64,000 nucleotides of DNA from Acidobacteriota bacterium (GTDB lineage: Bacteria > Acidobacteriota > Thermoanaerobaculia > Gp7-AA8): assembly GCA_021325515.1 (NCBI GenBank), contig JAJPHC010000002.1:1-64000 (forward strand), given 5' to 3'. This document shows, in pieces, positions 1 to 64,000 of the stretch. The translations under genes and the position numbers were made by a program. Within the stretch, counting starts at the first letter, position 1; each line of letters opens with the position of its first letter. Under the pieces are notes generated by a model. That model had not been told where the DNA came from. It was given only the letters and a program-made list of their open reading frames with translations, and did not search any database.

Positions 1-244
1 CCACCGGTGGAATGAATGCCAGCTCGTCGCCGTCACGGAGCTCGACATCGGGCGGCTCGTACGACTCGTTCACCGCGGTCATCGGCGGCTGCTCGTAATC
101 GCGGAGTCGTCCGTGCTCGGCGCGCAGCCGCTGCCAGATATCGAGCGGCCGGGTGCCGGCCTCGACTTCGAGCTCGGCTTCATCCTGCCCGGTGATGTCG
201 CGCAGGACGGCGAAAAAAAGGAGGCGCACTTTCACGCGCGGCAT
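1..244 (-). CDS. moaD: Molybdopterin synthase sulfur-carrier subunit MoaD (3' end cut by window)
   Basis: Reading the minus strand from the ATG at 244 gives 81 residues of a ubiquitin-like fold protein: it starts MPRVKVRLLFFAVLRDITG and ends at the window edge with DELAFIPPV, the signature just before the C-terminal Gly-Gly of MoaD. The Gly-Gly itself lies outside the window. In the family the C-terminal glycine is thiocarboxylated and gives sulfur to precursor Z with MoaE in molybdenum cofactor synthesis in the cytoplasm. An AGGA stands a few bases before the ATG. It is divergent from the gene at 265 with 20 bp between the start codons. A MoaE or other cofactor gene would be expected beyond the left edge. 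Confidence 0.85.
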   Translation of the reverse strand, partial: MPRVKVRLLFFAVLRDITGQDEAELEVEAGTRPLDIWQRLRAEHGRLRDYEQPPMTAVNESYEPPDVELRDGDELAFIPPV

Positions 245-264
245 TTTATCCTGCGGGAACCGCC

Positions 265-495
265 ATGCCCTTTCATTCGCAGATGACGGTCGACGAGGCG
301 TTCGCAACCCACCCGCACGCGCGGTGGGTCTTCGCCGCATACCGCCTGAGCGGCTGCAACGGATGCTCGCGGTCGAGCGGCGAAACGCTCGCGGAACTGT
401 GTGAAGGCTACAAGCTGCCGCTGGAGAAGTTCCTCGCGGACTTGAATGCGTTGTGCAGGACGACCTCACAGGTGGTCCCTCCGCAGACCGGCTGA
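265..495 (+). CDS. DUF1858-like small cysteine protein
   Basis: A 76-residue protein matching the pattern of the DUF1858 family (hybrid-cluster-protein-associated redox disulfide domain): an N-terminal MTVDEAFATHP segment, a CNGC motif after the first helix, then ETLAELCEGYKLPLEKFLADLNAL. Members are thought to have a redox or metal role but the function is not settled. The CxxC pair and a third Cys (C46 region) could form a disulfide or bind metal. The start at 265 is chosen because the domain begins just after it. It faces moaD head to head, so a shared control region of only 20 bp is implied; a link to molybdenum enzymes is inference. Confidence 0.7.
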   Translation: MPFHSQMTVDEAFATHPHARWVFAAYRLSGCNGCSRSSGETLAELCEGYKLPLEKFLADLNALCRTTSQVVPPQTG

Positions 496-504
496 GAGCT
501 TGTC

Positions 505-1065
505 CTACACGCCGATCTGATCCGCGATCTCGAGCAGCGCGTCGCGCACGAATGCGATGTGCTCTTCGAGATCGACGCCCAGCTCGGCGACGCCGTTGTA
601 GATGTCCTCACGGCTGACGCTGCGCGCGAACGCCTTGTCCTTCAGCTTCTTCTTCACCGACGAAGGCTTCACATCCGCGAGTTTCTTCGACGGCTGGACG
701 AGCGCGCAGGCGACGAGAAATCCGCAGAGCTCGTCGCAGGCGAAGAGCGCTTTCGCCATCGGTGTCGTGCGGGGGACATTCGTGTAGGGCGCGTGGCCGA
801 GGATCGCGGTGCGGAAGTCCTCGTCGAAGCCGTGCTCTTCGAGGATCTTCGAGCCGACATAGGGATGCTGTTCGGCCGTGGGATAGGCCTCGTAGTCGAA
901 ATCGTGGAGCATGCCGCAGAGGCCCCAGCGCACCGGATCTTCGCCGGGCGCGAAACGGAGAGCGCACGCTTTCATCGCCTGCTCGACGGCCAGCGCGTGC
1001 TTTCGGAGAGAGTCGGTCTTCGTGTACTCGTGAAGGAGAGCGAGAGCTTCGTCGCGTGTCTTCAT
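505..1065 (-). CDS. HD-domain phosphohydrolase
   Basis: 186 residues. The HD metal site is visible: H23 in RKHALAVE, then H54-D55 in MLHDFDYEAYP, and a later Asp near 110 in FACDEL. This is the arrangement of small stand-alone HD hydrolases acting on phosphate esters or nucleotides; the substrate cannot be told. The gene lies 12 bp after the beta-barrel gene and so might be in its transcript, but it also has its own TAGAAT box exactly 9 nt before the ATG (the box includes the upstream stop codon) and no Shine-Dalgarno sequence, suggesting a leaderless message from a private promoter. The family call is firm; its role is unknown. Confidence 0.85.
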   Translation of the reverse strand: MKTRDEALALLHEYTKTDSLRKHALAVEQAMKACALRFAPGEDPVRWGLCGMLHDFDYEAYPTAEQHPYVGSKILEEHGFDEDFRTAILGHAPYTNVPRTTPMAKALFACDELCGFLVACALVQPSKKLADVKPSSVKKKLKDKAFARSVSREDIYNGVAELGVDLEEHIAFVRDALLEIADQIGV

Positions 1066-1080
1066 GAAGCGCGCATTCTA
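1066..1080 (-). promoter_or_regulatory. TAGAAT box of HD gene, leaderless type
   Basis: On the minus strand TAGAAT (1075-1080) is followed by 9 nt (gcgcgcttc) and the ATG at 1065. The TAG is also the stop codon of the upstream barrel gene. No Shine-Dalgarno sequence is present. The same TAGAAT-GCGCGC wording recurs before glyQ. Confidence 0.5.
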
Positions 1081-1740
1081 GTGCCTCCATCGGATGCCGA
1101 GCGTCGTGTGTACGTTGTGCGGCTTCGCGATCTCGAGACCGGTGGTATTCGCCGGGAAGTCGCCGCGCTCGAACGGAGAGGCCGTGACGATGTCCTGCGC
1201 CTTCGCTTCGATGGCGAGCGAGCGATTCATCCACCATTGCACGCCGGCCCCGGCCATTGCGCCGCCGCGGCCGCGCGAGCCGTTGAACGGCTGCAGCGAA
1301 CCGTTAGACGCCGCATGGATGTGATACTGCGCGAACGCCGGACCGCCGAAGATCTGGAGGTTGATGCTTCCGTGAGGATTGACCGTGAAGACGACCGGAA
1401 GCGCCCAGGAGGTGACGTTCATCCGCCCGGCGTCGAGGTGGACGCCGGAGCCGGATCCACGCACGGAGAGCTTCGACTCCGTGAACGTGCCTTCCAGCCG
1501 CGCGGCCCAACGCTCGCTGAAGCTGCGCTCGAGGTCGACAGCGAGCCCGGGCCGTGTTGCCGCGGTCAGGCGGAGTGTGGTGGTGCTGACGGACGTCTCG
1601 GTCGCGATGCGCGACGTGCGGGAGACGAACTTGCCGAACACGAACGGCCCGGTTCCGGCGCCCACGCTCCAGCCATCGGCGAGCACGGCAGGTGCAATCA
1701 GGATGAGACAGAGCGGCAGGAGGCACGAGGTTACCTTCAT
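1078..1740 (-). CDS. Outer-membrane beta-barrel protein
   Basis: 220 residues starting with a clear signal peptide (MKVTSCLLPLCLILIAPAVLA, cleavage after ALA near residue 21). The mature part alternates polar and hydrophobic residues in short strands, with FTESKLSVRG, WALPVVFTVNP and INLQIFGGPAFAQYH-like segments, and ends in TTLGIRWRH, with an aromatic near the C-terminus as in OmpA/OmpW-like 8-strand barrels. No specific family is recognised. Residues NGSLQPFNGSRGRGGAMAGAGVQWW match the pre-terminal strand pattern of porin-like proteins of the opacity type. It stands at the head of a two-gene minus-strand unit with the HD gene. Function unknown. Confidence 0.65.
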   Translation of the reverse strand: MKVTSCLLPLCLILIAPAVLADGWSVGAGTGPFVFGKFVSRTSRIATETSVSTTTLRLTAATRPGLAVDLERSFSERWAARLEGTFTESKLSVRGSGSGVHLDAGRMNVTSWALPVVFTVNPHGSINLQIFGGPAFAQYHIHAASNGSLQPFNGSRGRGGAMAGAGVQWWMNRSLAIEAKAQDIVTASPFERGDFPANTTGLEIAKPHNVHTTLGIRWRH

Positions 1741-1954
1741 GGGGTGGACAGAATTGCAACGAGGAAGCCAGAGTCGGCAAATCTTGCCGACCTCAACAGG
1801 CGGGACTGGGAGGTACGTGCCGTGGCAGAGGCCAGGTTAAGTTCTGAAGTATGTATGGTTTGCGAGAACAAATCGATCCGGATGGAGCGAAAAAGTACAG
1901 TCGAGAATGGCAACTCGGTAAGTTGGCGCAAATCCCGCAATGGGAGGTAGCACG

Positions 1955-2080
1955 ATGAATATGGTTCTGACCAGAGATTCGGAACCGCGACGCGAGTCCA
2001 ACCTTACTAGCTCGCGTCTAGTGGCCGCTGCGGGCTCCTTCCTAAACTATTGGACCGATTTTGGACGATTAATCACTTAG
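1955..2080 (+). CDS. Possible 41-residue small protein
   Basis: ATG at 1955 preceded by GGGAGGT at a normal 7-8 nt spacing, then 41 sense codons and TAG. The peptide begins MNMVLTRDSEPRRESN and ends NYWTDFGRLIT. No family is recognised and there is no signal peptide or membrane helix. The only support is the strong ribosome site and isolation in an otherwise long spacer; it could equally be a regulatory upstream ORF or chance. Confidence 0.3.
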   Translation: MNMVLTRDSEPRRESNLTSSRLVAAAGSFLNYWTDFGRLIT

Positions 2081-2141
2081 CTTCCTTGAACCCTGCCACG
2101 ATGGCCGCAGCGGTCCAACCCCCTTCTCAGTAGTAGCACGC

Positions 2142-2161
2142 GCGGAGCCGAAAGGCTCCGC
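2142..2161. terminator. GNRA-loop hairpin
   Basis: GCGGAGCC, loop GAAA, GGCTCCGC: an 8-bp perfect stem. On the plus strand it is followed by AAGTGTTTT, a poor U-tract, so it could end the small ORF transcript or simply be a structured element. Confidence 0.4.
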
Positions 2162-2184
2162 AAGTGTTTTAAGGGGATGGGAGA

Positions 2185-2266
2185 ATGGGACCTATAGGAC
2201 CTATGGGACCCATAGGTGGAATTCAAGCGTTCCTCGCATAGGTCCCATAGGTCCTATAGGTCCCAT
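2185..2266. repeat. Nonamer-based palindrome, copy 1
   Basis: Left arm 2185-2210 and right arm 2241-2266 are perfect reverse complements over 26 bp with a 30-nt loop. Each arm is itself made of about 9-bp units (GGACCTATA, GGACCTATG; right TCCCATAGG, TCCTATAGG). The same core returns at 17303-17418. The element sits immediately upstream of the polA promoter box. Confidence 0.85.
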
Positions 2267-2274
2267 TCGTCCCA

Positions 2275-2288
2275 TACAATCCCCACCC
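2275..2288 (+). promoter_or_regulatory. TACAAT box of polA, leaderless type
   Basis: TACAAT (2275-2280) followed by 8 nt (ccccaccc) and the GTG start of polA. There is no purine-rich ribosome site between, so transcription would begin at or next to the start codon. No convincing -35 hexamer is seen. Confidence 0.5.
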
Positions 2289-4892
2289 GTGCCGACCAAA
2301 CGCCCGAAGCTGTTCCTCATCGACGGCTCCAACAACGTCTATCGCTCCTACTTCGCGATCCGCAATCTGACGAACTCCTCCGGAATGGCGACGAACGCCG
2401 TGTACGGGTTCACCACCACGCTGCGCAAGCTCCTCAAGGACCATCAGCCCGATTACATCGCAGTTGCGTTCGACATCGGTTCGGCCAAGGCGCGGCATGA
2501 AGCGTTCGAGGATTACAAGAAGGATCGCCGGCCGATGCCCGACGATCTTTCCATTCAGCTTCCCTTCGTCAACGAAGTGCTCGAGGGCTTCCGCATTCCG
2601 ACCATCGGCGTCGAGGATTGGGAAGCGGACGACCTGATCGGCTCGATCGCCTGCACCGCGCGCGATCGCGGTTACGACGTGGTCATCGCCACATCGGACA
2701 AAGACTTTTTTCAGCTCGTCGGAGATGGCATCAGCCTCTACCACACAGGCCGCGAACTGCTCTACGACGCGAAGGGAGTGGAAGAAACGTTCGGACTTCC
2801 GCCAGAGAAGGTCGTCGATGTCATGGCCATCTGGGGCGACGCGATCGACAACATCCCGGGCGTTCCGGGCATCGGCGAGAAAGGTGCGAAGGCGCTGATC
2901 GCCGAATACGGTTCGCTCGACGGCGTCTACGAGAATCTCGACAAGCTGAAACCTGCGCAGCGCAAGAAGCTCGAGGAGAACAGAGAGAAGGCGTATCTTT
3001 CGCGCGAGCTCGCGCGCATCAAGTGCGACCTCGAGTACGAGCTCGATTTCGACACTCTCCGCCTCGGCGAGCCGGATCGCGCGAAGCTGCACGACGTCTT
3101 CTCGCGCCTGGAGTTCGCGTCGCTCATGCAGGAGTATCTGCCCGAGGCGCCGCCGGTCGAACGCGAGTTTCGCATCGCGGAACGCGGTGAGGATGTCCGC
3201 GGATTCGCACGCGACGCGGAGGCGATCGCAATCTGGATCGAGCCTGATCTCGGCGCGGCGCTCTCGGTGAAGCGCGGCGAGGCGCTCCTCGTCGCCTTCA
3301 ACAACGCGGACGCCGCCGCCGCGCTTCGCGAGCTCTTCGAGTCCGGCCGCCTCTTCGTCGCGCATGATGCGAAGAGCCAGTTGCGGCGTCTGCATGCGGC
3401 AGGGTGGCCCGCACCCGAGAGATGGGCCGACACGATGCTGATGTCGTACGTCATCAACCCCGGCCTTCCGTCGCACGAGCTCGGAAACGTCGCGCGCGAC
3501 CGCCTGAAGCTGGACGTGCTGACGCGCAAGGATCTCGCGAAGACCGCGCCGCTGTTCGCCGCCGATCACGAAGTCGCCCCCTACACCCAGTACCTCGGCG
3601 AGAAATCCGACATCGCGCTCGCGCTGCGCGAGGTCTTCGAGCCGGAGCTGAAGAACGAGCTGCGAACGATCTACGACACGATCGAGATGCCGCTGATGCC
3701 GGTGCTCGCGGCGATGGAAGAACGCGGCATCCGTATCGATGTGGCGCTGCTGCGCACGATGTCCGCGACGATGGGCGTGCAGCTCGCCGAACTCGAGAAG
3801 AAGATCTATGCCGAGGCGGGGATGGAGTTCAACATCAACTCGCCGCAGCAGCTCGGACACATCCTGTTCGAGAAGCTGAACTATCCCGTCATCAAGAAGA
3901 CGAAGGGGACGAAGGCCTTCTCGACGTCGGTCGAAGTGCTGCAGGAGCTCGCGTCGCATGGCTTTGCGGTTCCGCAGCTCATCCTGCAGCATCGCGAGCT
4001 GCACAAGCTGAAGTCGACGTACATCGATGCGCTTCCGCAGCTCGTCGCGAGCGACGGGAGGGTGCACACGTCGTTCAATCAGGCAGTCGCGGCGACGGGA
4101 CGCCTCTCATCGTCGGATCCGAATCTGCAGAACATTCCGATCCGCACAGAGCTCGGCCGCGAGATCCGCAAGGCGTTCGTCGCCGACGATGGCCACGTGC
4201 TCGTCTCTGCCGACTACTCGCAGGTCGAGCTGCGCATCCTCGCGCACATCTCCGGAGACGAGTCGCTCATCGAGACATTCCGGCGCGGCGCCGATATCCA
4301 TCGCGCGACCGCGGCGAAGATGTTCGGCGTCACCGAAGAGGAGCTGACGCACGATCAGCGGCGTGCGGCGAAGACGATCAACTTCGGCGTGCTGTACGGC
4401 ATGTCGGCCTTCCGTCTGTCGAACGAGCTGAACATCTCCACGGCGCAGGCGAAGGAGTGGATCGAGGCGTACTTCGCGCGCTATCCGAAGATCCAGGGCT
4501 ATCTGGACAGGACGCTGGAAGAGGCGCGCGCCACGGGCAAGGTGACGACGCTGTTCGGCCGTGTGCGCTACATCCCCGAGATTCACAACCGCTCGTTCAC
4601 GGTGCGCGGCAATGCGGAACGGATGGCGACGAATGCACCGATTCAGGGGACGGCGGCGGATCTGTTGAAGCTGGCGATGATCGCGCTCGAGCAGCGCCTG
4701 CAGCGCGAGACCGGCGGCAGGTCGCGCATGTTGCTCACGGTCCATGACGAAATCGTGATCGAGACGCCGGAGGCAGGCGCAGCCGACGTGGCGGGGATCG
4801 TGAAAGAGACGATGGAGAAGATCCATCCGCTGGCCGTGCCGCTCGCGGTGGACGTGCGGTGGGGTAGAAGTTGGTACGACGCCAAGGATTGA
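2289..4892 (+). CDS. polA: DNA polymerase I
   Basis: 867 residues with the three PolA domains: 5'-3' exonuclease (about 1-290, FLIDGSNNVYRSYFA at the start), a 3'-5' exonuclease fold (about 300-470) and the polymerase. Polymerase motifs are intact: motif A DYSQVELRILAHISGDE (about 640), motif B RRAAKTINFGVLYG and motif C VHDE (about 818). The proofreading site is degraded: the usual FDTET reads IWIEP and the second Asp of the NxKxD motif is missing (HDAKSQ), so the middle domain is probably inactive, as in Taq polymerase. It fills gaps in replication and excision repair. The GTG start is taken because the domain begins at once after it and a TACAAT box lies 8 nt upstream. The downstream lipoprotein overlaps its 3' end. 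Confidence 0.97.
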   Translation: MPTKRPKLFLIDGSNNVYRSYFAIRNLTNSSGMATNAVYGFTTTLRKLLKDHQPDYIAVAFDIGSAKARHEAFEDYKKDRRPMPDDLSIQLPFVNEVLEGFRIPTIGVEDWEADDLIGSIACTARDRGYDVVIATSDKDFFQLVGDGISLYHTGRELLYDAKGVEETFGLPPEKVVDVMAIWGDAIDNIPGVPGIGEKGAKALIAEYGSLDGVYENLDKLKPAQRKKLEENREKAYLSRELARIKCDLEYELDFDTLRLGEPDRAKLHDVFSRLEFASLMQEYLPEAPPVEREFRIAERGEDVRGFARDAEAIAIWIEPDLGAALSVKRGEALLVAFNNADAAAALRELFESGRLFVAHDAKSQLRRLHAAGWPAPERWADTMLMSYVINPGLPSHELGNVARDRLKLDVLTRKDLAKTAPLFAADHEVAPYTQYLGEKSDIALALREVFEPELKNELRTIYDTIEMPLMPVLAAMEERGIRIDVALLRTMSATMGVQLAELEKKIYAEAGMEFNINSPQQLGHILFEKLNYPVIKKTKGTKAFSTSVEVLQELASHGFAVPQLILQHRELHKLKSTYIDALPQLVASDGRVHTSFNQAVAATGRLSSSDPNLQNIPIRTELGREIRKAFVADDGHVLVSADYSQVELRILAHISGDESLIETFRRGADIHRATAAKMFGVTEEELTHDQRRAAKTINFGVLYGMSAFRLSNELNISTAQAKEWIEAYFARYPKIQGYLDRTLEEARATGKVTTLFGRVRYIPEIHNRSFTVRGNAERMATNAPIQGTAADLLKLAMIALEQRLQRETGGRSRMLLTVHDEIVIETPEAGAADVAGIVKETMEKIHPLAVPLAVDVRWGRSWYDAKD

Positions 4893-5575
4893 TACTCACC
4901 ATCGTCGCGATCGCGATCTCCTGTCAGCGAGCGGCTCCGGCTTCGAAGAAAACGGGCGAGCCGCAGGTGCGGGCGACGGTCGTCACGATTCGCACCACCA
5001 TTCAGCCGGAGAACAGGAGTTACGTCCACGCGCTCATGATCGCGAACAACCTCGCGCGCAGCGGTGACGAGGTCGATTCGTGGCGCCTGTTCGATCTGAA
5101 GAAGGAAGAGGTCACGTTCGTCGACGACATCACGCGCAGCTATCGCACCGCCACGATTGCCGCGCTGCGGAAAGAGCATCGCGACGCGTACGCGAAGCCG
5201 GCTGCACCCGAGCTCCCGTCCGCGCAATGGGCGGCGACGAATGAATCGCGCAGCGTGACCGGATATCAGACGAGAAGGGCGGTCGTGCGCATGGGCGGCT
5301 ACATGCGCGAGCTGTGGATTGCAGAGAAGTGCCCGATCCCTGCGCAGCTCTTTGCGTTCATGCGCGCCAGCGAGCCTGCACCATCGCCGGCCGCCGGCGT
5401 GGCGCGGAGCGTCGATGAAGCTCTGCTCAAATTGCAGGGCTATCCGCTCGCGGAGCATGCGGAGCTGCCGTTCAGCGAGAGGAAGATGGTCGTCGATCGC
5501 GTGGTGGAGAAGATCGAACAGAAGGATGTGCCGGCGTCGTGGTTCCAGGTGCCGGCGGGATATCGGAAGCAGTGA
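4871..5575 (+). CDS. Lipoprotein of unknown function (DUF4412-like)
   Basis: 234 residues. MVRRQGLILTIVAIAISC is a lipoprotein signal with the lipid-carrying Cys at 18. The body has the phrases RLFDLKKEEVTFVDDITRSYRT and a later VRMGGYMRELWIAEKCPIP, a layout I associate with DUF4412-like periplasmic proteins (value stored, then compared with a table-like conversion statement), but the link is weak. The TTG start at 4871 overlaps polA by 22 bp and gives a proper positively charged signal; a TTG at 4889 would leave no n-region. It meets selB tail to tail with only 6 bp between the stops. Function not known. Confidence 0.7.
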   Translation: MVRRQGLILTIVAIAISCQRAAPASKKTGEPQVRATVVTIRTTIQPENRSYVHALMIANNLARSGDEVDSWRLFDLKKEEVTFVDDITRSYRTATIAALRKEHRDAYAKPAAPELPSAQWAATNESRSVTGYQTRRAVVRMGGYMRELWIAEKCPIPAQLFAFMRASEPAPSPAAGVARSVDEALLKLQGYPLAEHAELPFSERKMVVDRVVEKIEQKDVPASWFQVPAGYRKQ

Positions 5576-5590
5576 TGTGTCCTACATCAC
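5572..5590. terminator. Short hairpin between convergent genes
   Basis: GTGATGT, loop GTCCT, ACATCAC. The stem contains the stop codons of both the lipoprotein gene (plus) and selB (minus). No U-tract follows on either side, so it may be only a weak bidirectional stop. Confidence 0.35.
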
Positions 5591-7468
5591 CTTGCGCGAA
5601 TCGCCGATCCTCTTCGTGATCCCTTCGCGATCGAATTGCTCGAGAAGCGGGATCGCAATCTTCCGCGACAATCCGAAGAACTCCTTGAATTGCCCGACGT
5701 CGATCGTCTCTCCCTTTTTCTCGCCGATCCGCGCGCGCGCTGCGGCGAGAGCGTCGCGATGCAGATACACGCCATCCGCGATGCGCACGAGGACGCCCTG
5801 CTTCACGAGATAGCTGATGACTCCCTCGATCACCTTCGGCTTCGAATGAATGGTTTTGATCAGTTCGGACACGGGCGGCGGCGCGAGCGCGGCATCGCCG
5901 AATCTCTTTTCGATCGTCTTCGCGAGCTCGCCCTCTTCGCCGCTCAGGCGCTTGGCGCGTCCGGGGATGTCGAGCGCATCGCCGGCGACGAGCACGATCT
6001 TCTCGCGCTGCAGATCCATCAGCAGATGGTTGATGATCGCCGGATCGGTGCCGCGCGGAATCAGCTTCTGGACGAACTCCGACTTGGGCACATTGAGCGC
6101 GAGCTTGTTCGTCTTGAAGTAGTGATCGAGAAACTCGATCGCGCGGCGCCGGAAGTCGGCGACAACATCGTTGTGAATCCACTTCCCCTCGCCTGCGACG
6201 GCGAGGGAGGGCATGTTGCGCAGTTCCTTCCTGAGGGTGGCGAGGCGGATGCCGGTTCGCGCCTGCACTTCCGCGATGTCGAGTCCGCGCAGGCCGTCGA
6301 GCTTCGCCATCAGCGCGACGCGCTCGATCAGCGAGCCGCCCGCCAGCGCATCGAGCAGTTCCGTGCGCGTTCCGCGGCTCAGCTTCGGCAGGTGCGCGTC
6401 GAGGATCGTGCCGCCGCCAATCGTCAACGCCGGTGAATAGCGGCGGATGACGAAGCGATCACCGGCGACCGCGACGACCGGAGACTCCAGGCGGATCTGC
6501 ACGTAGGCGCGCTGTCCCGGCTTCAGCTCCGCCGTTTCGTCGACGAAGCGGATCGTGCCGAGCAGTTCCGACGCGAGATGGTGGAAGCGGATGCGCGTCT
6601 GGTCCCGCAGCGGTTTTGAATCTTCGAGCAGATCGAGTTGCGCGGTGATCACCGAGGAGGTTCGCAGCGTGTCGGGAAGCACGATCTGCTGTCCGCGCTC
6701 GATGTCTTCATGCGCGATGTCGGGAAGATTGACGGACGTGCGCTCGCCGGCCGAGGCGTGATCGCGCGGCTCGCCGTGCACTTGAATGGCGCGTGCGCGG
6801 CTGCGGCGGCCGCCGGGAAGCAGCTCGATCTCGGTTTCGACCGCGAGCTGTCCTGAGTACGACGTGCCGGTGATGACCGAGCCGAAGCCCTTCATCGTGA
6901 AGACGCGATCGATCGGAAGGCGGAACACGCGCGTCGAGGCATCGCGGTCGCCGACGCTCGCCACCGATGCGAGCAGCGCCGCACGCAGCTCGTCGAGGCC
7001 GTCACCGCGCGTGCTGCTCACGGGGATGATTGGTTTGCCGGCGAGGAAACTGCCGGCGACGAGCTCCTCGATCTCGAGGCGCACGAGCTCGATGATGTCT
7101 CGGTCGGCGAGATCGCATTTCGTGATCGCGACCACGCCGGACGGAATGCCGAGCAGCTTGCAGATCGCGAAGTGCTCGCGGGTCTGCGGCTTGATCGATT
7201 CATCCGCGGCGACGACGAGCAGCGCGCTGTCGATGCCGCCGACGCCGGCCAGCATGTTCTTCACGAAGCGCTCGTGTCCCGGCACGTCGATGAAGCCGAT
7301 CTGGTACTCGTCCGTGAACCAGCTCGCGAACCCGAGGTCGATCGTGATGCCGCGCTTCTTCTCCTCGGGAAGACGATCGGTGTCGACGCCCGTGAGTGCT
7401 TTCACGAGCGATGTCTTGCCGTGATCGATGTGTCCCGCGGTTCCGACGATGCGGCGCTTTCGTTCCAT
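5582..7468 (-). CDS. selB: Selenocysteine-specific elongation factor SelB
   Basis: 628 residues. The GTPase domain shows G1 [10 protein letters not shown] (12-21), [12 protein letters not shown] in switch [10 protein letters not shown] (G3) and TKCD (G4); domain II and III follow (about 180-340) with the characteristic [12 protein letters not shown]. The C-terminal third (about 350-628) is made of winged-helix units, which in SelB bind the SECIS hairpin of the mRNA. SelB brings selenocysteinyl-tRNA to recoded UGA codons on the ribosome. Its presence implies a selenocysteine system, but selA, selD and tRNA-Sec are not in this window. A TACGAT lies 11 nt before the ATG. DUF72 gene is 41 bp upstream on the same strand. 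Confidence 0.95.
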
Positions 7469-7509
7469 GCTCGTTCGCTATCGTATCGAAAGCGCGCACC
7501 CGTTCCCGG

Positions 7510-8346
7510 TCAGGCGTGCGGGGTGTCAGCTCCAAGACTCCCCGGAAGTTTCGCCTCCTGCCCGAGCGATCGCTTGAGGTCGACCGCGTTGATGATCGCC
7601 TGTCCGCGGAAGTGGTTGTTGGTGATGACGTACGTCTCGCGCTGCTGCGACATCTCATCGATGCGCTCGACCCATGGCGCGAGCTCTTCCTTCGAATAGA
7701 GATAGTTGTAGCGCTCCCACGACTCGGCGTGGGAGAACCACTTCTCATAGTTGCGGCCATGCAGACGCGCATAGGCGACCGGTCCCGTCACGGTGGCCGC
7801 GGGCTTGACCGAATCGTGGAAGAGCGGCTGGTCGACGTTCACCCACGACACGTTGTGCTCGCGCAGGAACGAGAAGAAGGCGTCGTTCTGAAATGTGGAG
7901 TGGCGCACTTCGAGCGCCTGCGGATAGTCAACAAATTGACGAAAGAGCGCTGCGAGCTTGTCGCGCGATTCTGGCGAGTCCTTGAAGCTCCAGGGAAACT
8001 GCAGAAGGATTGCCCCGAGGCAGCCGGCGCCGGCGAGTGGATCGAGGTAGCTGCGGAACGCGTCGAAGTCGGCGGGCTTCACTTCGGCTGTGTCATGCGT
8101 GAAGCCGCGAAAAATCTTCGTGGTGAACTTGAAGCCGCGATGAAACGCGACACGCCGCGCCCAGCTCTTCGCGTGTGCCGGCGGAGGGATGCGGTAGAAG
8201 GGCGAGTTGATCTCGATCGTGTCGAAGAACGAGGCGAGATACGCGAGCTCATCGAAGCGCCCGCGGCGCGGCGGATAGACGATTCCCTCCCAGTCCTTGT
8301 AGCTCCAGCCGGCAGGTCCGATGCGGATCGGAAGACGCTCAGACAA
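7510..8346 (-). CDS. DUF72 (YecE-like) protein
   Basis: 278 residues matching the DUF72 TIM-barrel family: IRIGPAGWSYKDWEGIVYP at the start, FFDTIEINSPFYRIP, FKFTTKIFRGFTHD, GAILLQFPWSF, LEVRHSTF and YARLHGRNY motifs, and NNHFRGQAIINA near the end. The biochemical role of the family is not established. TTG is the start, placed because IRIGPAGW follows at once and an AAGG lies 9 nt upstream. It is likely cotranscribed with selB (41 bp apart). A 14-bp palindrome covers its ribosome site. Confidence 0.85.
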   Translation of the reverse strand: MSERLPIRIGPAGWSYKDWEGIVYPPRRGRFDELAYLASFFDTIEINSPFYRIPPPAHAKSWARRVAFHRGFKFTTKIFRGFTHDTAEVKPADFDAFRSYLDPLAGAGCLGAILLQFPWSFKDSPESRDKLAALFRQFVDYPQALEVRHSTFQNDAFFSFLREHNVSWVNVDQPLFHDSVKPAATVTGPVAYARLHGRNYEKWFSHAESWERYNYLYSKEELAPWVERIDEMSQQRETYVITNNHFRGQAIINAVDLKRSLGQEAKLPGSLGADTPHA

Positions 8347-8348
8347 TG

Positions 8349-8362
8349 GTCAATACCTTGAC
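8349..8362. promoter_or_regulatory. Palindrome at the DUF72 start (possible operator)
   Basis: GTCAA, TACC, TTGAC: a perfect 5-4-5 dyad three bases upstream of the DUF72 TTG start, covering the AAGG ribosome site. It could be an operator or RNA hairpin. It is short, so chance is possible. Confidence 0.3.
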
Positions 8363-8633
8363 TTTGTTATTTGTGAATTGCACAACGTTCGTTGCGTACT
8401 TGCAGCGACTATGCTAAAAACGACGCACGATTCCAACTGAATAGCAACTCCCGGACAGCAGGTGCGTCGCTGGCGGAACTGTATCGGTTGGATGGAAGGG
8501 GGTCGATCGGCAGAGTCCTTTTCGTCGTTAACCCGAATGGCGGGGGCGAGGTCGCGGCACCCCGCACGTGCACAGCGCTGCGGCATCCATTACCCAAGGT
8601 TTTTCAGATCGTAGGAGATCAAAGGTTTCAATC
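8363..8633. other. 271-bp leader before the zinc-ribbon gene
   Basis: No gene was found. A possible -10 TATGCT lies at 8410-8415, which would give a leader of roughly 210 nt. Several GC-rich self-complementary stretches (around 8540-8585) suggest structure, but no known RNA family was recognised. Confidence 0.35.
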
Positions 8634-8951
8634 ATGGACACTTTCAACGACAAATCCCTTACCTGCGCGGACTGCGGTGGGCAGTTCATTTTCACGAAGA
8701 ACGAGCAGGCGTTTTATGCCGAGCGCGGATTCACCAACGAGCCGAAGCGCTGCAAGAATTGCCGTGATAAGCGGAAGATGGCCCGCGATGGAAACGGCGG
8801 AGGCCGTGACCGTCAGATGGTCAGCGTGACGTGTGATAGCTGCGGTGTCGCGACCGAAGTACCGTTCACGCCAGTCAGTGGAAAGCCCGTCTATTGCCGC
8901 GATTGCTACAACCAGAGACGGTCGAACTCCAGACCGTCGAGCTGGGCGTAA
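8634..8951 (+). CDS. Zinc-ribbon protein (CxxC-x25-CxxC type)
   Basis: 105 residues. MDTFNDKSLTCADCGGQF opens a first ribbon with C11, C14, C40 and C43 (KRCKNC), and a second ribbon follows (VTCDSCG ... VYCRDCYNQRR). Between them is a short glycine-arginine linker GNGGGRDR. This two-ribbon protein with the ERGFTNEPKRC phrase is common in environmental bacteria and is usually annotated only as zinc-ribbon; nucleic-acid binding is a guess from the basic tail. The start at 8634 is chosen because the conserved text begins there, with AAAGG 8 nt upstream; a longer reading from 8568 would add residues not found in relatives. A terminator follows at 9056. Confidence 0.8.
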   Translation: MDTFNDKSLTCADCGGQFIFTKNEQAFYAERGFTNEPKRCKNCRDKRKMARDGNGGGRDRQMVSVTCDSCGVATEVPFTPVSGKPVYCRDCYNQRRSNSRPSSWA

Positions 8952-9035
8952 ACAGCCGAAGTTCCATCCCGAGCACAGCGAGGGGTGACCGCCGACACCG
9001 CGCGAAAGCGGGGTGACGGCAGGCTGTGAACAGCA
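8951..9035. repeat. GAGCnCAGCGA-type interspersed repeat, partial
   Basis: The spacer after the zinc-ribbon gene contains CCGAGCACAGCGAGGGGT (8959-8976) then two related words GGGTGACCGCC and GGGTGACGGCA around a CCGC-GCGAAA-GCGG hairpin. The first word resembles the arms of the inverted repeat at 37116-37227 (CTGAGCGCAGCGAAG), so both may belong to one dispersed family. Confidence 0.4.
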
Positions 9036-9055
9036 CGACATACGACGAAATGAAA

Positions 9056-9087
9056 GCGGGTCCTGAGCAGGCCCGCTTTTTTGTTTT
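9056..9087 (+). terminator. Intrinsic terminator after zinc-ribbon gene
   Basis: GCGGG-t-CCTG, loop AG, CAGG-CCCGC, followed by TTTTTTGTTTT. A good stem with a U-tract in the sense of the zinc-ribbon gene. Confidence 0.85.
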
Positions 9088-9115
9088 CAGTTTTTCCCGC
9101 GGGATGAACTTCAAG

Positions 9116-9130
9116 TAGAATCCGCGCGCT
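9116..9130 (+). promoter_or_regulatory. TAGAAT box before the cysteine synthase gene
   Basis: TAGAAT (9116-9121) followed by 9 nt (ccgcgcgct) and the TTG start at 9131; no Shine-Dalgarno sequence. It lies just after the terminator, as expected for a new leaderless transcript. Confidence 0.5.
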
Positions 9131-10087
9131 TTGAGCCGCCCTCTTACAAAACCTGCCGAATCCATCCTCGACCTCGTCTGCAATACGCCGATGCTTCGCC
9201 TTCACTCGATCGGCGGCGGAAGCGCCGCTGACATCTACGTGAAGATGGAGTTCCTCAATCCCGGAGGCTCGGTCAAAGACCGCATCGGGATCGGAATGAT
9301 CAAGCGTGCAGAAGCCGCGGGCCTGCTGAAACCGGGCGGCACGATCATCGAGCCGACCGCCGGCAACACCGGCATCGGTCTCGCGCTGGCCGGCGTGCGC
9401 ATGGGCTATCGCGTCATCCTCTGCGTCCCCGAGAATTTCTCGGTCGAAAAACGCGAAGTGATGAAGGCTCTCGGCGGAGAAGTCGTCCTCACTCCGAAAG
9501 ACGACGGGATGAAAGCAGCGATTGCGAAGGCGCAGGAGCTCGCCGCGGACATTCCCGGCGCCTATGTGCCGCAGCAGTTCGCGAATCCGTTCAACACCGA
9601 GTCGCATTACGAGACGACAGCGCCCGAGATCTGGGAACAAATGGACGGCAACATCGACGCATGGGTTGCCGGTGCGGGCACCGGCGGGACTTTCACCGGC
9701 GTCGCGAAGTATCTCAAGGAGCGCAAGCCCGGCGTCTGGTGCGTGGTCGTCGAGCCGCAGGGCTCGATCCTGAAGGGTGGCGAAGCAGGACCGCACGAAG
9801 TGGAAGGCATCGGCGCCTCCTCCTTCATTCCGCCCGTGCTCGACATGTCGCTCGCGGATGAAGTGATCCAGGTGTACGACGATCCGGCGTTCGCGATGGT
9901 GCGCCGCATGGCGACGGAAGAAGGTGTGCTCGGCGGCTCTAGCGCAGGCGCAAATCTCCATGCTGCACTCGAAGTCGCACAGCGGCTCGGACCCGGCAAG
10001 CGCGTCGTCACCCTCATCCCCGATGGCGCCGAGCGCTACATGTCGAAAGGCATCTACACGAAGTGGGCGGTGGAGAAGCGGAATTGA
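9131..10087 (+). CDS. PLP-dependent cysteine synthase / cystathionine beta-synthase
   Basis: 318 residues of fold-type II PLP enzyme. The PLP lysine is K49 in PGGSVKDRIG; IEPTAGNTGIGLAL and the phosphate-binding GAGTGGTFTG loop are intact, and LGGSSAGAN and TLIPDGAERY close the C-terminal part. Family members join serine or O-acetylserine to sulfide or homocysteine. Because the next gene encodes a cystathionine gamma-family enzyme, a cystathionine beta-synthase role in reverse transsulfuration is likely, but cysteine synthase cannot be excluded. There is no C-terminal CBS domain. TTG start with a TAGAAT box 9 nt upstream. The stop codon lies inside the heptamer array that separates it from the next gene. 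Confidence 0.9.
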   Translation: MSRPLTKPAESILDLVCNTPMLRLHSIGGGSAADIYVKMEFLNPGGSVKDRIGIGMIKRAEAAGLLKPGGTIIEPTAGNTGIGLALAGVRMGYRVILCVPENFSVEKREVMKALGGEVVLTPKDDGMKAAIAKAQELAADIPGAYVPQQFANPFNTESHYETTAPEIWEQMDGNIDAWVAGAGTGGTFTGVAKYLKERKPGVWCVVVEPQGSILKGGEAGPHEVEGIGASSFIPPVLDMSLADEVIQVYDDPAFAMVRRMATEEGVLGGSSAGANLHAALEVAQRLGPGKRVVTLIPDGAERYMSKGIYTKWAVEKRN

Positions 10088-10155
10088 AAATTGAAAATTG
10101 AAAATTGAAAATGGCGTTTCGAATTTTCAATTTTCAATTTTCCAATTTTCAATTT
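10082..10155. repeat. Heptamer inverted array, TTGAAAA type
   Basis: Four TTGAAAA units (about 10084-10112) face, across an 8-nt centre, AATTTTC units (10121-10155, one with an extra C). Period is 7 and the two halves are reverse complements, giving a long AT-rich hairpin. It lies between the stop of the cysteine synthase gene and the ATG of the next gene. Confidence 0.85.
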
Positions 10156-10175
10156 CGCGAGCAAAGCGAGCCACT

Positions 10176-11312
10176 ATGGGTTTCTCCACCGATTGCATCC
10201 ACGCAGGCCAGGAGCCTGAGCCGACTACCGGCGCCGTATCCGTTCCCATCTTCCAGACCTCGACCTACGTGCAGCCGGAGCTCGGCCGGCACAAGGGATT
10301 CGAGTACGCACGCACGCAGAATCCGACGCGTTTCGCGACGGAGGCGGCACTCGCGGCATTGGAGAGAGGAAAGCACGGGCACTGCTTCGCATCCGGGATG
10401 TCGGCGATCGATACCGTCTTCCGCCTGCTGAAATCGGGCGATCACGTCATCGCCGGCGAGAACATGTACGGCGGCTCGTACCGCCTCTTCAGCAAGGTCC
10501 TCGAGAAGTTCGGATTGCAGTTCACGTACGTCGACACCTCGAAGATCGAAGAGGTGAAGAAGGCGTTTCGCCCTGAGACGAAGATCCTCTATCTCGAGAC
10601 GCCGACGAATCCGATGATGACCATTACCGACATCGCGATGTGCGCGGAGCTCGCGCACGCGAAGGGGGCGATGGTCGTCGTCGACAACACGTTCTGCTCG
10701 CCCTATCTGCAGCGGCCGATCGAGCTCGGTGCGGATATCGTGCTGCACTCCACGACGAAGTTTCTCAACGGACATTCCGATTCGGTCGGCGGTGTCGTCA
10801 TCACGACCACCGACGAGCTCGGGCAGCAGATTGGATTTCTGCAGAACGCGGTCGGTGCGATCCTCTCGCCGTTCGATTCCTGGCTCGTCATGCGCGGCAT
10901 CAAGACGCTCGCGGTGCGCATGAAGCGCCACGAGGAGAACGGCCAGGCCATGGCCAACTACCTCGCGCATCACGCGAAAGTGAAGAAGGTCTACTACCCC
11001 GGATTGCCGGATCACCCGCAGCACGAGCTGGCGAAGCGGCAGATGAACGGCTTCGGCGCGGTGATCTCGTTCGAGCTCGGCTCGTACGAGAATGCGAAGA
11101 AGTTTCTCGATCGCGTGAAGCTCTGCTCGCTCGGCGAGTCGCTGGGGGGAGTCGAGACGCTGATCTCGCATCCGGAGTCGATGACTCATGCCTCCGTTCC
11201 TCTCGACACGCGCACGCGTCTCGGCATCACCCCCGGCCTCGTGCGCATCTCGGTCGGAATCGAGGACATCGAAGACCTGATCGCCGATCTCGAGAACGCC
11301 TTCGAAGCGTAG
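10176..11312 (+). CDS. Cystathionine gamma-synthase/gamma-lyase family enzyme
   Basis: 378 residues of the Cys/Met PLP family (fold type I). The PLP lysine is K195 in HSTTKFLNGHSD; YARTQNPTR, ASGMSAI, ETPTNP and VVDNTF motifs are all present, and the C-terminal EDLIADLENAFE is typical. Enzymes of this family make or split cystathionine; with the gene just upstream, breakdown of cystathionine to cysteine is the simplest idea. The start is ATG 10176 (MGFSTDCIHAG); an in-frame reading reaches back to 10098 but would translate the heptamer repeat (NFQFSIFQFSIS) and is rejected. Ribosome site is weak (AGCGAG). Synthase against lyase cannot be decided from sequence. Confidence 0.93.
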   Translation: MGFSTDCIHAGQEPEPTTGAVSVPIFQTSTYVQPELGRHKGFEYARTQNPTRFATEAALAALERGKHGHCFASGMSAIDTVFRLLKSGDHVIAGENMYGGSYRLFSKVLEKFGLQFTYVDTSKIEEVKKAFRPETKILYLETPTNPMMTITDIAMCAELAHAKGAMVVVDNTFCSPYLQRPIELGADIVLHSTTKFLNGHSDSVGGVVITTTDELGQQIGFLQNAVGAILSPFDSWLVMRGIKTLAVRMKRHEENGQAMANYLAHHAKVKKVYYPGLPDHPQHELAKRQMNGFGAVISFELGSYENAKKFLDRVKLCSLGESLGGVETLISHPESMTHASVPLDTRTRLGITPGLVRISVGIEDIEDLIADLENAFEA

Positions 11313-11364
11313 CGGAGAGAACCTGGCGATTCAGCCGCGCCAGTAGATACACTTCCCTCCGCTC

Positions 11365-12021
11365 ATGAACTTCGCACTCCCTGCGACGCTCGTCGTCGCG
11401 ACGTATCTGATCGGCTCACTGCCGTTCAGTTTTCTCGTCCCGTTTTTCATGACGGGGAAGGACATTCGCCAGCACGGCAGCCGCAACGTCGGAGCGACGA
11501 ATGTGGCGCGCACCTTCGGCAAACTGCCGGGCATCATCGCGCTGCTGCTCGATATCGCGAAGGGCTGGGGCGCGGTGTGGCTCGGGCAGTGGCTGGTTTC
11601 GCTTCCCGGCTGGCCGCTGATTGCCCACAATCCTGCTGCACCGTTCTACGACTCGCGCGATCTCTGGATCTCGCTCGGCGCACTCATCGCGATGCTCGGT
11701 CACATGTTTCCCGTGTGGCTGCGCTTTCACGGCGGCAAGGGCGTTGCGACGGCGGCCGGCGCCTTTCTGGCGCTCGACCCGAAGGTGGTGCTGGCCGGCA
11801 TGATCATTTTCGCGATCGTGATTCTGATCACGCGAATCGTCTCGCTTGCGTCGATTCTCAGCGCCGCGTCGATCCCCCTCTTTTTTCAGTTTCTCGCCGG
11901 CGCGTCGTTCTGGCGCGTCGTCATCAGTATCCTGATCTCGATCTCCATCATCGCGAAGCATCACTCCAACATCCGCAGACTCGTGCATGGCGAGGAGAGA
12001 CGCATGGGTGAGCGCAAATGA
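11365..12021 (+). CDS. plsY: Acyl-phosphate:glycerol-3-phosphate acyltransferase PlsY
   Basis: 218 residues, integral membrane protein with about five helices. The three cytoplasmic PlsY motifs are visible: GSLPFSFLVP, GSRNVGATNVAR and GHMFPVWLRFHGGKGVATAAG. PlsY moves an acyl group from acyl-phosphate to glycerol 3-phosphate, the first step of phospholipid synthesis. A ten-residue-longer loop around residues 75-95 precedes the second motif. Its stop overlaps the gpsA start (ATGA), so the acceptor substrate and its user are made together. TACACT lies 11 nt before the ATG. Confidence 0.96.
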   Translation: MNFALPATLVVATYLIGSLPFSFLVPFFMTGKDIRQHGSRNVGATNVARTFGKLPGIIALLLDIAKGWGAVWLGQWLVSLPGWPLIAHNPAAPFYDSRDLWISLGALIAMLGHMFPVWLRFHGGKGVATAAGAFLALDPKVVLAGMIIFAIVILITRIVSLASILSAASIPLFFQFLAGASFWRVVISILISISIIAKHHSNIRRLVHGEERRMGERK

Positions 12022-13016
12022 AGATCTCGGTGATCGGTGCCGGATCGTTCGGCACGGCGATGGCGCTCGTCGCCGCACGCTGCGGCAATGACGTGATGCT
12101 CTGGGCTCATGATCCTCGCGTCGCCGAAGGAATGCGCGCGGCGAAGATGAACGCGGTGTATCTGCCGGACGTGGCGCTGAGCGAGAAGATCACGCCGACG
12201 AGCGATCTCGCCGAGGCTGCGGCATTCAGCGAGACGATCTTCATGGTCGTGCCGAGCCATCATTTCCGCGGTGTCCTGACGCAGTTGCGGGCGCACCTCA
12301 GGAATCGTGTGCTCATCATCTCCGGGACGAAGGGGATCGAGAACGAGACGCTGGAGCGGATGTCGGAGGTCTCGGCGGCCGTGCTCGGAGAACAGATGCA
12401 GTCGTTTGCGGTGCTCTCCGGACCGACGTTCGCCGTCGAAGCGGCGCGCGGCGAGCCCTCCGCGGCCGTGATCGCATCGACCGATGTCGAGTTCGCAATC
12501 ATGATCCAGAAAGCGATGTCCGGTTCGACGTTCCGGCTGTACCACTCGGAAGATGTGGTCGGTGTCGAGCTCGGAGGCTCCCTCAAGAACGTGATCGCGA
12601 TCGCGGCCGGCGTGCTGGAAGGACTCGGTCTCGGATACAACACCAACGCGGCGCTCGTCACCCGCGGCCTGCGCGAGATCACCCGCCTCGGCATGGCCCT
12701 CGGCGGCAGGCTCGAGTCGTTCGCCGGACTCGCCGGCATGGGCGACCTCGTGCTCACCTGCACCGGAGGGCTGTCGCGCAACCGGCGGGTCGGCGTGCAA
12801 CTCGGCCGCGGCAAACGGCTGCCCGACATCCTCTCCGAGACGCGCGAAGTCGCCGAAGGAGTGAAGACCTCGAAGTCGGCGAAAGACCTCGCGGACCGTC
12901 ACGGCATCGAGATGCCGATCACCACCGAGATGTATCGCGTCCTCTATGAAAACGAAACCGCGAAAGAAGCAGTGCAGCGGCTGATGACGAGAACGCTCAA
13001 AGCAGAATCGGTCTGA
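12018..13016 (+). CDS. gpsA: Glycerol-3-phosphate dehydrogenase GpsA
   Basis: 332 residues. The N-terminal dinucleotide-binding motif GAGSFGTAMA, the VPSHHFRG and SGTKGIE signatures, SGPTFAVEAA, and the catalytic lysine in GGSLKNVIAIAAG are present; the C-terminal helical domain includes GLAGMGDLVLTCTG and SRNRRVG. GpsA reduces dihydroxyacetone phosphate to sn-glycerol 3-phosphate with NAD(P)H, the substrate of PlsY encoded just before (ATGA overlap). Length is normal for the family. Confidence 0.97.
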   Translation: MKISVIGAGSFGTAMALVAARCGNDVMLWAHDPRVAEGMRAAKMNAVYLPDVALSEKITPTSDLAEAAAFSETIFMVVPSHHFRGVLTQLRAHLRNRVLIISGTKGIENETLERMSEVSAAVLGEQMQSFAVLSGPTFAVEAARGEPSAAVIASTDVEFAIMIQKAMSGSTFRLYHSEDVVGVELGGSLKNVIAIAAGVLEGLGLGYNTNAALVTRGLREITRLGMALGGRLESFAGLAGMGDLVLTCTGGLSRNRRVGVQLGRGKRLPDILSETREVAEGVKTSKSAKDLADRHGIEMPITTEMYRVLYENETAKEAVQRLMTRTLKAESV

Positions 13017-13091
13017 GGATGGCGGCCTCAGCCGCGGGGCGCAGAGGCGAGGAATGGCGGTTCCCTTGCACTATTGGAGGGCAAGGAGGGA

Positions 13092-13241
13092 ATGCACATG
13101 CTTCGCTTCCTGAAGAGACTTTTCATGTTCCGCGTTGGCCAGAAGGCCTCGCGAGGATTTGCCCGGTCGATCGGTCTGCACAGCATCGCTGGTGCGGTGG
13201 GACTGGTCGGCGGACTCAAGTACATGCGCCGTCATTCGTAA
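13092..13241 (+). CDS. Small 49-residue basic hydrophobic protein
   Basis: ATG 13092 has an excellent AAGGAGGG ribosome site six bases upstream. The peptide starts MHMLRFLKRLFMFRVG, continues QKASRGFARSIGLHSIA and has a short hydrophobic stretch GAVGLVGG before KYMRRHS. Charge is strongly positive and the two halves look amphipathic, so membrane association is likely. It follows gpsA by 75 bp and is closed by a strong palindromic hairpin at 13246. No family is recognised. The ribosome site, codon use and following hairpin support a true gene. Confidence 0.6.
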   Translation: MHMLRFLKRLFMFRVGQKASRGFARSIGLHSIAGAVGLVGGLKYMRRHS

Positions 13242-13245
13242 CACG

Positions 13246-13272
13246 CCGGGGCGGGCGCTGCGCCCGCCCCGG
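13246..13272. terminator. Perfect 13-bp GC hairpin
   Basis: CCGGGGCGGGCGC, one-base loop T, GCGCCCGCCCCGG. The stem is perfect but no U-tract follows (ACTTACACTT). It lies 4 bp after the small-protein stop and just before the TACACT box of the next gene, so it may stop or stabilise the upstream message. Confidence 0.5.
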
Positions 13273-13287
13273 ACTTACACTTGCCTC

Positions 13288-13911
13288 GTGCACAAACACA
13301 ACCTCGGCGACATGCTTCTCGCCGCGAACCTGATCGATGAGGTTCAGATGCAGGTTGCGCTCGCGGAGCAGAAGCAGACCGGCCATCGGTTCGGTTCCAC
13401 GCTCGTCGAGCTGAAGTTCATCGACGAGAACGTGCTCGCTGCATTTCTCTCGAAGCAGATCGACATTCCCTGCATCAGCCTTCTCAACATCGACATCCCG
13501 AAGAAGGTCGTGCGCAAGCTCAATCGAGCGCTCGCAACCGAATGCCAGGCGATTCCGGTTCGGATGGAAAACGGCCGCCTCGACGTCGCGATGGTCGATC
13601 CGACCGACGTCGATCTCCTGGCCAGGCTCGAAGAGGAAACGGGGATGACGGTCTCGCCGCTGATCGCGCCGGAAAGCTCGATCGCGATGATGATCGAGAA
13701 GTTCTATCCGGAAGAGACGGATGCCGATTCGACGATCGTGCAGCACGCTGCCCAGCACGCGATCACGACCGATCCGATCTTCAAGGACCTCATCGAGGAC
13801 CTCGATCGCCCCGACATCGATCAGAGGCTGACGCGCATCGAACAGAGCCTCGAGCGCATCTGGACATTGCTCGAGCGCCTGTTACGCGAAGTCGAGGTCA
13901 AGCACCACTAG
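13288..13911 (+). CDS. Stand-alone MshEN / GspE N-terminal-domain protein
   Basis: 207 residues. Residues about 5-60 contain two tandem copies of the MshEN pattern (NLGDMLLAANLIDEVQMQVALAEQ and RFGSTLVELKFIDENVLAAFLSKQ), the module that starts GspE/PilB ATPases and often binds cyclic di-GMP. The remainder (about 65-150) matches the T2SSE N-terminal region (VRKLNRALATECQAIPVRMENGRLDVAMVDPTD), but the ATPase domain is absent. The C-terminal 40 residues form a helix likely to coil. The glycines that normally follow the L-L/V pair (LVxxG) are replaced (AANLI, ELKFI), so nucleotide binding is uncertain. GTG 13288 is chosen because the first MshEN copy starts there and TACACT lies 6 nt upstream. 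Confidence 0.75.
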   Translation: MHKHNLGDMLLAANLIDEVQMQVALAEQKQTGHRFGSTLVELKFIDENVLAAFLSKQIDIPCISLLNIDIPKKVVRKLNRALATECQAIPVRMENGRLDVAMVDPTDVDLLARLEEETGMTVSPLIAPESSIAMMIEKFYPEETDADSTIVQHAAQHAITTDPIFKDLIEDLDRPDIDQRLTRIEQSLERIWTLLERLLREVEVKHH

Positions 13912-13918
13912 AAGCGAT

Positions 13919-14404
13919 TTAAGGCTTCTTGTCGCCCGGAGCCGGAGGAGCCTGGAGCGTCTTCATCTGCTGCTCCTGCTGCGCTGGATCATGGTCGACA
14001 TCCGCGGCGTCGCCCTCGTATTGGGCCGCCACCTGCTGCATGGTTTTCTGCCGTTGCTGCTCGTTCTGCTTTTCCTTCGCAGCATTCGCGGGAGCCGTGT
14101 GCGCGGGCGCAGCGGGAGCTGCGGCCTGCTGTCCCACTGGTTGCGATGGGGCTGTGTAGGAGGGCGCGATTGCCGGCTGCTGCTGCGTCGTCGTCACGTG
14201 TCCGCCGGACTTCGCCAGCGATTCGTTCGTGATGACATTCGTTGGCTTCTTCCCGAGCCGCCCCGCCTTTTTCGCCGCGGCAACGAGAGGGGAATCCGCC
14301 GCCGGTGCCGCATCCGTCGTGGTGGAAATGGGTTTGGAAGTGGTGGCGGCAACCAGTGGCGTCGCGATGACCGCGGCGGTAACGAACGCTAGAACTCGGT
14401 TCAT
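13919..14404 (-). CDS. Exported low-complexity protein
   Basis: 161 residues. A signal peptide (MNRVLAFVTAAVIATPLVAA, cleavage near 20-22) is followed by a Thr/Ala/Pro/Gln-rich region (TQQQPAIAPSYTAPSQ, PAAPAHTAPANA) and a charged tail KEKQNEQQRQKTMQQVAAQYEG. It has no recognised domain and would be periplasmic and largely unfolded. AAGGAG lies at a good distance before the ATG, so the start at 14404 is preferred over a longer reading to 14488. It is divergent from the dedA-like gene. Confidence 0.6.
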   Translation of the reverse strand: MNRVLAFVTAAVIATPLVAATTSKPISTTTDAAPAADSPLVAAAKKAGRLGKKPTNVITNESLAKSGGHVTTTQQQPAIAPSYTAPSQPVGQQAAAPAAPAHTAPANAAKEKQNEQQRQKTMQQVAAQYEGDAADVDHDPAQQEQQMKTLQAPPAPGDKKP

Positions 14405-14445
14405 GTTGGACTCCTTGCACACTAGTGAATGCGATGATTGTCGCG

Positions 14446-14460
14446 TAGATTTCCGCCGAC
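14446..14460 (+). promoter_or_regulatory. TAGATT box of the DedA gene, leaderless type
   Basis: TAGATT (14446-14451), 9 nt (tccgccgac), then GTG 14461. No Shine-Dalgarno sequence before the GTG. Confidence 0.45.
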
Positions 14461-15066
14461 GTGTCTGCTCTCGTCCCGAATCTTGCATTTTTAGCTGCCG
14501 GCATGACTCCGGAACTTCTGGTACAGAAGTGGGGATACCTCGCTGTTTTCATCGGGACCTTTCTCGAGGGAGAGACGATTCTGGTGATGGCAGGCTTCGC
14601 CGCCGAGCGAGGTCATCTGCAGATTCTGCTCGTCGCCCTCGTGGCGTTTGCGGGCGCATATGTCGGCCACGTCTTCTGGTTCTGGCTCGGACGCGCAAAG
14701 GGCGTCAAGCTGCTGGATCGCTTCCCGCGGATGAAGAAGCACTTCGGAAAAGGCATCCGCATGTTCGAGCGCTATGGAGCTCCCGCCATCTTCATCACGC
14801 AATGGTTGTACGGCTTGCGCATCACCTGCGCCATGATCATCGGCATATCGCGCATCTCGACGATCAAGTTTCTGATTTATGAAGCGGTGAGCTGCGCGGT
14901 ATGGGCTCTTGCGATTTCGTTCGCCGGATTCTTTTTCGGAAAAGCAGTCGAGCGTGTGCTCGGCCGCGCTGCGCACATCGAGAAGTGGGGACTGCTGGTG
15001 CTGGTCGTGGTCGGGCTCAGCGTGTGGATGTACCACCGGTGGAAGGAACGGCAGGAAGAGTCGTAG
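14461..15066 (+). CDS. DedA / VTT-domain membrane protein
   Basis: 201 residues with the DedA family core: GYLAVFIGTFLEGETILVMAGFAA, GAYVGHVFWFWLGRAKG, the conserved FERYGAPAIFITQWLYGLR segment and four to five hydrophobic helices. DedA/VTT proteins act in membrane lipid flipping (polyprenyl phosphate or phospholipid) and envelope homeostasis; the substrate here is unknown. Two starts are possible, GTG 14461 with a TAGATT box 9 nt upstream, or ATG 14503 (MTPELL) where the conserved text begins. The chemoreceptor gene follows 94 bp later. Confidence 0.9.
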   Translation: MSALVPNLAFLAAGMTPELLVQKWGYLAVFIGTFLEGETILVMAGFAAERGHLQILLVALVAFAGAYVGHVFWFWLGRAKGVKLLDRFPRMKKHFGKGIRMFERYGAPAIFITQWLYGLRITCAMIIGISRISTIKFLIYEAVSCAVWALAISFAGFFFGKAVERVLGRAAHIEKWGLLVLVVVGLSVWMYHRWKERQEES

Positions 15067-15160
15067 CTCGCGCGCGCGCATGACTCACGACACGCCTGCG
15101 CGTGACGGTGGAGACCCGACCGGGCCGGAGCGCCTCTCAAAATGAACACGAGGTGCCGTC

Positions 15161-17302
15161 GTGTTCCTTTCGCGCAAGTACGTCCCTCTTCTGGTCCTCC
15201 CACCGCTGTTGACACTACTGCCTCTGTCATTCGCGTTTCTCCATGAGGCGCTGCCGGGAGCCGCGTCGTGGCGCTGGATTGTGATTCCGCCGGTCCTCGC
15301 GTACGGCCTCGGCGCGGTGCTCTTCCACCTCGCCGTGCAGCCCGCGGTCCGCGATGCGGAACGCTCGATCCTGCAGAGCCTCGATGTGAGCGAGGCGGTC
15401 ACCCATTGCCTTGCGCGAACCACCGCCGCTTCTTTCATCCTCTGGGCGGCAACCGGAGCGTTGCTCGCGATCGCAGGGACTGCACTCCTGCTCAACACGT
15501 TCAAAGGTCTGCAATGCTTCGGAATCGCAGCGATGATCGTTGCGGTGCCGGCGATGGCGTGGTCGTACTGGTGCGGGAAGAGCATGCTCCTCGGCGCCTC
15601 CAGCGGTGCAGGAGCGGTGACGTATCGCGGCCGCATCTATTCGATCGGAGTGAAGATCGCGATGGTCTTCCTCGGATTCTTCGCGACGTCGATTGGCGCG
15701 CTCGTGCAGCTCACGGCGTCGCATCGCGGGGATGCGACGAGCTACGCGCTCTTCATCGCGCTCGTAACGATGATCGCGTTCAGCCTGGCGATCTACTTTC
15801 TCGCGCGTGACGTGACGCGTCCGATCGTTCAACTGATGCGCATCGCAGCCGATCTCGCCGAGGGACGCTTCGACTCTGATCCGCATCTCTTTTCCGATGA
15901 CGAGATCGGGCAGCTCGCGCGGAGCTTCGCCGTCACCCATGGCAATCTGCGAACGCTCATCGGAAGTGTCGGCCGGAGCGGCGGTGCAATCAGCGAAGGA
16001 GTGCGTCTGATCTCGGCCGGAACGGAGACGCTGGTCACCGGCGCCCGCGAACAGAGCGGATCGGCCGAGCAGTCGGCGAGCGCAGTGAATGAGGTGAAGA
16101 AGGAAGCGCAGTCGGTGCAGCAGGCAGTGGGCAAGGTCGCCGAGCTCACGGACGATTCTGCGGAACGGGCAACGGAGCTTCGCGCCTCTTCGGAGGAAGT
16201 CGCGCGCCGGATGGAAGAGCTCTTCCTCTCGGTCGACAAGAGCAGTTCGGGGACGACGGAGATCGATGCGGCTGCCGTTGAGATGACGAGCCGGACGGCA
16301 ACACTGTCCGGGATCGCATCCGACGTGCTGGTGTTCGTCGCGCAGATGGATGCAACGACGACACAGATACATCGGACGGCGAGTGAGACCGCGGATCTGT
16401 CGCAGCAGGTGCAGCAGAACGCCGATGAAGGAAGGAAAGCTGTGCGCGACACGGTGGAAGGCATCCGTCACGCGCAGAGCTCGACGCGGAAGACGTCGGA
16501 GGCATTCGAGTCGCTCCAGCAGTCGCTGGGACAGATCGATCAGATTCTTCTGTTCATCGATGAGGTGACGAACCGGACGAACCTGCTCTCGTTCAACGCG
16601 GCGATCATCGCGGCGCAGGCAGGGCAGAACGACTTCGGATTTTCGGTGATCGCGGACGAAGTGCGCCAGCTCGCCGAGCGCACGCGCAGTGCGACGAAAG
16701 AGATCTCCACGATCCTTCGCGGCCTGCAGCCGGTGACGCGGCAGGCGATGGACGCGATGAACGAAGGTGTGACCCGCGTCGATGACACGGTCGCACTCGC
16801 CAATAACGCCGTTGCAGCTCTGGAGACGATTCTCGGCAGCGCATCGAAATCGCTGGAGATGTCGCAGTCGATCTCCGCGGCACTGCAGGAACAGACGCGC
16901 GCAACGCGGCATCTGCATGCAGTGACCGCGAAGATGTCCGACACGATCAGCGAGATCGACCGTGGAACGCAGGGGCAGGCCGAAGCGACACGCCTCCTTG
17001 CCGGTGAAGCGGAACGGGTGCGCGACATCGCGAGCCTGGTGCAGGAGGCATCGCGCGAACAACTGGCGTCAGCGGGCGGGATCGCGAGAGCCATGGAGGA
17101 AATCGCCGCCGGCGTCAAACTGATCGGCGAACGCCTCGTCCGCCAGATCACCCACACCGATCAGGTTGCCGGCGCTTCGAAAGTGACCCTGACGATCGCC
17201 CGCAAAAACGACGACATCGCGAACCAGTTCAGCGCAGCGCTGATGGCACTCGTGGAGAGCGGAAGAGCGTTCGATGCCCAGGTGGCGAGGTTCAGGGTGT
17301 GA
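15161..17302 (+). CDS. Methyl-accepting chemotaxis protein without periplasmic sensor
   Basis: 713 residues. Six predicted membrane helices occupy about 8-27, 38-58, 90-112, 117-137, 160-183 and 193-214 with very short loops; there is no ordinary two-helix plus large ligand domain. A HAMP linker (about 215-265, RPIVQLMRIAADLAEGRF, DEIGQLARSFA) leads to a long coiled signalling domain. The hairpin tip EVTNRTNLLSFNAAIIAA (about 467-484) matches the MCP consensus, with Ser-Phe and Ile variations at positions that are usually LA and E. Signals would come from the membrane itself (energy or fluidity) or a partner. GAGGTG precedes the GTG start. It may serve the pilus cluster that faces it. Confidence 0.92.
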   Translation: MFLSRKYVPLLVLPPLLTLLPLSFAFLHEALPGAASWRWIVIPPVLAYGLGAVLFHLAVQPAVRDAERSILQSLDVSEAVTHCLARTTAASFILWAATGALLAIAGTALLLNTFKGLQCFGIAAMIVAVPAMAWSYWCGKSMLLGASSGAGAVTYRGRIYSIGVKIAMVFLGFFATSIGALVQLTASHRGDATSYALFIALVTMIAFSLAIYFLARDVTRPIVQLMRIAADLAEGRFDSDPHLFSDDEIGQLARSFAVTHGNLRTLIGSVGRSGGAISEGVRLISAGTETLVTGAREQSGSAEQSASAVNEVKKEAQSVQQAVGKVAELTDDSAERATELRASSEEVARRMEELFLSVDKSSSGTTEIDAAAVEMTSRTATLSGIASDVLVFVAQMDATTTQIHRTASETADLSQQVQQNADEGRKAVRDTVEGIRHAQSSTRKTSEAFESLQQSLGQIDQILLFIDEVTNRTNLLSFNAAIIAAQAGQNDFGFSVIADEVRQLAERTRSATKEISTILRGLQPVTRQAMDAMNEGVTRVDDTVALANNAVAALETILGSASKSLEMSQSISAALQEQTRATRHLHAVTAKMSDTISEIDRGTQGQAEATRLLAGEAERVRDIASLVQEASREQLASAGGIARAMEEIAAGVKLIGERLVRQITHTDQVAGASKVTLTIARKNDDIANQFSAALMALVESGRAFDAQVARFRV

Positions 17303-17418
17303 TGATGGGACGGATGGGACGGATAGGCCTATGGGACCTATAGGACCTATGGGCGGAGACCATTCCGCCGTTCCGCCTATAGGTCCCATAGGTCCTATAG
17401 GTCCCATTAGTCCCATCA
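17303..17418. repeat. Nonamer-based palindrome, copy 2
   Basis: Left part 17303-17354 and right part 17373-17418 are inverted copies built from 9-bp units (TGGGACGGA, TGGGACCTA, TAGGACCTA; TCCCATAGG, TCCTATAGG). It shares a core of over 20 bp with copy 1 at 2185-2266. The two arms differ by one unit in length. It fills the gap between the chemoreceptor stop and the convergent pilin gene stop. Confidence 0.85.
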
Positions 17419-17423
17419 CACCC

Positions 17424-18446
17424 TCAGAAGTTTGCCGAGGTCGTCACAAACCCCTGCTGGGCTTCGTAGGTGTTCGAGCCGTACCTCGCCATCATGAGGA
17501 CGCGCGTCATTACCTTGCGTGCCTTTGCCGGTCCGGCGATTTTCACTTCGAAGCCTGAGGGGAAATCGGGCAGTGTGTTGTCGGGCTTTGCAAACTTCGC
17601 GATGCTCACCGGCAGCGGAAAGGAACCGAACGCAACGGAGTAATCCATGCGTCCTGAGATGCGGCCGCCCTTGAGCTCGGGGAAGAGTGAGCTCGTCGAG
17701 GCAATGGAGATCGTCGGTCTGTTGATGGCCGAGCCCCAGTTTCCATTCGATGGAATCGTGTAGAACGCGCTGGCGAGGGGCTGGCCCGGATTCCACGCGG
17801 TCGTGATGCCCGCTGTGCTCAACGCGGCTCCGATCGCCTGGACCTGGGCCCGCGTCAGAGCGCTCAACTGGAAGTAATCGGCGTACTCGACGCTCGTGCT
17901 CTGGAGAAGATCGAGAGTGTAGGCGCTCGTCGAGAACTTGCGATCCGTCGTCGGCGATAGAAAGAAGTATTCGAAGCGATAGCGATCGGCGAGGAACTCC
18001 ACGTCGGGCGTCGTGCGGTCGCCGTCATCGTCATACATGATCGACATCGGCTCCAGCTGCCGCACGATGAGCAGCGAGTTGCCGGTATAGCGGGTCGCGC
18101 CGTCGGGAGAGATCGTCGAGTCAGCCTGAAGAATCGGCAGCAGCGTAGTGGTCCATGACGTATAGCGGGCGGGAATCTGAAGGGCACTGCGATAGGCCGC
18201 TCCGTCCGCGTCTTCCTGAAAGACCTGACGCGCCTGGACGATCTCCGTCTGCAGCGTGTTGGTGGCGCGCTGCGTCATGGTGGTCAGATCGTTGTGGCTC
18301 TCGTTGAACATCGTGACGCGCAGCGTCTGATCCATGATCGAGTAGACGACGAGCATCAATGCGGAGATCACGGCCAACGCGACCGAGACTTCGACGAGTG
18401 AGAAGCCTTTAGCGGATGATGTACGCGCGCTGCTGATCGGAACCAT
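17424..18446 (-). CDS. PilW/PulJ-like minor prepilin
   Basis: 340 residues. N-terminus MVPISSARTSSAKG then FSLVEVSVALAVISALMLVVYSIMD is a class III prepilin signal: cleavage after G14, Glu at mature position 5 and a hydrophobic helix. The long C-terminal part (FEYFFLSPTTD, TIASTSSLFPELKGG, ARKVMTRVLMMARYG) resembles PilW/PulJ minor pilins, which prime pilus assembly. ATG 18446 is chosen for its GGGGAG ribosome site and because the prepilin peptide begins there. It overlaps the previous pilin gene by 38 bp. Last gene of the minus-strand pilin cluster and convergent with the chemoreceptor. Confidence 0.8.
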   Translation of the reverse strand: MVPISSARTSSAKGFSLVEVSVALAVISALMLVVYSIMDQTLRVTMFNESHNDLTTMTQRATNTLQTEIVQARQVFQEDADGAAYRSALQIPARYTSWTTTLLPILQADSTISPDGATRYTGNSLLIVRQLEPMSIMYDDDGDRTTPDVEFLADRYRFEYFFLSPTTDRKFSTSAYTLDLLQSTSVEYADYFQLSALTRAQVQAIGAALSTAGITTAWNPGQPLASAFYTIPSNGNWGSAINRPTISIASTSSLFPELKGGRISGRMDYSVAFGSFPLPVSIAKFAKPDNTLPDFPSGFEVKIAGPAKARKVMTRVLMMARYGSNTYEAQQGFVTTSANF

Positions 18447-18951
18447 AGTGCAGTGACTCCCCGTCTCGAAATGCTTCGACACGAACTTCGTAATTGGCGC
18501 TGGGAAAGCGATCGGCGGGAACGGCCCAGGCAAACGTCATCATCGGTGTCAGATTGGCTGCGTCCCTTGGTCTGACGCCAGGCTCCGCCTCCGAGTCGTC
18601 GCGCATGTTGAACCACGTGCGGCCGCCGTCGCGGCTGTACTGCGTCGCATACAGCACCGGCAGATCGTCCTCAGGCGGACATTGGCTTCTCTCGCCGTTC
18701 GCCACCCACGACCACTCGACCTGCACGCTCTCCGGATTCGTTACGCTGAAATTCGTCGTCGGATTGATCACCACCAGATGCGGCAACGCGCTGTGCAGGC
18801 GGTTCTCGGTCACCTTCATGACGCGAGTCGCCTGCTCGGCCGTCCAGCAGACGCCGACCGTCAGCACGGAGATGATGCCGAGGACGACGGTGACTTCCGT
18901 CAGCGAGAATCCTCTATCTCTTGATGAATGCGCGGTACTGGTGAAATGCAT
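18409..18951 (-). CDS. Small minor prepilin with Asp-box C-terminal domain
   Basis: 180 residues. MHFTSTAHSSRDRG then FSLTEVTVVLGIISVLTVGV is a prepilin signal (cleavage after G14, Glu5). Residues from about 70 form one compact domain with VEWSW, YSRDGGRTWFNMRDD and WAVPADRFPSANYEVRVEAFR. This same domain ends the 1120-residue prepilin encoded just upstream, so the two are paralogous there. The start overlaps the upstream gene by 38 bp; an ATG at 18969 is an alternative. In pilus systems FimT/GspH-like minor pilins sit at the tip; this role is inferred. Confidence 0.7.
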   Translation of the reverse strand: MHFTSTAHSSRDRGFSLTEVTVVLGIISVLTVGVCWTAEQATRVMKVTENRLHSALPHLVVINPTTNFSVTNPESVQVEWSWVANGERSQCPPEDDLPVLYATQYSRDGGRTWFNMRDDSEAEPGVRPRDAANLTPMMTFAWAVPADRFPSANYEVRVEAFRDGESLHYGSDQQRAYIIR

Positions 18952-21900
18952 AGTGCAGCGGGACCTCATCGCGATACGCCTCAATGCGGATCACGTAGTT
19001 GCCTTTCGGGAAACGGTCGGCGGGAACGGACCACGTGTAAGACGTCGCGGTGATCAGATTCCTCGAGTCGGTGGGACGCACGCCGGCCTGCGCCGGTGAG
19101 TCGTCCCGCATGTTGAGCCATGTGCGGCCGTTGTCGCGGCTGTAGAGCGTCGCGTAGCGAACGGTGACGTCCTCGGCAAAGGTCGCGGAGTAGTCCGGCG
19201 TGTATTTCAGGCCGTCCCACCGCGTCCATTGCGAGCTCCACGTGACGTTGATCGTCGACGGATTGCGAAGGTCGATGTCGTCGTTCGGTGCGGTGATTGC
19301 GATGCGGGGCAGCTCGCGCACGCGTGACGCGTCGAGACTTCCATTGGTGCTGTACAAGCCGCCGGCGAGGAAGCTCTGCACGAGACTGAGGAACGACCAG
19401 CGCGAGATGAACGAAACTCCCGACGTGCCGGTCGGCGAGAGGCCGTTGACGACCACGAACGCCGCGTCGCTGCCGCTGCGCATCGAGAGCAGCGAGCTTC
19501 CCTGAATGTTCGTCGAGTGTTTGTAGTAGCGGGCGAGTGGCGTGAGCGTCGTCGCCGCGCCATACACCGGCTGGAGGAAATGATCGGGATTCATGCTCGT
19601 GTCGTTGATATTGATGTCGAACGGACGCGCATTCGCGATCGAAGCCGGCAGCGGAACATCGTAGGTGTTCGCGATGTCCGTTCCGTCGTTGTCGAGAGTT
19701 CCTGTGGTGTTGTCCTGATACCGGTGGTGGAAGGTCGAGGACGCCGTGCCGCTCCAGAAGAATGTCGTGCTGCCTTCTTCCTGCGGACGGCGCGTCGCGT
19801 TGAAGAACGCTGTTCCGGTGGGAAGATTCGTACCGATCGAGCCGCGGAGCACGCGCGAGAATGTGCCGGCACCGCTGCCTGTCGGAAGATTGCCGTTCGA
19901 CACCCACGTGTTCCACTGCGAATCGGGAGCGAGCTCGCCGAGCCAGGACATCGACCACCAGTAGCTGCCGCTGGAGTTCTCGCGGATGTACTTCACGCCG
20001 CCGCTCTGCGCGTCGGTGATCGACTGCTCGTTGCGCGTGCCGCTGGTGCCGTCGAATGGTTTCGAAGAGACGGAGATGCTGTTCGGGAATCCGTTCGCGG
20101 AGTCGTACCCGATCTCGTTGCCGAGGCCGACGTAGTAGTAGGAGAAGCCGGTCATCGTCGTGTAGACGGCGTGCGAGCGAACGACGGCGGAGCGGAGCAC
20201 CTGATAGATGCGCGGGACGTCGATCTCGAGCATTCCGCTGCGCGTGTCCCACCCATCGTTGTTCGGATCGGTGTCGGAAGTGTTGTTCTTGATGCCGTAC
20301 CAGTTGCCGCTCAGGGCCGGCGCGTCGTATGACCAGCCGGGCCATGAGGAAGCGGCGTTCGCGGCCGACGAATGGAAATCGTCGAAGTAGCGGTTGTAGC
20401 CCATGCCGAGCGAATTGGCGCGGGCGCGGCCCGATGAAGCGTGTGGCGACTTGAGGTCCGCGTAGGGACAATGGCGGGGATCGCCGAGAAACTGAAAGCG
20501 CTCGGTGATGGGCAGATTCGGGTCAGTCGTCGCGTCGCCAAAGATCCAGGAGTCGGTGCCGCGCCACGCATACGTTCGAGAGATATTCGTGGGCGCCGGG
20601 TTCGGGGAATTGCCGATCTGGGTGTCGATCTCGATCATCGAGTTCGACGGAAGTGCCGACGCCGGAATCGTGATCACCCAGCGCGCGGTGTTCTTCTCGA
20701 TGTTGCTGCGGTTGTCGAGCGTCGTCGTGAATGCGTTCGGCGCAGTGCCGTCCGGCAGATTCTCGACCGGCGCAGGGATGTATTCGAGGCCGTACAGACG
20801 CGCGGCCGGTGAGAGCCCGCCGCGATCGCAGGGAGTCGATACGGTCACGCACGGAGACTTCAGCGGAGAGTTGTAGAGCGAATAGACGGTGTCGCTCGCT
20901 GTGTTCGTCGACGACCAGTACATCGTTCCCGGCGTGTTGATCATCGACGCCGTCTGCGTCGAGTACGGCACGTTGCTGATCCCTCCGCTGATCGATGAGA
21001 CATCGAGCGGAGATGGGCTGTAGCGGAGATTCTTCACCGTCACGGTGATCGGGACGTTGAGCGTGTCCGGCACCGAGCCCGGGCTGTTGATGTTCGTGTG
21101 ATACGAGTAGACGCGAAGGTTGATGTTCTCGCTGTTCGTGTAGCGCAGCTTTTCGGGATGCGTCACGACGCGAACGTTCGGCCACGTCGCCGGATCTTTC
21201 GCGGCATCGGCGAAGTTGCGCACGGGAGGGAAGGGGAACAGCTCGCCGTGCAGGTTGATGATGATCGCGTTCTTGTACTGCGAGGGATGCATGTACATGT
21301 CGTCGAACAGGAGCCGCAGCGTCGGCGTGTCGGCAGACTCGAGTCCGGCGGCGACGCGTGCATCGAAGAGAGCGCGCTCTTCGGGATAGCGCATCGCGTT
21401 GTTGTACTGATCGGCGAGAGAGTACGGCAGGCGGTTCGCCGCAGCGTCGTAGCCGTTCACCACGGTGCTGTCGACGCGGACGCGGCCTGAGAAGAAGTCG
21501 GGCGGGTAGTAGTAGTTCACCGCCGAGCCGCTCGGCATCAGGCCCGGATAGAAGTAGACGGAGTCGATCGCCGCGTTCGAATCGTTCGTGCGATTGACGT
21601 AAGGCGTGTAGTAGGGATCGCGGCCATAGGAGAGCTTGCGGACCCAGTGACGGCGGAACTGCAATCCCGGCTGGCGCGCCTCGAGGTCAGCCATCGCGCT
21701 GTCGACGAACGGCACGACGTCCTGCATGTACACCCACCAGCCGGGGATGTTCTCGATGGCGATGAGATAGATGTCGTAGACCTGCGTCGGCGGCGAGTTC
21801 TGTCCGATCGTGCTGAGCACGCTCGCCACCTCGGCGAGCAGACGCTGTCCTCCCTGCTCATTCACGAACACCTTCACGTTCACGATGCGCAGATCGTTCG

Positions 21901-22276
21901 CGCCGGTGATCTTTTGCACGGAGATGCGGCGCTCGAACAGCCACTTTCCTGCTCCCGTGGATGTGTTTCCGCTCGCAGCGCTCGCCGGATCGGTGATCGA
22001 CGTCTGCGTCGTCAACACCGTCTTGTTGGTGACGCCGTCGTCGAACTGGTCGAGCACGACCGCGTTCGCGCCGGTGTTCGACTGCACGAGTGAGCGCAGC
22101 TCCTCGAGCATGGAGATCGCCTTCTGCGTAGCGAACTGTTTGTTGAGATTGTCCTGAGTGCCGCGGTAGGCAGTGGTGAGCATGCCCGAAGAGGCGACGA
22201 TCAGCGTCCCCGTCAGCACCACTGCGATCAGTGCCTCGGCCAGCGTCATGCCTCGTTCGTAGTAGCGATGTTTCAT
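18914..22276 (-). CDS. Giant prepilin-like protein (1120 residues)
   Basis: N-terminus MKHRYYERG then MTLAEALIAVVLTGTLIVASSG is a class III signal (cleavage after G9, Glu at mature position 5). Typical minor pilins have 150-400 residues; this has 1120. After the stalk helix (to about 60) comes an Asn/Ser/Thr-rich extracellular region with many aromatics (about 200-1010: YYTPYVNRTNDSN, YYYPPDFFSGRV, NSPGSVPDTLNVPITVTV, WYGIKNNTSDTDPNN and others), then a C-terminal domain (about 1035-1120) with YSRDNGRTWLNMRDD and WSVPADRFPKGNY shared with the next gene. It probably sits at a pilus tip as an adhesin or DNA/substrate binder, comparable in position to PilY1 or ComZ; this is inferred. One base separates it from the pilX-like stop. 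Confidence 0.75.
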   Translation of the reverse strand: MKHRYYERGMTLAEALIAVVLTGTLIVASSGMLTTAYRGTQDNLNKQFATQKAISMLEELRSLVQSNTGANAVVLDQFDDGVTNKTVLTTQTSITDPASAASGNTSTGAGKWLFERRISVQKITGANDLRIVNVKVFVNEQGGQRLLAEVASVLSTIGQNSPPTQVYDIYLIAIENIPGWWVYMQDVVPFVDSAMADLEARQPGLQFRRHWVRKLSYGRDPYYTPYVNRTNDSNAAIDSVYFYPGLMPSGSAVNYYYPPDFFSGRVRVDSTVVNGYDAAANRLPYSLADQYNNAMRYPEERALFDARVAAGLESADTPTLRLLFDDMYMHPSQYKNAIIINLHGELFPFPPVRNFADAAKDPATWPNVRVVTHPEKLRYTNSENINLRVYSYHTNINSPGSVPDTLNVPITVTVKNLRYSPSPLDVSSISGGISNVPYSTQTASMINTPGTMYWSSTNTASDTVYSLYNSPLKSPCVTVSTPCDRGGLSPAARLYGLEYIPAPVENLPDGTAPNAFTTTLDNRSNIEKNTARWVITIPASALPSNSMIEIDTQIGNSPNPAPTNISRTYAWRGTDSWIFGDATTDPNLPITERFQFLGDPRHCPYADLKSPHASSGRARANSLGMGYNRYFDDFHSSAANAASSWPGWSYDAPALSGNWYGIKNNTSDTDPNNDGWDTRSGMLEIDVPRIYQVLRSAVVRSHAVYTTMTGFSYYYVGLGNEIGYDSANGFPNSISVSSKPFDGTSGTRNEQSITDAQSGGVKYIRENSSGSYWWSMSWLGELAPDSQWNTWVSNGNLPTGSGAGTFSRVLRGSIGTNLPTGTAFFNATRRPQEEGSTTFFWSGTASSTFHHRYQDNTTGTLDNDGTDIANTYDVPLPASIANARPFDININDTSMNPDHFLQPVYGAATTLTPLARYYKHSTNIQGSSLLSMRSGSDAAFVVVNGLSPTGTSGVSFISRWSFLSLVQSFLAGGLYSTNGSLDASRVRELPRIAITAPNDDIDLRNPSTINVTWSSQWTRWDGLKYTPDYSATFAEDVTVRYATLYSRDNGRTWLNMRDDSPAQAGVRPTDSRNLITATSYTWSVPADRFPKGNYVIRIEAYRDEVPLHYAFHQYRAFIKR

Positions 22277-22277
22277 C

Positions 22278-23399
22278 TCAGTTGTCCTTCGTCACGATCC
22301 ACGGCGTTCTGCTGAAGAGGTAGTTGCCCTTCTGCAGCCGGATCTGGTCGAGAATCGAGGGGTCGTAGTCGATCTCCGCGACTTCGGCACCGCTGGAGAG
22401 CTGGACGGGACCGTTGGCGATGACCGAACCGGTGATGCTCGAAGGGGGAGAGATGTTCAGCGTTCCACCGACCCAGACGAGTCCGTTGAAGAACGCATTC
22501 GACTGCGGATTCAGAATGAGATTGCCGAGGACGACGAGGATGCCGCTGCCGGTTAGACGCTTGGTAGGACCGAAGGTGGCATTTCCGCGAATCACGATGA
22601 GCGACATCGTCGGCATCGGATCGGGAAGATCGCGTTCGTCGTCCACGACGATGTCCGCCATGCCGACCAGTTCCTGTTGCGTGACGCCGAAAACGCTGCT
22701 CAGCGCAAACGCGCCATTCGTCGTGTTCTGCGCCGGATTGCCGCTGACAGTGCCGCTGACGCGCGGCGTGCCCGTCGCGGGGGGGTAGGCGATGCCGATT
22801 CCGTTGGTGCCTCCGAGGATGCGGCCGCTGCTGGTGACGTTGACGTTCGTTCCGCGATTCGCGCTCAGAGCAGCGTTGGCGGGCAGCGTCAGTGCGAGGC
22901 GCTGAATCTCGGTGCGCATCGTCTTCTTCGCCAGAATCGTGTTGCCGTTTACGCCCGGGCCGCTGCCGGGGCTGTTCTGCACATAGACGTAGCCGGCCGA
23001 ATCGATCTGCCACACGGTGCCGGCACTGCGGCCGCGCCGCGCACTCACGTCCGTGACTTTCGTCTTCCGCACTTCATAGCGCCCGGTGACGCGGCCGGGG
23101 TCGGAGATCGCGTACGTGCGTACGATTCCGATCGAGGAGTCCTCGGTGTCGGTTCCTGTCGGAGTGAACGCGGTGACAGGCTGAACGCGCTGATGAACGA
23201 ACCAGGAGAGCGCGTTGGTGAGCCCGGCCGAGGCGGCGTTGTAGGCCTGCCCCTGAGAGGTCAGCTGCCGTGCAACCATGCGGCCCGAGTTGCGCGAGAT
23301 CGTCAGTGCCGTGGCCAGCAGCAACAGAATGATCGTGCTCGCGAACAGCACGAGAGCGAGTGCGGCTCCTCGTTCGCCCGATCGGTTCCTTCTAGACAC
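22278..23399 (-). CDS. PilX-like minor pilin component
   Basis: 373 residues. GERGAALALVLFASTIILLLLATALTISRNSG is the typical PilX N-terminal region: an RGAAL start and a hydrophobic helix without the Glu5 of true prepilins. The C-terminal 250 residues are a secreted domain with repeated beta patterns (NVNVTSSGRILGGTNG, TLNISPPSSITGSVIANGPVQLSSGAEV) resembling right-handed parallel or polymer-like repeats; no named family is recognised. GTG 23399 has an AAGGAGA ribosome site 8 nt upstream. First gene of the pilin operon, followed in order by the giant prepilin, the small minor pilin and the PilW-like pilin. Confidence 0.7.
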   Translation of the reverse strand: MSRRNRSGERGAALALVLFASTIILLLLATALTISRNSGRMVARQLTSQGQAYNAASAGLTNALSWFVHQRVQPVTAFTPTGTDTEDSSIGIVRTYAISDPGRVTGRYEVRKTKVTDVSARRGRSAGTVWQIDSAGYVYVQNSPGSGPGVNGNTILAKKTMRTEIQRLALTLPANAALSANRGTNVNVTSSGRILGGTNGIGIAYPPATGTPRVSGTVSGNPAQNTTNGAFALSSVFGVTQQELVGMADIVVDDERDLPDPMPTMSLIVIRGNATFGPTKRLTGSGILVVLGNLILNPQSNAFFNGLVWVGGTLNISPPSSITGSVIANGPVQLSSGAEVAEIDYDPSILDQIRLQKGNYLFSRTPWIVTKDN

Positions 23400-23412
23400 A
23401 GGACTTCTCCTT

Positions 23413-23426
23413 CGGTCTTGCGACCG
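23413..23426 (-). promoter_or_regulatory. GCAA-loop hairpin before pilX-like gene
   Basis: On the minus strand CGGTC, GCAA, GACCG, followed by AAGGAGA and the GTG start. A stable GNRA hairpin so near the ribosome site could affect translation. Confidence 0.4.
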
Positions 23427-23474
23427 TCATTTTTCTTAGTTCGGTTGTTATGGGGCCCTGGGGGAAAGGAAAAC

Positions 23475-23488
23475 GGGGCTTACGCCCC
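23475..23488 (-). terminator. GTAA-loop GC hairpin in pilin leader
   Basis: On the minus strand GGGGC, loop GTAA, GCCCC then GTTTTCC. The 5-bp stem and short U-tract could attenuate transcription into the pilin operon. Confidence 0.35.
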
Positions 23489-23560
23489 TGCTTACATCAC
23501 TGCTGCCATTATTACTGAGGAGGATCGATTACGGCTTTACTGCTTCGATCTTCCGGAAAC

Positions 23561-23585
23561 AAAAAAAGGGGCGTTACGCCCCTTT
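23561..23585 (-). terminator. Intrinsic terminator downstream of the phosphatase gene
   Basis: On the minus strand GGGGCG, loop TAA, CGCCCC, then TTTTTTTG. A strong terminator 140 bp after the phosphatase stop, closing the long minus-strand run before the pilin operon. On the plus strand the U-tract is weaker (CCCCTTTGTT). Confidence 0.85.
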
Positions 23586-23725
23586 GTTGGTATTCGCTAC
23601 CGCGATGTTGTGTTTCCGCGCATTGTCCGGTATCCGCGTAATCAGGGCGTGAGCGCGAGCGTCAAAAGTTCGTAAAAGAAAAACCGGCGTGATTCGGATC
23701 ACAAACGGGATGTCGCGCTCAGCCG

Positions 23726-24175
23726 TCAGGGAAGGCTGAGGAGATGTTCGGCGAAGACCTGATTGAATAGAGCGCCGGCGCGGCGTTCGCGAAGCCGCTG
23801 CACGACGTTCGGTCCGGGCATTCCGAGGCGATGGAGGATTCGTCCTGCAACGAGCGCGGAGCGGTTGAAGCCCATGCCGCAATGCGAGAGGACGCGATGT
23901 CCCCCTTCGACGAGATGCGCACCGAGCGCACTCACCGCTTCGAGCTTGCGCAGATCGGGCAACTCCTCGTCATAGATCGGGAAGTAGACGTAGAGACAAC
24001 GGCCGGGAGCGGTCGGGATACAGTCATCGAATCCCCCTTCGAGATCGATGATCGTATCGATTCCATGCGCCTCGAGGATCGACCAGTCGTGAATCGCGGG
24101 TGAGATGTAGAGGGAACCCTGGTCGTCCACCTGATACAGCTTCGAGAGATCGATCGCGCTCATGGATCGCGCCAT
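23726..24175 (-). CDS. Dual-specificity (tyrosine) phosphatase-like protein
   Basis: 149 residues with the Cys-based phosphatase signature HCGMGFNRSA: the nucleophile Cys is followed by five residues and Arg, then Ser. Upstream IDTIIDLEGGFDDCIP and YFPIYDEELPD resemble the general acid region (Asp) of DSP/PTP-like enzymes. It would dephosphorylate proteins, sugars or lipids; the target is unknown. It contrasts with the Ser/Thr kinase at 49556. ATG 24175 (MARSMSAID) is taken; ATG 24163 is possible and no ribosome site decides. It follows ppdK by about 38 bp, with a hairpin between. Confidence 0.8.
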   Translation of the reverse strand: MARSMSAIDLSKLYQVDDQGSLYISPAIHDWSILEAHGIDTIIDLEGGFDDCIPTAPGRCLYVYFPIYDEELPDLRKLEAVSALGAHLVEGGHRVLSHCGMGFNRSALVAGRILHRLGMPGPNVVQRLRERRAGALFNQVFAEHLLSLP

Positions 24176-24194
24176 TTTGCCAGAAGAGGACGAA

Positions 24195-24213
24195 GCCCGC
24201 GCCGGCCGCGGGC
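24195..24213. terminator. Hairpin after ppdK
   Basis: GCCCGCG, loop CCGGC, CGCGGGC, directly after the ppdK stop codon on the minus strand. No U-tract follows, so it may be a partial stop or a stabiliser. Confidence 0.35.
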
Positions 24214-26933
24214 TAACCCTCGTAATGCTTGAACTCGAGCTCGGCCTGTGCCGCCGCGAGCCGCGCAACGGGAACGCGATAGGGTGAGCACGACACGTAA
24301 TTCAGTCCACAGGTGCGGAAGAAGCGAATGGAATCGGGATCGCCGCCGTGCTCGCCGCACACCCCGACCTTGAGATTCGCATTCGCTCCGCGGCCGCGCT
24401 CCGTGCCGAGCTTCACCAGTTGCCCGACTCCCTCCTGGTCGATCGATTCGAACGGATCCTTCGGCAGGATCTTCTTGTCGACATACTCGGGAAGGAACGT
24501 ACCGGCGTCATCGCGGGAGTAGCCGAAGGTCATCTGTGTCAGGTCATTCGTTCCGAAGGAGAAGAACTCCGCGACTTCGCCGAGCTTGTCTGCGACGAGC
24601 GCGGCGCGCGGGATCTCGATCATCGTGCCGACGATCACCGGCAGCTCGACGCCGTTCGCCTTCAGCGTTTCTGAGCCGACGCGCCGCACCATCTCGGTGA
24701 GAATCGTCAGCTCCCGAACCGTTCCCACCAGCGGGATCATCACCTCGGGCCGTGCGTCGATCCCTTCCTTCTTCACGACGCAGGCAGCCTGATAGATCGC
24801 ACGCACCTGCATCTCGTAGATCTCGGGATACGTGACCGCGAGGCGGCAGCCGCGATGACCGAGCATCGGATTCGATTCGTGCAGCTGATTCACTTTCGCG
24901 CGCAGCTCGACGAATCCCCAGCCCATGTCGCGTGCGACCGCGGAGATCTGCTGTTCGCTCTGCGGAAGGAACTCGTGCAGCGGTGGATCGAGCAGGCGGA
25001 TCGTCACCGGGAGTCCGGCGAGCTCGCGGAAGATGCCTTCGAAGTCGGCCTGCTGGAACGGCAGGAGCTGCTCGAGTGCATGCCGCCGTCCCTTTTCGTC
25101 GCGCGCGAGGATCATCTCGCGCACGCGCAGAATGCGCTCTTCCGCGAAGAACATGTGCTCCGTCCGGCAGAGACCGATGCCGGCCGCGCCGAAGAGCCGC
25201 GCGACGCGCGCATCGTTCGGCGTGTCGGCGTTCGTGCGGACGCCGAGCGAACGGATCTCATCCGCCCATTTGAGCAGGCGGTCGAAATTGCGGAACACCT
25301 CCGACTCGCTCTCCTGCATCGTGTTGTCGATGAGGACCTGGATGACTTCCGACGGCTTCGTGGCGAGCTTGCCGCCGATGATCTCGCCTGACGTGCCGTC
25401 GATCGAGAGCCAGTCGCCTTCTTCCAGCGGCTCATGCCCTTCCGAGCGGAGCTCGCCTTTCGAGTAATCGACGCGCAGATTGCCCGCGCCGACGACGCAT
25501 GGACGTCCCATGCCGCGCGCGACGACCGCCGCATGCGAGGTGAGACCGCCGCGCGTGGTCAGGATGCCCGCCGCGCTGTGCATGCCGGCGATGTCTTCCG
25601 GCGAAGTCTCGACGCGCACGAGAATGACAGGATCGTCCTTCGCCATCGACACCGCGCGCTCCGCGCTGAAGGCGATGCGTCCCGTCGCCGCGCCCGGTCC
25701 GGCCGGGAGACCGCGTCCCAGCAGCCTTCCACCCTGCACGGCCTTCGACTTCTCTTTCACGTCGAACATCGGCGCGAGCAGTTGAACGATCTGTCCCGCC
25801 TCGACGCGCGCCACCGCCTCGGTATGGCTGATGAGACCTTCATCGACCATGTCGCACGCGATCTTCACCGCTGCGAAGCCGGTGCGCTTTCCGGTCCGCG
25901 TCTGCAGCAGATAGAGCTTGTGCGCCTGGATCGTGAACTCGATGTCCTGCATGTCGCGGTAGTGCGACTCGAGCTTCTTGTACACATCCTCGAGCTGCGC
26001 GTAGACATCGGGCATCGTTTCTTCGAGCGACTTCTCGCCTCCGACGACCTGGGACTTCGAGATGGGAAGCGGAGTGCGAATGCCGGCGACGACGTCCTCG
26101 CCCTGCGCGTTCGCAAGGTATTCGCCGAAGAACTTTCGCTCGCCCGTCGACGGATTGCGCGTGAATGCCACGCCCGTCGCGCAATCGTCACCCATGTTGC
26201 CGAACACCATCGACTGCACGTTGACGGCAGTGCCCCAGTCGTCGGGAATCTGGTTCAGCTTGCGATAGGTGATCGCGCGCTGGTTGTTCCATGAGTTGAA
26301 CACCGCGCCGATCGCGCCCCACAACTGTTCGTGAACGTCCTGCGGAAACTCCCGGCCGCCTTTTTCGCGGACGATGTTCTTGTAGGTCCCGACGAGCTCC
26401 CGGAGGCTCTCGGCAGGGATCTTCGCATCGCTGTCGGCGCCCACGCGGTCGCGCAGCGCGAAGAGCTCGTGCTCGAAGTGCTCGCGATCGATTTCCAGCA
26501 CGACGTCCGAATACATCTGAATGAAGCGCCGGTAGGAGTCGAACGCAAAGCGCTCGTCGTGTCTGGCGAGGCCCTGCACCGTCTCGTCATTGAGACCGAG
26601 ATTGAGGATCGTGTCCATCATGCCGGGCATCGAAGCGCGTGCGCCGGAGCGGACCGAGACGAGCAGAGGCTTTTCCTTGTCGCCGAACTTCCGGCCGACG
26701 GATTGCTCGACGCGCGCGAGATTCTCCGCGACTGCATCCTTCAACTCCGGCGGATACGTCTTGCCGTGCGCATAGAAGTACGTGCAGACCTCCGTGGAGA
26801 TGGTGAATCCGGGCGGCACGGGAACGCCGATGTTCGTCATTTCGGCGAGGCCTGCGCCTTTGCCGCCGAGGACTTCTTTCATCTTCGCGTTTCCCTCAGC
26901 GTGGCCATCGCCGAAGAAGTAGACGTATTTCAT
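24213..26933 (-). CDS. ppdK: Pyruvate, phosphate dikinase
   Basis: 906 residues, the normal bacterial length. The N-terminal nucleotide-binding domain has KYVYFFGDGHAEGNAKMK and GGKGAGLAEM; the phosphohistidine domain carries H467 in GGLTSHAAVVARGMGRPCVVG; the C-terminal PEP/pyruvate barrel has CRTEHMFF, EIPRAALVAD and the catalytic region CGEHGGDP. The enzyme interconverts PEP, AMP and pyrophosphate with pyruvate, ATP and phosphate. A GAGG lies 8 nt before the ATG. It lies in the minus-strand run from the lipoprotein at 26970; no regulator gene (PDRP, DUF299) is adjacent. Confidence 0.97.
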   Translation of the reverse strand: MKYVYFFGDGHAEGNAKMKEVLGGKGAGLAEMTNIGVPVPPGFTISTEVCTYFYAHGKTYPPELKDAVAENLARVEQSVGRKFGDKEKPLLVSVRSGARASMPGMMDTILNLGLNDETVQGLARHDERFAFDSYRRFIQMYSDVVLEIDREHFEHELFALRDRVGADSDAKIPAESLRELVGTYKNIVREKGGREFPQDVHEQLWGAIGAVFNSWNNQRAITYRKLNQIPDDWGTAVNVQSMVFGNMGDDCATGVAFTRNPSTGERKFFGEYLANAQGEDVVAGIRTPLPISKSQVVGGEKSLEETMPDVYAQLEDVYKKLESHYRDMQDIEFTIQAHKLYLLQTRTGKRTGFAAVKIACDMVDEGLISHTEAVARVEAGQIVQLLAPMFDVKEKSKAVQGGRLLGRGLPAGPGAATGRIAFSAERAVSMAKDDPVILVRVETSPEDIAGMHSAAGILTTRGGLTSHAAVVARGMGRPCVVGAGNLRVDYSKGELRSEGHEPLEEGDWLSIDGTSGEIIGGKLATKPSEVIQVLIDNTMQESESEVFRNFDRLLKWADEIRSLGVRTNADTPNDARVARLFGAAGIGLCRTEHMFFAEERILRVREMILARDEKGRRHALEQLLPFQQADFEGIFRELAGLPVTIRLLDPPLHEFLPQSEQQISAVARDMGWGFVELRAKVNQLHESNPMLGHRGCRLAVTYPEIYEMQVRAIYQAACVVKKEGIDARPEVMIPLVGTVRELTILTEMVRRVGSETLKANGVELPVIVGTMIEIPRAALVADKLGEVAEFFSFGTNDLTQMTFGYSRDDAGTFLPEYVDKKILPKDPFESIDQEGVGQLVKLGTERGRGANANLKVGVCGEHGGDPDSIRFFRTCGLNYVSCSPYRVPVARLAAAQAELEFKHYEG

Positions 26934-26969
26934 TGGAGGACCTCGACGCGATTATCTAAAAAACGAAGC

Positions 26970-28265
26970 TCAGCGAGGAAGCGGAATCTCGATCTCGATT
27001 CCGCTTTGCAGCGTTCGCTCCATTTCGGACCAGACCGCGGTGCGGAAATCATCACGCCCCCTGGCGGTGAATCGCACGCGTGACAGGTCCGCCTTGCGCC
27101 GCGTGAGCTCGGCCTTCAGCGAGTCGAGACGCTGCTGCGCCGTCGAGCGATCGGCTGCGGCATCTGCACCGCGCAGTTCCCTCGAGATGAGCGTCACCGG
27201 ACGCGGCGTCGTGGCGGCGATCAGCCGCAGGATCTCGCTCAGCGCGAAGTCGCTGGCAGCGGCGTCGAGCGCATTGCTCGCGTCGAAATGCAGGCCGTAG
27301 ATGGGGACGTAACCGTGACGGTCGAGATACGTGCGAAGGACGTCGGCACGCGGAGCCGTATCGGGTGCACCACATGGACGCCGCTCGCCGAAGAGATTTT
27401 CGGCCTGGTTGTACGGGTCGCCGTCGATGTACCACTTCTGCGCGCTGAGACGCTCGCTTCCGGGAGGCATGGTCACCGCGAGAAGTCCGTACTGCGGCCC
27501 GCGGATCCAGACGAATCGCCAGACGCGTCCGTCGAATCCCCCTTCGATCCACATGCGCTCGCCCTGATCGAACCAGCCGGATGCCGTTCCACCATGTTCG
27601 TCGAACGCTGCGGGGAAGGTGTTGACCGCCCAGCAGCCGGAGATGTTCCGCGGCGCGACAGGCTCGAGCTCTTTGCCTCGCGCGATGATCGACAACAGGT
27701 TGGCGGTTCCTGCGTAGGTGTCATCGACGGTGACGCGGAGATAGAGCGCGTCGGCGGGAGTGACGTCGAAGAGCTGCTCGCCCTTGCGGCGCTCGAACAC
27801 ATGTTGTGCAGCGCGCGTGAAGTGAGTGCCGTCGAGCGAAGTCTCGAACGTCACTGTCTTCACGCCATAAATCGGAGGCGAGGAGATGCCGAGCTTCTCG
27901 ATGCGGCTCTTCGCCGCGAACGAGAACGTCAGCGTCTGGAGCGGATCGCCGAGCGGCGAGATCCAGTCGCTGCTCGGATCACCATCGATGGCGCGCACCG
28001 CTCCGTTGTCGAGCATGTACTCCGCGGTGCGGTCGACGACGGCGGCGCCCCGCGCGGTGTTGAGAAGGTTCTGGCGCTCGGAAGAATCGTCGGCTCCCTG
28101 GTCGATGTGCGCCTGACGCACCTGTGCCGGAGTCGGCTTCGGCGGAGCCTTCGGAACCCACGGCTCGCGCTTGCACGCAGCAGCCAGCAGGCAGAAGAGG
28201 ATGCACCAGACCTGCGGTCTGTCTGCTGCCTGCTGCGTGCTGCGTGCTGCCTGCTGCCTGTTCAC
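26970..28265 (-). CDS. Lipoprotein with discoidin-like domain
   Basis: 431 residues. Signal peptide with lipobox (LLAAAC, C31). Residues about 65-200 look like a F5/8 type C / discoidin fold (LLNTARGAAVVDRTAEYMLDNG, AIDGDPSSDWISP, FETSLDGTHFT, DALYLRVTVDDTYAG), a carbohydrate or lipid-binding jelly roll. A middle region with SGCWAVNT, ASGWFDQG, WRFVWIRGPQYGLL is not recognised, and the C-terminus (RLDSLKAELTRR ... FTARGRDDF) has an OmpA-like flavour. GTG 28265 overlaps the glyS TGA (GTGA) and is the only standard start in frame; its first 18 codons are read from the heptamer array (QQAARST then QQAADRP, a 7-residue period). Confidence 0.65.
   Translation of the reverse strand: MNRQQAARSTQQAADRPQVWCILFCLLAAACKREPWVPKAPPKPTPAQVRQAHIDQGADDSSERQNLLNTARGAAVVDRTAEYMLDNGAVRAIDGDPSSDWISPLGDPLQTLTFSFAAKSRIEKLGISSPPIYGVKTVTFETSLDGTHFTRAAQHVFERRKGEQLFDVTPADALYLRVTVDDTYAGTANLLSIIARGKELEPVAPRNISGCWAVNTFPAAFDEHGGTASGWFDQGERMWIEGGFDGRVWRFVWIRGPQYGLLAVTMPPGSERLSAQKWYIDGDPYNQAENLFGERRPCGAPDTAPRADVLRTYLDRHGYVPIYGLHFDASNALDAAASDFALSEILRLIAATTPRPVTLISRELRGADAAADRSTAQQRLDSLKAELTRRKADLSRVRFTARGRDDFRTAVWSEMERTLQSGIEIEIPLPR
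28175..28260. repeat. Heptamer inverted array, TGCTGCC/TGCTGCG type, coding
   Basis: Right block 28220-28260 is TGCTGCC, TGCTGCG, TGCTGCG, TGCTGCC, TGCTGCC; left block 28175-28197 is GCAGCAG, CCAGCAG, GCAGAAG. Both are period 7 and complementary. This array is inside a gene: it encodes the N-terminal QQAARST/QQAADRP stretch and lipobox region of the lipoprotein above. Confidence 0.75.
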
Positions 28266-30295
28266 TTGTAGTCGCGGCGATCGACGACGATCCTGGTGAC
28301 ATCGGCGATCTTCATCACAGCGTTTCCGATCTTGCGAAGCAGCGACATGCGATTGCGCCGGACTGCGTCGTCTTCGACCATCACCATCACATCGACGAAG
28401 AACTTCTCGAGCTCGGGAGCCATGGCCGCGAACGATTCGAGCGCGGGACGATAGCGGCGATCGGTGATCAATTCGTCGATCTGCGACCCGACCACCGTGG
28501 TCAGCTCGTTCAGACGCTTCTCCGTTTCATGCTGGAGCTGCGACGCGTCGACGGTCGTCCCATCGTGGCCTTCCGTGATGTTCGCGATGCGCTTCGCCGA
28601 ATCGAGGATCGAGAGGAAGTTCGCATCCTCGCGAACGCTCTTCAGAGCCTCGACGCGATCGGAAAGGTCGGTGAGCGAAGCCGCCCATCCCGCTTCCATG
28701 GCCGCGGCGACTTCGTCGTAGGCGAAGCGCTGCTCGAGAATCGTTTTCACGCGCTCCGCGAAGAAGGCGAAGAGATCCGCCTTCACCTGCGGGTCGCTGG
28801 TGGCGAGATCGATGAGACGGTCGATGCCGACCTTCACTTCGCGCTTGTCGCGATTGAGAAGGATGAGGACGATGCCCTGCGCGGCGCGGCGCAGCGCGAA
28901 GGGATCCTTCGAGCCGGTCGGTTTCGCGCCGATCGAGAAGAAACCGGCGAGCGTATCGATGCGGTCGGCGAGAGACACGAGCGCACCGCTGAGCGTGCGC
29001 GGAAGCGAGTCGTCGAGGCTCGCAGGCTTGTACTGATCGTAGATCGCCTGCCAGACGGGCTCGGGATATCCCTCTTCCCGCGCGTAGATGCCGCCGATCT
29101 GGCCCTGCAGATCCGTGAACTCCTTCACCATTTCGGTGACGAGGTCGGTCTTGCAGAGGCGCGCGGCGGTCAGCGCATCTTCGTCGCCGCCAAGGTCGCG
29201 GACGATGCGCTCGATGCGCTTCGACTTCTCCGCATAGTTGCCGAGCTTCTCCTGGAACTGGAGATGCTCGAGCTGTTCGAAGCGATCGGAGAGCTTCCGC
29301 TTGCGATCCGTCTCGTAGAAGAACTTGGCGTCCGCAAAGCGCGCATTCGTGACGAACGAGTTTCCGTACGCGGCGTTCCCTGCAGGGTCGCCTTCGTTGT
29401 CGAGCACGGCGAGGAAATACGGTGTCAGCTTTCCCTGCGCGTCACGAATCGGAAGCTGCTTCTGATGCACGCGCATCACCGTGACGAGGACTTCGTCGGG
29501 CAGCGCGAGATAGTCGCGGCGGAACTCGGCGCGTACGACGCCGGGATACTCCGTGAGGTACTGCCACTGCGACCAGATCGACGCGTCGATGCTCGGCGTT
29601 CCGCCGACTTCGTTGCCGAGAACGCGGGCGCGCTCGGCCATGACGTGGCGGCGGCGCATCGGGTCGGCGACGACTCGTGCGAGCTCGAGCCTGGAGACAT
29701 AGTCATTCCACGACGTGACCTCGATCTTCTGCGGCGCGAGGATGCGGTGACCGGCAGTCGTCGTGCCCGATGCGACTCCGAAGATCGTGATGGGGACGTG
29801 CTTTCCGTCGAAGAGCGAGACGACGCTGTGGATCGGGCGGATGTACGAGTGCTCTCCCTTGCCCCAGCGCATCATCTTCGGCCAGCGGATCGACTCGATG
29901 ATCTGCGGGATCTGCGCGGCGAGAATCTCGCCGATGCCGCGGCCCGCGATCTGCCGGCGGATCGTGATGTAGTCGCCGGCATCGACGACGTGCTCGATCG
30001 ATGCGTTGTTCTTCTTCAGAAAACCGTTGAGTGCCTGCGTCGGTTTGCCATCGGCGTCATAGGCCGCCTTCTTCGGCGGGCCTTTGACTTCGATCTCGCG
30101 ATCCTCTTCGCGCTCTTTGAGTTTTCCGAGCATGAAGGCGATGCGGCGCGGCGTGGTGTTGACGATCACGGAAGAAGGATCGCCGCCCGTCTCTTCGACG
30201 AGTTTCGCCAGGCGTTGCGTGAGAGTCGCCGCTGCGGTGTCGTGCATCCACGCCGGGATCTCTTCGGTGAGCAGCTCGAAGACATACTCAGCCAT
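28262..30295 (-). CDS. glyS: Glycyl-tRNA synthetase beta subunit
   Basis: 677 residues of the beta subunit of the alpha2-beta2 glycyl-tRNA synthetase (bacterial type). It starts [17 protein letters not shown], and contains [16 protein letters not shown], the HD-like region and the C-terminal anticodon-binding DALR-like domain ([16 protein letters not shown]). The beta subunit binds tRNA-Gly; the alpha subunit does the chemistry. ATG 30295 lies inside the glyQ stop region (8-bp overlap) and is chosen because the conserved text starts there. Confidence 0.95.
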
Positions 30296-31181
30296 TCGTC
30301 GATCCTCCCTGCAGCAGCGGGAAGCCGAGCGCTTCGCGAGCGGCGTAGTAACCCTGCGCGCAGCGCACCGCGAGATCGCGGACGCGCTTGATGACGCCGA
30401 CGCGCTCGGTGACCGAGATCGCGCCGCGCGCATCGAGCGTGTTGAAAACGTGCGAGCACTTCAGCGTGAAGTCGTACGCGGGAAGGACCAGGTTCGCGTC
30501 GAGGCAGCGGCGTGCTTCCCCTTCGTATGCGTCGAGCAGCTTCCAGTGCAGATCGATGTCCGCCGTCTCGAAGTAGTACTTCGAGAACTCGTACTCCTCC
30601 TGATGCCGCACGGGACCGTAGCCGACGCCGGCAGTCCATTCGATGTCGAACACCGAGTCCTTGCGCGAGAGGAACATCGTCAGGCGCTCGAGGCCATAGG
30701 TGATTTCCGCGGAGATGGGCGCCAGGTCGATGCCGCCCGCCTGCTGGAAGTAGGTGAACTGCGTGATCTCCATGCCGTCGAGCAGGATCTGCCAGCCGAC
30801 GCCCCATGCGCCGAGCGTCGGCGATTCCCAGTTGTCTTCCTCGAAGCGGATGTCGTGCTTGGTCAGGTCGAGCCCGATTGCGCGCAACGAATCGAGATAG
30901 AGCTCCTGCACCTCGAGCGGCGACGGCTTCAGGATGACCTGAAACTGATAGTGCTTGCCGAGGCGGAAAGGGTTGTCGCCGTAGCGGCCATCGGCCGGGC
31001 GGCGTGAGGGTTGAACGTATGCGACATTCCACGGCTCGGGGCCGAGGACGCGGAGGTAGGTGGCGGGATGCATCGTTCCCGCACCGACCTCGAGGTCGAG
31101 CGGCGTCTCGATGAGGCAGCCGCGCTCAGCCCAGAAATTCTGGAGCGTCAGGATCAGTGATTGAAAGGTGACCCGCGCCAT
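30288..31181 (-). CDS. glyQ: Glycyl-tRNA synthetase alpha subunit
   Basis: 297 residues, class IIc catalytic subunit. [76 protein letters not shown] and [22 protein letters not shown] are the motif 2/3 and family segments. Together with glyS it charges tRNA with glycine. A TAGAAT box is 9 nt before the ATG, directly after the stop of the upstream lipoprotein gene, so the pair has its own probable leaderless promoter. glyS follows with an 8-bp overlap. Confidence 0.97.
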
Positions 31182-31196
31182 GAGGCGCGCATTCTA
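31182..31196 (-). promoter_or_regulatory. TAGAAT box of glyQ, leaderless type
   Basis: On the minus strand TAGAAT (31191-31196) follows the upstream stop TGA by 2 nt, then 9 nt (gcgcgcctc) to the ATG at 31181. Same TAGAATGCGCGC wording as the HD-gene promoter at 1066-1080. No Shine-Dalgarno sequence. Confidence 0.55.
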
Positions 31197-31198
31197 GC

Positions 31199-31750
31199 TC
31201 ACCCGCCGCTGGTATCGGTTTGCGTGGCCGGCGGCTGTTCCTGCTGCTGTTCGTCGGCCGGCGGCTGCTGCTGGTCCTGCTGTCTGTCCTTCTCTTTGTC
31301 CTTCTTCTTCGAAGGCGGCGGAGCAGTCGAAGTCGCAGTCGTGTCGGTGGGAGGCAGCGTGCTCGTGTTGCCGATCGTATCGGTTGCGCTCGGCGGCGGA
31401 ATTTCGCGGCGAGGTTGCGGAGGAGTGACCACGATGCGTCGCGGCTGTGGTGGAAGCGGCGCCGGCGGTACGGCGGATGTCATCGGCGGAGGGACGGGCA
31501 TCGCCGTCGTTGCGGTTCCGCTCGTGTCGACGTTGGGCGCGATCGTGAAGTTGCTCGTGGTGTCCGCGTTCGTGTTCGTGAGTGGCGGAGGTGTTTCTCC
31601 GGGCGCGTTGATCCCCGGCGAAACACCGCTCGCCTGCCCTTCCTGAACGACGTCGTAGTTCTTCTGTTCGCGCTGGATCGACGCCGCGCCGCGATGACAG
31701 GCGACCGCGGCCGTCACGATGAAGAGCGCGACTGTGAGATGACTTTTCAT
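31199..31750 (-). CDS. Proline-rich lipoprotein
   Basis: 183 residues. MKSHLTVALFIVTAAVAC is a lipoprotein signal with Cys18. The mature part is extremely rich in Pro, Thr, Gln and Ser (PPPMTSAVPPAPLPPQPRR, PPSATDTIGNTSTLPPTDTT) and has the charged block KKKDKEKDRQQDQQQPP near its end. It is probably an unfolded, surface- or periplasm-linked spacer; no family is recognised. It lies just upstream of glyQ on the same strand and ends 18 bp before that start. Confidence 0.55.
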   Translation of the reverse strand: MKSHLTVALFIVTAAVACHRGAASIQREQKNYDVVQEGQASGVSPGINAPGETPPPLTNTNADTTSNFTIAPNVDTSGTATTAMPVPPPMTSAVPPAPLPPQPRRIVVTPPQPRREIPPPSATDTIGNTSTLPPTDTTATSTAPPPSKKKDKEKDRQQDQQQPPADEQQQEQPPATQTDTSGG

Positions 31751-31778
31751 ACGACCTGACCCGAATCACGTCGCATCT

Positions 31779-31838
31779 CGCGTGCCAGTTAAGTTGGTTT
31801 TCGGGGGTCACACCTGGAAAATCAACTTAACGCGTGCC
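31779..31838. mobile_element. MITE-like 44-bp inverted element with 8-bp direct flanks
   Basis: Arms GTTAAGTTGGTTTTC (31788-31802) and GAAAATCAACTTAAC (31817-31831) are complementary at 14 of 15 positions with a GGGGGTCACACCT loop. CGCGTGCC stands on both sides (31779-31786 and 31831-31838; the last C of the arm is shared), a perfect 8-bp direct repeat as left by insertion. There is no transposase gene in the window, so any move would be in trans. Confidence 0.55.
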
Positions 31839-31887
31839 CGCAGAGATCCCGCGGAGACCGCAGGAAACAAACGCTGAGAGCAGGCGG

Positions 31888-31916
31888 TTGTAGAAACCGT
31901 ACCAAGGTGGTACTGT
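31888..31916 (+). promoter_or_regulatory. Candidate rrf2 promoter under the operator
   Basis: TTGTAG (31888-31893), 17-bp spacer, TACTGT (31911-31916). The spacer and -10 are covered by the dyad at 31894-31918, so a repressor there would block it. The hexamers are imperfect. Confidence 0.4.
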
Positions 31917-31918
31917 TT
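31894..31918 (+). promoter_or_regulatory. 25-bp dyad, candidate Rrf2 operator of suf operon
   Basis: AAACCGTACCA, AGG, TGGTACTGTTT: two 11-bp arms complementary at 10 of 11 positions. It lies 32 bp before the rrf2 ATG. The length and spacing fit a dimeric Rrf2-type repressor site; IscR type 1 sites are also about 25 bp. Confidence 0.6.
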
Positions 31919-31949
31919 GCGGCCCGCGAGGTCCGCGGATCTTCAGCCG

Positions 31950-32426
31950 ATGCTCAAAATCTCACGACTCACCGACTACGGTCTTCTCGCCACCGTCTAT
32001 CTCGCCCGCAAGCCGGGTGAGGTGATTGCTGCGCGCGAGATCGCGGCGTTCTATCACCTGCCGCTGCCCATGATCACGAAGGTATTGAAGACGCTGCACG
32101 CCGGCGGGATCGTGCATTCGTATCGAGGCTCGGGCGGCGGCTATTCATTCGACGGCGATCCCGACGTCGTGACGCTCGGTCAGATCATCGAAACGCTCGA
32201 GGGTCCATGGGATCTCGTCGAGTGCGAGTCGGTGGACGACGCCGGTCACGCGCTCTGCTCGATCCGCGTCGCATGTCCGTCGCGCCGGATGATGTTCGGC
32301 ATCAATCGCGCGATCAAGGGAGCATTCGAACAGGTGACACTCGCGGAGCTCGCGCGCGGCGCGATGCCGTCGGCCGTCATCGACAAACACGAGCTCTCAT
32401 CACCTCGCGTGGCGGAGAGGGTGTAA
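31950..32426 (+). CDS. Rrf2-family iron-sulfur regulator (IscR/SufR-like)
   Basis: 158 residues. The Rrf2 winged helix has LTDYGLLATVYLA, AREIAAFYHLPLPMITKVLKTLHAGGIVHSYRGSGGGY. Three cysteines for a [2Fe-2S] or [4Fe-4S] cluster are present at C92, C103 and C109 (compare C92, C98, C104 in E. coli IscR), so it should sense cluster status. It is the first gene of the SUF operon with sufB starting 4 bp after its stop. ATG 31950 (MLKISRLTDYG) is chosen over the longer frame from 31917 because family members start there. The 25-bp dyad just upstream is its likely own operator. Confidence 0.9.
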   Translation: MLKISRLTDYGLLATVYLARKPGEVIAAREIAAFYHLPLPMITKVLKTLHAGGIVHSYRGSGGGYSFDGDPDVVTLGQIIETLEGPWDLVECESVDDAGHALCSIRVACPSRRMMFGINRAIKGAFEQVTLAELARGAMPSAVIDKHELSSPRVAERV

Positions 32427-32429
32427 GGC

Positions 32430-33863
<1,434 letters not shown>

Positions 33864-33880
33864 CGACACATGGAACGAAC

Positions 33881-34639
33881 ATGCTAGAAATCAAGAACCT
33901 ACACGCCGGAATCGAAGGGAAGGAAATCCTCAAGGGGCTGACGCTCAGCGTCGGCACCGGCGAAGTGCACGCGATCATGGGGCCGAACGGCTCCGGTAAA
34001 TCGACTCTGGCGAATGTCCTCTCCGGACGTCCGCGCTACGAAGTCACGCAGGGAAGCGTTACGTTCGAAGGAAAAGATCTTCTGGCGATGGCGACCGAAG
34101 AGCGCGCAAGGGAAGGCGTCTTCCTGGCGATGCAGTATCCGGTCGAGATCCCCGGCGTGAACAACATCTACTTCCTCAAGGCCGCCGTCAACGCGGTGCG
34201 CAAGCATCGCGGCGAGGAAGAGCTCGATGCGATGGAGTTTCTGCAGCTCGCGCGGGAGAAGATGAAGGTCGTCGATCTGGACGAAGCATTCATGAACCGC
34301 GCGGTGAACGAGGGCTTCTCGGGTGGAGAGAAGAAGCGGAACGAGATCTTCCAGATGGCGGTGCTCGATCCGAAGCTGGCGATTCTCGATGAGACGGACT
34401 CCGGGCTGGACATCGACGCGCTGCGGATCGTCGCGCAAGGCGTGAACGCTTTGCGTAGCGAAAAACACTCAGTCCTTTGCATTACCCATTATCAGCGCCT
34501 ATTAACGTATCTCGTTCCTGACTTCGTCCACGTGCTGGCCGGCGGCCGCATCGTGAAGTCGGGCGGCAAGGAGCTCGCCCTCGAGCTCGAACAGAAGGGT
34601 TACGAGTGGATCGAGCAGGAGGCGGTTGCCGCGCGATGA
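33881..34639 (+). CDS. sufC: Fe-S assembly ATPase SufC
   Basis: 252 residues of an ABC-type ATPase. Walker A GPNGSGKST, the signature SGGEKKRNEI, Walker B LAILDETDSGLD and the H-switch region ITHYQRLL are all present. The KKRNEI text is typical of SufC rather than transporters. It drives the SufBCD complex with ATP. The stop overlaps sufD (ATGA). Confidence 0.97.
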   Translation: MLEIKNLHAGIEGKEILKGLTLSVGTGEVHAIMGPNGSGKSTLANVLSGRPRYEVTQGSVTFEGKDLLAMATEERAREGVFLAMQYPVEIPGVNNIYFLKAAVNAVRKHRGEEELDAMEFLQLAREKMKVVDLDEAFMNRAVNEGFSGGEKKRNEIFQMAVLDPKLAILDETDSGLDIDALRIVAQGVNALRSEKHSVLCITHYQRLLTYLVPDFVHVLAGGRIVKSGGKELALELEQKGYEWIEQEAVAAR

Positions 34640-35871
34640 CCTCCGCACTCTTCCCCTTGACGATTCGCGAGCAGGCTGCGCAGCGGTTCGAGCAGCTCGG
34701 CTGGCCCACTCCTCGGCAGGAGGAGTGGAAGTACACGAACGTCGCCCCGATCTCGAAGATCCAATGGAAGAGTGCAGGACAGGCGGCTTCCATCGGTCAG
34801 GCGGGGGCGCCTGACCTGAACATGGCGGGGCGTGCGCTCGTCGAGCTCACGTTCGTGAACGGTGTCTTCGTTTCGAAAACCGGCGGCGGTGCGAAGGGTC
34901 TTAAGGTTTCCCGACTCGCCGAGGAGCAGAGCGAGAAGCTCGCGAAGTACGCGGACTATCAGGATCATCCGTTCACCGCGCTCAACACGGCGAACGCGAA
35001 CGACGGCGCCTTGATCGTCACCGAAGCCGGCGCCGCGATCGAGGGCTTCATCCACATTCTCTATTTCGGCAGCGGCGACGAAGTCTGGTCGCATCCCCGC
35101 AACCTCATTCTCGCGGGGAGAAACAGCCAGCTAACGGTCGTCGAGACGTATGCAGGCGAGGGGCGCTACTTCACGAACGCGGTGACGGAGATCGTCGCCG
35201 AAGAAGGTGCCGTCGTCGATCACTACAAGATCGAGTGCGAGTCGTCGAGCGCGTATCACGTCGGCACGATCCAGATTCACCAGGAGCGCTCGAGCAATGT
35301 GACCGCGCGCAGTGTCGCGGTTGGTGGTGCGCTGGTGCGCAATGAAGTGAATGCGGCGCTGAAAGGCGAGGGCTGCTCGCTGGCGCTGGAAGGTCTCTTC
35401 ATCGGCGCGGGCTCGCAGCACATCGACAACAAGACGGTCATCGATCACGCGCGGCCGCATTGTGAATCGATGGAGCTCTACAAGGGGATCCTCGACGGCA
35501 ACGCGCGCGGCGTGTTCGACGGCCGCGTCATCGTCGGCGTCGGCGCGCAGAAAACGGTCGCGCGGCAGACGAACAAGAATCTGCTGCTGTCCGAGACCGC
35601 GATCATCGACTCGAAGCCGACGCTCGAGATCCACAACGACGACGTGAAGTGCAATCACGGCTCGACCATCGGCCAGTTGGCGGAAGAGCCGCTGTTTTAC
35701 CTGCGGTCGCGCGGAATCGGTGAGGAAGAGGCGCGCGGACTGCTGATCTATGCGTTCGCGAGCGAGATCGTCGACCGGATGAAGGTCGAGCCTGTGCGCG
35801 AGCTGATCCGCCGCGCGATGTTCCAGCAGATGCCAGACCGGCTGCCGGAGCGGAGAGGAGCCTCGCGATGA
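34636..35871 (+). CDS. sufD: Fe-S assembly protein SufD
   Basis: 411 residues. N-terminal helical region (RQEEWKYTNVAPISK) then a beta helix with VVETYAGEGRYFTNAVTEIV, DHYKIECESSSAYHVGTIQIHQERSS and YKGILDGNARGVFDGRVIVG, and the C-terminal NHGSTIGQLAEEPLFYLRSRGIGEEEARGLLIYAFASEIVDR. It binds SufB and SufC. ATG 34636 overlaps the sufC stop and fits the domain; an upstream frame from 34606 lies inside sufC and is not used. The stop overlaps the sufS start (ATGA). Confidence 0.95.
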   Translation: MTSALFPLTIREQAAQRFEQLGWPTPRQEEWKYTNVAPISKIQWKSAGQAASIGQAGAPDLNMAGRALVELTFVNGVFVSKTGGGAKGLKVSRLAEEQSEKLAKYADYQDHPFTALNTANANDGALIVTEAGAAIEGFIHILYFGSGDEVWSHPRNLILAGRNSQLTVVETYAGEGRYFTNAVTEIVAEEGAVVDHYKIECESSSAYHVGTIQIHQERSSNVTARSVAVGGALVRNEVNAALKGEGCSLALEGLFIGAGSQHIDNKTVIDHARPHCESMELYKGILDGNARGVFDGRVIVGVGAQKTVARQTNKNLLLSETAIIDSKPTLEIHNDDVKCNHGSTIGQLAEEPLFYLRSRGIGEEEARGLLIYAFASEIVDRMKVEPVRELIRRAMFQQMPDRLPERRGASR

Positions 35872-37112
35872 GTCTCGCGATTTCACATTCCGTGACGTAC
35901 GACGTCGATCGCGTCCGCCGCGATTTTCCGATTCTTCAGCGCAGCGTCCGCGGCCGCCAGCTCGTCTATCTCGACAACGCCGCTACGACGCAGAAGCCGC
36001 AGCAGGTGATCGATCGTCTGACGCGCTACTACCGCGAAGAGAACTCGAATGTGCATCGCGGCGTGCACTACCTCAGCGAGGTCGCCACTGCCGCCTATGA
36101 AGGCGCGCGCACGACGATCCAGCGCTTCCTGAACGCGAAGAGCGAGAAGGAAATCGTCTTCACGCGGGGGACGACGGAAGGCATCAACCTCGTCGCGCAG
36201 TCCTGGGGCCGGAAGAATCTCCGCGGGGGTGATGAGGTCCTCATCACCGCGATTGAGCATCACTCGAACATCGTTCCCTGGCAGCTCCTCTGTGCGGAGA
36301 AGGGTGCGACGCTGCGCGTGGCGCCGGTGAACGACGCCGGCGAAGTCATCGTCGAAGAGTTCGCAAAGCTGCTGACGGATCGGACGAAAATCGCCGCCTT
36401 CGGCCATGCATCGAATGCCCTCGGCACGATCAATCCCGTTCGTCAGATGACCGAGCTGGCGCATGCGGCCGGTGCGATCGTCGTGATCGACGGCGCGCAG
36501 GGTGTGCCGCATCTTCCGATCGACGTGCAGGAGATCGGCTGCGACTTCTACACGTTCTCGGGACACAAGGTGTACGGGCCGACGGGGATCGGCGCGCTGT
36601 ACGGCCGCGAGGCCCTGCTCGACGCGATGCCGCCCTGGATGGGCGGCGGCGACATGATCCTCTCGGTCTCATTCGAGAAGACGACGTACAACGCTCTGCC
36701 GTACAAGTTCGAGGCAGGGACGCCGAACATCGCCGATGCCATCGGTCTGGCGACGGCCCTCGACTACATCGGCTCGCTGGGACTGGAGAAGATCGCCGCG
36801 CACGAGCATGATCTGCTGCTCTACGCCACGGAGCGGCTGCAGGAGATCAAGGGTCTGCGCATCATCGGCACGTCGCGGCAGAAGGCGAGTGTCATCTCCT
36901 TTACGCTGGAGACGGTGCATCCGCACGACATCGGAACGATTCTCGATCAGGAAGGAATCGCCATTCGCACCGGCCATCATTGCGCGCAGCCGCTGATGAT
37001 GCGGTTCAATGTGCCGGCGACGGGGCGCGCCTCGTTCGGGTTGTACAACACGCGGGCCGAGGCCGATGCGCTGGTCGAAGGATTGAAGAAGGTACTCGAG
37101 GTGTTTGGGTAA
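35868..37112 (+). CDS. sufS: Cysteine desulfurase SufS
   Basis: 414 residues, PLP group II desulfurase. PLP lysine K234 in FSGHKVYGPTG and the active Cys372 in TGHHCAQPLM; the early text LVYLDNAATTQKPQQVID and RTTIQRFLNAKSEKEIVFTRGTTEGINLVA is typical. It takes sulfur from cysteine and hands it to SufU. It follows sufD with a 4-bp overlap and ends 4 bp before an inverted repeat that parts it from sufU. Confidence 0.97.
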   Translation: MSLAISHSVTYDVDRVRRDFPILQRSVRGRQLVYLDNAATTQKPQQVIDRLTRYYREENSNVHRGVHYLSEVATAAYEGARTTIQRFLNAKSEKEIVFTRGTTEGINLVAQSWGRKNLRGGDEVLITAIEHHSNIVPWQLLCAEKGATLRVAPVNDAGEVIVEEFAKLLTDRTKIAAFGHASNALGTINPVRQMTELAHAAGAIVVIDGAQGVPHLPIDVQEIGCDFYTFSGHKVYGPTGIGALYGREALLDAMPPWMGGGDMILSVSFEKTTYNALPYKFEAGTPNIADAIGLATALDYIGSLGLEKIAAHEHDLLLYATERLQEIKGLRIIGTSRQKASVISFTLETVHPHDIGTILDQEGIAIRTGHHCAQPLMMRFNVPATGRASFGLYNTRAEADALVEGLKKVLEVFG

Positions 37113-37115
37113 TTC

Positions 37116-37227
37116 ATTCTGAGCGCAGCGAAGAATCAGCCAGGGCGCCGCGCCGCGAGATCCAGCAGGAAACGCCTCGCCGGCGATCATCGCGGCGCCG
37201 TCGCTGATCCTTCGCTGCGCTCAGGAT
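37116..37227. repeat. Large inverted repeat between sufS and sufU
   Basis: Left arm 37116-37140 (ATTCTGAGCGCAGCGAAGA...) and right arm 37203-37227 (...CTTCGCTGCGCTCAGGAT) match at 23 of 25 positions; inside, GGCGCCGCG faces CGCGGCGCC. The family word GAGCGCAGCGA also occurs near 8959. It could be a transcription stop or an RNA hairpin inside the suf operon; it ends next to the sufU TAAACT box. Confidence 0.75.
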
Positions 37228-37240
37228 AAACTGAACCGCA
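37227..37240 (+). promoter_or_regulatory. TAAACT box of sufU, leaderless type
   Basis: TAAACT (37227-37232), 8 nt (gaaccgca), ATG 37241; no Shine-Dalgarno sequence. It overlaps the end of the inverted repeat, so sufU and sufT may also have a separate promoter. Confidence 0.35.
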
Positions 37241-37690
37241 ATGTCCGATCTCCGCGAGCTCTACCAGCAGGTCATCCTCGACCACAACAAGAATCCTCGG
37301 AACTTTCACGAGATGGCGGGCGCCACGTCGAAAGTCGATGGCTACAACCCGCTGTGCGGCGATCACTACACGATTTTTCTGCAGGTCGACGGCGACACCG
37401 TGAAGGATGTCAGCTTCACCGGCAGCGGTTGCGCGATCTCCAAGGCTTCGGCCTCGGTGATGAGCGCGACGGTGAAGGGAAAATCGCGGGACGAAATCGC
37501 GAAGCTGTTCGATACGTTCCACTCCCTCGTCACTGGTGAGGGAGGAAGTGCCAATGCGGCCGAGCTCGGACGTCTTGCGGCGTTCTCGGGCGTGTCGGAG
37601 TTCCCCGCGCGCGTGAAATGTGCAACGCTCGCATGGCATACGCTGAACGCCGCGCTCAAGGGCGACAGCCAGTCAGTCACGACGGAGTGA
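37241..37690 (+). CDS. sufU: Sulfur-transfer scaffold SufU
   Basis: 149 residues. IscU/SufU fold with conserved C39 (NPLCGD), D41, C64 (SGSGCAISKA) and C127 (RVKCATLAWHTL). It takes sulfur from SufS Cys372 in a zinc-dependent way. The longer loop FSVSEF and length fit SufU better than IscU. Separated from sufS by an inverted repeat, followed by sufT after 4 bp. Confidence 0.93.
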   Translation: MSDLRELYQQVILDHNKNPRNFHEMAGATSKVDGYNPLCGDHYTIFLQVDGDTVKDVSFTGSGCAISKASASVMSATVKGKSRDEIAKLFDTFHSLVTGEGGSANAAELGRLAAFSGVSEFPARVKCATLAWHTLNAALKGDSQSVTTE

Positions 37691-37694
37691 ATGG

Positions 37695-38249
37695 ATGAGA
37701 GAAGAAGTCGTCGTCAGCCGTAGCTGTGAAGCCGTCATGATCCCGAGTGGCGAGAAAGTGCTCGTGCCGCAGGGAGCGCACGCTACGATCACGCAGGCGT
37801 TGGGCGGGACCTATACGCTGATCACCGATCGCGGACTCATGGTCCGCATTTCAGGCAGAGACGTCGAGGCGATCGGAAAGACGCCCGTCGAAAGCGCGCA
37901 GGCGAGCGAGAGTGAACCGCTCACTCCGCAAAAGCTCGAAGAGCTCGTGTGGGATCAGCTCAAGACCTGCTACGACCCCGAGATCCCGGTGAACATCGTC
38001 GACCTCGGCCTCGTCTATCTGTGCGACGTGAAGCAGCGTGAAGAAGGCGCCGGCTACGACGTGAAGATCAAGATGACGCTGACTGCGCCGGGCTGCGGCA
38101 TGGGCCCCGTGCTCGCGGCTGACGTGAAGCACAAGGTCGAGACGCTGCCCGATGTGAAGGACGCGGATGTCGAAGTCGTGTTCGATCCCGTCTGGGATCG
38201 CAGCATGATGTCGGATGCCGCGAAACTTCAGCTCGGCATGATGTGGTGA
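37695..38249 (+). CDS. sufT: SufT (DUF59/MIP18-type Fe-S assembly protein)
   Basis: 184 residues. The C-terminal two-thirds is a DUF59 domain (CYDPEIPVNIVDLGLVYLCDV, TLTAPGCGMGPVLAADVKHKVE), and the N-terminal part (VPQGAHATITQALGGTYTLITDRGLMVRISGRD) is the SufT-specific addition. It helps mature Fe-S proteins. Last gene of the suf cluster, 4 bp after sufU, and followed by a TACAAT box of the next unit. Confidence 0.93.
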   Translation: MREEVVVSRSCEAVMIPSGEKVLVPQGAHATITQALGGTYTLITDRGLMVRISGRDVEAIGKTPVESAQASESEPLTPQKLEELVWDQLKTCYDPEIPVNIVDLGLVYLCDVKQREEGAGYDVKIKMTLTAPGCGMGPVLAADVKHKVETLPDVKDADVEVVFDPVWDRSMMSDAAKLQLGMMW

Positions 38250-38253
38250 GCGC

Positions 38254-38267
38254 TACAATCGCCGCAC
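38254..38267 (+). promoter_or_regulatory. TACAAT box before the zinc-ribbon pilin gene
   Basis: TACAAT (38254-38259), 8 nt (cgccgcac), ATG 38268, no Shine-Dalgarno sequence. It immediately follows the sufT stop. Confidence 0.5.
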
Positions 38268-38864
38268 ATGTTCTGCGCATGGTGCGGTAACGAAGTCGCG
38301 ACGGTGTCGTACGCGCCGTGCCCGCGTTGCGGGAAGCCGTCGAACGGTGCGCAGACGGTGCTCACCAGCGGCGGAGGGAGCAACCCCGCAGTCGTGGTCG
38401 TGCTGGTGGTCTTCGGCGGCCTGTTCGTCGTAGCGATCATCGGGATCCTCGCGGCGATCGCGATCCCGAATCTTCTGACGGCCACGCAACGCTCGAAGCA
38501 GAAACGGACGATGGCCGACCTGCGCATGATCGGAGTCGCCGTCGACAGCTTCGCCTCCGACAATGCCAACGCGTATCCGAAGGTCTCTTCGCTCGACGAG
38601 TTGAAGCCGCTTCTGACGCCGAAGTATCTGCCGGCGCTTCCTGCAGTGGACGGCTGGGGCCGTCCGCTGCGCTATGAGTGCATGACGATGGAAGAGGAGC
38701 GCTGCACGGCGTATGTGATCTCCAGCGGCGGAAAAAATGGTGTGTTCGAGGAGCCGCCGGAGCAGGTCGTGCAGACAGGATCGAGGGCGACCACGAACTT
38801 CGATTGTGATCTGATCTACTCAAACGGCCAATTCATCCAGTATCCGGAAGGAGTACAGCACTGA
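38268..38864 (+). CDS. Zinc-ribbon plus pseudopilin-like membrane protein
   Basis: 198 residues. Residues 1-25 are a zinc ribbon (CAWCG ... CPRCG); then a membrane helix (about 40-62) that reads into the pilin-like segment GILAAIAIPNLLTATQRSKQK and a GspG-like globular domain (MADLRMIGVAVDSFASDNANAYP, DGWGRPLRYECM, YVISSGGKNGVF). The prepilin cleavage motif (G then FTLIE) is absent, so the protein is not processed as a pilin and keeps its ribbon in the cytoplasm. Role unknown. First of three adjacent plus-strand genes. Confidence 0.75.
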   Translation: MFCAWCGNEVATVSYAPCPRCGKPSNGAQTVLTSGGGSNPAVVVVLVVFGGLFVVAIIGILAAIAIPNLLTATQRSKQKRTMADLRMIGVAVDSFASDNANAYPKVSSLDELKPLLTPKYLPALPAVDGWGRPLRYECMTMEEERCTAYVISSGGKNGVFEEPPEQVVQTGSRATTNFDCDLIYSNGQFIQYPEGVQH

Positions 38865-39218
38865 ATGTTCTGCACCTCATGCGGTTACCAGCTTTCTGCC
38901 GGAATGAACCTCTGTCCGAATTGCGGCGCGCAGGTGGCGCAGCCCGCAGCGGCGGTGCAGGCGCCGTCGATTCCTAACTATCTGGTGCAGTCGATTCTGG
39001 TGACGCTCTGCTGCTGCATGCCGTTCGGCGTGGTCGCCATCGTCTACGCGGCGCAGGTGAGCACGAAGCTCGCCGCGGGGGACATGGCCGGCGCGCAGCA
39101 GTCGTCGAAGAACGCGAAGATGTGGTGCTGGCTGGGCGTGGCCGGCGGACTCGTGGCGTCCGTGATCTGGTTTGCCCTGGTGGGCATCGGCATCATCAAC
39201 CAGCACGGATTGCGATGA
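38865..39218 (+). CDS. Zinc-ribbon plus CD225/dispanin protein
   Basis: 117 residues. A short zinc ribbon (CTSCG ... CPNCG) is followed by a CD225/dispanin domain: PNYLVQSILVTLCCCMPFGVVAIVYAAQVSTKLAAGDMAGAQQSSKNAKMWCWLG, with two membrane helices. CD225 proteins are small membrane proteins of uncertain role. It starts directly after the preceding stop and overlaps the next gene by ATGA. Confidence 0.85.
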   Translation: MFCTSCGYQLSAGMNLCPNCGAQVAQPAAAVQAPSIPNYLVQSILVTLCCCMPFGVVAIVYAAQVSTKLAAGDMAGAQQSSKNAKMWCWLGVAGGLVASVIWFALVGIGIINQHGLR

Positions 39219-39586
39219 TCGAACCGGTGGAGTGGGGACGCCCGCGTCTGCACATGATGCTCATGGCTGCGGCTTCGGCCGCAGTGGTCCTCTTTTTCTT
39301 CGATCCCACGCGCTACCACTTCTACCCGCCCTGCATGTTCCATCAACTGACGGGACTGCAGTGCCCGGGCTGCGGCGCGACGCGCGCGATCTTCCACCTG
39401 CTGCACGGCGATGTTGCCGGCGCATTCCGGCTGAACCAGATTCTCTTCGTGATCGCGCCGTTCGTGGCCGTCGCTGCGCGATGGCCACGAATCCTGACGC
39501 GCCCCTCCGTGGCCTGGACTGCGGTGATCGTCACGACGGCCTACGGCATCGTGCGCAATCTGCCGTTCTGGCCCTATCCGTTGTAA
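39215..39586 (+). CDS. DUF2752 membrane protein
   Basis: 123 residues. The DUF2752 signature is plain: LFFFDPTRYHFYPPCMFHQLTGLQCPGCGATRAIFHLLHGDVAGAFRLN, then two further hydrophobic stretches. Function is unknown; the family is a small polytopic membrane protein. ATG 39215 overlaps the CD225 stop. Its 3' end overlaps the convergent SnoaL-like gene by 13 bp. Confidence 0.85.
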   Translation: MIEPVEWGRPRLHMMLMAAASAAVVLFFFDPTRYHFYPPCMFHQLTGLQCPGCGATRAIFHLLHGDVAGAFRLNQILFVIAPFVAVAARWPRILTRPSVAWTAVIVTTAYGIVRNLPFWPYPL

Positions 39587-39975
39587 GCGTCGCGAATCGC
39601 CGCGGTGTCTTCATACGCGCGGAAGCGTGCGACCTTTCCATCGCGGAACGTGAACTGGTGAATCGCTGACGTCTCCGGCGCGGAGTTGCCGTTCTTCGTG
39701 AACTGGTAGATGTAGTCGACGCGCGCGAACACATCGTCACCAGCGGCAGCGAACTGCGCCGGATCGAACTTCTTGAAGTTCACTTCCGTTCCGAGCGTCT
39801 GAAAGAAGTCGGCGACGCCGGCGCGTCCGCTTCGAATGCGATACCAGGGGATTTCCTGCGCCGTGGTGGCGGTGCCCCAGTCGCAGTCGTCGGTCACGTT
39901 GTCGAGAATCGTATTGATGTCGCCGCGGCCGAATGCGGCATAGAGTTGCTGCAGCTTCGAGATGTTGTCGCTCAT
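39574..39975 (-). CDS. SnoaL-like domain protein
   Basis: 133 residues with the SnoaL-like cone fold: LQQLYAAFGRGDINTILDNVTDDCDWG, GRAGVADFFQTLG, and AIHQFTFRDGKVARFRAYEDTAAI at the end. Members are small-molecule enzymes, isomerases or binders; no ligand is evident. ATG 39975 has GGAGG upstream, so it is preferred to the TTG at 39981. It is convergent with the DUF2752 gene, sharing 13 bp. Confidence 0.8.
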   Translation of the reverse strand: MSDNISKLQQLYAAFGRGDINTILDNVTDDCDWGTATTAQEIPWYRIRSGRAGVADFFQTLGTEVNFKKFDPAQFAAAGDDVFARVDYIYQFTKNGNSAPETSAIHQFTFRDGKVARFRAYEDTAAIRDAYNG

Positions 39976-40027
39976 GTGCAAGTGCCTCCGAGCGACAACT
40001 ACGCGTCTGCGCCGCGGACGGATTGCG

Positions 40028-40054
40028 AAAGCGCCGCCGGAGTGGCGGCGCTTT
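40028..40054. terminator. 11-bp stem hairpin after the 119-residue gene
   Basis: AAAGCGCCGCC, loop GGAGT, GGCGGCGCTTT. It lies 8 bp after the stop of the minus-strand gene at 40063 and could terminate it; T-richness is modest on both sides. Confidence 0.6.
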
Positions 40055-40062
40055 CTTTCACA

Positions 40063-40422
40063 TCAGCGATGGTCGTTGAAGAACGTCCACTGTCCGACAG
40101 GGTTGCCGGCCTGAAGCTGCATGGCCTGCAGATAGCCGTCGATGGCGCCCAGGATGCAGACGATCATCGATGGAATGCCGCACATGATCAGACCGACGGC
40201 CCAGATCGCAATCGCGACGATGCCCTTCGTCTTCTGGCCCATGATGATGTAGCCGACGCCGCCGAGCACGAGCAGATTGAGGATCAGTACGAGAACAGGA
40301 TTCTGCGGCGGCTGGGTTGGGTAGACCAGGTCGCCCCCCTGCTGCTGCGGCGGAGGAGTCGTGCCTCCCGGTGGAGGAGGTGGCGGTGTGTAAGTACCGC
40401 CGGGTGTGTTTTCCATCGGCAT
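40063..40422 (-). CDS. Proline-rich two-helix membrane protein
   Basis: 119 residues. A proline-rich N-terminus (TPPPPPPGGTTPPPQQQ) is followed by two helices (VLVLILNLLVLGGVGYIIM and IVAIAIWAVGLIMCGIPSMIVCILG), in the manner of TM2-type small membrane proteins. No function is known. AAGGA precedes the ATG at 40422. It follows the similar gene at 40438 by 15 bp. Confidence 0.65.
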   Translation of the reverse strand: MPMENTPGGTYTPPPPPPGGTTPPPQQQGGDLVYPTQPPQNPVLVLILNLLVLGGVGYIIMGQKTKGIVAIAIWAVGLIMCGIPSMIVCILGAIDGYLQAMQLQAGNPVGQWTFFNDHR

Positions 40423-40437
40423 GTCGTTTTCCTTCTG

Positions 40438-40833
40438 CTAGAGCTTCTCGGCGATATCGGTGAGAACCGGTATGCGGAAGCGCTGGCCCTGTGTTGCCTT
40501 CACGATGCAGAGAATCATGATGATGAGGAAGCCGATCCAGACGACGCACGAGACCGCGGTCATGCCACAGCCGAGGAACGGGACGTGGACGAAGATGAGC
40601 ATGATCCGGAGGATGATCCAGACCATCTCCGCACCGAAGAGAACCACGCCGTTCTTCGCGTGCCACTGCACTTCGGGATCATCTTTTTTCGTCAGAAGCG
40701 GGATCAGAGAAAGGATGCCCAGATACGAAAGCACCAGCATGATGGTGCGGTCCGAGCTCTGTCCGGCTCCTGGTGGTGCAGGTGGCGGGGGCGGGGGCGG
40801 GGTGTACGACGTGGACGGAGGAATCTCGCTCAT
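40438..40833 (-). CDS. DUF4870-like membrane protein
   Basis: 131 residues with a Pro-rich start (TPPPPPPPAPPGAG) and a DUF4870-like core: LSYLGILSLIPLLTKKDDPEVQWHAKNGVVLFGAEMVWIIL and two further helices. A TAGAAT box at 40870-40875 with AAGGAG near the ATG suggests a normal leader. It is cotranscribed with the gene below. Role unknown. Confidence 0.7.
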   Translation of the reverse strand: MSEIPPSTSYTPPPPPPPAPPGAGQSSDRTIMLVLSYLGILSLIPLLTKKDDPEVQWHAKNGVVLFGAEMVWIILRIMLIFVHVPFLGCGMTAVSCVVWIGFLIIMILCIVKATQGQRFRIPVLTDIAEKL

Positions 40834-40869
40834 TCCATCTCCTTGTTCCGCAATCGTTGAGACGCGGCG

Positions 40870-40875
40870 ATTCTA
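40870..40875 (-). promoter_or_regulatory. TAGAAT box of DUF4870-like gene, leadered
   Basis: On the minus strand TAGAAT is followed by CGCCGCG and, after about 36 nt, an AAGGAG ribosome site and ATG 40833. It shows that TAGAAT acts as a promoter word also when a leader is present. Confidence 0.45.
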
Positions 40876-40881
40876 ACAGAG

Positions 40882-42525
40882 CTATGAACGCCGACCGGCG
40901 AGTCTCCGTTCGGCGACCCGAAGAGGAAATACCGAGAGCGCGATCGACGCAGTGACCCCGGTCACGACGGGAACCACAACGGCGAGGTCGCTGTCGATGC
41001 CCAGCACGCGCCAGAAGAGATAGCGCATGATCGGCTGCGCCATCAGCAGCATGATCCCTCCGACATAGAGCAGCGACACGGCCATGTAGGCGAAGCCTCC
41101 GAGCGAGAGGCCGACCTGCAGCGGATTTTCCGCGGCGAAGTCGGGCGCGTACGCACCCATCCCGACGCCCAGGCTCACGAGCGTCACGGCGAGGATCGAC
41201 GCTCCGATCAGCGTGAAGATCCAGACAGCAGCGCTCGCCTCGAGCATCCAGTTCGCCACCGCGGTGAGCACGAGCGCGAGCAGCGTGAGCGGCAGCGAGT
41301 AGACGAACACCTTCACGCGGAGGAAATCGCGATAGGAGACCGGCGCCGTCTGCACCAGCCAGAACGCTTTCCCTTCGGACGATACCGACGGATACGCGAA
41401 GCGCATGCAGATCGCGGAGATGACGAAGCCGGCCATGCCGAGATTCGCGTAGGCGACGATCGTCGCGCGCGCATCGCCGCCGAGCGGGAGCATCTTCACG
41501 TTGTAGAGGTAGATGAACATCAGCGCGGCCATGAGGAAGAGCTGCGACCACTGCGCGACGTCTCGCGAAACGGTGCGCACTTCCTTCGCGATCATCGCGC
41601 GCAGCGGCGCGTTGAGACGCGCCAGCAGCCGGTCGGTGATGCGCGTCGCGGTGCTGGAGCCGATCGCCGGCGGCGCCATCGTTTCGCGCGCGCGGACGAA
41701 CGCATGGAAATAGGAGCGGCTGGCGATGATGACGAAGAGCGCGAAGAGCGCGATCGCCTCCACCGCGATGCGCATCAGCGGGCCGGCGACATTCTCCGGC
41801 TGCACCATCAGCTCCGCGAGTGCCGTTCCCGGGTAGACCTCCATCGACGGCAGCTCGATCTGTCTGAGAACGCGTGCGACGTCATCGGTCGTGATGCTGG
41901 TGAAGAAGCGTTCCGGCCGCGACATGCGGAATCCGACGACCGCGATCGTGAAGACGAGAATCGCGATCGTCGCCACGATCTGATGAACGCGGCGGACGGG
42001 GAACCAGCGGACGAGCAGCACGATGAGCGTCGAGGCAAGGCTCACCGGAATCGTGAGCAGCAGCGCCAGCGCGCCGATGACGAGCGGATAGAACGAGAGC
42101 GGCGCCGCGTACTGCAGCCCGAACGCGATGATGATCGGAATCAGAAACGAGAAGACGATCGCCGCGCTCTGCGCGAGCGTCTTTCCCCAGCGCGCAATCG
42201 CGATGCGCGTGCGCGAGCGTGGCGCCGCGTGATACGTGTCGAGATCGAGGTCGATGAAGAACGAACCGATCGCCGCGGTCATCGCCGACGAGAAGAGGAC
42301 GACCGTCGACACGAGAAAGACCATCGCCAGCAGATTGCGCAGCAGGCCGATGGCGAGCAGCGGCGTCATCGTCTGCAGTTGAGTGACCGCGCGGAAGAGC
42401 CGGCGGAAGAGGACGTAGTCGCCCGCGAGAAACGCGAAGAAAACCGCGGCCACGATCAGCGTGCGCGTGATCGAGGACGCGTTGAAAGGCCGGAGCCTGG
42501 CGAAGGTGATTCTCAGGGACCACAT
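40882..42525 (-). CDS. ABC-2-type exporter permease
   Basis: 547 residues with about 12 hydrophobic helices and the family features of large ABC-2 permeases (MWSLRITFARLRPFN; FPVRRVHQIVATIA; LQVGLSLGGFAYMAVSLLYVGG). The ATPase partner is not adjacent (upstream lies ddl), so it may be elsewhere or the permease may be unusual. SD GGGGGGAC precedes ATG 42525. It ends the minus run below ddl (26-bp gap). Confidence 0.7.
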   Translation of the reverse strand: MWSLRITFARLRPFNASSITRTLIVAAVFFAFLAGDYVLFRRLFRAVTQLQTMTPLLAIGLLRNLLAMVFLVSTVVLFSSAMTAAIGSFFIDLDLDTYHAAPRSRTRIAIARWGKTLAQSAAIVFSFLIPIIIAFGLQYAAPLSFYPLVIGALALLLTIPVSLASTLIVLLVRWFPVRRVHQIVATIAILVFTIAVVGFRMSRPERFFTSITTDDVARVLRQIELPSMEVYPGTALAELMVQPENVAGPLMRIAVEAIALFALFVIIASRSYFHAFVRARETMAPPAIGSSTATRITDRLLARLNAPLRAMIAKEVRTVSRDVAQWSQLFLMAALMFIYLYNVKMLPLGGDARATIVAYANLGMAGFVISAICMRFAYPSVSSEGKAFWLVQTAPVSYRDFLRVKVFVYSLPLTLLALVLTAVANWMLEASAAVWIFTLIGASILAVTLVSLGVGMGAYAPDFAAENPLQVGLSLGGFAYMAVSLLYVGGIMLLMAQPIMRYLFWRVLGIDSDLAVVVPVVTGVTASIALSVFPLRVAERRLAGRRS

Positions 42526-42551
42526 GCTGAGTCGAAGTCCCCCCCAGCGAG

Positions 42552-43643
42552 TTACGTCAACGATTTCACTTCATCAAAGAACTTCATCATCGTCTCGCTG
42601 CGCGCCGCTCGCGACTTCGCGCGCTCGATTCCGAGCTCGATGATTTTCTCGACGAGGCGGGCATATTTCAGTTCGGTTGCCTCCCACAGCTTCGGATACA
42701 TCGAGATGCGAGTAAAGCCGGGGATGGTGTTGATCTCGTTGAGGTAGATCCGAGTCGTGCCGCGCTCGACGAAGAAGTCGACACGCGAGTAGCCGCGCGC
42801 GCCGACGGCGCGAAACGCGGCGATCGCCAGCCGGCGGATCTCCTCGGACTTCTCCTGCGTCAGTTTCGCCGGGATGACGAGCGAAGAGCGGTCGTCGATG
42901 TACTTGTCTGCGTAGTCGTAGAACTCGCTGCCGATGACGATCTCGCCCGCGACGCTGGCCTGCGGATCGTCGTTGCCGAGGACCGAGACCTCGATCTCGC
43001 GCGCGTCGATGCCGCGCTCGATGAGGATCTTCTCGTCGAAGCGGAAGGCGTTCTCGATCGCGGCGGCGAGATTCGCGTCGTCTTTCACCTTCGTCACGCC
43101 GATCGATGAACCGCTGTTCGCCGGCTTGACGAAGTAAGGAAGCCGGAGCGCGTTGCCTGCCGCGCGAAGCACGCGATCCTTTTCCGCCCGCCACTCGCTC
43201 TCGAGCACCTGCACCCACTCGACCATCGGCAGCTTCGCCGATGCGAAGGCGAATTTCATGTGCGCCTTGTCCATCGAGACGGCCGACGCGGTGACGCCGC
43301 TGCCTGCATAAGGAATGTTGAGCGCGTCGAGGTAACCCTGCAGCACGCCATCTTCGCCGCCGATCCCATGAATCAGCGGAAAGGCGATGTCCGCATTTGT
43401 GGTGCGCACCCACGCTTCGAACGAGAAATCACGATCGCCGTTGCGGCTCGAATCAGAGCCTTCGAGGATCTTCGCGCTGCGCTCCGGTCCGATGAAGACG
43501 CCGTCTTTTGCGATGCAGATCGGAATCATCTCGATGCGCGGCTTCGGCGCCGCGGCGGCGACCGAACGGGCGGAGAGAATGGAAACGTCGTGTTCGGGGC
43601 TGCGGCCGCCGAACAGCAGAATGACGCGGATGGTGTCGTTCAT
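42552..43643 (-). CDS. ddl: D-alanine--D-alanine ligase
   Basis: 363 residues of the ATP-grasp ligase. LLFGGRSPEHDVSILSARSVA at the start, HGIGGEDGVLQGYLDALNIPYAGSGV, the FVKPANSGSSIGV loop, the omega-loop FYDYADKYIDD, and NEINTIPGFTRISMYP at the metal site. The Tyr in DYADKY fits D-Ala-D-Ala ligases (not D-lactate types). It makes the dipeptide end of peptidoglycan precursors. TACCCT lies 10 nt before ATG. It is 32 bp after the MlaD-barrel gene. Confidence 0.95.
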   Translation of the reverse strand: MNDTIRVILLFGGRSPEHDVSILSARSVAAAAPKPRIEMIPICIAKDGVFIGPERSAKILEGSDSSRNGDRDFSFEAWVRTTNADIAFPLIHGIGGEDGVLQGYLDALNIPYAGSGVTASAVSMDKAHMKFAFASAKLPMVEWVQVLESEWRAEKDRVLRAAGNALRLPYFVKPANSGSSIGVTKVKDDANLAAAIENAFRFDEKILIERGIDAREIEVSVLGNDDPQASVAGEIVIGSEFYDYADKYIDDRSSLVIPAKLTQEKSEEIRRLAIAAFRAVGARGYSRVDFFVERGTTRIYLNEINTIPGFTRISMYPKLWEATELKYARLVEKIIELGIERAKSRAARSETMMKFFDEVKSLT

Positions 43644-43675
43644 AGTTTGTTTGAGGGTACTGCCTCAGCGCCCCG

Positions 43676-45211
43676 CTACTTTCCAATCGGGATACTCGAG
43701 AGCAGGTATTTCAGATCGTCATCGCGCCAGCGGATGCCGCCGCCGAAGATGAACGCAGTGTCGTTGAAGACGTTGTCCACACCGCTGCTGACGAAGATGA
43801 GCGGCGTGCGCGGCTTCTCCTTCCGCACGACGTATTCGCCATACAGCCGGAGATGCGGATTCTGATCGCGGCGCTTGCCGAAATCGAATGCCTCTCCGGT
43901 GACGGTGAGACGGTTGTTGACGCGGTAATCGATGCCTGCGCCGCCGGTGGAGTCGAAGAGACCGAGGCGCACCGCCATCGGGTTGAGCGTCCAGCCGGCC
44001 TGCGCGGAGATGACGAAGTTGCGGTCGAACTTCGTCTCTTTCGTGATCGTGGTGGTGGTCATTCCCGTCGCCGGATTGGTGACGCTCGTCTCGGTCACCT
44101 TGTCGCGGCGGCGTCCGCGCGGATCGTCGGCGAGCTCGATGTTGTAGAAGCGGTTGCGCTCCGGATTCGGAATCAGGCGCAGCGTCACGGCCGAGCGTGA
44201 GTTGCTGGAGTTGAGACTCGTCGCGTCGCTGCTGTCGTTGTTGAGGCCCGCGTAGTAATCGGCTTTCATTCCGAGATCGAGTCCGATCCGATTGGCGCGG
44301 CCGAGCGCGGTCTTCAATTCGTTCACGCCGCTTTCGACGGATGACAGCGCCGCGGTGAGCTTGTCGTGAGTCTCGTTGCTGTAGACGAGTTTTCCGACCG
44401 TGCCTTCTCCCGACTTCACCTGACCCGTGATCGAGTTCAGGTTGTCGGCCGTCGTGCGGAGATCGCGCGAGAGATCACGCAGATTGCCGACGACCTGGTG
44501 GACGTCGGAGCGGTTCTCGCCGATCGTGCCGTTGAGTTGATTCGCCACCTTCTCGATCGAGTCGGCGAGGCGCGGAATGTCGGTCTTGAGCTGCGCGGTG
44601 ATGTCGCGCGCGTTGGCCAGCGTCGCATCGACGTTCGTCCGGTTGGCGGCGATCAGTTCGCGCACCTGCGCCGTGATCTGCCGGACGTTCTCCACGATGT
44701 CGACGAGACGCTGCTGCCCGTCCGGCCCGCCCATCGCGGTGCGCAGGGACGCGGTGATGGCCTTGACGTCCGTCGCGATCGCGGAGACCTGATTCGTCAC
44801 GTCGTCGATCGTTGCAGGTTGCGAGCCGCGGAGAGTGACCTGCTGTTCGTCAGGAACGAGTGGTGCGCTCGCGGTTCCCGGCTCCAGCTCGATGTACTTC
44901 TCGCCGAGGAGTCCCAGGTTTGCGACGTGAGCAGACGCGTTCTGATGCAGCTTGACGTCGCGATCGAGCTCCATCGTCACTTCGGCCTTGCCGTCGTCGC
45001 GCAGTTTGATGTTGGCAACTTTGCCGACGCGCACGCCGGCGACGCGTACTGCGGACTTGTTGTCCAGCCCGGCGACCGAGTCGAACACCGCGGTCACTTT
45101 TTTCGTGCCGCCGCCGCGGCGGATGTTCACATCCTCGATCTTCAGCACGAAGTAGCCGAGGATGGCCAGGATGATCAGCATGAAAGCGCCGACTTTTGCT
45201 GCGGATGACAT
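43676..45211 (-). CDS. MCE/MlaD protein with C-terminal beta-barrel-like region
   Basis: 511 residues. One membrane helix (about 8-27), then an MCE domain (about 35-120) with KVTAVFDSVAGLDNKSAVRVAGVRVGKVANI and LGLLGEKYIEL. The middle (about 140-290) is an alpha-helical coiled region typical of LetB/MlaD stalks (VSAIATDVKAITASLRTAM, VVGNLRDLSRDLRTTADNLNSI). The last about 200 residues (from DLGMKADYYAGL) alternate like outer-membrane strands (RFYNIELADDPRGRR, FVISAQAGWTLNPMAVRLGLFDS, LTVTGEAFDFGK, HLRLYGEYVV). This suggests a lipid-transport protein reaching from the inner membrane toward the outer. ATG 45211 has a GAGG site; TTG 45226 is less likely. Confidence 0.75.
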   Translation of the reverse strand: MSSAAKVGAFMLIILAILGYFVLKIEDVNIRRGGGTKKVTAVFDSVAGLDNKSAVRVAGVRVGKVANIKLRDDGKAEVTMELDRDVKLHQNASAHVANLGLLGEKYIELEPGTASAPLVPDEQQVTLRGSQPATIDDVTNQVSAIATDVKAITASLRTAMGGPDGQQRLVDIVENVRQITAQVRELIAANRTNVDATLANARDITAQLKTDIPRLADSIEKVANQLNGTIGENRSDVHQVVGNLRDLSRDLRTTADNLNSITGQVKSGEGTVGKLVYSNETHDKLTAALSSVESGVNELKTALGRANRIGLDLGMKADYYAGLNNDSSDATSLNSSNSRSAVTLRLIPNPERNRFYNIELADDPRGRRRDKVTETSVTNPATGMTTTTITKETKFDRNFVISAQAGWTLNPMAVRLGLFDSTGGAGIDYRVNNRLTVTGEAFDFGKRRDQNPHLRLYGEYVVRKEKPRTPLIFVSSGVDNVFNDTAFIFGGGIRWRDDDLKYLLSSIPIGK

Positions 45212-45229
45212 GTGTGAATTCCTCAACCG

Positions 45230-45820
45230 TTAGCTTGTCGTTTCAGGGCGCAACGGGTCAATGCCGGCTCGGCGAAGCATCCGGAACAGCAGAGCAAGAG
45301 GCAAGCCGACCACATTCGTATAACTGCCGTGAATCGAGTCGATGAACATCGCGCCGATTCCCTGCACTGCATACGCTCCGGCTTTGTCCATCGGCTCACC
45401 CGTCTCTACGTACCACGCGATGTCCTCGGACTCGAGCGGCAGCATCCGGACTTCGGATTCCGCGACGCGCGTGTCGTGATGATTCTGCGATGCGTTCATG
45501 ACGGTCACGCCGGTGTAGACGATGTGCGTCCGCCCGGCGATCGTGGCCAGCATGCGGCGCGCATCGGCGGCATCGGCCGGTTTTTCCAGCAGCTCTTCGC
45601 CGAGGAGAACCGTGGTGTCTGCGGCGATGACCCAGCGATCGGGATGCGCGTGGGCGATCGCCGCCGCCTTCTCGCGCGAGAGCCGTGCGACGTATTCCTC
45701 CGGCGCTTCTCCTTCGCCGCGCACTTCGGGGATGTGACTCGGCACGACGTCGAAGTCGAGGCCGATCGAAGCGAGCAGCTCGCGCCGCCGGGGTGATGAA
45801 GAGGCGAGAATCAGTTTCAC
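45230..45820 (-). CDS. maf: Maf-like nucleotide pyrophosphatase
   Basis: 196 residues. The Maf P-loop-like SSPRRRELL, ADTTVLLGEEL, GRTHIVYTGVTV, YVETGEPMDKAGAYAVQGIG and VVGLPL motifs are complete. Maf proteins hydrolyse noncanonical or canonical nucleoside triphosphates and can inhibit septum formation in some bacteria. The start GTG 45820 overlaps the stop of the fused antitoxin-toxin gene (GTGA). The MlaD-barrel gene starts 18 bp after the stop. Confidence 0.93.
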   Translation of the reverse strand: MKLILASSSPRRRELLASIGLDFDVVPSHIPEVRGEGEAPEEYVARLSREKAAAIAHAHPDRWVIAADTTVLLGEELLEKPADAADARRMLATIAGRTHIVYTGVTVMNASQNHHDTRVAESEVRMLPLESEDIAWYVETGEPMDKAGAYAVQGIGAMFIDSIHGSYTNVVGLPLALLFRMLRRAGIDPLRPETTS

Positions 45821-46317
45821 GAAGTCTCCGCCACGCGTGTGATGGTCTGAATGAGGATGAAGCGCGCCTCCGGCATGATCCGGTAGACGATGCGCAGGTG
45901 CTCGCGGCGATGGCTCCAGAGTCCGCGCAGCGGATCGAAGAGCGGTGCGCCGGCGATCGGATCTTCATCGAGAAGTGCGAGCGCGCCCGCGACCACATCG
46001 CGTTCGTGGGCAGCGAGTGTGGCCCACTGCCGCGTGGCGATCTCGCTGATCCGAATGCGATCGTTGTTCAGCCGCCTGCCGAAGAGGTCCTCGGGAAGGG
46101 AGAGCTCGCCGGGCTCAGCCTCAACGGCAAGCTCGCGCAGTTCCGCATCGTTGTTGATGTCGATGGTTTCCCGCAGCGCCATGTATTCGTCATACGAGAT
46201 GAGGATGGCGACCGGTTGCTCCTGCCGCTCGAAAAGCGTCTTGCGCCCGGTCAGCTCGCATTCGGCGATGAGTGCGCGCACATCGTCCGGCTGCTCGAGA
46301 ATGTCGATATGTTTCAT
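45817..46317 (-). CDS. Fused Phd/YefM antitoxin and RelE/ParE toxin-like protein
   Basis: 166 residues. Residues 1-60 are Phd/YefM-like (QEQPVAILISYDEYMALRETIDI, compare YefM AVLMSLEEYNSLEET). Residues about 85-166 are RelE/ParE-like (RISEIATRQWATLA, AALALLDEDP, LRGLWSHRREHLRIVYRI, FILIQTITR). Normally these are two proteins; here they are one chain with an acidic linker. The toxin part retains the Arg/His-rich LWSHRREHLRI stretch found in active RelE/ParE. Being fused, it may act as an autoregulatory DNA-binding protein rather than a toxin. ATG 46317 is chosen over 46545 because the antitoxin domain begins there. The stop overlaps maf. Confidence 0.65.
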   Translation of the reverse strand: MKHIDILEQPDDVRALIAECELTGRKTLFERQEQPVAILISYDEYMALRETIDINNDAELRELAVEAEPGELSLPEDLFGRRLNNDRIRISEIATRQWATLAAHERDVVAGALALLDEDPIAGAPLFDPLRGLWSHRREHLRIVYRIMPEARFILIQTITRVAETS

Positions 46318-46372
46318 AGAAAGACGGCAGGCAGCAGGAGGAAAACGTTTGCCTGCTGTCCGCCGCCTTAAT
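46318..46372. repeat. Short heptamer-like inverted repeat
   Basis: GGCAGGCAGCAGG (46328-46340) faces CCTGCTGTCCGCC (46353-46365) across about 12 bases. Arms match at 11 of 13 positions and echo the TGCTGCC heptamer array at 28220. It lies between the divergent antitoxin-toxin and propeller genes. Confidence 0.4.
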
Positions 46373-46429
46373 CTTGTCACGCCGCTTGCTTGGGTGCGAC
46401 TGTGGTAAATATCTTGTCTTCGGAACCCA

Positions 46430-48331
46430 ATGCGTAAGTCTTTGATTCTTTTCGCGATCCTTCTGACGCTTCCGGCGGCTGCGCAATGGCGCCGCGGCGG
46501 GTTGTACGGCGCTGATGTTCGTGCGCTGATCGTCGATCCCTCCAACCCTGACCGATATTACGTCGGCACGAGCGGTGGTGAGGTCTACGTTTCGAACGAC
46601 GGCGCGAGAACGTGGACGAGTCCGCGCGTCGGAGTTCCGTTCCCCGGCTACGTCGTCGACAACCTCGTCATCGATCGCAGCGGCCGCCTCTGGGCCGCGT
46701 GCTGGGGACTGTGGGATGGCGGCGTGATCGCCGTGTCCGACGATGGCGGAAAGAACTGGTCGCGGCGCGATGTGGGGCTCGAGGATTTCTCCGTGCGCGC
46801 GATCGCCGTCGATCCGCATGACGAGAACTTCATCGTCGCCGGCGGGCTGACCGGCGTTTATCGCAGCACCGACAGCGGCGCGACATGGACGAAGATCTCC
46901 AATCAGATCAACGTGGAGTCTCTGGCGATCGATCCCCGCACGCACGATCGGATCTACGTCGGCACGTGGCGTCAGGGTTGGCGCACCGATGACGGCGGCG
47001 CGAACTGGAAGCTGATCAACAACGGGATGGTGCTCGACACCGACATGTTCTCGATCACGATGGAGCCGTCGAATCCCGACAGCATCTGGGTGTCGACGTG
47101 CGGCTGGGTCTACAACACGGCCGATCGCGGCGACAACTGGCTCCGCTACCGCAACGGGTTCGACAACCGGCGCATTCACGACATCGAGCTCGATCCCTGC
47201 GATCCCGACGTGCTCTACGCCGGCTCGGTCGCGGGTCTCTATCGCACGGATGATCATGGCCGGAGCTGGTACGCGGTGTCCGACGAGGGGCTCGTCGTGA
47301 ACTCCATCGCCATCACTCCCGAGCGTCCCGATCGCATCGTCCTCGGCGTCGAAGGAGACGGGATCTACATTTCCGAAGATCGCGCGAAGACGTTCGTTCG
47401 CGCGTCCGACGGTTTGCGCAACGTCCGCGTGACGACGGTGATCGCCGATCCGATGCTGCACGACCGCGTCTATGCGGCCGTTGCGTTTGGCGGCGCGGCG
47501 TCGGGCATCTATTCGTCGGACGATGCGGGAAAGACGTGGGCGAAGCTGAGTGCGACGAAGCTTCCCGAAGTGCTTTCGCTCGTCATCAATGACGACAAGG
47601 AATCCGACGCCCGCTTTCTCGCGGGAACCGACAAGGGATTCTTCTGGAGCGCGGACGGAAAGGAATGGACGCAGAGCGCGCCGGCGAATACGCCGATTCG
47701 CGTCGATCGCATCGTCCGCTTCAACCACACACGCGCGTTCGCGGCGACCTCGGAAGGCGTGTTCACGACGCGCGACGGCGGGAAATCGTGGTACGTCCTC
47801 GCCGGCGAGGATCAGCGGACGGTGGATCTCGCTCTCGGCCAGATCGGTGAGCGGCGCGCGCTCTATGCGCTGACGAGCAACGGTCTCGCGGTGTTCGACG
47901 GCGAGCGCTGGACGCATGTCGCCGGTGCGCCGGCCCGTGGACGCACGCTGGCAGTGAGAACGCTCGGGACGGCGCAGGTCGTCTTCATCGCCGGCGCGCA
48001 GGGCGTGAAGGCAGGACAGCTCGATGACGAGAAGCGCTGGCACGATGTCCAGGCGCCGGACGCGCAGTACGCTTCTGTTTTTGCCGGCAATGACCTGCTG
48101 TTCCTGGCGTCACGCCAGCAGCGCGAGCTGCTGGTCGGCGACCCGCATCAGAGCGACTGGCTCTCGGTGGAGATGCCGTCGCGCAGTGCGGAAGTGACGG
48201 CCGTCGCGCTCGACGCGTTCAATCACGACCGCCTGTACGTGGGAACGCTCGGCGAGGGCATCTACGTGCACGAAGGCAAGCCGCAGAAGTGGACGGCGGC
48301 GACACCGACGGCGGCGCTGGGCTCGCAGTGA
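46430..48331 (+). CDS. Secreted Asp-box beta-propeller protein (Vps10/sortilin-like)
   Basis: 633 residues. Signal peptide MRKSLILFAILLTLPAAAQ. About nine Asp-box repeats (SxDxGxTW form) can be read, e.g. SNDGARTWTS, STDSGATWTK, SDDGGKNWSR, TDDGGANWKL, TDDHGRSWYA, SSDDAGKTWAK, TRDGGKSWYV. This makes a seven- to ten-bladed propeller, found in sialidase-, Ycf48- and sortilin-type proteins; no catalytic residues are evident. Its role may be binding of glycans or a folding partner. It is alone on the plus strand. Confidence 0.8.
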   Translation: MRKSLILFAILLTLPAAAQWRRGGLYGADVRALIVDPSNPDRYYVGTSGGEVYVSNDGARTWTSPRVGVPFPGYVVDNLVIDRSGRLWAACWGLWDGGVIAVSDDGGKNWSRRDVGLEDFSVRAIAVDPHDENFIVAGGLTGVYRSTDSGATWTKISNQINVESLAIDPRTHDRIYVGTWRQGWRTDDGGANWKLINNGMVLDTDMFSITMEPSNPDSIWVSTCGWVYNTADRGDNWLRYRNGFDNRRIHDIELDPCDPDVLYAGSVAGLYRTDDHGRSWYAVSDEGLVVNSIAITPERPDRIVLGVEGDGIYISEDRAKTFVRASDGLRNVRVTTVIADPMLHDRVYAAVAFGGAASGIYSSDDAGKTWAKLSATKLPEVLSLVINDDKESDARFLAGTDKGFFWSADGKEWTQSAPANTPIRVDRIVRFNHTRAFAATSEGVFTTRDGGKSWYVLAGEDQRTVDLALGQIGERRALYALTSNGLAVFDGERWTHVAGAPARGRTLAVRTLGTAQVVFIAGAQGVKAGQLDDEKRWHDVQAPDAQYASVFAGNDLLFLASRQQRELLVGDPHQSDWLSVEMPSRSAEVTAVALDAFNHDRLYVGTLGEGIYVHEGKPQKWTAATPTAALGSQ

Positions 48332-48347
48332 CGCGCCGGGCTCGGGA

Positions 48348-48821
48348 TCACGACAGCGGGTCGTAGTACCGCACGACGAGCAGACCCAGCCCCTTCTGCC
48401 CGTTCTCCGACCTGGGATCGTCCGACAGTACGACCATCACGTTCGGCAGGATGCGGTCGTAGAGCACGACGGATTTCGTCTTGACCGCCTTCGGAGCGCC
48501 GAACGTTTCGTGGAGGTAAGTCACCTCCTCGGTGAACGCGCTGCGCGCATCCTGAAGGAATGCGAAATGTTCGAAGCGGACAGCCTTCAGGCGATCTTTG
48601 CGGAACTCGAGCGTGACGGAGTCGGCGTCGGTGTACTCGATGACGAGATGCGCGGCGTCTTTTCCGGCCTTCGTTTTCCATCCGGCGTCGGCGAGCTTCT
48701 TCAGCGTGTCGGCGCGCGACATGCCGATCGAGAGATGGAACGACTCCGGCCGCATCCACGCGGTCCTGCTGGCGGAGGGAAAGGGCGTTGCGAGGAAGAG
48801 CGAGAGTAGGAGCGCCAGCAT
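48348..48821 (-). CDS. Small exported protein
   Basis: 157 residues. Signal-like N-terminus MLALLLSLFLATPFPSAS, then a helical-beta body (SFHLSIGMSRADTLKKLADAGWKTK, LVIEYTDADSVTLEFRKDRLKAVRFEH, VTYLHETFGAPKAVKTKSVVLYD). The SIGMSRADTLKKLADAGW phrase resembles small outer-membrane assembly-type or SmpA/OmlA-like lipoprotein folds, but no Cys follows the signal. The family is not firm. It ends 16 bp past the propeller stop and begins 26 bp after the aldolase. Confidence 0.55.
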   Translation of the reverse strand: MLALLLSLFLATPFPSASRTAWMRPESFHLSIGMSRADTLKKLADAGWKTKAGKDAAHLVIEYTDADSVTLEFRKDRLKAVRFEHFAFLQDARSAFTEEVTYLHETFGAPKAVKTKSVVLYDRILPNVMVVLSDDPRSENGQKGLGLLVVRYYDPLS

Positions 48822-48847
48822 CGTCGTTAGTTCATCGGCATCAAGTC

Positions 48848-49522
48848 TCAGTGGACGTAATGCGTCTCTTCGGTCGCGTCGCGTCGCGACTGGATGATCG
48901 AAGTCGCGAGCACGGCGCGGCGGCCGATCTCGTCCCAGTCCGCATTGCGCACGAGATCCGGAACCGCGAGCGAGGGGCCGAGGTTGACGGCGACGCAACC
49001 GGCGTCGAGGTAGGGCTCGATCATGTCGAGAGGCACCGGTCCTCCCGCCAGCATGGGGACATCGCGGATCGGTCCGCGAATGGTCTTGATGTAGTCCGGC
49101 CCGCCGAGGAAATGGGCGGGATAGATCTTGACGATGTCGCAGCCGGCGTTCCACGCGGTGAGGATCTCCGTCGGCGTCGCTGCACCGGCGATCGACAGCA
49201 TGTCGTTGTCGTTCGCGTACTCGATGACGCGCACGTCGGTGTGCGGCGAAACGATGATCTGTGCGCCCGCGCGCCGCGCAGCCGCGGCGTCGTTCGAGCT
49301 GCGCACCGTTCCCGCGGCGATGACGATCTGCTCGCCGAATCGCTTCGCCAGTGAGGCCATGAGGTCGAACGCGTCCGGCGTCGTCAGCGTGACCTCGACG
49401 ATGTGAATGCCGTTCTGCGCATAGGCCGACGCGACGTGCTGCGCCACGGCGGAGTCGTCTTCGCGAACGACGCCGATGATCTGTTCTTCGTAGACGCGGG
49501 AGAAGAGCTGCTTTCGGGACAT
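48848..49522 (-). CDS. KDPG/KHG aldolase family protein
   Basis: 224 residues of a class I aldolase TIM barrel: Glu in VEVTLTTPDA, AAGTV loop, and the Schiff-base Lys in DIVKIYPAHFLGGP; PMLAGGPVPLDMIEPYLDAGC is typical. KDPG aldolase splits 2-keto-3-deoxy-6-phosphogluconate into pyruvate and glyceraldehyde 3-phosphate (Entner-Doudoroff); other sugar-acid substrates are possible. It lies between the kinase gene (33 bp before) and the small exported protein. Confidence 0.88.
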   Translation of the reverse strand: MSRKQLFSRVYEEQIIGVVREDDSAVAQHVASAYAQNGIHIVEVTLTTPDAFDLMASLAKRFGEQIVIAAGTVRSSNDAAAARRAGAQIIVSPHTDVRVIEYANDNDMLSIAGAATPTEILTAWNAGCDIVKIYPAHFLGGPDYIKTIRGPIRDVPMLAGGPVPLDMIEPYLDAGCVAVNLGPSLAVPDLVRNADWDEIGRRAVLATSIIQSRRDATEETHYVH

Positions 49523-49555
49523 GGGGGAATTGTAGCCGGGGTACCGGACAAGCGC

Positions 49556-51841
49556 TCAGCTTGTCCGCGCCCCGGCGACCTGCCGCACCAGCTCGCGAAA
49601 CTCCGGCAGCTCTTTCAGTGCATCGAGGCGCGGATCGACGCCGGCGAACACCATCCATGACGAGCGATCGTCGAACGCAACCCGCAACGTCCTCATCGCC
49701 TCCGTCTGATTCCCGAGTGCAGCATGAATGACCGCCAGATCGTACGGCGAGACATAGCGCTGTTTCGCTTCCTCGCGGAGTGAGTCGAGAGCCTCGAGGG
49801 CTTTGTCGCGATCTCCGGCGACAGCCCACGCGTGACCGATCATCGCCAGCAGAATCGGCGTCCGTTCTACTTCGAGCGCCCTCTTGAACGTGTCGATCGC
49901 CTCCGCATAGCGCCGCTGCTGCTCGAGCGCCATGCCGAGCCAGCCATGTGCGGGGACGAACTTGTCGTCGAGATCGAGTGCCTTGCGGAAGCGGCGCACC
50001 GCGCCTTCGTAATCGCGCGCGAAGTAGTACGGCCAGCCTGAATGCACGGCGATGATCAGCGACAGCGGATCGAGATCGTTCGCTTTCGTGATCTGCGCCG
50101 TCGCTTCGTCGAATCGTCCGCGCGCGGAGAGCAGCATCGAATAGCCCTCGTGCGCATTCGCGTAATTCGGATTGAGCTCGATGGCTCGCCGGTAGGCGTC
50201 TTCCGCGCCGCTCCAATCCCACTCGTAGAGCCAGCGGATGCCGGCCAGCGACGCCCACGCCTGCGCGAGACCCTCATCGATCTCCACCGCGCGCATGGCC
50301 GCGGCTTTCGCTTTCGGCATCGCCTCACGCGGCGGCAGCGGGACGTTCGTTGCGAGCGAGATGAAACTGTCGGCGAGGCCTGTGTACGCGCTCGCGAACG
50401 ACGGATCCGCTTCGATTGCATCGCGAAAGAACGAGATCCCTTTCCGCAGGCTGTCTTCGGTTCTCTTGTTCCAGTGATAGCGGCCCTTGAGATAGAGCTG
50501 ATAAGCCTCGCTGTTCTCCGTCGACTTCTTGCGCAGCCGCTTCTTCTCCGCTCCGGTCAGCCGGATGCGCAGCTTCTCCGTGATCTCGCGCGACATCTGC
50601 TCCTGCATCTCCAGGAGATCGGAGAGCGGATTGTTGTAGGTCTCTCCCCACAACTGCGATCCGTCGTTGGCGTCGACCAGCTCGACGTTCACGAGGAGGC
50701 GATCGCGCACGTGCTGCACGCGTCCCGACAACACGGCGCGCACGCGCAGCTCGCGGCCGACGGCTTGCGCATCGGCGTCGTGTCCGCGGTAGCGGAACAT
50801 CGTGCTGCGCGCCATGACCTTCAGTTTCGGGAGCTGCGAGAGTTTGTTGATGATGCCTTCGGTGATGCCGTCGCTCAGGTAGTCGGCGTCGGCGTCGCCG
50901 GTTGCGTTCTTCAGCGGCAGCACCGCGATCGAATCGATGACCTTCGACACTCGGCGCGGCTTCGTGCCGGTTGAGGACAATGTGAGAGTGCCGCTGCCGA
51001 TCGCGCGCAGCGTCAGGGCGAGGTCGCGTGCGGACTGAAATCGCGCGCCCGGCTTCTTCTCCACGCATCCCTCAATCACGCGCTGCACCTCGGACGGAAC
51101 GCTCTGCGTGAGCGGTTCGTGCGGGATCTCGTCGTGCAGCACGGCGGCGATCGTCGCCGCTCCGGAGTTTCGCTGGAACGGGCGCTTGGCCGTCACCATC
51201 TCGTAGAGCACGCAGCCGAGGGAGAAGATGTCGGCGGTGACATCGACGTTCTCTCCGCGGAGCTGCTCCGGCGCCATGTAGCCAAGCGTTCCGACGACGG
51301 CACCGGGATCCGTCTGGAACCACTTGGTGGTGGGAATCGAGGTCTCGTCCTGTTGCGAGAGAATCGGATCGGTTTGCGCGAGTCCGAAGTCGAGGATCTT
51401 CACGTGACCATCTTTCGTGAGGAAGATGTTCTCGGGCTTCAGATCGCGATGGACCACCGAGCGTGAGTGCGCGCCGGCCAGTCCCTCCGCGATCTCCGCT
51501 CCGATCTCGACGGCGCGCCGCCAGTTGATCGGAGTCTGCATCTCATCGCGCAGCGTCCGGCCGTGCAGCAGTTCGGTGACGACGTAGAAGATGCCCTTGT
51601 CGCTGCCGAAATCGTGAACCGCGAGGATGTTCGGATGCGAAAGCGAGGCAACCGCACGGGCTTCGCGCTCGAATCGCGCGATCGCGTCGTCGTTGTCGCG
51701 CGACTCGGCCGTCAGCACTTTGATGGCGATGTCGCGCCCCAGGCGCGGATCACGGGCACGGTACACCTGCCCCATTCCACCTTCACCCAGGAGCTCGACG
51801 ATCTCGTAAGGACCGATGCGGCTTCCCGTCGCCAACGACAT
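49556..51841 (-). CDS. Ser/Thr kinase with TolB/CyaC-like and TPR regions
   Basis: 761 residues. Kinase domain 1-270 with GEGGMGQVYRA, AIKVL, HRDLKPENI, DFGLAQ and the activation-segment end GTLGYMAPEQ. Residues about 300-430 match the adenylate-cyclase/TolB-like region that precedes TPR domains in such proteins (SIAVLPLKNATGDADADYLSDGITEGI, AVLSGRVQHVRDRLLVNVELVDANDG). The C-terminus has about nine TPR-like helices (AYTGLADSFISLA, AWASLAGIRWLYEWDWSGAE, AHGWLGMALEQQRRYAEAIDTF). Such proteins phosphorylate partners and gather them by TPRs. TAGAAT 9 nt before ATG. It is divergent from mglA across the heptamer arrays. Confidence 0.9.
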   Translation of the reverse strand: MSLATGSRIGPYEIVELLGEGGMGQVYRARDPRLGRDIAIKVLTAESRDNDDAIARFEREARAVASLSHPNILAVHDFGSDKGIFYVVTELLHGRTLRDEMQTPINWRRAVEIGAEIAEGLAGAHSRSVVHRDLKPENIFLTKDGHVKILDFGLAQTDPILSQQDETSIPTTKWFQTDPGAVVGTLGYMAPEQLRGENVDVTADIFSLGCVLYEMVTAKRPFQRNSGAATIAAVLHDEIPHEPLTQSVPSEVQRVIEGCVEKKPGARFQSARDLALTLRAIGSGTLTLSSTGTKPRRVSKVIDSIAVLPLKNATGDADADYLSDGITEGIINKLSQLPKLKVMARSTMFRYRGHDADAQAVGRELRVRAVLSGRVQHVRDRLLVNVELVDANDGSQLWGETYNNPLSDLLEMQEQMSREITEKLRIRLTGAEKKRLRKKSTENSEAYQLYLKGRYHWNKRTEDSLRKGISFFRDAIEADPSFASAYTGLADSFISLATNVPLPPREAMPKAKAAAMRAVEIDEGLAQAWASLAGIRWLYEWDWSGAEDAYRRAIELNPNYANAHEGYSMLLSARGRFDEATAQITKANDLDPLSLIIAVHSGWPYYFARDYEGAVRRFRKALDLDDKFVPAHGWLGMALEQQRRYAEAIDTFKRALEVERTPILLAMIGHAWAVAGDRDKALEALDSLREEAKQRYVSPYDLAVIHAALGNQTEAMRTLRVAFDDRSSWMVFAGVDPRLDALKELPEFRELVRQVAGARTS

Positions 51842-51856
51842 TGGATCGCTATTCTA
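51842..51856 (-). promoter_or_regulatory. TAGAAT box of the kinase gene, leaderless type
   Basis: On the minus strand TAGAAT (51851-51856), 9 nt (agcgatcca), ATG 51841. No Shine-Dalgarno sequence. Confidence 0.5.
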
Positions 51857-51880
51857 TGCGGTCGGGGAACGGGGACACGG

Positions 51881-52138
51881 GCGCGAGGCGCGGGGCGCGG
51901 GGCGCGGGGCGCGGGGCGCATGGGACAACCGCGGGGCGCTGGGCGCTGGGCGCTGGGCGCATGGGACAACCGCTGGGCGCGAGGCGCTGGGCGCGGGGCG
52001 CATGGGACAACCGCGGGGCGCTGGGCGCTGGGCGCATGGGACAACCGACTGCTCTCTATTGTGGCCTCGCGCCCTGCGCCCCGCGCCTCGCGCCTCGCGC
52101 CCTGCGCCTCGCGCCCTGCGCCTCGCGCCCCGCGCCTC
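51881..52138. repeat. Heptamer inverted array, GGGGCGC/GGGCGCT type
   Basis: Left block 51881-52047 is made of heptamers such as CGGGGCG, CTGGGCG and CGAGGCG, interrupted four times by ATGGGACAACC (about 51919, 51960, 52001, 52035). Right block 52064-52138 is made of complementary heptamers CCTCGCG, CCCTGCG and CCCCGCG without the separators. Period is 7 throughout. It fills most of the 383-bp spacer between the divergent kinase and mglA genes; the spacer also holds the two promoters and no other gene. Confidence 0.85.
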
Positions 52139-52189
52139 CACCGCGTAGCGTTGGTTTCTCATACCGCCTGCTGCCTGGCCGGGCAGTGC

Positions 52190-52224
52190 TAAGCTTTTCG
52201 CGCGGTCCGACGGAGGACACACCC
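52190..52224 (+). promoter_or_regulatory. Candidate mglA promoter and ribosome site
   Basis: TAAGCT (52190-52195) is a possible -10; the leader contains GACGGAGGACAC, with GGAGG 8 nt before ATG 52225. This leadered start contrasts with the nearby leaderless kinase gene. Confidence 0.4.
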
Positions 52225-53316
52225 ATGGTGTTGATCAACAAGGCCATCAACGAGGTCACGGTCAAGCTCGTTTATTACGGGCCCGGTCTCTGCGGAAAGA
52301 CGACCAACCTCGAGAAGATCTATGGCAATCCGAAGCTCGACAACAAAGGCAAGATGATCTCGATGTCGACGGAGACCGATCGCACGCTCTTCTTCGACTT
52401 CATGCCGATGGAGCTCGGAACGATCGGTGGGCAGAAAGTCCGCGTGCAGTTGTACACGGTGCCCGGACAGGTCTTCTACGACGCGACGCGCAAGCTCGTC
52501 CTGCGGGGAGCGGATGGCGTCGTCTTCGTCGCCGACTCGCAGCAGTCGATGCGCGAGTCGAACCTCACGAGCCTCGACAACCTCAGGACGAATCTCCGCA
52601 TCAATCGCATCGATCCCGACAAAGTCGCGCTCGTGTTCCAGTACAACAAGCGCGATCTTCCGAACGTCGACACGGTGGAAGACATGAACGCCTACATGCA
52701 GCCGGGCGATCATCCCGTCGTCGAGGCCGCGGCGCTGCAGGGTGTCGGAGTGACGGCGACTCTGCGCGCGGCGATCGGCGCGATCCTCGACAATCTCAAG
52801 AAGAACGTCGACACGACCTTGTACGACGCGCCGGAGCTCGGCAAGCCCGACATGAGCGCCCGCTCGGGAGTGACGCAGGGATCCGCCGGCACGCCGAAGC
52901 TCTCGATGAAGCACGAGCCGGTACCGACGCAATCGCGGCCGATGCCGAAACCCGAGCCGGAGCCGATGCCGGAGCCTATTGCGGTCCCGGAGCCGGTTGC
53001 CGAAACGGCCGTCATCGATGAAGAAGATCCGTTCGGCACGTACGCGGCAGTCGACGAAGGTGAATCGGCAGAGATGGCCGCCGATCCGTTCGAGAGCACG
53101 GTCGCGGTCGCGCCGGAGCCGATCGCGATCCCGGAGCCGGAAGTCGCCGACAATCCGTTCGCGGCCACGGCAGGCATTCACGACGAGTCACACGACCGCG
53201 ACGAGATCGAGATGCTGCTCACCTCGACGCGCCGCGTGATCGCTTCGCTGGAAGCAGCGCTGCAGGAGGCGAAGAAGAGCGAGTCGACGTTGATGGAGAG
53301 GCTGGCGCGGCCGTGA
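52225..53316 (+). CDS. MglA-like small GTPase with long C-terminal extension
   Basis: 363 residues. Residues 1-195 are the MglA GTPase: P-loop GPGLCGKTTNLEKI (19-33), switch-type TETDRTLFFDFMP, TVPGQVFYDATRK with VLRGADGVVFVADS, and NKRD. MglA sets polarity and, with MglB, controls gliding/twitching motility. Here about 165 residues follow: a Pro/Glu-rich linker (EPEPMPEPIAVPEPVAE), acidic repeats and a final helix (EMLLTSTRRVIASLEAALQEAKK) likely to coil. No mglB gene is adjacent. It could position the pilus or another system. It may be cotranscribed with the methyltransferase 56 bp downstream. Confidence 0.88.
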   Translation: MVLINKAINEVTVKLVYYGPGLCGKTTNLEKIYGNPKLDNKGKMISMSTETDRTLFFDFMPMELGTIGGQKVRVQLYTVPGQVFYDATRKLVLRGADGVVFVADSQQSMRESNLTSLDNLRTNLRINRIDPDKVALVFQYNKRDLPNVDTVEDMNAYMQPGDHPVVEAAALQGVGVTATLRAAIGAILDNLKKNVDTTLYDAPELGKPDMSARSGVTQGSAGTPKLSMKHEPVPTQSRPMPKPEPEPMPEPIAVPEPVAETAVIDEEDPFGTYAAVDEGESAEMAADPFESTVAVAPEPIAIPEPEVADNPFAATAGIHDESHDRDEIEMLLTSTRRVIASLEAALQEAKKSESTLMERLARP

Positions 53317-53372
53317 GCAGGCGAATCTCCACCCGGTGCCCCGGCGTCCCAGTGCCCGCGTAACCCCGAATC

Positions 53373-54083
53373 ATGGCCTGGTACCAGGAATGGTTCGGCG
53401 AGGAATACCTCGAGATCTACTCGCATCGCGATGAGAACGAAGCGAAGCTGCAGGTCTTGTTCTTCGCGCAGCAGATCGGTCCGGTGAACGGCGAGGTTCT
53501 CGATCTCGCCTGCGGGATGGGGCGGCACATGAAGGAACTGCAGACAGCCGGCTATCACGCGGTGGGCTGCGATCTCTCCTACACGCTGCTGCGGACGGGA
53601 ATCGCCGAATACGGCCTCATGCCCGCCGCTCGCGCCGACATGCGCAGCCTGCCGTTCCGCTCCGGGAGCTTCGGCGCTTTGGTCAACTTCTTTACCAGTT
53701 TCGGCTACTTCTCGACCGAGGAGGAAAACGCGGAAGTGGTGCGCGAGATGTCGCGTGTGCTCGAGCCGGGAGCGCCGTTCCTCTTCGACTATCTGAACGT
53801 GCATCGCGAATTGCAGAAGCTCGTGCAGCGCGAGAAGCGGGAGACGCCGATGGGAGAAGTTCTCATCGAGCGGTGGTTCGACGTCAACGACCGCTCCTTC
53901 AACAAACGGATAACGATCGGTCAACGCCGCTATCTGGAACGCGTTCGCGGTTACGATCTCGCCGAGATTTCGATGATGTTCTCTTCCTGTGACCTGACCA
54001 TCCGAAACGCCTTCGGCGATTTCGATGGCAATTCCTTTCACGATGCTTCACCGCGGCTGATTCTGGTCGGGAGCAAGCGATGA
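53373..54083 (+). CDS. SAM-dependent methyltransferase (candidate BSH modifier)
   Basis: 236 residues, class I Rossmann methyltransferase: VLDLACGMGRHMKELQTAGYHAVGCDLS (motif I and acidic loop) and ADMRSLPFRSGSFGALVNFFTSFGYF (motif II-like). Its stop overlaps bshC (ATGA), so it is made together with the bacillithiol enzymes. In Chlorobium a methyltransferase (NmbA) makes N-methyl-bacillithiol; this protein is a candidate for a like step, but that is inferred from position only. C-terminal text RLILVGSKR is typical of small-molecule methyltransferases. Confidence 0.85.
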   Translation: MAWYQEWFGEEYLEIYSHRDENEAKLQVLFFAQQIGPVNGEVLDLACGMGRHMKELQTAGYHAVGCDLSYTLLRTGIAEYGLMPAARADMRSLPFRSGSFGALVNFFTSFGYFSTEEENAEVVREMSRVLEPGAPFLFDYLNVHRELQKLVQREKRETPMGEVLIERWFDVNDRSFNKRITIGQRRYLERVRGYDLAEISMMFSSCDLTIRNAFGDFDGNSFHDASPRLILVGSKR

Positions 54084-55630
54084 CCGCCGCGGCCGAACCG
54101 GGCTGTATCGAGCTCGCGCTTTCCGGCTATCCGGGGATGAACCGCTTCGTCCTCGACTGGCTCGAGGGGAAGGCAGATGCGTTCCTCCCGCGTGTACGAC
54201 AGATGCCCTCGCCTGCCGGTCCCTCTGGTCAGGCGTGGGCGGCTGACCTGCAAGCCGCTCTCATCGAGTCGAACAAGCGGTGGGGCCTCTTCGTGCGCGA
54301 CGAGGTCGAAGCGTGGGCGCGTGGAGACTCCGTCGCGTTGATTGCGGGCCAGCAGGTCGGCTTCGCCGGCGGTCCGCTCTACACACTCGCGAAGATCGCC
54401 TCGCTGGTGAAGATGAAGCGGCGTCTGCGCGCCGAGGGAAAGCGGGCGACGGTCTTTTTCTGGCTGGCGACGGAAGATCACGACTTCGATGAGGCCGCGG
54501 AGCTCTCCATCCCGGTGAGCAGCCTCGGTGCCTCGAAGGATGTGAATCGCCAGCTCGACCTGGTGCAGCTCGCGGTTAGACGGGGGATCGAGTCGAAGGC
54601 GATGGTCGGCCCGCAGCCCGTGCCGGAGCCGTTGATTGCGGAGTTCCTCGCGCTGTGCGATCTGCCGCGGCCGGCGTGGCTCCGTGAGGGCATCACGTTT
54701 CGCGATTCGTTCGCGCAGCTTCTCGCGGCGGCGTTCGATGAGCCAATCGTGCTCGTCGATGCGCTCTTGCCCGAGTTGCGGCGCGCAGGCGGTTCGCTTC
54801 TGCGGCAGATCGCGCAGCGGGCGGATGAAGTGCAGGCCGCGCTCGCGGAGCGCTCGGCCGCTCTCGCCGCTGCCGGCTATACGCCGCAGGTCGTCGCCCG
54901 CGAAGGCGATCCCTACACGCTCTTCTTCAGGATCGACAGCGACGGCAATCGCGAGTTGATGTCGGCTCCGTTCGACATCGACGACCCCGCGTGCATCTCG
55001 ACATCCGCGCTGACGCGCCCGCTTCTGCAGGACTTCGTGTTCCGCCCGGCGGTTTTCGTCGGCGGCCCTGCCGAGGTCTCCTACTACGCGCAGATCGCAC
55101 CTCTGCACGACCTCCTCGGCGTGCCCATGCCGAAGATCGCCCTGCGCGGCCATGCGCTGGTCGCACCGAAGCGGCTGGTGCGCGCCTTCAGCCGCTACGC
55201 GATCGAACCGCGCGAGATTTTTCAGAGCGCGGACGCGATCATCGCCGATCGCGAACCGGAGGCCGTGAAGCGTGTGCAGGCGCTCGCCGCCGATGCGAAG
55301 CGCGATCTCCTCGCCCGCATCGAGCAGATCGGCGAGCTCGCACTGCCCGCGGACCATGCGCTCGCGCGCGCCATCAACCGCTCGATCGGCCACATCGAGT
55401 ATCACTTCGGAAAACTCACCGAGCGCGCAGTCAAAGGGCTCGCGCGCAAGGATCGCGAGCGATGGACCGCGGTGCGCGAGCTCGTGGCGACGCTCTATCC
55501 CGACCGCCACGTGCAGGATCGCGTCGTCGGGTGGATTCCCTTCTTCCTGCAACAGGACAAGCTGCTCGTGGAGCGGATGATCGAAGAGATCGAGCCCGAC
55601 TCCCCGGTCTGCAGAGTGATCGCACTATGA
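54080..55630 (+). CDS. bshC: Bacillithiol synthase BshC
   Basis: 516 residues. BshC family text is plain: ALIAGQQVGFAGGPLYTLAKIASLVKM, ATVFFWLATEDHDFDEAAEL, FVFRPAVFVGGPAEVSYYAQIAPLHDLLGVPMP, and the coiled C-terminus ending ...WIPFFLQQDKLLVERMIEEIE. BshC adds cysteine to GlcN-malate, the last step of bacillithiol. Linked by ATGA overlap to the methyltransferase upstream and bshB1 downstream. Confidence 0.95.
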   Translation: MTAAAEPGCIELALSGYPGMNRFVLDWLEGKADAFLPRVRQMPSPAGPSGQAWAADLQAALIESNKRWGLFVRDEVEAWARGDSVALIAGQQVGFAGGPLYTLAKIASLVKMKRRLRAEGKRATVFFWLATEDHDFDEAAELSIPVSSLGASKDVNRQLDLVQLAVRRGIESKAMVGPQPVPEPLIAEFLALCDLPRPAWLREGITFRDSFAQLLAAAFDEPIVLVDALLPELRRAGGSLLRQIAQRADEVQAALAERSAALAAAGYTPQVVAREGDPYTLFFRIDSDGNRELMSAPFDIDDPACISTSALTRPLLQDFVFRPAVFVGGPAEVSYYAQIAPLHDLLGVPMPKIALRGHALVAPKRLVRAFSRYAIEPREIFQSADAIIADREPEAVKRVQALAADAKRDLLARIEQIGELALPADHALARAINRSIGHIEYHFGKLTERAVKGLARKDRERWTAVRELVATLYPDRHVQDRVVGWIPFFLQQDKLLVERMIEEIEPDSPVCRVIAL

Positions 55631-56349
55631 ACGAACAAGTGGATCTGCTTTTCTTCGCTGCTCACGCCGACGATATCGAGTTGTCGTGTGGCGGCACGAT
55701 CGCCAAGTCGGTGAAGGATGGTCTCAAGGTCGGACTCGTCGAGCTGACGCGCGGCGAGATGGGAACGCGCGGCACGCCGCAGATCCGCTATCGCGAATCG
55801 CAGCGCGCCGCGAAGATCCTCGGCGTCGAGTTCCGATATCAGCTCGATCTCGGCGATGGCGGCCTGCGCACCGGCAGAGACGAGGAGCTGGAGGTGATCG
55901 AAGTCATTCGCCGCCATCGTCCGCGCGTTGCCTTCGCTCCCTGGCCTGACGAGCGCCATCCGGATCATGTGCGCACGGGGCGCATCTGCACCGACGCGGG
56001 CTTCTACGCCGGGCTGCGCTCGCTGCAGACGTCGCGTGCCGCATACCGGCCGCAGGTCACGGCGTACTACATGCAGAATTACGTGCTGCATCCGACGTTC
56101 GTGGTCGATGTCACCGCGGCGTGGAAGACGAAGATGAAGGCGATCGCCGCGTTCAAGTCGCAGTTTCACGATCCCAAGTCGAAGGATCCGATGATCTTCA
56201 TCTCCGACCCGAAATTTCTCGGCATGATCGAGGCGCGAGGGAAGCACTTCGGCGCGATGATCGGCGTCGAGTACGGCGAGGCATTCCTGACGAAGCAGCC
56301 GCCGAAGCTGGACGACATCATCGGCGCGTACGAGGGCCGCGAGCATTGA
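55627..56349 (+). CDS. bshB1: N-acetylglucosaminyl-malate deacetylase BshB1
   Basis: 240 residues of the LmbE/PIG-L fold with the zinc motif FFAAHADDIELSCGGTI, then LTRGEMGTRGTPQIRYRESQRAAKILG, PWPDERHPDHVRTG and RGKHFGAMIGVEYGEAF. Removal of the acetyl from GlcNAc-malate is step two of bacillithiol synthesis. ATG 55627 overlaps the bshC stop; bshA starts within its last codons. Confidence 0.93.
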   Translation: MNEQVDLLFFAAHADDIELSCGGTIAKSVKDGLKVGLVELTRGEMGTRGTPQIRYRESQRAAKILGVEFRYQLDLGDGGLRTGRDEELEVIEVIRRHRPRVAFAPWPDERHPDHVRTGRICTDAGFYAGLRSLQTSRAAYRPQVTAYYMQNYVLHPTFVVDVTAAWKTKMKAIAAFKSQFHDPKSKDPMIFISDPKFLGMIEARGKHFGAMIGVEYGEAFLTKQPPKLDDIIGAYEGREH

Positions 56350-57458
56350 AGATCGGCATCACCTGCTATCCCACCTTCGGCGGATCCGGCGTCGTCGCCA
56401 CGGAGTTGGGCCTCGCGCTCGCGAAGGGCGGCGACGACGTGCACTTCATCAGCTACGCGCTTCCGTCGCGGCTGAACCTGACGCATGACCGCGTGCATTT
56501 TCACGAGGTGACCGTCACGACGTACCCGCTGTTCGATCCGTATCCGCCGTATGCGCTCGCGCTGGCGACGAAGATGGCCGAGGTCGCGGCATACGAAAAG
56601 CTCGAAGTGCTGCACGTGCACTATGCGATTCCGCACGCGATCAGCGCCTTCCTCGCGAAGCAGATCCTGCACGGCGAGCTGAAGGTCGTCACGACGCTGC
56701 ATGGCACCGACATCACGCTCGTCGGCCGCGACGAAAGCTACCTGCCGATCACACGCTTCGGCATCGAGGCATCCGATGGTGTGACCGCTGTTTCGCAGTG
56801 GCTGAAGGACGAGACGACTGCGAATTTCGGGACGGACAAGGCGATCGAAGTGATCCCGAACTTCGTCGATCTGGAGCGCTTCCATCATGAGCGCGGCAAC
56901 ATCTTTCATCTGTTCGACATCGTCGACGAGAAGCTGATCTGCCATGTCTCGAACTTCCGTCCGGTGAAGCGGATCATGGATGTGCTCGAAGTATTCGAGC
57001 GCGTCGCGCGGCGGATCCCCAGCAGGCTGATGATGGTGGGCGATGGCCCCGATCGCTCGCGCGCCGAAGCGTGGTGCCGCGAGCATCATCTTCGCGAGCG
57101 CGTCTTTTTCCTCGGCAACGTCCCGAATCTGGAAGAGGTGGTCGGATCGGCGGATCTCTTCCTCCTTCCTTCGGAGGCGGAGTCGTTCGGTATGGCGGCA
57201 CTCGAAGCGATGGCGTCCGAGGTGCCGGTGATCGGCACGAAGACGGGCGGGATGCCGGAGGTCGTGGTCGACGGAGAGAGCGGATATCTCCTGCCGGTGG
57301 GCGACGTCGAGGCGATGGCCGACTGCGCGATCGAGATCCTGTCTAACGATGCGCTGCAGCGGAAGCTCGGGAAGGGGGGGCGCCAGGCGGCCGTGGAGCG
57401 GTTCGATGAGAAGAAGATCGTGCCGCGCTATCGCGAGTTCTACGCGCGGACGACCTAA
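56346..57458 (+). CDS. bshA: N-acetylglucosaminyl L-malate synthase BshA
   Basis: 370 residues, GT4 glycosyltransferase. LKIGITCYPTFGGSGVVATELGLALA, VLHVHYAIPHAISAFLAKQI, TTLHGTDITLVGRDESYLPIT, NFRPVKRIMDVLEVFERV and the EX7E-like motif SEAESFGMAALEAM are all present and distinguish BshA from other GT4 enzymes. It joins UDP-GlcNAc to L-malate, the first step. TTG start at 56346 lies in the bshB1 stop (TTGA) and gives the exact family N-terminus. Confidence 0.95.
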   Translation: MKIGITCYPTFGGSGVVATELGLALAKGGDDVHFISYALPSRLNLTHDRVHFHEVTVTTYPLFDPYPPYALALATKMAEVAAYEKLEVLHVHYAIPHAISAFLAKQILHGELKVVTTLHGTDITLVGRDESYLPITRFGIEASDGVTAVSQWLKDETTANFGTDKAIEVIPNFVDLERFHHERGNIFHLFDIVDEKLICHVSNFRPVKRIMDVLEVFERVARRIPSRLMMVGDGPDRSRAEAWCREHHLRERVFFLGNVPNLEEVVGSADLFLLPSEAESFGMAALEAMASEVPVIGTKTGGMPEVVVDGESGYLLPVGDVEAMADCAIEILSNDALQRKLGKGGRQAAVERFDEKKIVPRYREFYARTT

Positions 57459-59426
57459 CTAAGAGCCGTACAACCTCACGTACTCCCGATACGACTTCAT
57501 CACCTTCTTGACGTAATCCCGCGTCTCATCGAAGGTGATCGACTCGTCGAAGTAGTCGTCACCCGGCGCCGGCGCCATCCGCTGCCACAGCCGGACCTGC
57601 GCCGGTCCCGCATTGTAGGCAGCGACGATCGCATGTCTGTTGCCGGCGAATTCCTTCGACAGTGTCGAGAGGTACTTCGCACCGATGCGGATCACGACGC
57701 GCGGATCGTAAAGATCTTCCGCTGAGACATCGACCAGTCCGATATCGCGACCGATATCGCGGGCAGTGGTGATGATCAACTGCAGCAGGCCGCGCGCCGC
57801 GACCTGCGACTTCGCGCGCGGATTGAAGCGCGATTCCTCGCGCATGATCGCCAGGATGAGATTCGGATCGACGCCGAACGTCTTCGCATCCTCCTCCACG
57901 TACTCGTAGAAATCGCGCGGATAGAGCTGCTCTCGCGCGATCTTCGGCAAGTCTGTATTCGCAGGCAGCCCCTTCACCATCACCTCGATCGCGTAGATCG
58001 ATTCGCGCGATGCGCCGGCGCGGCTGAAGGCGATCGACTGGGTGAGCGCACTGTTCGCGGGCCGCAGCGGCCAGCGTTTCGGGATCTCGTCCGTCACCTC
58101 GTCGAAGAGACCCATCGCCATGAGCTGCGTGGCGCGGTCGGCGCTCTTTAGTGGGAATTGAGGGAAGGGTTCAGGTTTCAGTTCGATGGTGCGATGTGCG
58201 GATGCGGCGTCCGCACTCCGCTTTGGCTTCTGCAGATACAGCGCGTAGGCGCGCTCGGCATCCTGCCGTGCCGGATCCTTCGGCGCGATCTTGCGCATGA
58301 GGGTCAGGTCGGCCGTTGCCTCTGCGACGCGTTTCTGTTTCATCCGCAGCCGGATGCGCTGCGTGAGCGCCGCGAGTGTCGATGGCGTGCGCACCGGCAG
58401 CGCGATCGCCGCCGTCATGAATCGTTCGCCGGCCGCATCGTCTCCCATCAACTGCGCCGCGCGCGCGGCATGCCAGAGAAAGACGCTCTTCTGCGGAAGA
58501 TCGCGCGTCGTGTTCGCGCCGCGCAGATACCACTCCTGCGCCGCGGCGAACTTCTCGTCGCCGAAATAGCTGCGGCCGATCTGAAAGATCATCGCATCCG
58601 TTTTCGGCACGGCAGGCATCGTCAGCAGCGCTTCCGCGCGGTCGAAGTGACGATGGTTGTGCATCGCCTCCCCGAGGGTAGCGAGTTGCTGTGCGTTGAG
58701 ACGGGAGATCAGATCGGGATGATCGAGTGCGCGTGCCGCGCGGTCGGCGGGGTCGTCGTTCGTGCCGCCGCGCAGCACCTCGAGCGCTTTCTGCATTCCG
58801 GCGTCCGTCTTGCCGAGGCGGATCATCATCTCCGCGAGATGCGCGTCGAGATCGCGGCGGCGCGCCGTGCTCGCCGTCGCGTAGAGGCGCGAGGCGAAGG
58901 TTGCGAGCGCGTTCACGTCGTTGCCGCGGGCGAGATCTTCTGTCTCGTCGTCGATTGCCTCTTCGCGATGGATCGATGCCGGATAGGTGAAGATCAACTG
59001 CTGCCGAAGTGCGCTTGAATGGTCGAGCGTCGCCAGGCGATAGAGCGCGAGATCGCGAAACGGATTGCCGTTCGCGAGAAACGGCTGCAGCCTCCGGCGC
59101 GCGTCGTCCGCCTCGTCCGCATGGATCTCCGCTCGTGCGTGCAGAAAACCGAGGTTGAACTGCGCGTAGTGCGCGGGGTCGTGTTGCTCGATCGCGTCGA
59201 GCAGCGCCGCGAGCTGCTTCCACTCTCCCGCGTCTTCGAGTTGGGAGAAGCGGGCCGTCCACTGTTCGACCGGCGGCGGCGGAGCCGTGGTGGCCGGCGC
59301 GATCACGGCGGTGTGCTTGGGGCTGGAACGCGGGACCGGTTTGCGATGCCAGAGTGCGATCGCCAGCACGAGGAGTGCTGCGGCGGCGATCGATGTGCAG
59401 GTGATGAGGAGTGCGCGGCGATTCAA
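57459..59426 (-). CDS. Lytic transglycosylase (Slt70-like)
   Basis: 655 residues. One membrane helix (about 5-27), a long superhelical region of TPR/Slt-U type (about 50-490) and a C-terminal SLT domain: FGVDPNLILAIMREESRFNPRAKSQVAARGLLQL with the catalytic Glu, then YLSTLSKEFAGNRHAIVAAYNAGPAQVRLW. It cuts peptidoglycan glycan strands, forming 1,6-anhydro ends. TTG start overlaps the preceding gene (TTGA). It is convergent with bshA. Confidence 0.92.
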   Translation of the reverse strand: MNRRALLITCTSIAAAALLVLAIALWHRKPVPRSSPKHTAVIAPATTAPPPPVEQWTARFSQLEDAGEWKQLAALLDAIEQHDPAHYAQFNLGFLHARAEIHADEADDARRRLQPFLANGNPFRDLALYRLATLDHSSALRQQLIFTYPASIHREEAIDDETEDLARGNDVNALATFASRLYATASTARRRDLDAHLAEMMIRLGKTDAGMQKALEVLRGGTNDDPADRAARALDHPDLISRLNAQQLATLGEAMHNHRHFDRAEALLTMPAVPKTDAMIFQIGRSYFGDEKFAAAQEWYLRGANTTRDLPQKSVFLWHAARAAQLMGDDAAGERFMTAAIALPVRTPSTLAALTQRIRLRMKQKRVAEATADLTLMRKIAPKDPARQDAERAYALYLQKPKRSADAASAHRTIELKPEPFPQFPLKSADRATQLMAMGLFDEVTDEIPKRWPLRPANSALTQSIAFSRAGASRESIYAIEVMVKGLPANTDLPKIAREQLYPRDFYEYVEEDAKTFGVDPNLILAIMREESRFNPRAKSQVAARGLLQLIITTARDIGRDIGLVDVSAEDLYDPRVVIRIGAKYLSTLSKEFAGNRHAIVAAYNAGPAQVRLWQRMAPAPGDDYFDESITFDETRDYVKKVMKSYREYVRLYGS

Positions 59427-59875
59427 GCGTCATCTCGGGCCAGCGTCCCCGAGACGATGGCCTGAGGAGCGCGCCTGAGAATCTCCGCTCGTGCAATCGC
59501 GTAGCCAAGAATCGCGTCGACGAGCATGCGCCTTCCGTCCCGCGACAGCAGGATCAGGACCTTCTGCTTCACCTCGCGCACTTCGACGATGTCCTCCCAC
59601 CGCATCCACCGCCCGCGCTTTCCGGCCCACTTGAGGAACCGGTTCTCATACATCACCCCCGATTCGCTGACGTAGATGTGATCGCCGTACTGCATCAGCA
59701 TCGCGGCGAAAGTGCCGAGGAAGAGAAGGATGAGGCCGGCGAAGCTGAGGACGTCGATGTCGTCCGCACTCTCCGACAGGTAATAAAAGACGAGTGCAGC
59801 CGAGCCGAAAACCGCGGCGCAGGAGATGAGACGCGATACAGGCGGCCGGTCGAATTTGAGAATGGTCTCTTGCAT
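59423..59875 (-). CDS. Small membrane protein with PH-like domain
   Basis: 150 residues. Two helices (about 17-35 and 48-64: LISCAAVFGSAALVFYYL, VLSFAGLILLFLGTFAAM) precede a PH-like segment (ISESGVMYENRFLKWAGKRGRWMRWEDIVEVREVKQKVLILLSRDGRR). Such bPH-type proteins are common but poorly understood. ATG 59875 is chosen because the domain begins here; a reading upstream would translate the heptamer array (SLFTRHYSL repeats). It starts 5 bp from that array and overlaps the transglycosylase. Confidence 0.7.
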   Translation of the reverse strand: MQETILKFDRPPVSRLISCAAVFGSAALVFYYLSESADDIDVLSFAGLILLFLGTFAAMLMQYGDHIYVSESGVMYENRFLKWAGKRGRWMRWEDIVEVREVKQKVLILLSRDGRRMLVDAILGYAIARAEILRRAPQAIVSGTLARDDA

Positions 59876-59880
59876 GGAGA

Positions 59881-60094
59881 GTGAATAGTGACGAGTGAAT
59901 AGTGAATAGTGACGAGTGAATAGTGACGAGTGAATAGTGACGAGTGAATAGTGACGAGTGAATAGTGACGAGTGAATAGTGAATAGTGACGAGTGGCTAG
60001 TTGACGAGTGACTAGTGACGAGAGAGAAGTGCACTGATCACTAGTCACTAGTCACTCGTCACTGATCACTAGTCACTCATCACTCGTCACTCCT
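59881..60094. repeat. Heptamer inverted array, GTGAATA/GTGACGA type
   Basis: Left block 59881-60031 alternates GTGAATA and GTGACGA (about 20 units, some changed to GTGACTA or GTGGCTA). Right block 60032-60094 consists of CACTAGT, CACTCGT, CACTGAT and CACTCAT. The two are reverse-complementary at the GTGA/TCAC core. It lies between divergent genes (small membrane protein and proS) and ends 5 bp before the proS TACAAT box. Confidence 0.85.
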
Positions 60095-60098
60095 ACAG

Positions 60099-60115
60099 TA
60101 CAATCGCCCTCTTTT
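60099..60115 (+). promoter_or_regulatory. TACAAT box of proS
   Basis: TACAAT (60099-60104), 11 nt (cgccctctttt), ATG 60116. There is no Shine-Dalgarno sequence. Confidence 0.45.
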
Positions 60116-61828
60116 ATGCGCTGGACCAGGTATTTTCTAAACACGTTACGTGAAGTTCCCGCCGACGCGGATGTCATCAGCCAGAAGCTGATGATGCGCG
60201 CCGGAATGATCCGGAAAGTCGCCGCCGGCATCTACACCTATCTGCCGCTCGGCCTCCGGTCAATCAAGAAGCTCGAGCACATCGTACGCGAGGAGATGAA
60301 TCGCGCCGGTGCCGTCGAGCTTTCCATGCCGGCCATCCAGCCGGCGGAGCTCTGGATGGAGTCCGGCCGCTGGCAGAAGTACGGAAAAGAGCTGCTGCGA
60401 ATCAAGGATCGCCACGAACGCGATTTCGTCTTCGGGCCGACGCACGAGGAAGTCATCACCGACACCGTGCGCGACGCGATCAATTCGTATCGCCAGCTCC
60501 CGGTCAACCTCTATCAGATCCAGACGAAGTTCCGCGATGAAGTCCGCCCCCGCTTCGGTCTGATGCGCGGCCGCGAGTTCATCATGAAGGATTCGTATTC
60601 CTTCCACACGTCGCGCGAATCTCTCGACGAGACGTATGAGGCAATGCGCCAGGCCTACACGGCAATCTTTCATCGCTGCGGGTTAGACCACGTAGCAGTC
60701 GAAGCCGATACCGGAAACATCGGCGGGTCTGCTTCTCACGAATTCATGGTCCTGGCCCAATCGGGCGAGGACGCGGTCGTGAGTTGTCCGAAATGCCGTT
60801 ACGGCGCCAACATCGAGAAGGCGACGTCGAAATTCTTCGACGATGAGCCGGAGCCGGCGCCGATGCAGGAGCTGGCGCCGATCCATACCCCGGGAACGCA
60901 GTCCATCGAGGACGTCGGCCGGTTCCTCGGCAAACCGACGTCGCAGCTCGTGAAGACGCTCGTGTTCGACACCGATGAAGGTCCGGTGATGGTGCTCGTG
61001 CGCGGCGACCGCGAAGGCAACGAGATCAAGATCAAGAATCACCTCGGCGTGACGTGGATGGAGATGCTCGCCGATTCGCGTTTCGAAGAGGCGACAGGTG
61101 GACCGGTCGGCTATTGCGGTCCTGTCGGCACGAAGTGCAGGAGAGTGTTAGCCGACGTGTCGCTGAAGGGACGGGCGAACTGGATCGTCGGCGGCAACAA
61201 GCGCGATACGCACATCAGCGGCGCGAACGTCGCACGCGATTTTCCGGAGCCGGAGTGGGGCGATTTCACGACGGTGTTCGCAGGCGATCCCTGCCCGCGC
61301 TGCGGCACGGCGCTGGAGATCTACCGCGGCATCGAAGTCGGCCACATCTTCAAGCTCGGCACGAAATACTCCGACTCGATGCACTGCACCTATCTCGACG
61401 AGAAGGGCGAGCGGCAGAGCATGATCATGGGCTGCTACGGCCTCGGCGTCGGCCGCACGGTGGCGTCGGCGATCGAGCAGAGCCACGACGCGGACGGCAT
61501 CATCTGGCCGATGCCGATCGCGCCGTTCGAAGTCGTCGTGACGTCGGTCGGCAAGGAAGAGAGCGTCGTGAACATGGCGACGGAGCTCTACGAGAAACTG
61601 CTGGCGGCCGGCGTCGATGTGCTCTTCGACGATCGCGATGAGCGTCCCGGCGTGAAGTTCAAGGACGCCGATCTGGTCGGCTTCCCGCTGCGCATCGCGG
61701 TGGGGGCGAAGAGCCTCGCGAACGGACAGGTCGAGTGGAGCTTCCGCAAAGATCGCGCAAAGCAGCTCGGCGCGCCGGAGGAAGTGCTGGCCAGAGTGAT
61801 CGACGAAGTGAAAAAAGCGCGGGTGTAA
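60116..61828 (+). CDS. proS: Prolyl-tRNA synthetase
   Basis: 570 residues, bacterial type. Class II motifs: GAVELSMPAIQPAELW (motif 1 region), TRDEV-like FRDEVRPRFGLMRGREFIMKDSYSF (motif 2), and GCYGLGVGRTVASAIEQ (motif 3). The editing (INS) insertion is present in the middle (about 225-390). It charges tRNA with proline. A TACAAT box is 11 nt upstream of the ATG. Heptamer arrays flank it on both sides. Confidence 0.97.
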   Translation: MRWTRYFLNTLREVPADADVISQKLMMRAGMIRKVAAGIYTYLPLGLRSIKKLEHIVREEMNRAGAVELSMPAIQPAELWMESGRWQKYGKELLRIKDRHERDFVFGPTHEEVITDTVRDAINSYRQLPVNLYQIQTKFRDEVRPRFGLMRGREFIMKDSYSFHTSRESLDETYEAMRQAYTAIFHRCGLDHVAVEADTGNIGGSASHEFMVLAQSGEDAVVSCPKCRYGANIEKATSKFFDDEPEPAPMQELAPIHTPGTQSIEDVGRFLGKPTSQLVKTLVFDTDEGPVMVLVRGDREGNEIKIKNHLGVTWMEMLADSRFEEATGGPVGYCGPVGTKCRRVLADVSLKGRANWIVGGNKRDTHISGANVARDFPEPEWGDFTTVFAGDPCPRCGTALEIYRGIEVGHIFKLGTKYSDSMHCTYLDEKGERQSMIMGCYGLGVGRTVASAIEQSHDADGIIWPMPIAPFEVVVTSVGKEESVVNMATELYEKLLAAGVDVLFDDRDERPGVKFKDADLVGFPLRIAVGAKSLANGQVEWSFRKDRAKQLGAPEEVLARVIDEVKKARV

Positions 61829-61836
61829 TTTGAAAC

Positions 61837-61906
61837 GGCGCGAGGCGCCGGGCGCTGGGCGCGGATGAAGCCGTCCCATGCGCCTTGCGCCCAGCGCCTC
61901 GCGCCT
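61837..61906. repeat. Heptamer inverted array, GCGCGAG/GCGCTGG type, near proS
   Basis: Left block 61837-61863 (GCGCGAG, GCGCCGG, GCGCTGG), centre with CCGTCCCAT, right block 61880-61906 (TTGCGCC, CAGCGCC, TCGCGCC). It is 8 bp after the proS stop. The centre word is shared with the array at 63346. Confidence 0.8.
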
Positions 61907-61953
61907 CTTCCGCCTCTGCTATCCTTCCGAACAGTTCGTCATCGGAGGATTGC

Positions 61954-63342
61954 ATGCGCAAGTCGCTACTATTCATCGCGTTATGCCTGCTGATCGCGAT
62001 TCCTGCGACGGCACAGAACACGGATATCGAATCTCTCTCCGGTCTTCAGTTCAACTTCGGGAACCCCGGCGCACGTTCGCTCGGCATGGGGGGCGCGTTC
62101 ATCGGTCTGGCCGATGATGCGTCGGCGGCCGAAGCGAATCCCGCGGGCCTGACGATTCTCCGCAAACCGGAGATTTCGATCGAAGGCCGCAATTACCTCG
62201 AACAGCAGTTGCTCACGACGAGCGGCACGTTCCCCGACGTACAGCGCACGGCATTCACGCATTACAGCGACCGCGTGCAGTTCGCGTTTGCCAGCGTGGT
62301 CATGCCGCTGCCGCACAACTTCACGATCGGCGCTTACTTCCACGAGCCGCTGCGCAATTCGGGGGCGGGTCAGGTCGTCCCAGTGCGCGATCCGTTCACC
62401 GGCCAGTTGAAGACGAACGTTCCGAACTTCTATCTGCCGTCGAGTGGTGGTAATCCGATCAGCAAGGCGGAATGCGATTCACTGCGCAACTCGACGAAGA
62501 ATCCGTTCGCGTGTCTCGAGTATCGCGTCAACCCGTTCATCACCGCGCTCGACGTGAAGGAACAGACGTATGGTCTGGCGGGCGCGTGGCAGGTCGGCAA
62601 GTTCTCGTTCGGCGCGACCGCGCGCTGGCAGAAGTTCGACGAAGGCGCGTTCACGTTCCGTTTCACGCAGGACTTCGATGTCGACAGCGTGTCGGTGCAG
62701 GCGACCGCGAAAGCGAACGGCGCCGATGTCGCGATCAAGTCGCAGCATGACCTGACGTTCGGCGCCGGCATGAAGTGGGCGCCCAGCGACAAGTTCAGCC
62801 TCGGCGCCGTCTACAAGAAGGGTGCGACGTTCGATACGCCGACCTTCATCGCCAACGGTCAGACCGGCTTCGACTTCGTGAAGCTCGCCGACACGACGTT
62901 CCACATTCCCGATGTCGCCGGCATCGGCGTTTCAGTCCGTCCGATTCCTGTGCTGACCATCAATGCGGATGCGGTGCATGTGACGTACTCCAACCTCACC
63001 GACAACTTCGTCTCCACCGCGACGGGCATTCAGGATGCGAGCGGCTATCAGGCGAAGGACGTCACCGAACTGCACCTCGGCGGCGAATACTTCTTCCCGA
63101 CGAAGGTCCCGTTCGCACTGCGCGCCGGTGTCTGGCGCGATCCCGCGCATTCGATCGAATGGCGCGGACCGATCAATCAATTCGAAGGAGTCGCCGCGGC
63201 GCTGCTCTATCCGAAGGGCGAATCGCAGATGCACTATTCGGTCGGCGCCGGCGTGGCGTGGCCCAGGTTCCAGATCGACGCCGCATACGACTCCTCGAAG
63301 CACTACAAGGTCGGGTCGCTCTCGGTGGTCACGAGGTTCTGA
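61954..63342 (+). CDS. FadL/OmpP1-like outer-membrane porin
   Basis: 462 residues. Signal peptide MRKSLLFIALCLLIAIPATAQ; N-terminal NFGNPGARSLGMGGAFIGLADDASAAEANPAGLT is the FadL/OmpP1 hatch pattern. The remainder alternates as a 14-strand barrel (FTIGAYFHEPLRNSG, FSFGATARWQKFDEGA, LTFGAGMKWAPSDKFSLGAVYK, VGAGVAWPRFQIDAAYDSSKHYKVGS). It likely takes up hydrophobic compounds. ATG 61954 follows GGAGG; a longer frame from 61885 would read repeat sequence. An 8-bp direct repeat begins at its stop codon. Confidence 0.9.
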   Translation: MRKSLLFIALCLLIAIPATAQNTDIESLSGLQFNFGNPGARSLGMGGAFIGLADDASAAEANPAGLTILRKPEISIEGRNYLEQQLLTTSGTFPDVQRTAFTHYSDRVQFAFASVVMPLPHNFTIGAYFHEPLRNSGAGQVVPVRDPFTGQLKTNVPNFYLPSSGGNPISKAECDSLRNSTKNPFACLEYRVNPFITALDVKEQTYGLAGAWQVGKFSFGATARWQKFDEGAFTFRFTQDFDVDSVSVQATAKANGADVAIKSQHDLTFGAGMKWAPSDKFSLGAVYKKGATFDTPTFIANGQTGFDFVKLADTTFHIPDVAGIGVSVRPIPVLTINADAVHVTYSNLTDNFVSTATGIQDASGYQAKDVTELHLGGEYFFPTKVPFALRAGVWRDPAHSIEWRGPINQFEGVAAALLYPKGESQMHYSVGAGVAWPRFQIDAAYDSSKHYKVGSLSVVTRF

Positions 63343-63427
63343 AAACGCGAGGCGCGAGTCGCGAGTCGCGGGGCGCGGAAGAACCCGTCCCATGCGCCCC
63401 GCGCCCAGCGCCTCGCGCCCTGAAAAC
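63339..63427. mobile_element. Heptamer inverted array with 8-bp direct flanks, after the porin gene
   Basis: Left block 63346-63378 (GCGCGAG, TCGCGAG, TCGCGGG) and right block 63393-63420 (GCGCCCC, GCGCCCA, GCGCCTC) enclose a centre with CCGTCCCAT. CTGAAAAC stands immediately on both sides (63339-63346 and 63420-63427). Without the element the porin stop would lie just 6 bp before the next ATG. That fits an insertion with an 8-bp target duplication. Confidence 0.6.
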
Positions 63428-64000
63428 ATGGAATACGACATCTTTTTTTCCATCTGCCAGACGGAGGTACATGGGTACCTCCCGTCTGAGCGGGTGATGC
63501 TCGAGAACTTCTTCGAGCAGGTGGAGCTCGCGGACGAGCTCGGATTTGGCACTGCCTGGGTCGCCGAGTCGCATTTGTCGACCGAAGTGCAGAAGACGAA
63601 TCCGGGAGCGGTGATCCCGCATTTCACGGGCGAGATCGGTCTCAACACCGACATCCTTCAGCTTGCGCATCGCGTGTTCGGGCGGACGAAACGGCTCGGC
63701 GTCGGGTCAGCGATTCTGAATATTCTCTGCAACGGCGGGCCGATCGCGCACGCGGAGCGGATCAAGACCTTTCTCGCGCTGCACGGCCTCGATCCGAAGG
63801 AGTCGCGCACGCTGACGATCGGCTTCGCGTCGGGACGATTTCCGTTCATCAACGTGCCGTACGGGATCGTGCCGCGGAATCCCGTCGAAGCCGCGGCGTG
63901 GCCTATCGTGAAGAACAAGATCTTCGAGGAGGCGACGGAGATCTTCCTCCGCCTGCTGAAAGGGGAGACGCTGAACTCCGGAATGATCGGGACGCGCACG
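63428..64000 (+). CDS. LLM-class flavin-dependent oxidoreductase (cut by window)
   Basis: 191 residues seen, then the window ends. N-terminus YDIFFSICQTEVHGYLPSERVMLENFFEQVELADELGFGTAWVAESHLSTE fits luciferase-like monooxygenases; later ILNILCNGGPIAHAERIKTFLALHGLDP and the FASGRFPFINVPYGI stretch are typical. It would use reduced FMN or F420. Its start lies directly after the second CTGAAAAC flank. Confidence 0.85.
   Translation, partial: MEYDIFFSICQTEVHGYLPSERVMLENFFEQVELADELGFGTAWVAESHLSTEVQKTNPGAVIPHFTGEIGLNTDILQLAHRVFGRTKRLGVGSAILNILCNGGPIAHAERIKTFLALHGLDPKESRTLTIGFASGRFPFINVPYGIVPRNPVEAAAWPIVKNKIFEEATEIFLRLLKGETLNSGMIGTRT

Follow-up and report, generated by a model that had tools for sequence, protein, structure and literature searches.

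In the known tip complexes of type IV pili, minor pilins of the PilV, PilW and PilX types occur together with PilY1 (PMC7541494). In Streptococcus sanguinis, PilB and PilC each combine a complete pilin module with a grafted bulky module that mediates ligand binding and for which exposure at the tip has been proposed (PMC8179133, PMC9934059). In the DNA-binding ComZ of Thermus thermophilus a large beta-solenoid domain is built into the pilin (PMC6561018). Large pilins have been argued to fit at the tip only, both for ComZ (PMC6561018) and for the modular pilins (PMC8179133). Here, we report a prepilin of 1120 residues, hereafter the giant, from the window, i.e. the whole stretch of 64,000 nucleotides that was analysed. 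It resembles PilB and PilC of S. sanguinis in carrying a bulky graft behind its pilin module, and ComZ in harbouring a large domain within a pilin. With PilY1 it shares a very large size, a location among genes for PilV/W/X-like minor pilins and a probable role in priming and at the tip. The ectodomain of about 960 residues is free of Pfam domains, vWA and lectin included, is longer than the most extreme example of multiple added domains, 860 residues, in the survey of modular pilins (PMC8179133, PMC9934059) and, unlike the modules of PilB and PilC, constitutes one conserved family in three phyla. Where ComZ has a beta-solenoid, the giant combines an alpha/beta core, which contains an Ig-like insert, with a sandwich at the C-terminus. 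A further contrast is with PilY1, a non-pilin protein whose C-terminal part is a beta-propeller (PF05567); no such domain is found in the giant, which is a prepilin. Literature searches found no description of the giant prepilin family.

The giant prepilin and its family

The 1120-residue prepilin of the original prediction is a genuine open reading frame at 18914-22276 on the minus strand, but the range 18409-22276 that had been given for it holds two genes, the giant and a neighbour at 18409-18951 (Table 1). The class III signal recognised earlier was confirmed: MKHRYYERG, a short hydrophilic leader ending in Gly, precedes a hydrophobic stretch that begins MTLAE, with Glu at +5, as is characteristic of type IV prepilins, and export of the protein is predicted from this signal. 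Profile matches to this end are weak. The Pfam N_methyl model gave 15.8 bits for the giant alone, under the cut-off of 21.2, and TIGR02523 (PilV) matched residues 8-99 only, with E 2.7e-5 and 24.7 bits, which is short of the curated cut-off of 52.2 bits for a PilV equivalog. Across the family N_methyl was matched by 27 of the 41 members, at best with E 9.8e-11. An AlphaFold model of the whole giant (pLDDT 84.7, pTM 0.82) places the pilin helix and sheet in residues 1-157, then the core with its insert, and the tail sandwich in residues 986-1120. Its N-terminus is a single long helix (12-66) followed by a four-stranded sheet (strands 106-155), the helix and antiparallel sheet head of type IV prepilins, and according to the model these make up an entire pilin module, about 157 residues long. 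With an additional domain that is not pilus-specific joined to this module, the giant is built as a modular pilin.

Table 1. Positions in the window of the giant prepilin, its modules and the adjoining prepilin genes.
Feature	Positions	Strand	Basis
PilX-like protein, 373 aa, upstream partner	22278..23399	-	N-terminal hydrophobic segment and position
Giant PilV-like modular prepilin, 1120 aa	18914..22276	-	ATG-start ORF; full-length homologs at 33-54% identity; pilin module in AlphaFold model
Giant residues 1-157: leader, long N-terminal helix, 4-stranded pilin head	21806..22276	-	Sequence, model, weak PilV/GspI/N_methyl matches
Giant residues 158-985: predicted mixed alpha/beta ectodomain core with insert	19322..21805	-	Model pLDDT 82, pTM 0.90; conservation 41/41
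Ig/cohesin-like insert, giant residues ~366-575	20552-21181	-	Best VIA Z 7.2-7.8
Giant residues 986-1120: tail, predicted Fn3-like sandwich, one Asp-box, LHYxxHQxxxFIxR end	18917..19321	-	Alignment, VIA
Chimeric small prepilin, 180 aa from ATG; leader MHFTSTAHSSRDRG, then FSLTEV	18409..18951	-	PilW-like N-helix and giant-tail copy
Tail-domain copy in small prepilin	18412..18789	-	Alignment; sister to giant's tail 100/96
Overlap 1: giant 3' end / small-prepilin 5' end, 38 bp	18914..18951	-	Leader out of frame over LHYAFHQYRAFIKR
Overlap 2: small-prepilin 3' end / pilW-like 5' end, 38 bp	18409..18446	-	Same register as overlap 1
PilW/GspJ-like minor prepilin, 340 aa	17424..18446	-	N_methyl E 1.1e-5, GspJ E 4e-4

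By sequence alignment the giant is a member of a conserved prepilin family of about 1040-1500 aa that is distributed in Acidobacteriota, Planctomycetota and Elusimicrobiota. An alignment-based query of genome contigs recovered 44 loci where a single-sequence scan of the same contigs gave none, and 41 family sequences were alignable over essentially their whole length. Within the GTDB family of the window, relatives were present in six further genomes; five were full-length or nearly so and one was represented by the tail only at a contig edge. Further giants were found in other Acidobacteriota families as well as in the two other phyla. Only the pilin end of the family is recognised by Pfam or NCBIfam, apart from inserts specific to single members, namely a PA14 domain in one giant and a kelch/propeller-like insert in another (L062). 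In one locus from the Elusimicrobia the giant and PilW-like genes are immediately followed by a gene for a 964-aa paralog that consists of core and tail (L058:13638-16532). Where the giant has its pilin part, this paralog has what by eye was judged a Sec-type signal; the ectodomain therefore appears to be a separable module.

Ectodomain core, insert and tail

Residues D168, W180, W181, N341-H343-G344-E345, R353-N354-D357, E592, G598-D599-R601, Y605 and D607 of the core are invariant in all 41 sequences from three phyla, and most of them are polar or aromatic. Since so many positions never vary, a putative binding or catalytic site in the core is suggested. The core matched nothing in Pfam or NCBIfam, and in a structural search with a core-only model the insert alone gave matches, which were cohesin-like and adhesin-like, a result not to be taken as evidence of a new fold. 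Structure prediction had been proposed for the middle of the protein; modest matches (Z below 8) were gained for the insert and the tail only. With the whole model, Foldseek listed C3, factor XIII and alpha-2-macroglobulin, which are chance matches among multi-domain proteins (TM under 0.15), and a profile search of PDB sequences yielded pilin N-termini and one chance sialidase Asp-box only. A caspase- or C25-like core, considered because of an HG motif and the C25 gene nearby, found no support from hhalign.

The invariant residues could also be those of an enzyme. The giant would then be an enzyme-bearing pseudopilin whose active site is built from D, H, E and R residues of the core, with the fibre serving to retain a secreted enzyme at the surface. 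We consider this unlikely, but it is not without merit, as the invariance of D168, H343-G344-E345, R353, D357, E592, D599, R601 and D607 exceeds the expectation for a fast-evolving adhesin and a version of the ectodomain with a signal peptide exists. However, no enzyme family was found among Pfam, NCBIfam or PDB sequences, the core (modelled with its insert) was without a structural match, and its hhalign comparison with one Peptidase C25 member, the neighbouring peptidase, gave a probability of 0.3. A ligand-binding ectodomain is the reading that we carry forward.

The tail is predicted to be a single beta-sandwich and is most like fibronectin-III folds, at Z about 7, which is not decisive; the best VIA match of the tail had Z 7.5 with rmsd 2.4 over 92 aligned residues and was likewise below 8. 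FnIII modules such as that of CbhA are beta-sandwiches comparable in size, matched by VIA with Z 6.7-6.8 across 86-89 residues, but Z stays under 8 and the single Asp-box hairpin and the LHYxxHQ end of the giant's tail are atypical of FnIII. The Asp-box, YSRDNGRTW, occurs in one copy within the one sandwich domain. A BNR/sialidase propeller was rejected for the tail, in which the one Asp-box is sub-threshold and the model has a single sandwich. The propeller domain of PilY1 (T4P_PilY1, PF05567) was absent from the giant and from all 41 family members.

Operon and pilus machinery

At most loci with enough flanking sequence the gene order is PilX-like, giant, PilW-like, and the tail forms the end of the giant, although the upstream gene was ambiguous by automatic reading in several high-GC Planctomycetota contigs. 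An open reading frame equivalent to the PilX-like gene precedes the giant in many relatives; the PilX-like protein of the window itself (22278-23399) had no Pfam match. The genome of the window encodes PilM and a PilQ-type secretin, and genes for PilB-like and PilC-like proteins and a prepilin peptidase adjoin the giant operon in relatives, so by gene content a type IVa machine is present. These same genes speak against the trio being part of a type II secretion system or another type IV filament machine, in which the giant would be a large pseudopilin resembling GspI. This assignment draws on additional weak matches to the GspI, GspJ and GspH models and is in our judgement distinctly improbable; a type IVa-like pilus is the more fitting context for the giant.

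A chimeric prepilin in a single genome

The neighbouring gene encodes a small prepilin that matches N_methyl with E 2.8e-5, above the cut-off, and whose sequence contains no separate pilin head. That its C-terminus shares a domain with the giant was correctly seen in the original prediction, but the shared part extends over about 130 residues at 47% identity and not over 85 (residues 988-1120 of the giant, aligned to residues 66-191 of the small ORF in its 191-aa reading). The match was found in a search of the own genome with E 2.9e-31. A profile search, on the failure of which the shared domain was to be given up, recovered it with E 9.9e-38, using a profile that contained the window's two tails. 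In the small prepilin the conserved W-RWDG segment of the tail has been lost, while the Asp-box and the LHY end are retained. Relatives, for which a check of this point had been proposed, do not keep both copies: the small gene was found in the window's genome alone and was absent from every relative examined, where all readable junctions proceed from the giant to the PilW-like gene. Apart from the window, the tail domain was met as part of giants only, a match in G005 at the edge of a contig being the remnant of a truncated one, and the tail of the giant is therefore the source of the copy.

For the pair of tails dN was about 0.46 and dS about 1.6, and the resulting dN/dS of about 0.3 is a rough guide from one pair in one genome with near-saturated dS. 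Since most of the change after the duplication falls on the small branch (in the tail tree 1.24, compared with 0.068), the ratio suggests that the small copy stayed under constraint. This bears on whether the small gene is simply a decaying duplicate without function, for which its long branch and the loss of several residues, the RWDG motif among them, could be cited. Such decay is improbable in view of the intact frame of 180 codons and the preserved prepilin signal and Asp-box, and it would sit poorly with a dN/dS of this size at the dS given above.

Probable duplication across a gene junction

The two tails of the window are sisters, with support 100/96, inside a well-supported group of family sequences. 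The earlier view that one domain was copied is borne out in that respect, and the copied unit evidently spanned a gene junction and also carried the start of pilW. At both junctions in the window the ATG of the downstream gene lies inside the LHY codons and the codon for the prepilin cleavage glycine, at which the helix starts, is found 1 base past the stop. In the other junctions measured the helix starts 5-131 bases after the stop, except in L058, where this distance is also 1. The DNA of the giant-small junction aligns to that of the small-pilW junction without gaps, with 63% identity before the stop and 65% and 62% after it, and identity drops to 33% where the small gene turns into tail, the expected end of the homology. 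Compared with 103 prepilin starts (mean 40.7, sd 5.8), the DNA of the small N-helix was nearest to the genome's own pilW at 62.5%, the next best being 53%. At the protein level, where the shortness and convergence of a pilin N-helix do not allow it to be placed on its own, the N-helix of the giant in G013 scored slightly above the own pilW.

The sisterhood of the tails, the gapless junctions, the pilW-like N-helix and the identical overlaps are all explained by one tandem duplication of about 505 bp, and the simplest account of these sequence data is thus that the small gene arose by an old, lineage-specific duplication across the junction of giant and pilW. That a tail copy was instead fused, in an event of its own, to an unrelated pilin, as the general likeness of pilin N-helices and the protein-level score of that one relative's giant might suggest, is very improbable given that the DNA match continues through stop and overlap, that the register is identical at both junctions and that the own pilW is nearest. 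The duplication across the junction also offers a readable case of how a gene overlap and a single tandem duplication can give rise to a new protein that is in frame, secreted and probably competent for assembly; one event would suffice because a start, a prepilin signal and an entire domain are all contained in the copied stretch.

Proposed mechanism

A tip-located, ligand-binding giant minor pilin, taken jointly with an origin of the small tail-bearing pilin by duplication of the junction, is the account that we favour with some confidence. The giant would occupy the position of PilV in a type IVa-like pilus and bear its ectodomain of about 960 residues as a graft. If the known tip complexes are taken as a guide, the giant and the PilX-like and PilW-like minor pilins may co-assemble and initiate the filament. 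The giant, which we infer to be too big for the pilus shaft, would remain at the tip, where its ectodomain could touch a surface, a polymer or another ligand. In analogy with the systems described above it is probably both minor pilin and tip effector. As for the small gene, the start of pilW would first have come to lie within the 3' end of the giant gene; the stretch of about 505 bp comprising the giant's tail, the overlap and the pilW helix would then have been duplicated in tandem, with the result that a pilW helix was fused in frame to a second copy of the tail. Through its helix the small protein probably takes a place next to the giant, where this second tail domain would be displayed; we guess that it might serve as an extra subunit or a docking surface.

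Giant prepilins and PilY1

Many bacteria have type IV pili without PilY1, and for these the giant family provides a concrete tip candidate with a conserved operon. The original prediction was of a tip adhesin replacing PilY1. A tip adhesin would be in keeping with the giant's place in the minor-pilin operon, with its size and with its Ig/cohesin-like insert. PF05567 was detected in 103 of the 149 genomes of the class, a survey that serves as positive control for its absence elsewhere; the domain was found in 0/18 genomes of the window's family and in 103/131 of the remainder. A true giant was present in 7 of these 18 genomes and nowhere else in the class, while 11 genomes of the family, several of them incomplete, had neither giant nor PilY1. 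PF05567 was likewise absent from the 38 further giant-bearing genomes, so that giant and PilY1 occurred together in none of 45, a count that is informative in Acidobacteriota only. In the sample of that phylum, 10 genomes with a giant and 115 with PilY1 showed zero overlap (P 0.03 ignoring kinship), and in one family (f41) the giant is found in one genus and PilY1 in another. The Elusimicrobiota are uninformative with regard to replacement because PilY1 is missing there in general (PF05567 in 0/199 genomes).

The giant was thus never seen with PF05567, but the exclusion is clustered in clades. Because of this clustering, the absence of PF05567 from Elusimicrobiota and the 11 family genomes with neither protein, the data are to be read as consistent with replacement of PilY1, and a giant acting as tip protein in its place is plausible. 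The wider proposal that giants are a separate class of tip proteins, in which the adhesin is itself a minor pilin and takes over the function of PilY1 in several phyla, and that in the window's lineage a duplication across overlapping genes made a second tip pilin in one step, is put forward tentatively and with some doubt.

Other large prepilins and neighbouring genes

A strongly diverged giant prepilin of 2107 aa is encoded in a Planctomycetota genome (L071:8995-15315), and two giant-type genes are present on a single contig of an unclassified bacterium (L073:2-1750 and L073:8914-13524). A Peptidase_C25 protein (E 9.2e-77) is encoded near the giant pilin operon of G015 (L019:3-3218). The window's genome contains, on contig C9, a second and unrelated giant prepilin of about 1016 aa from its signal (L026:5196-8480, minus strand) beside a PilX-like protein of 798 aa (L026:2791-5187, minus strand); this pair had no family match beyond N_methyl. 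In the window itself, an open frame with low-complexity repeats (MGPIGPMG/PPIGPIGPIGPISPI) at 17274-17558 is situated at a convergent end, with a chemoreceptor gene on one side and the pilW-like gene on the other, and a secreted-type protein with a Sortilin-Vps10/BNR propeller is encoded at 46430-48331 on the plus strand.
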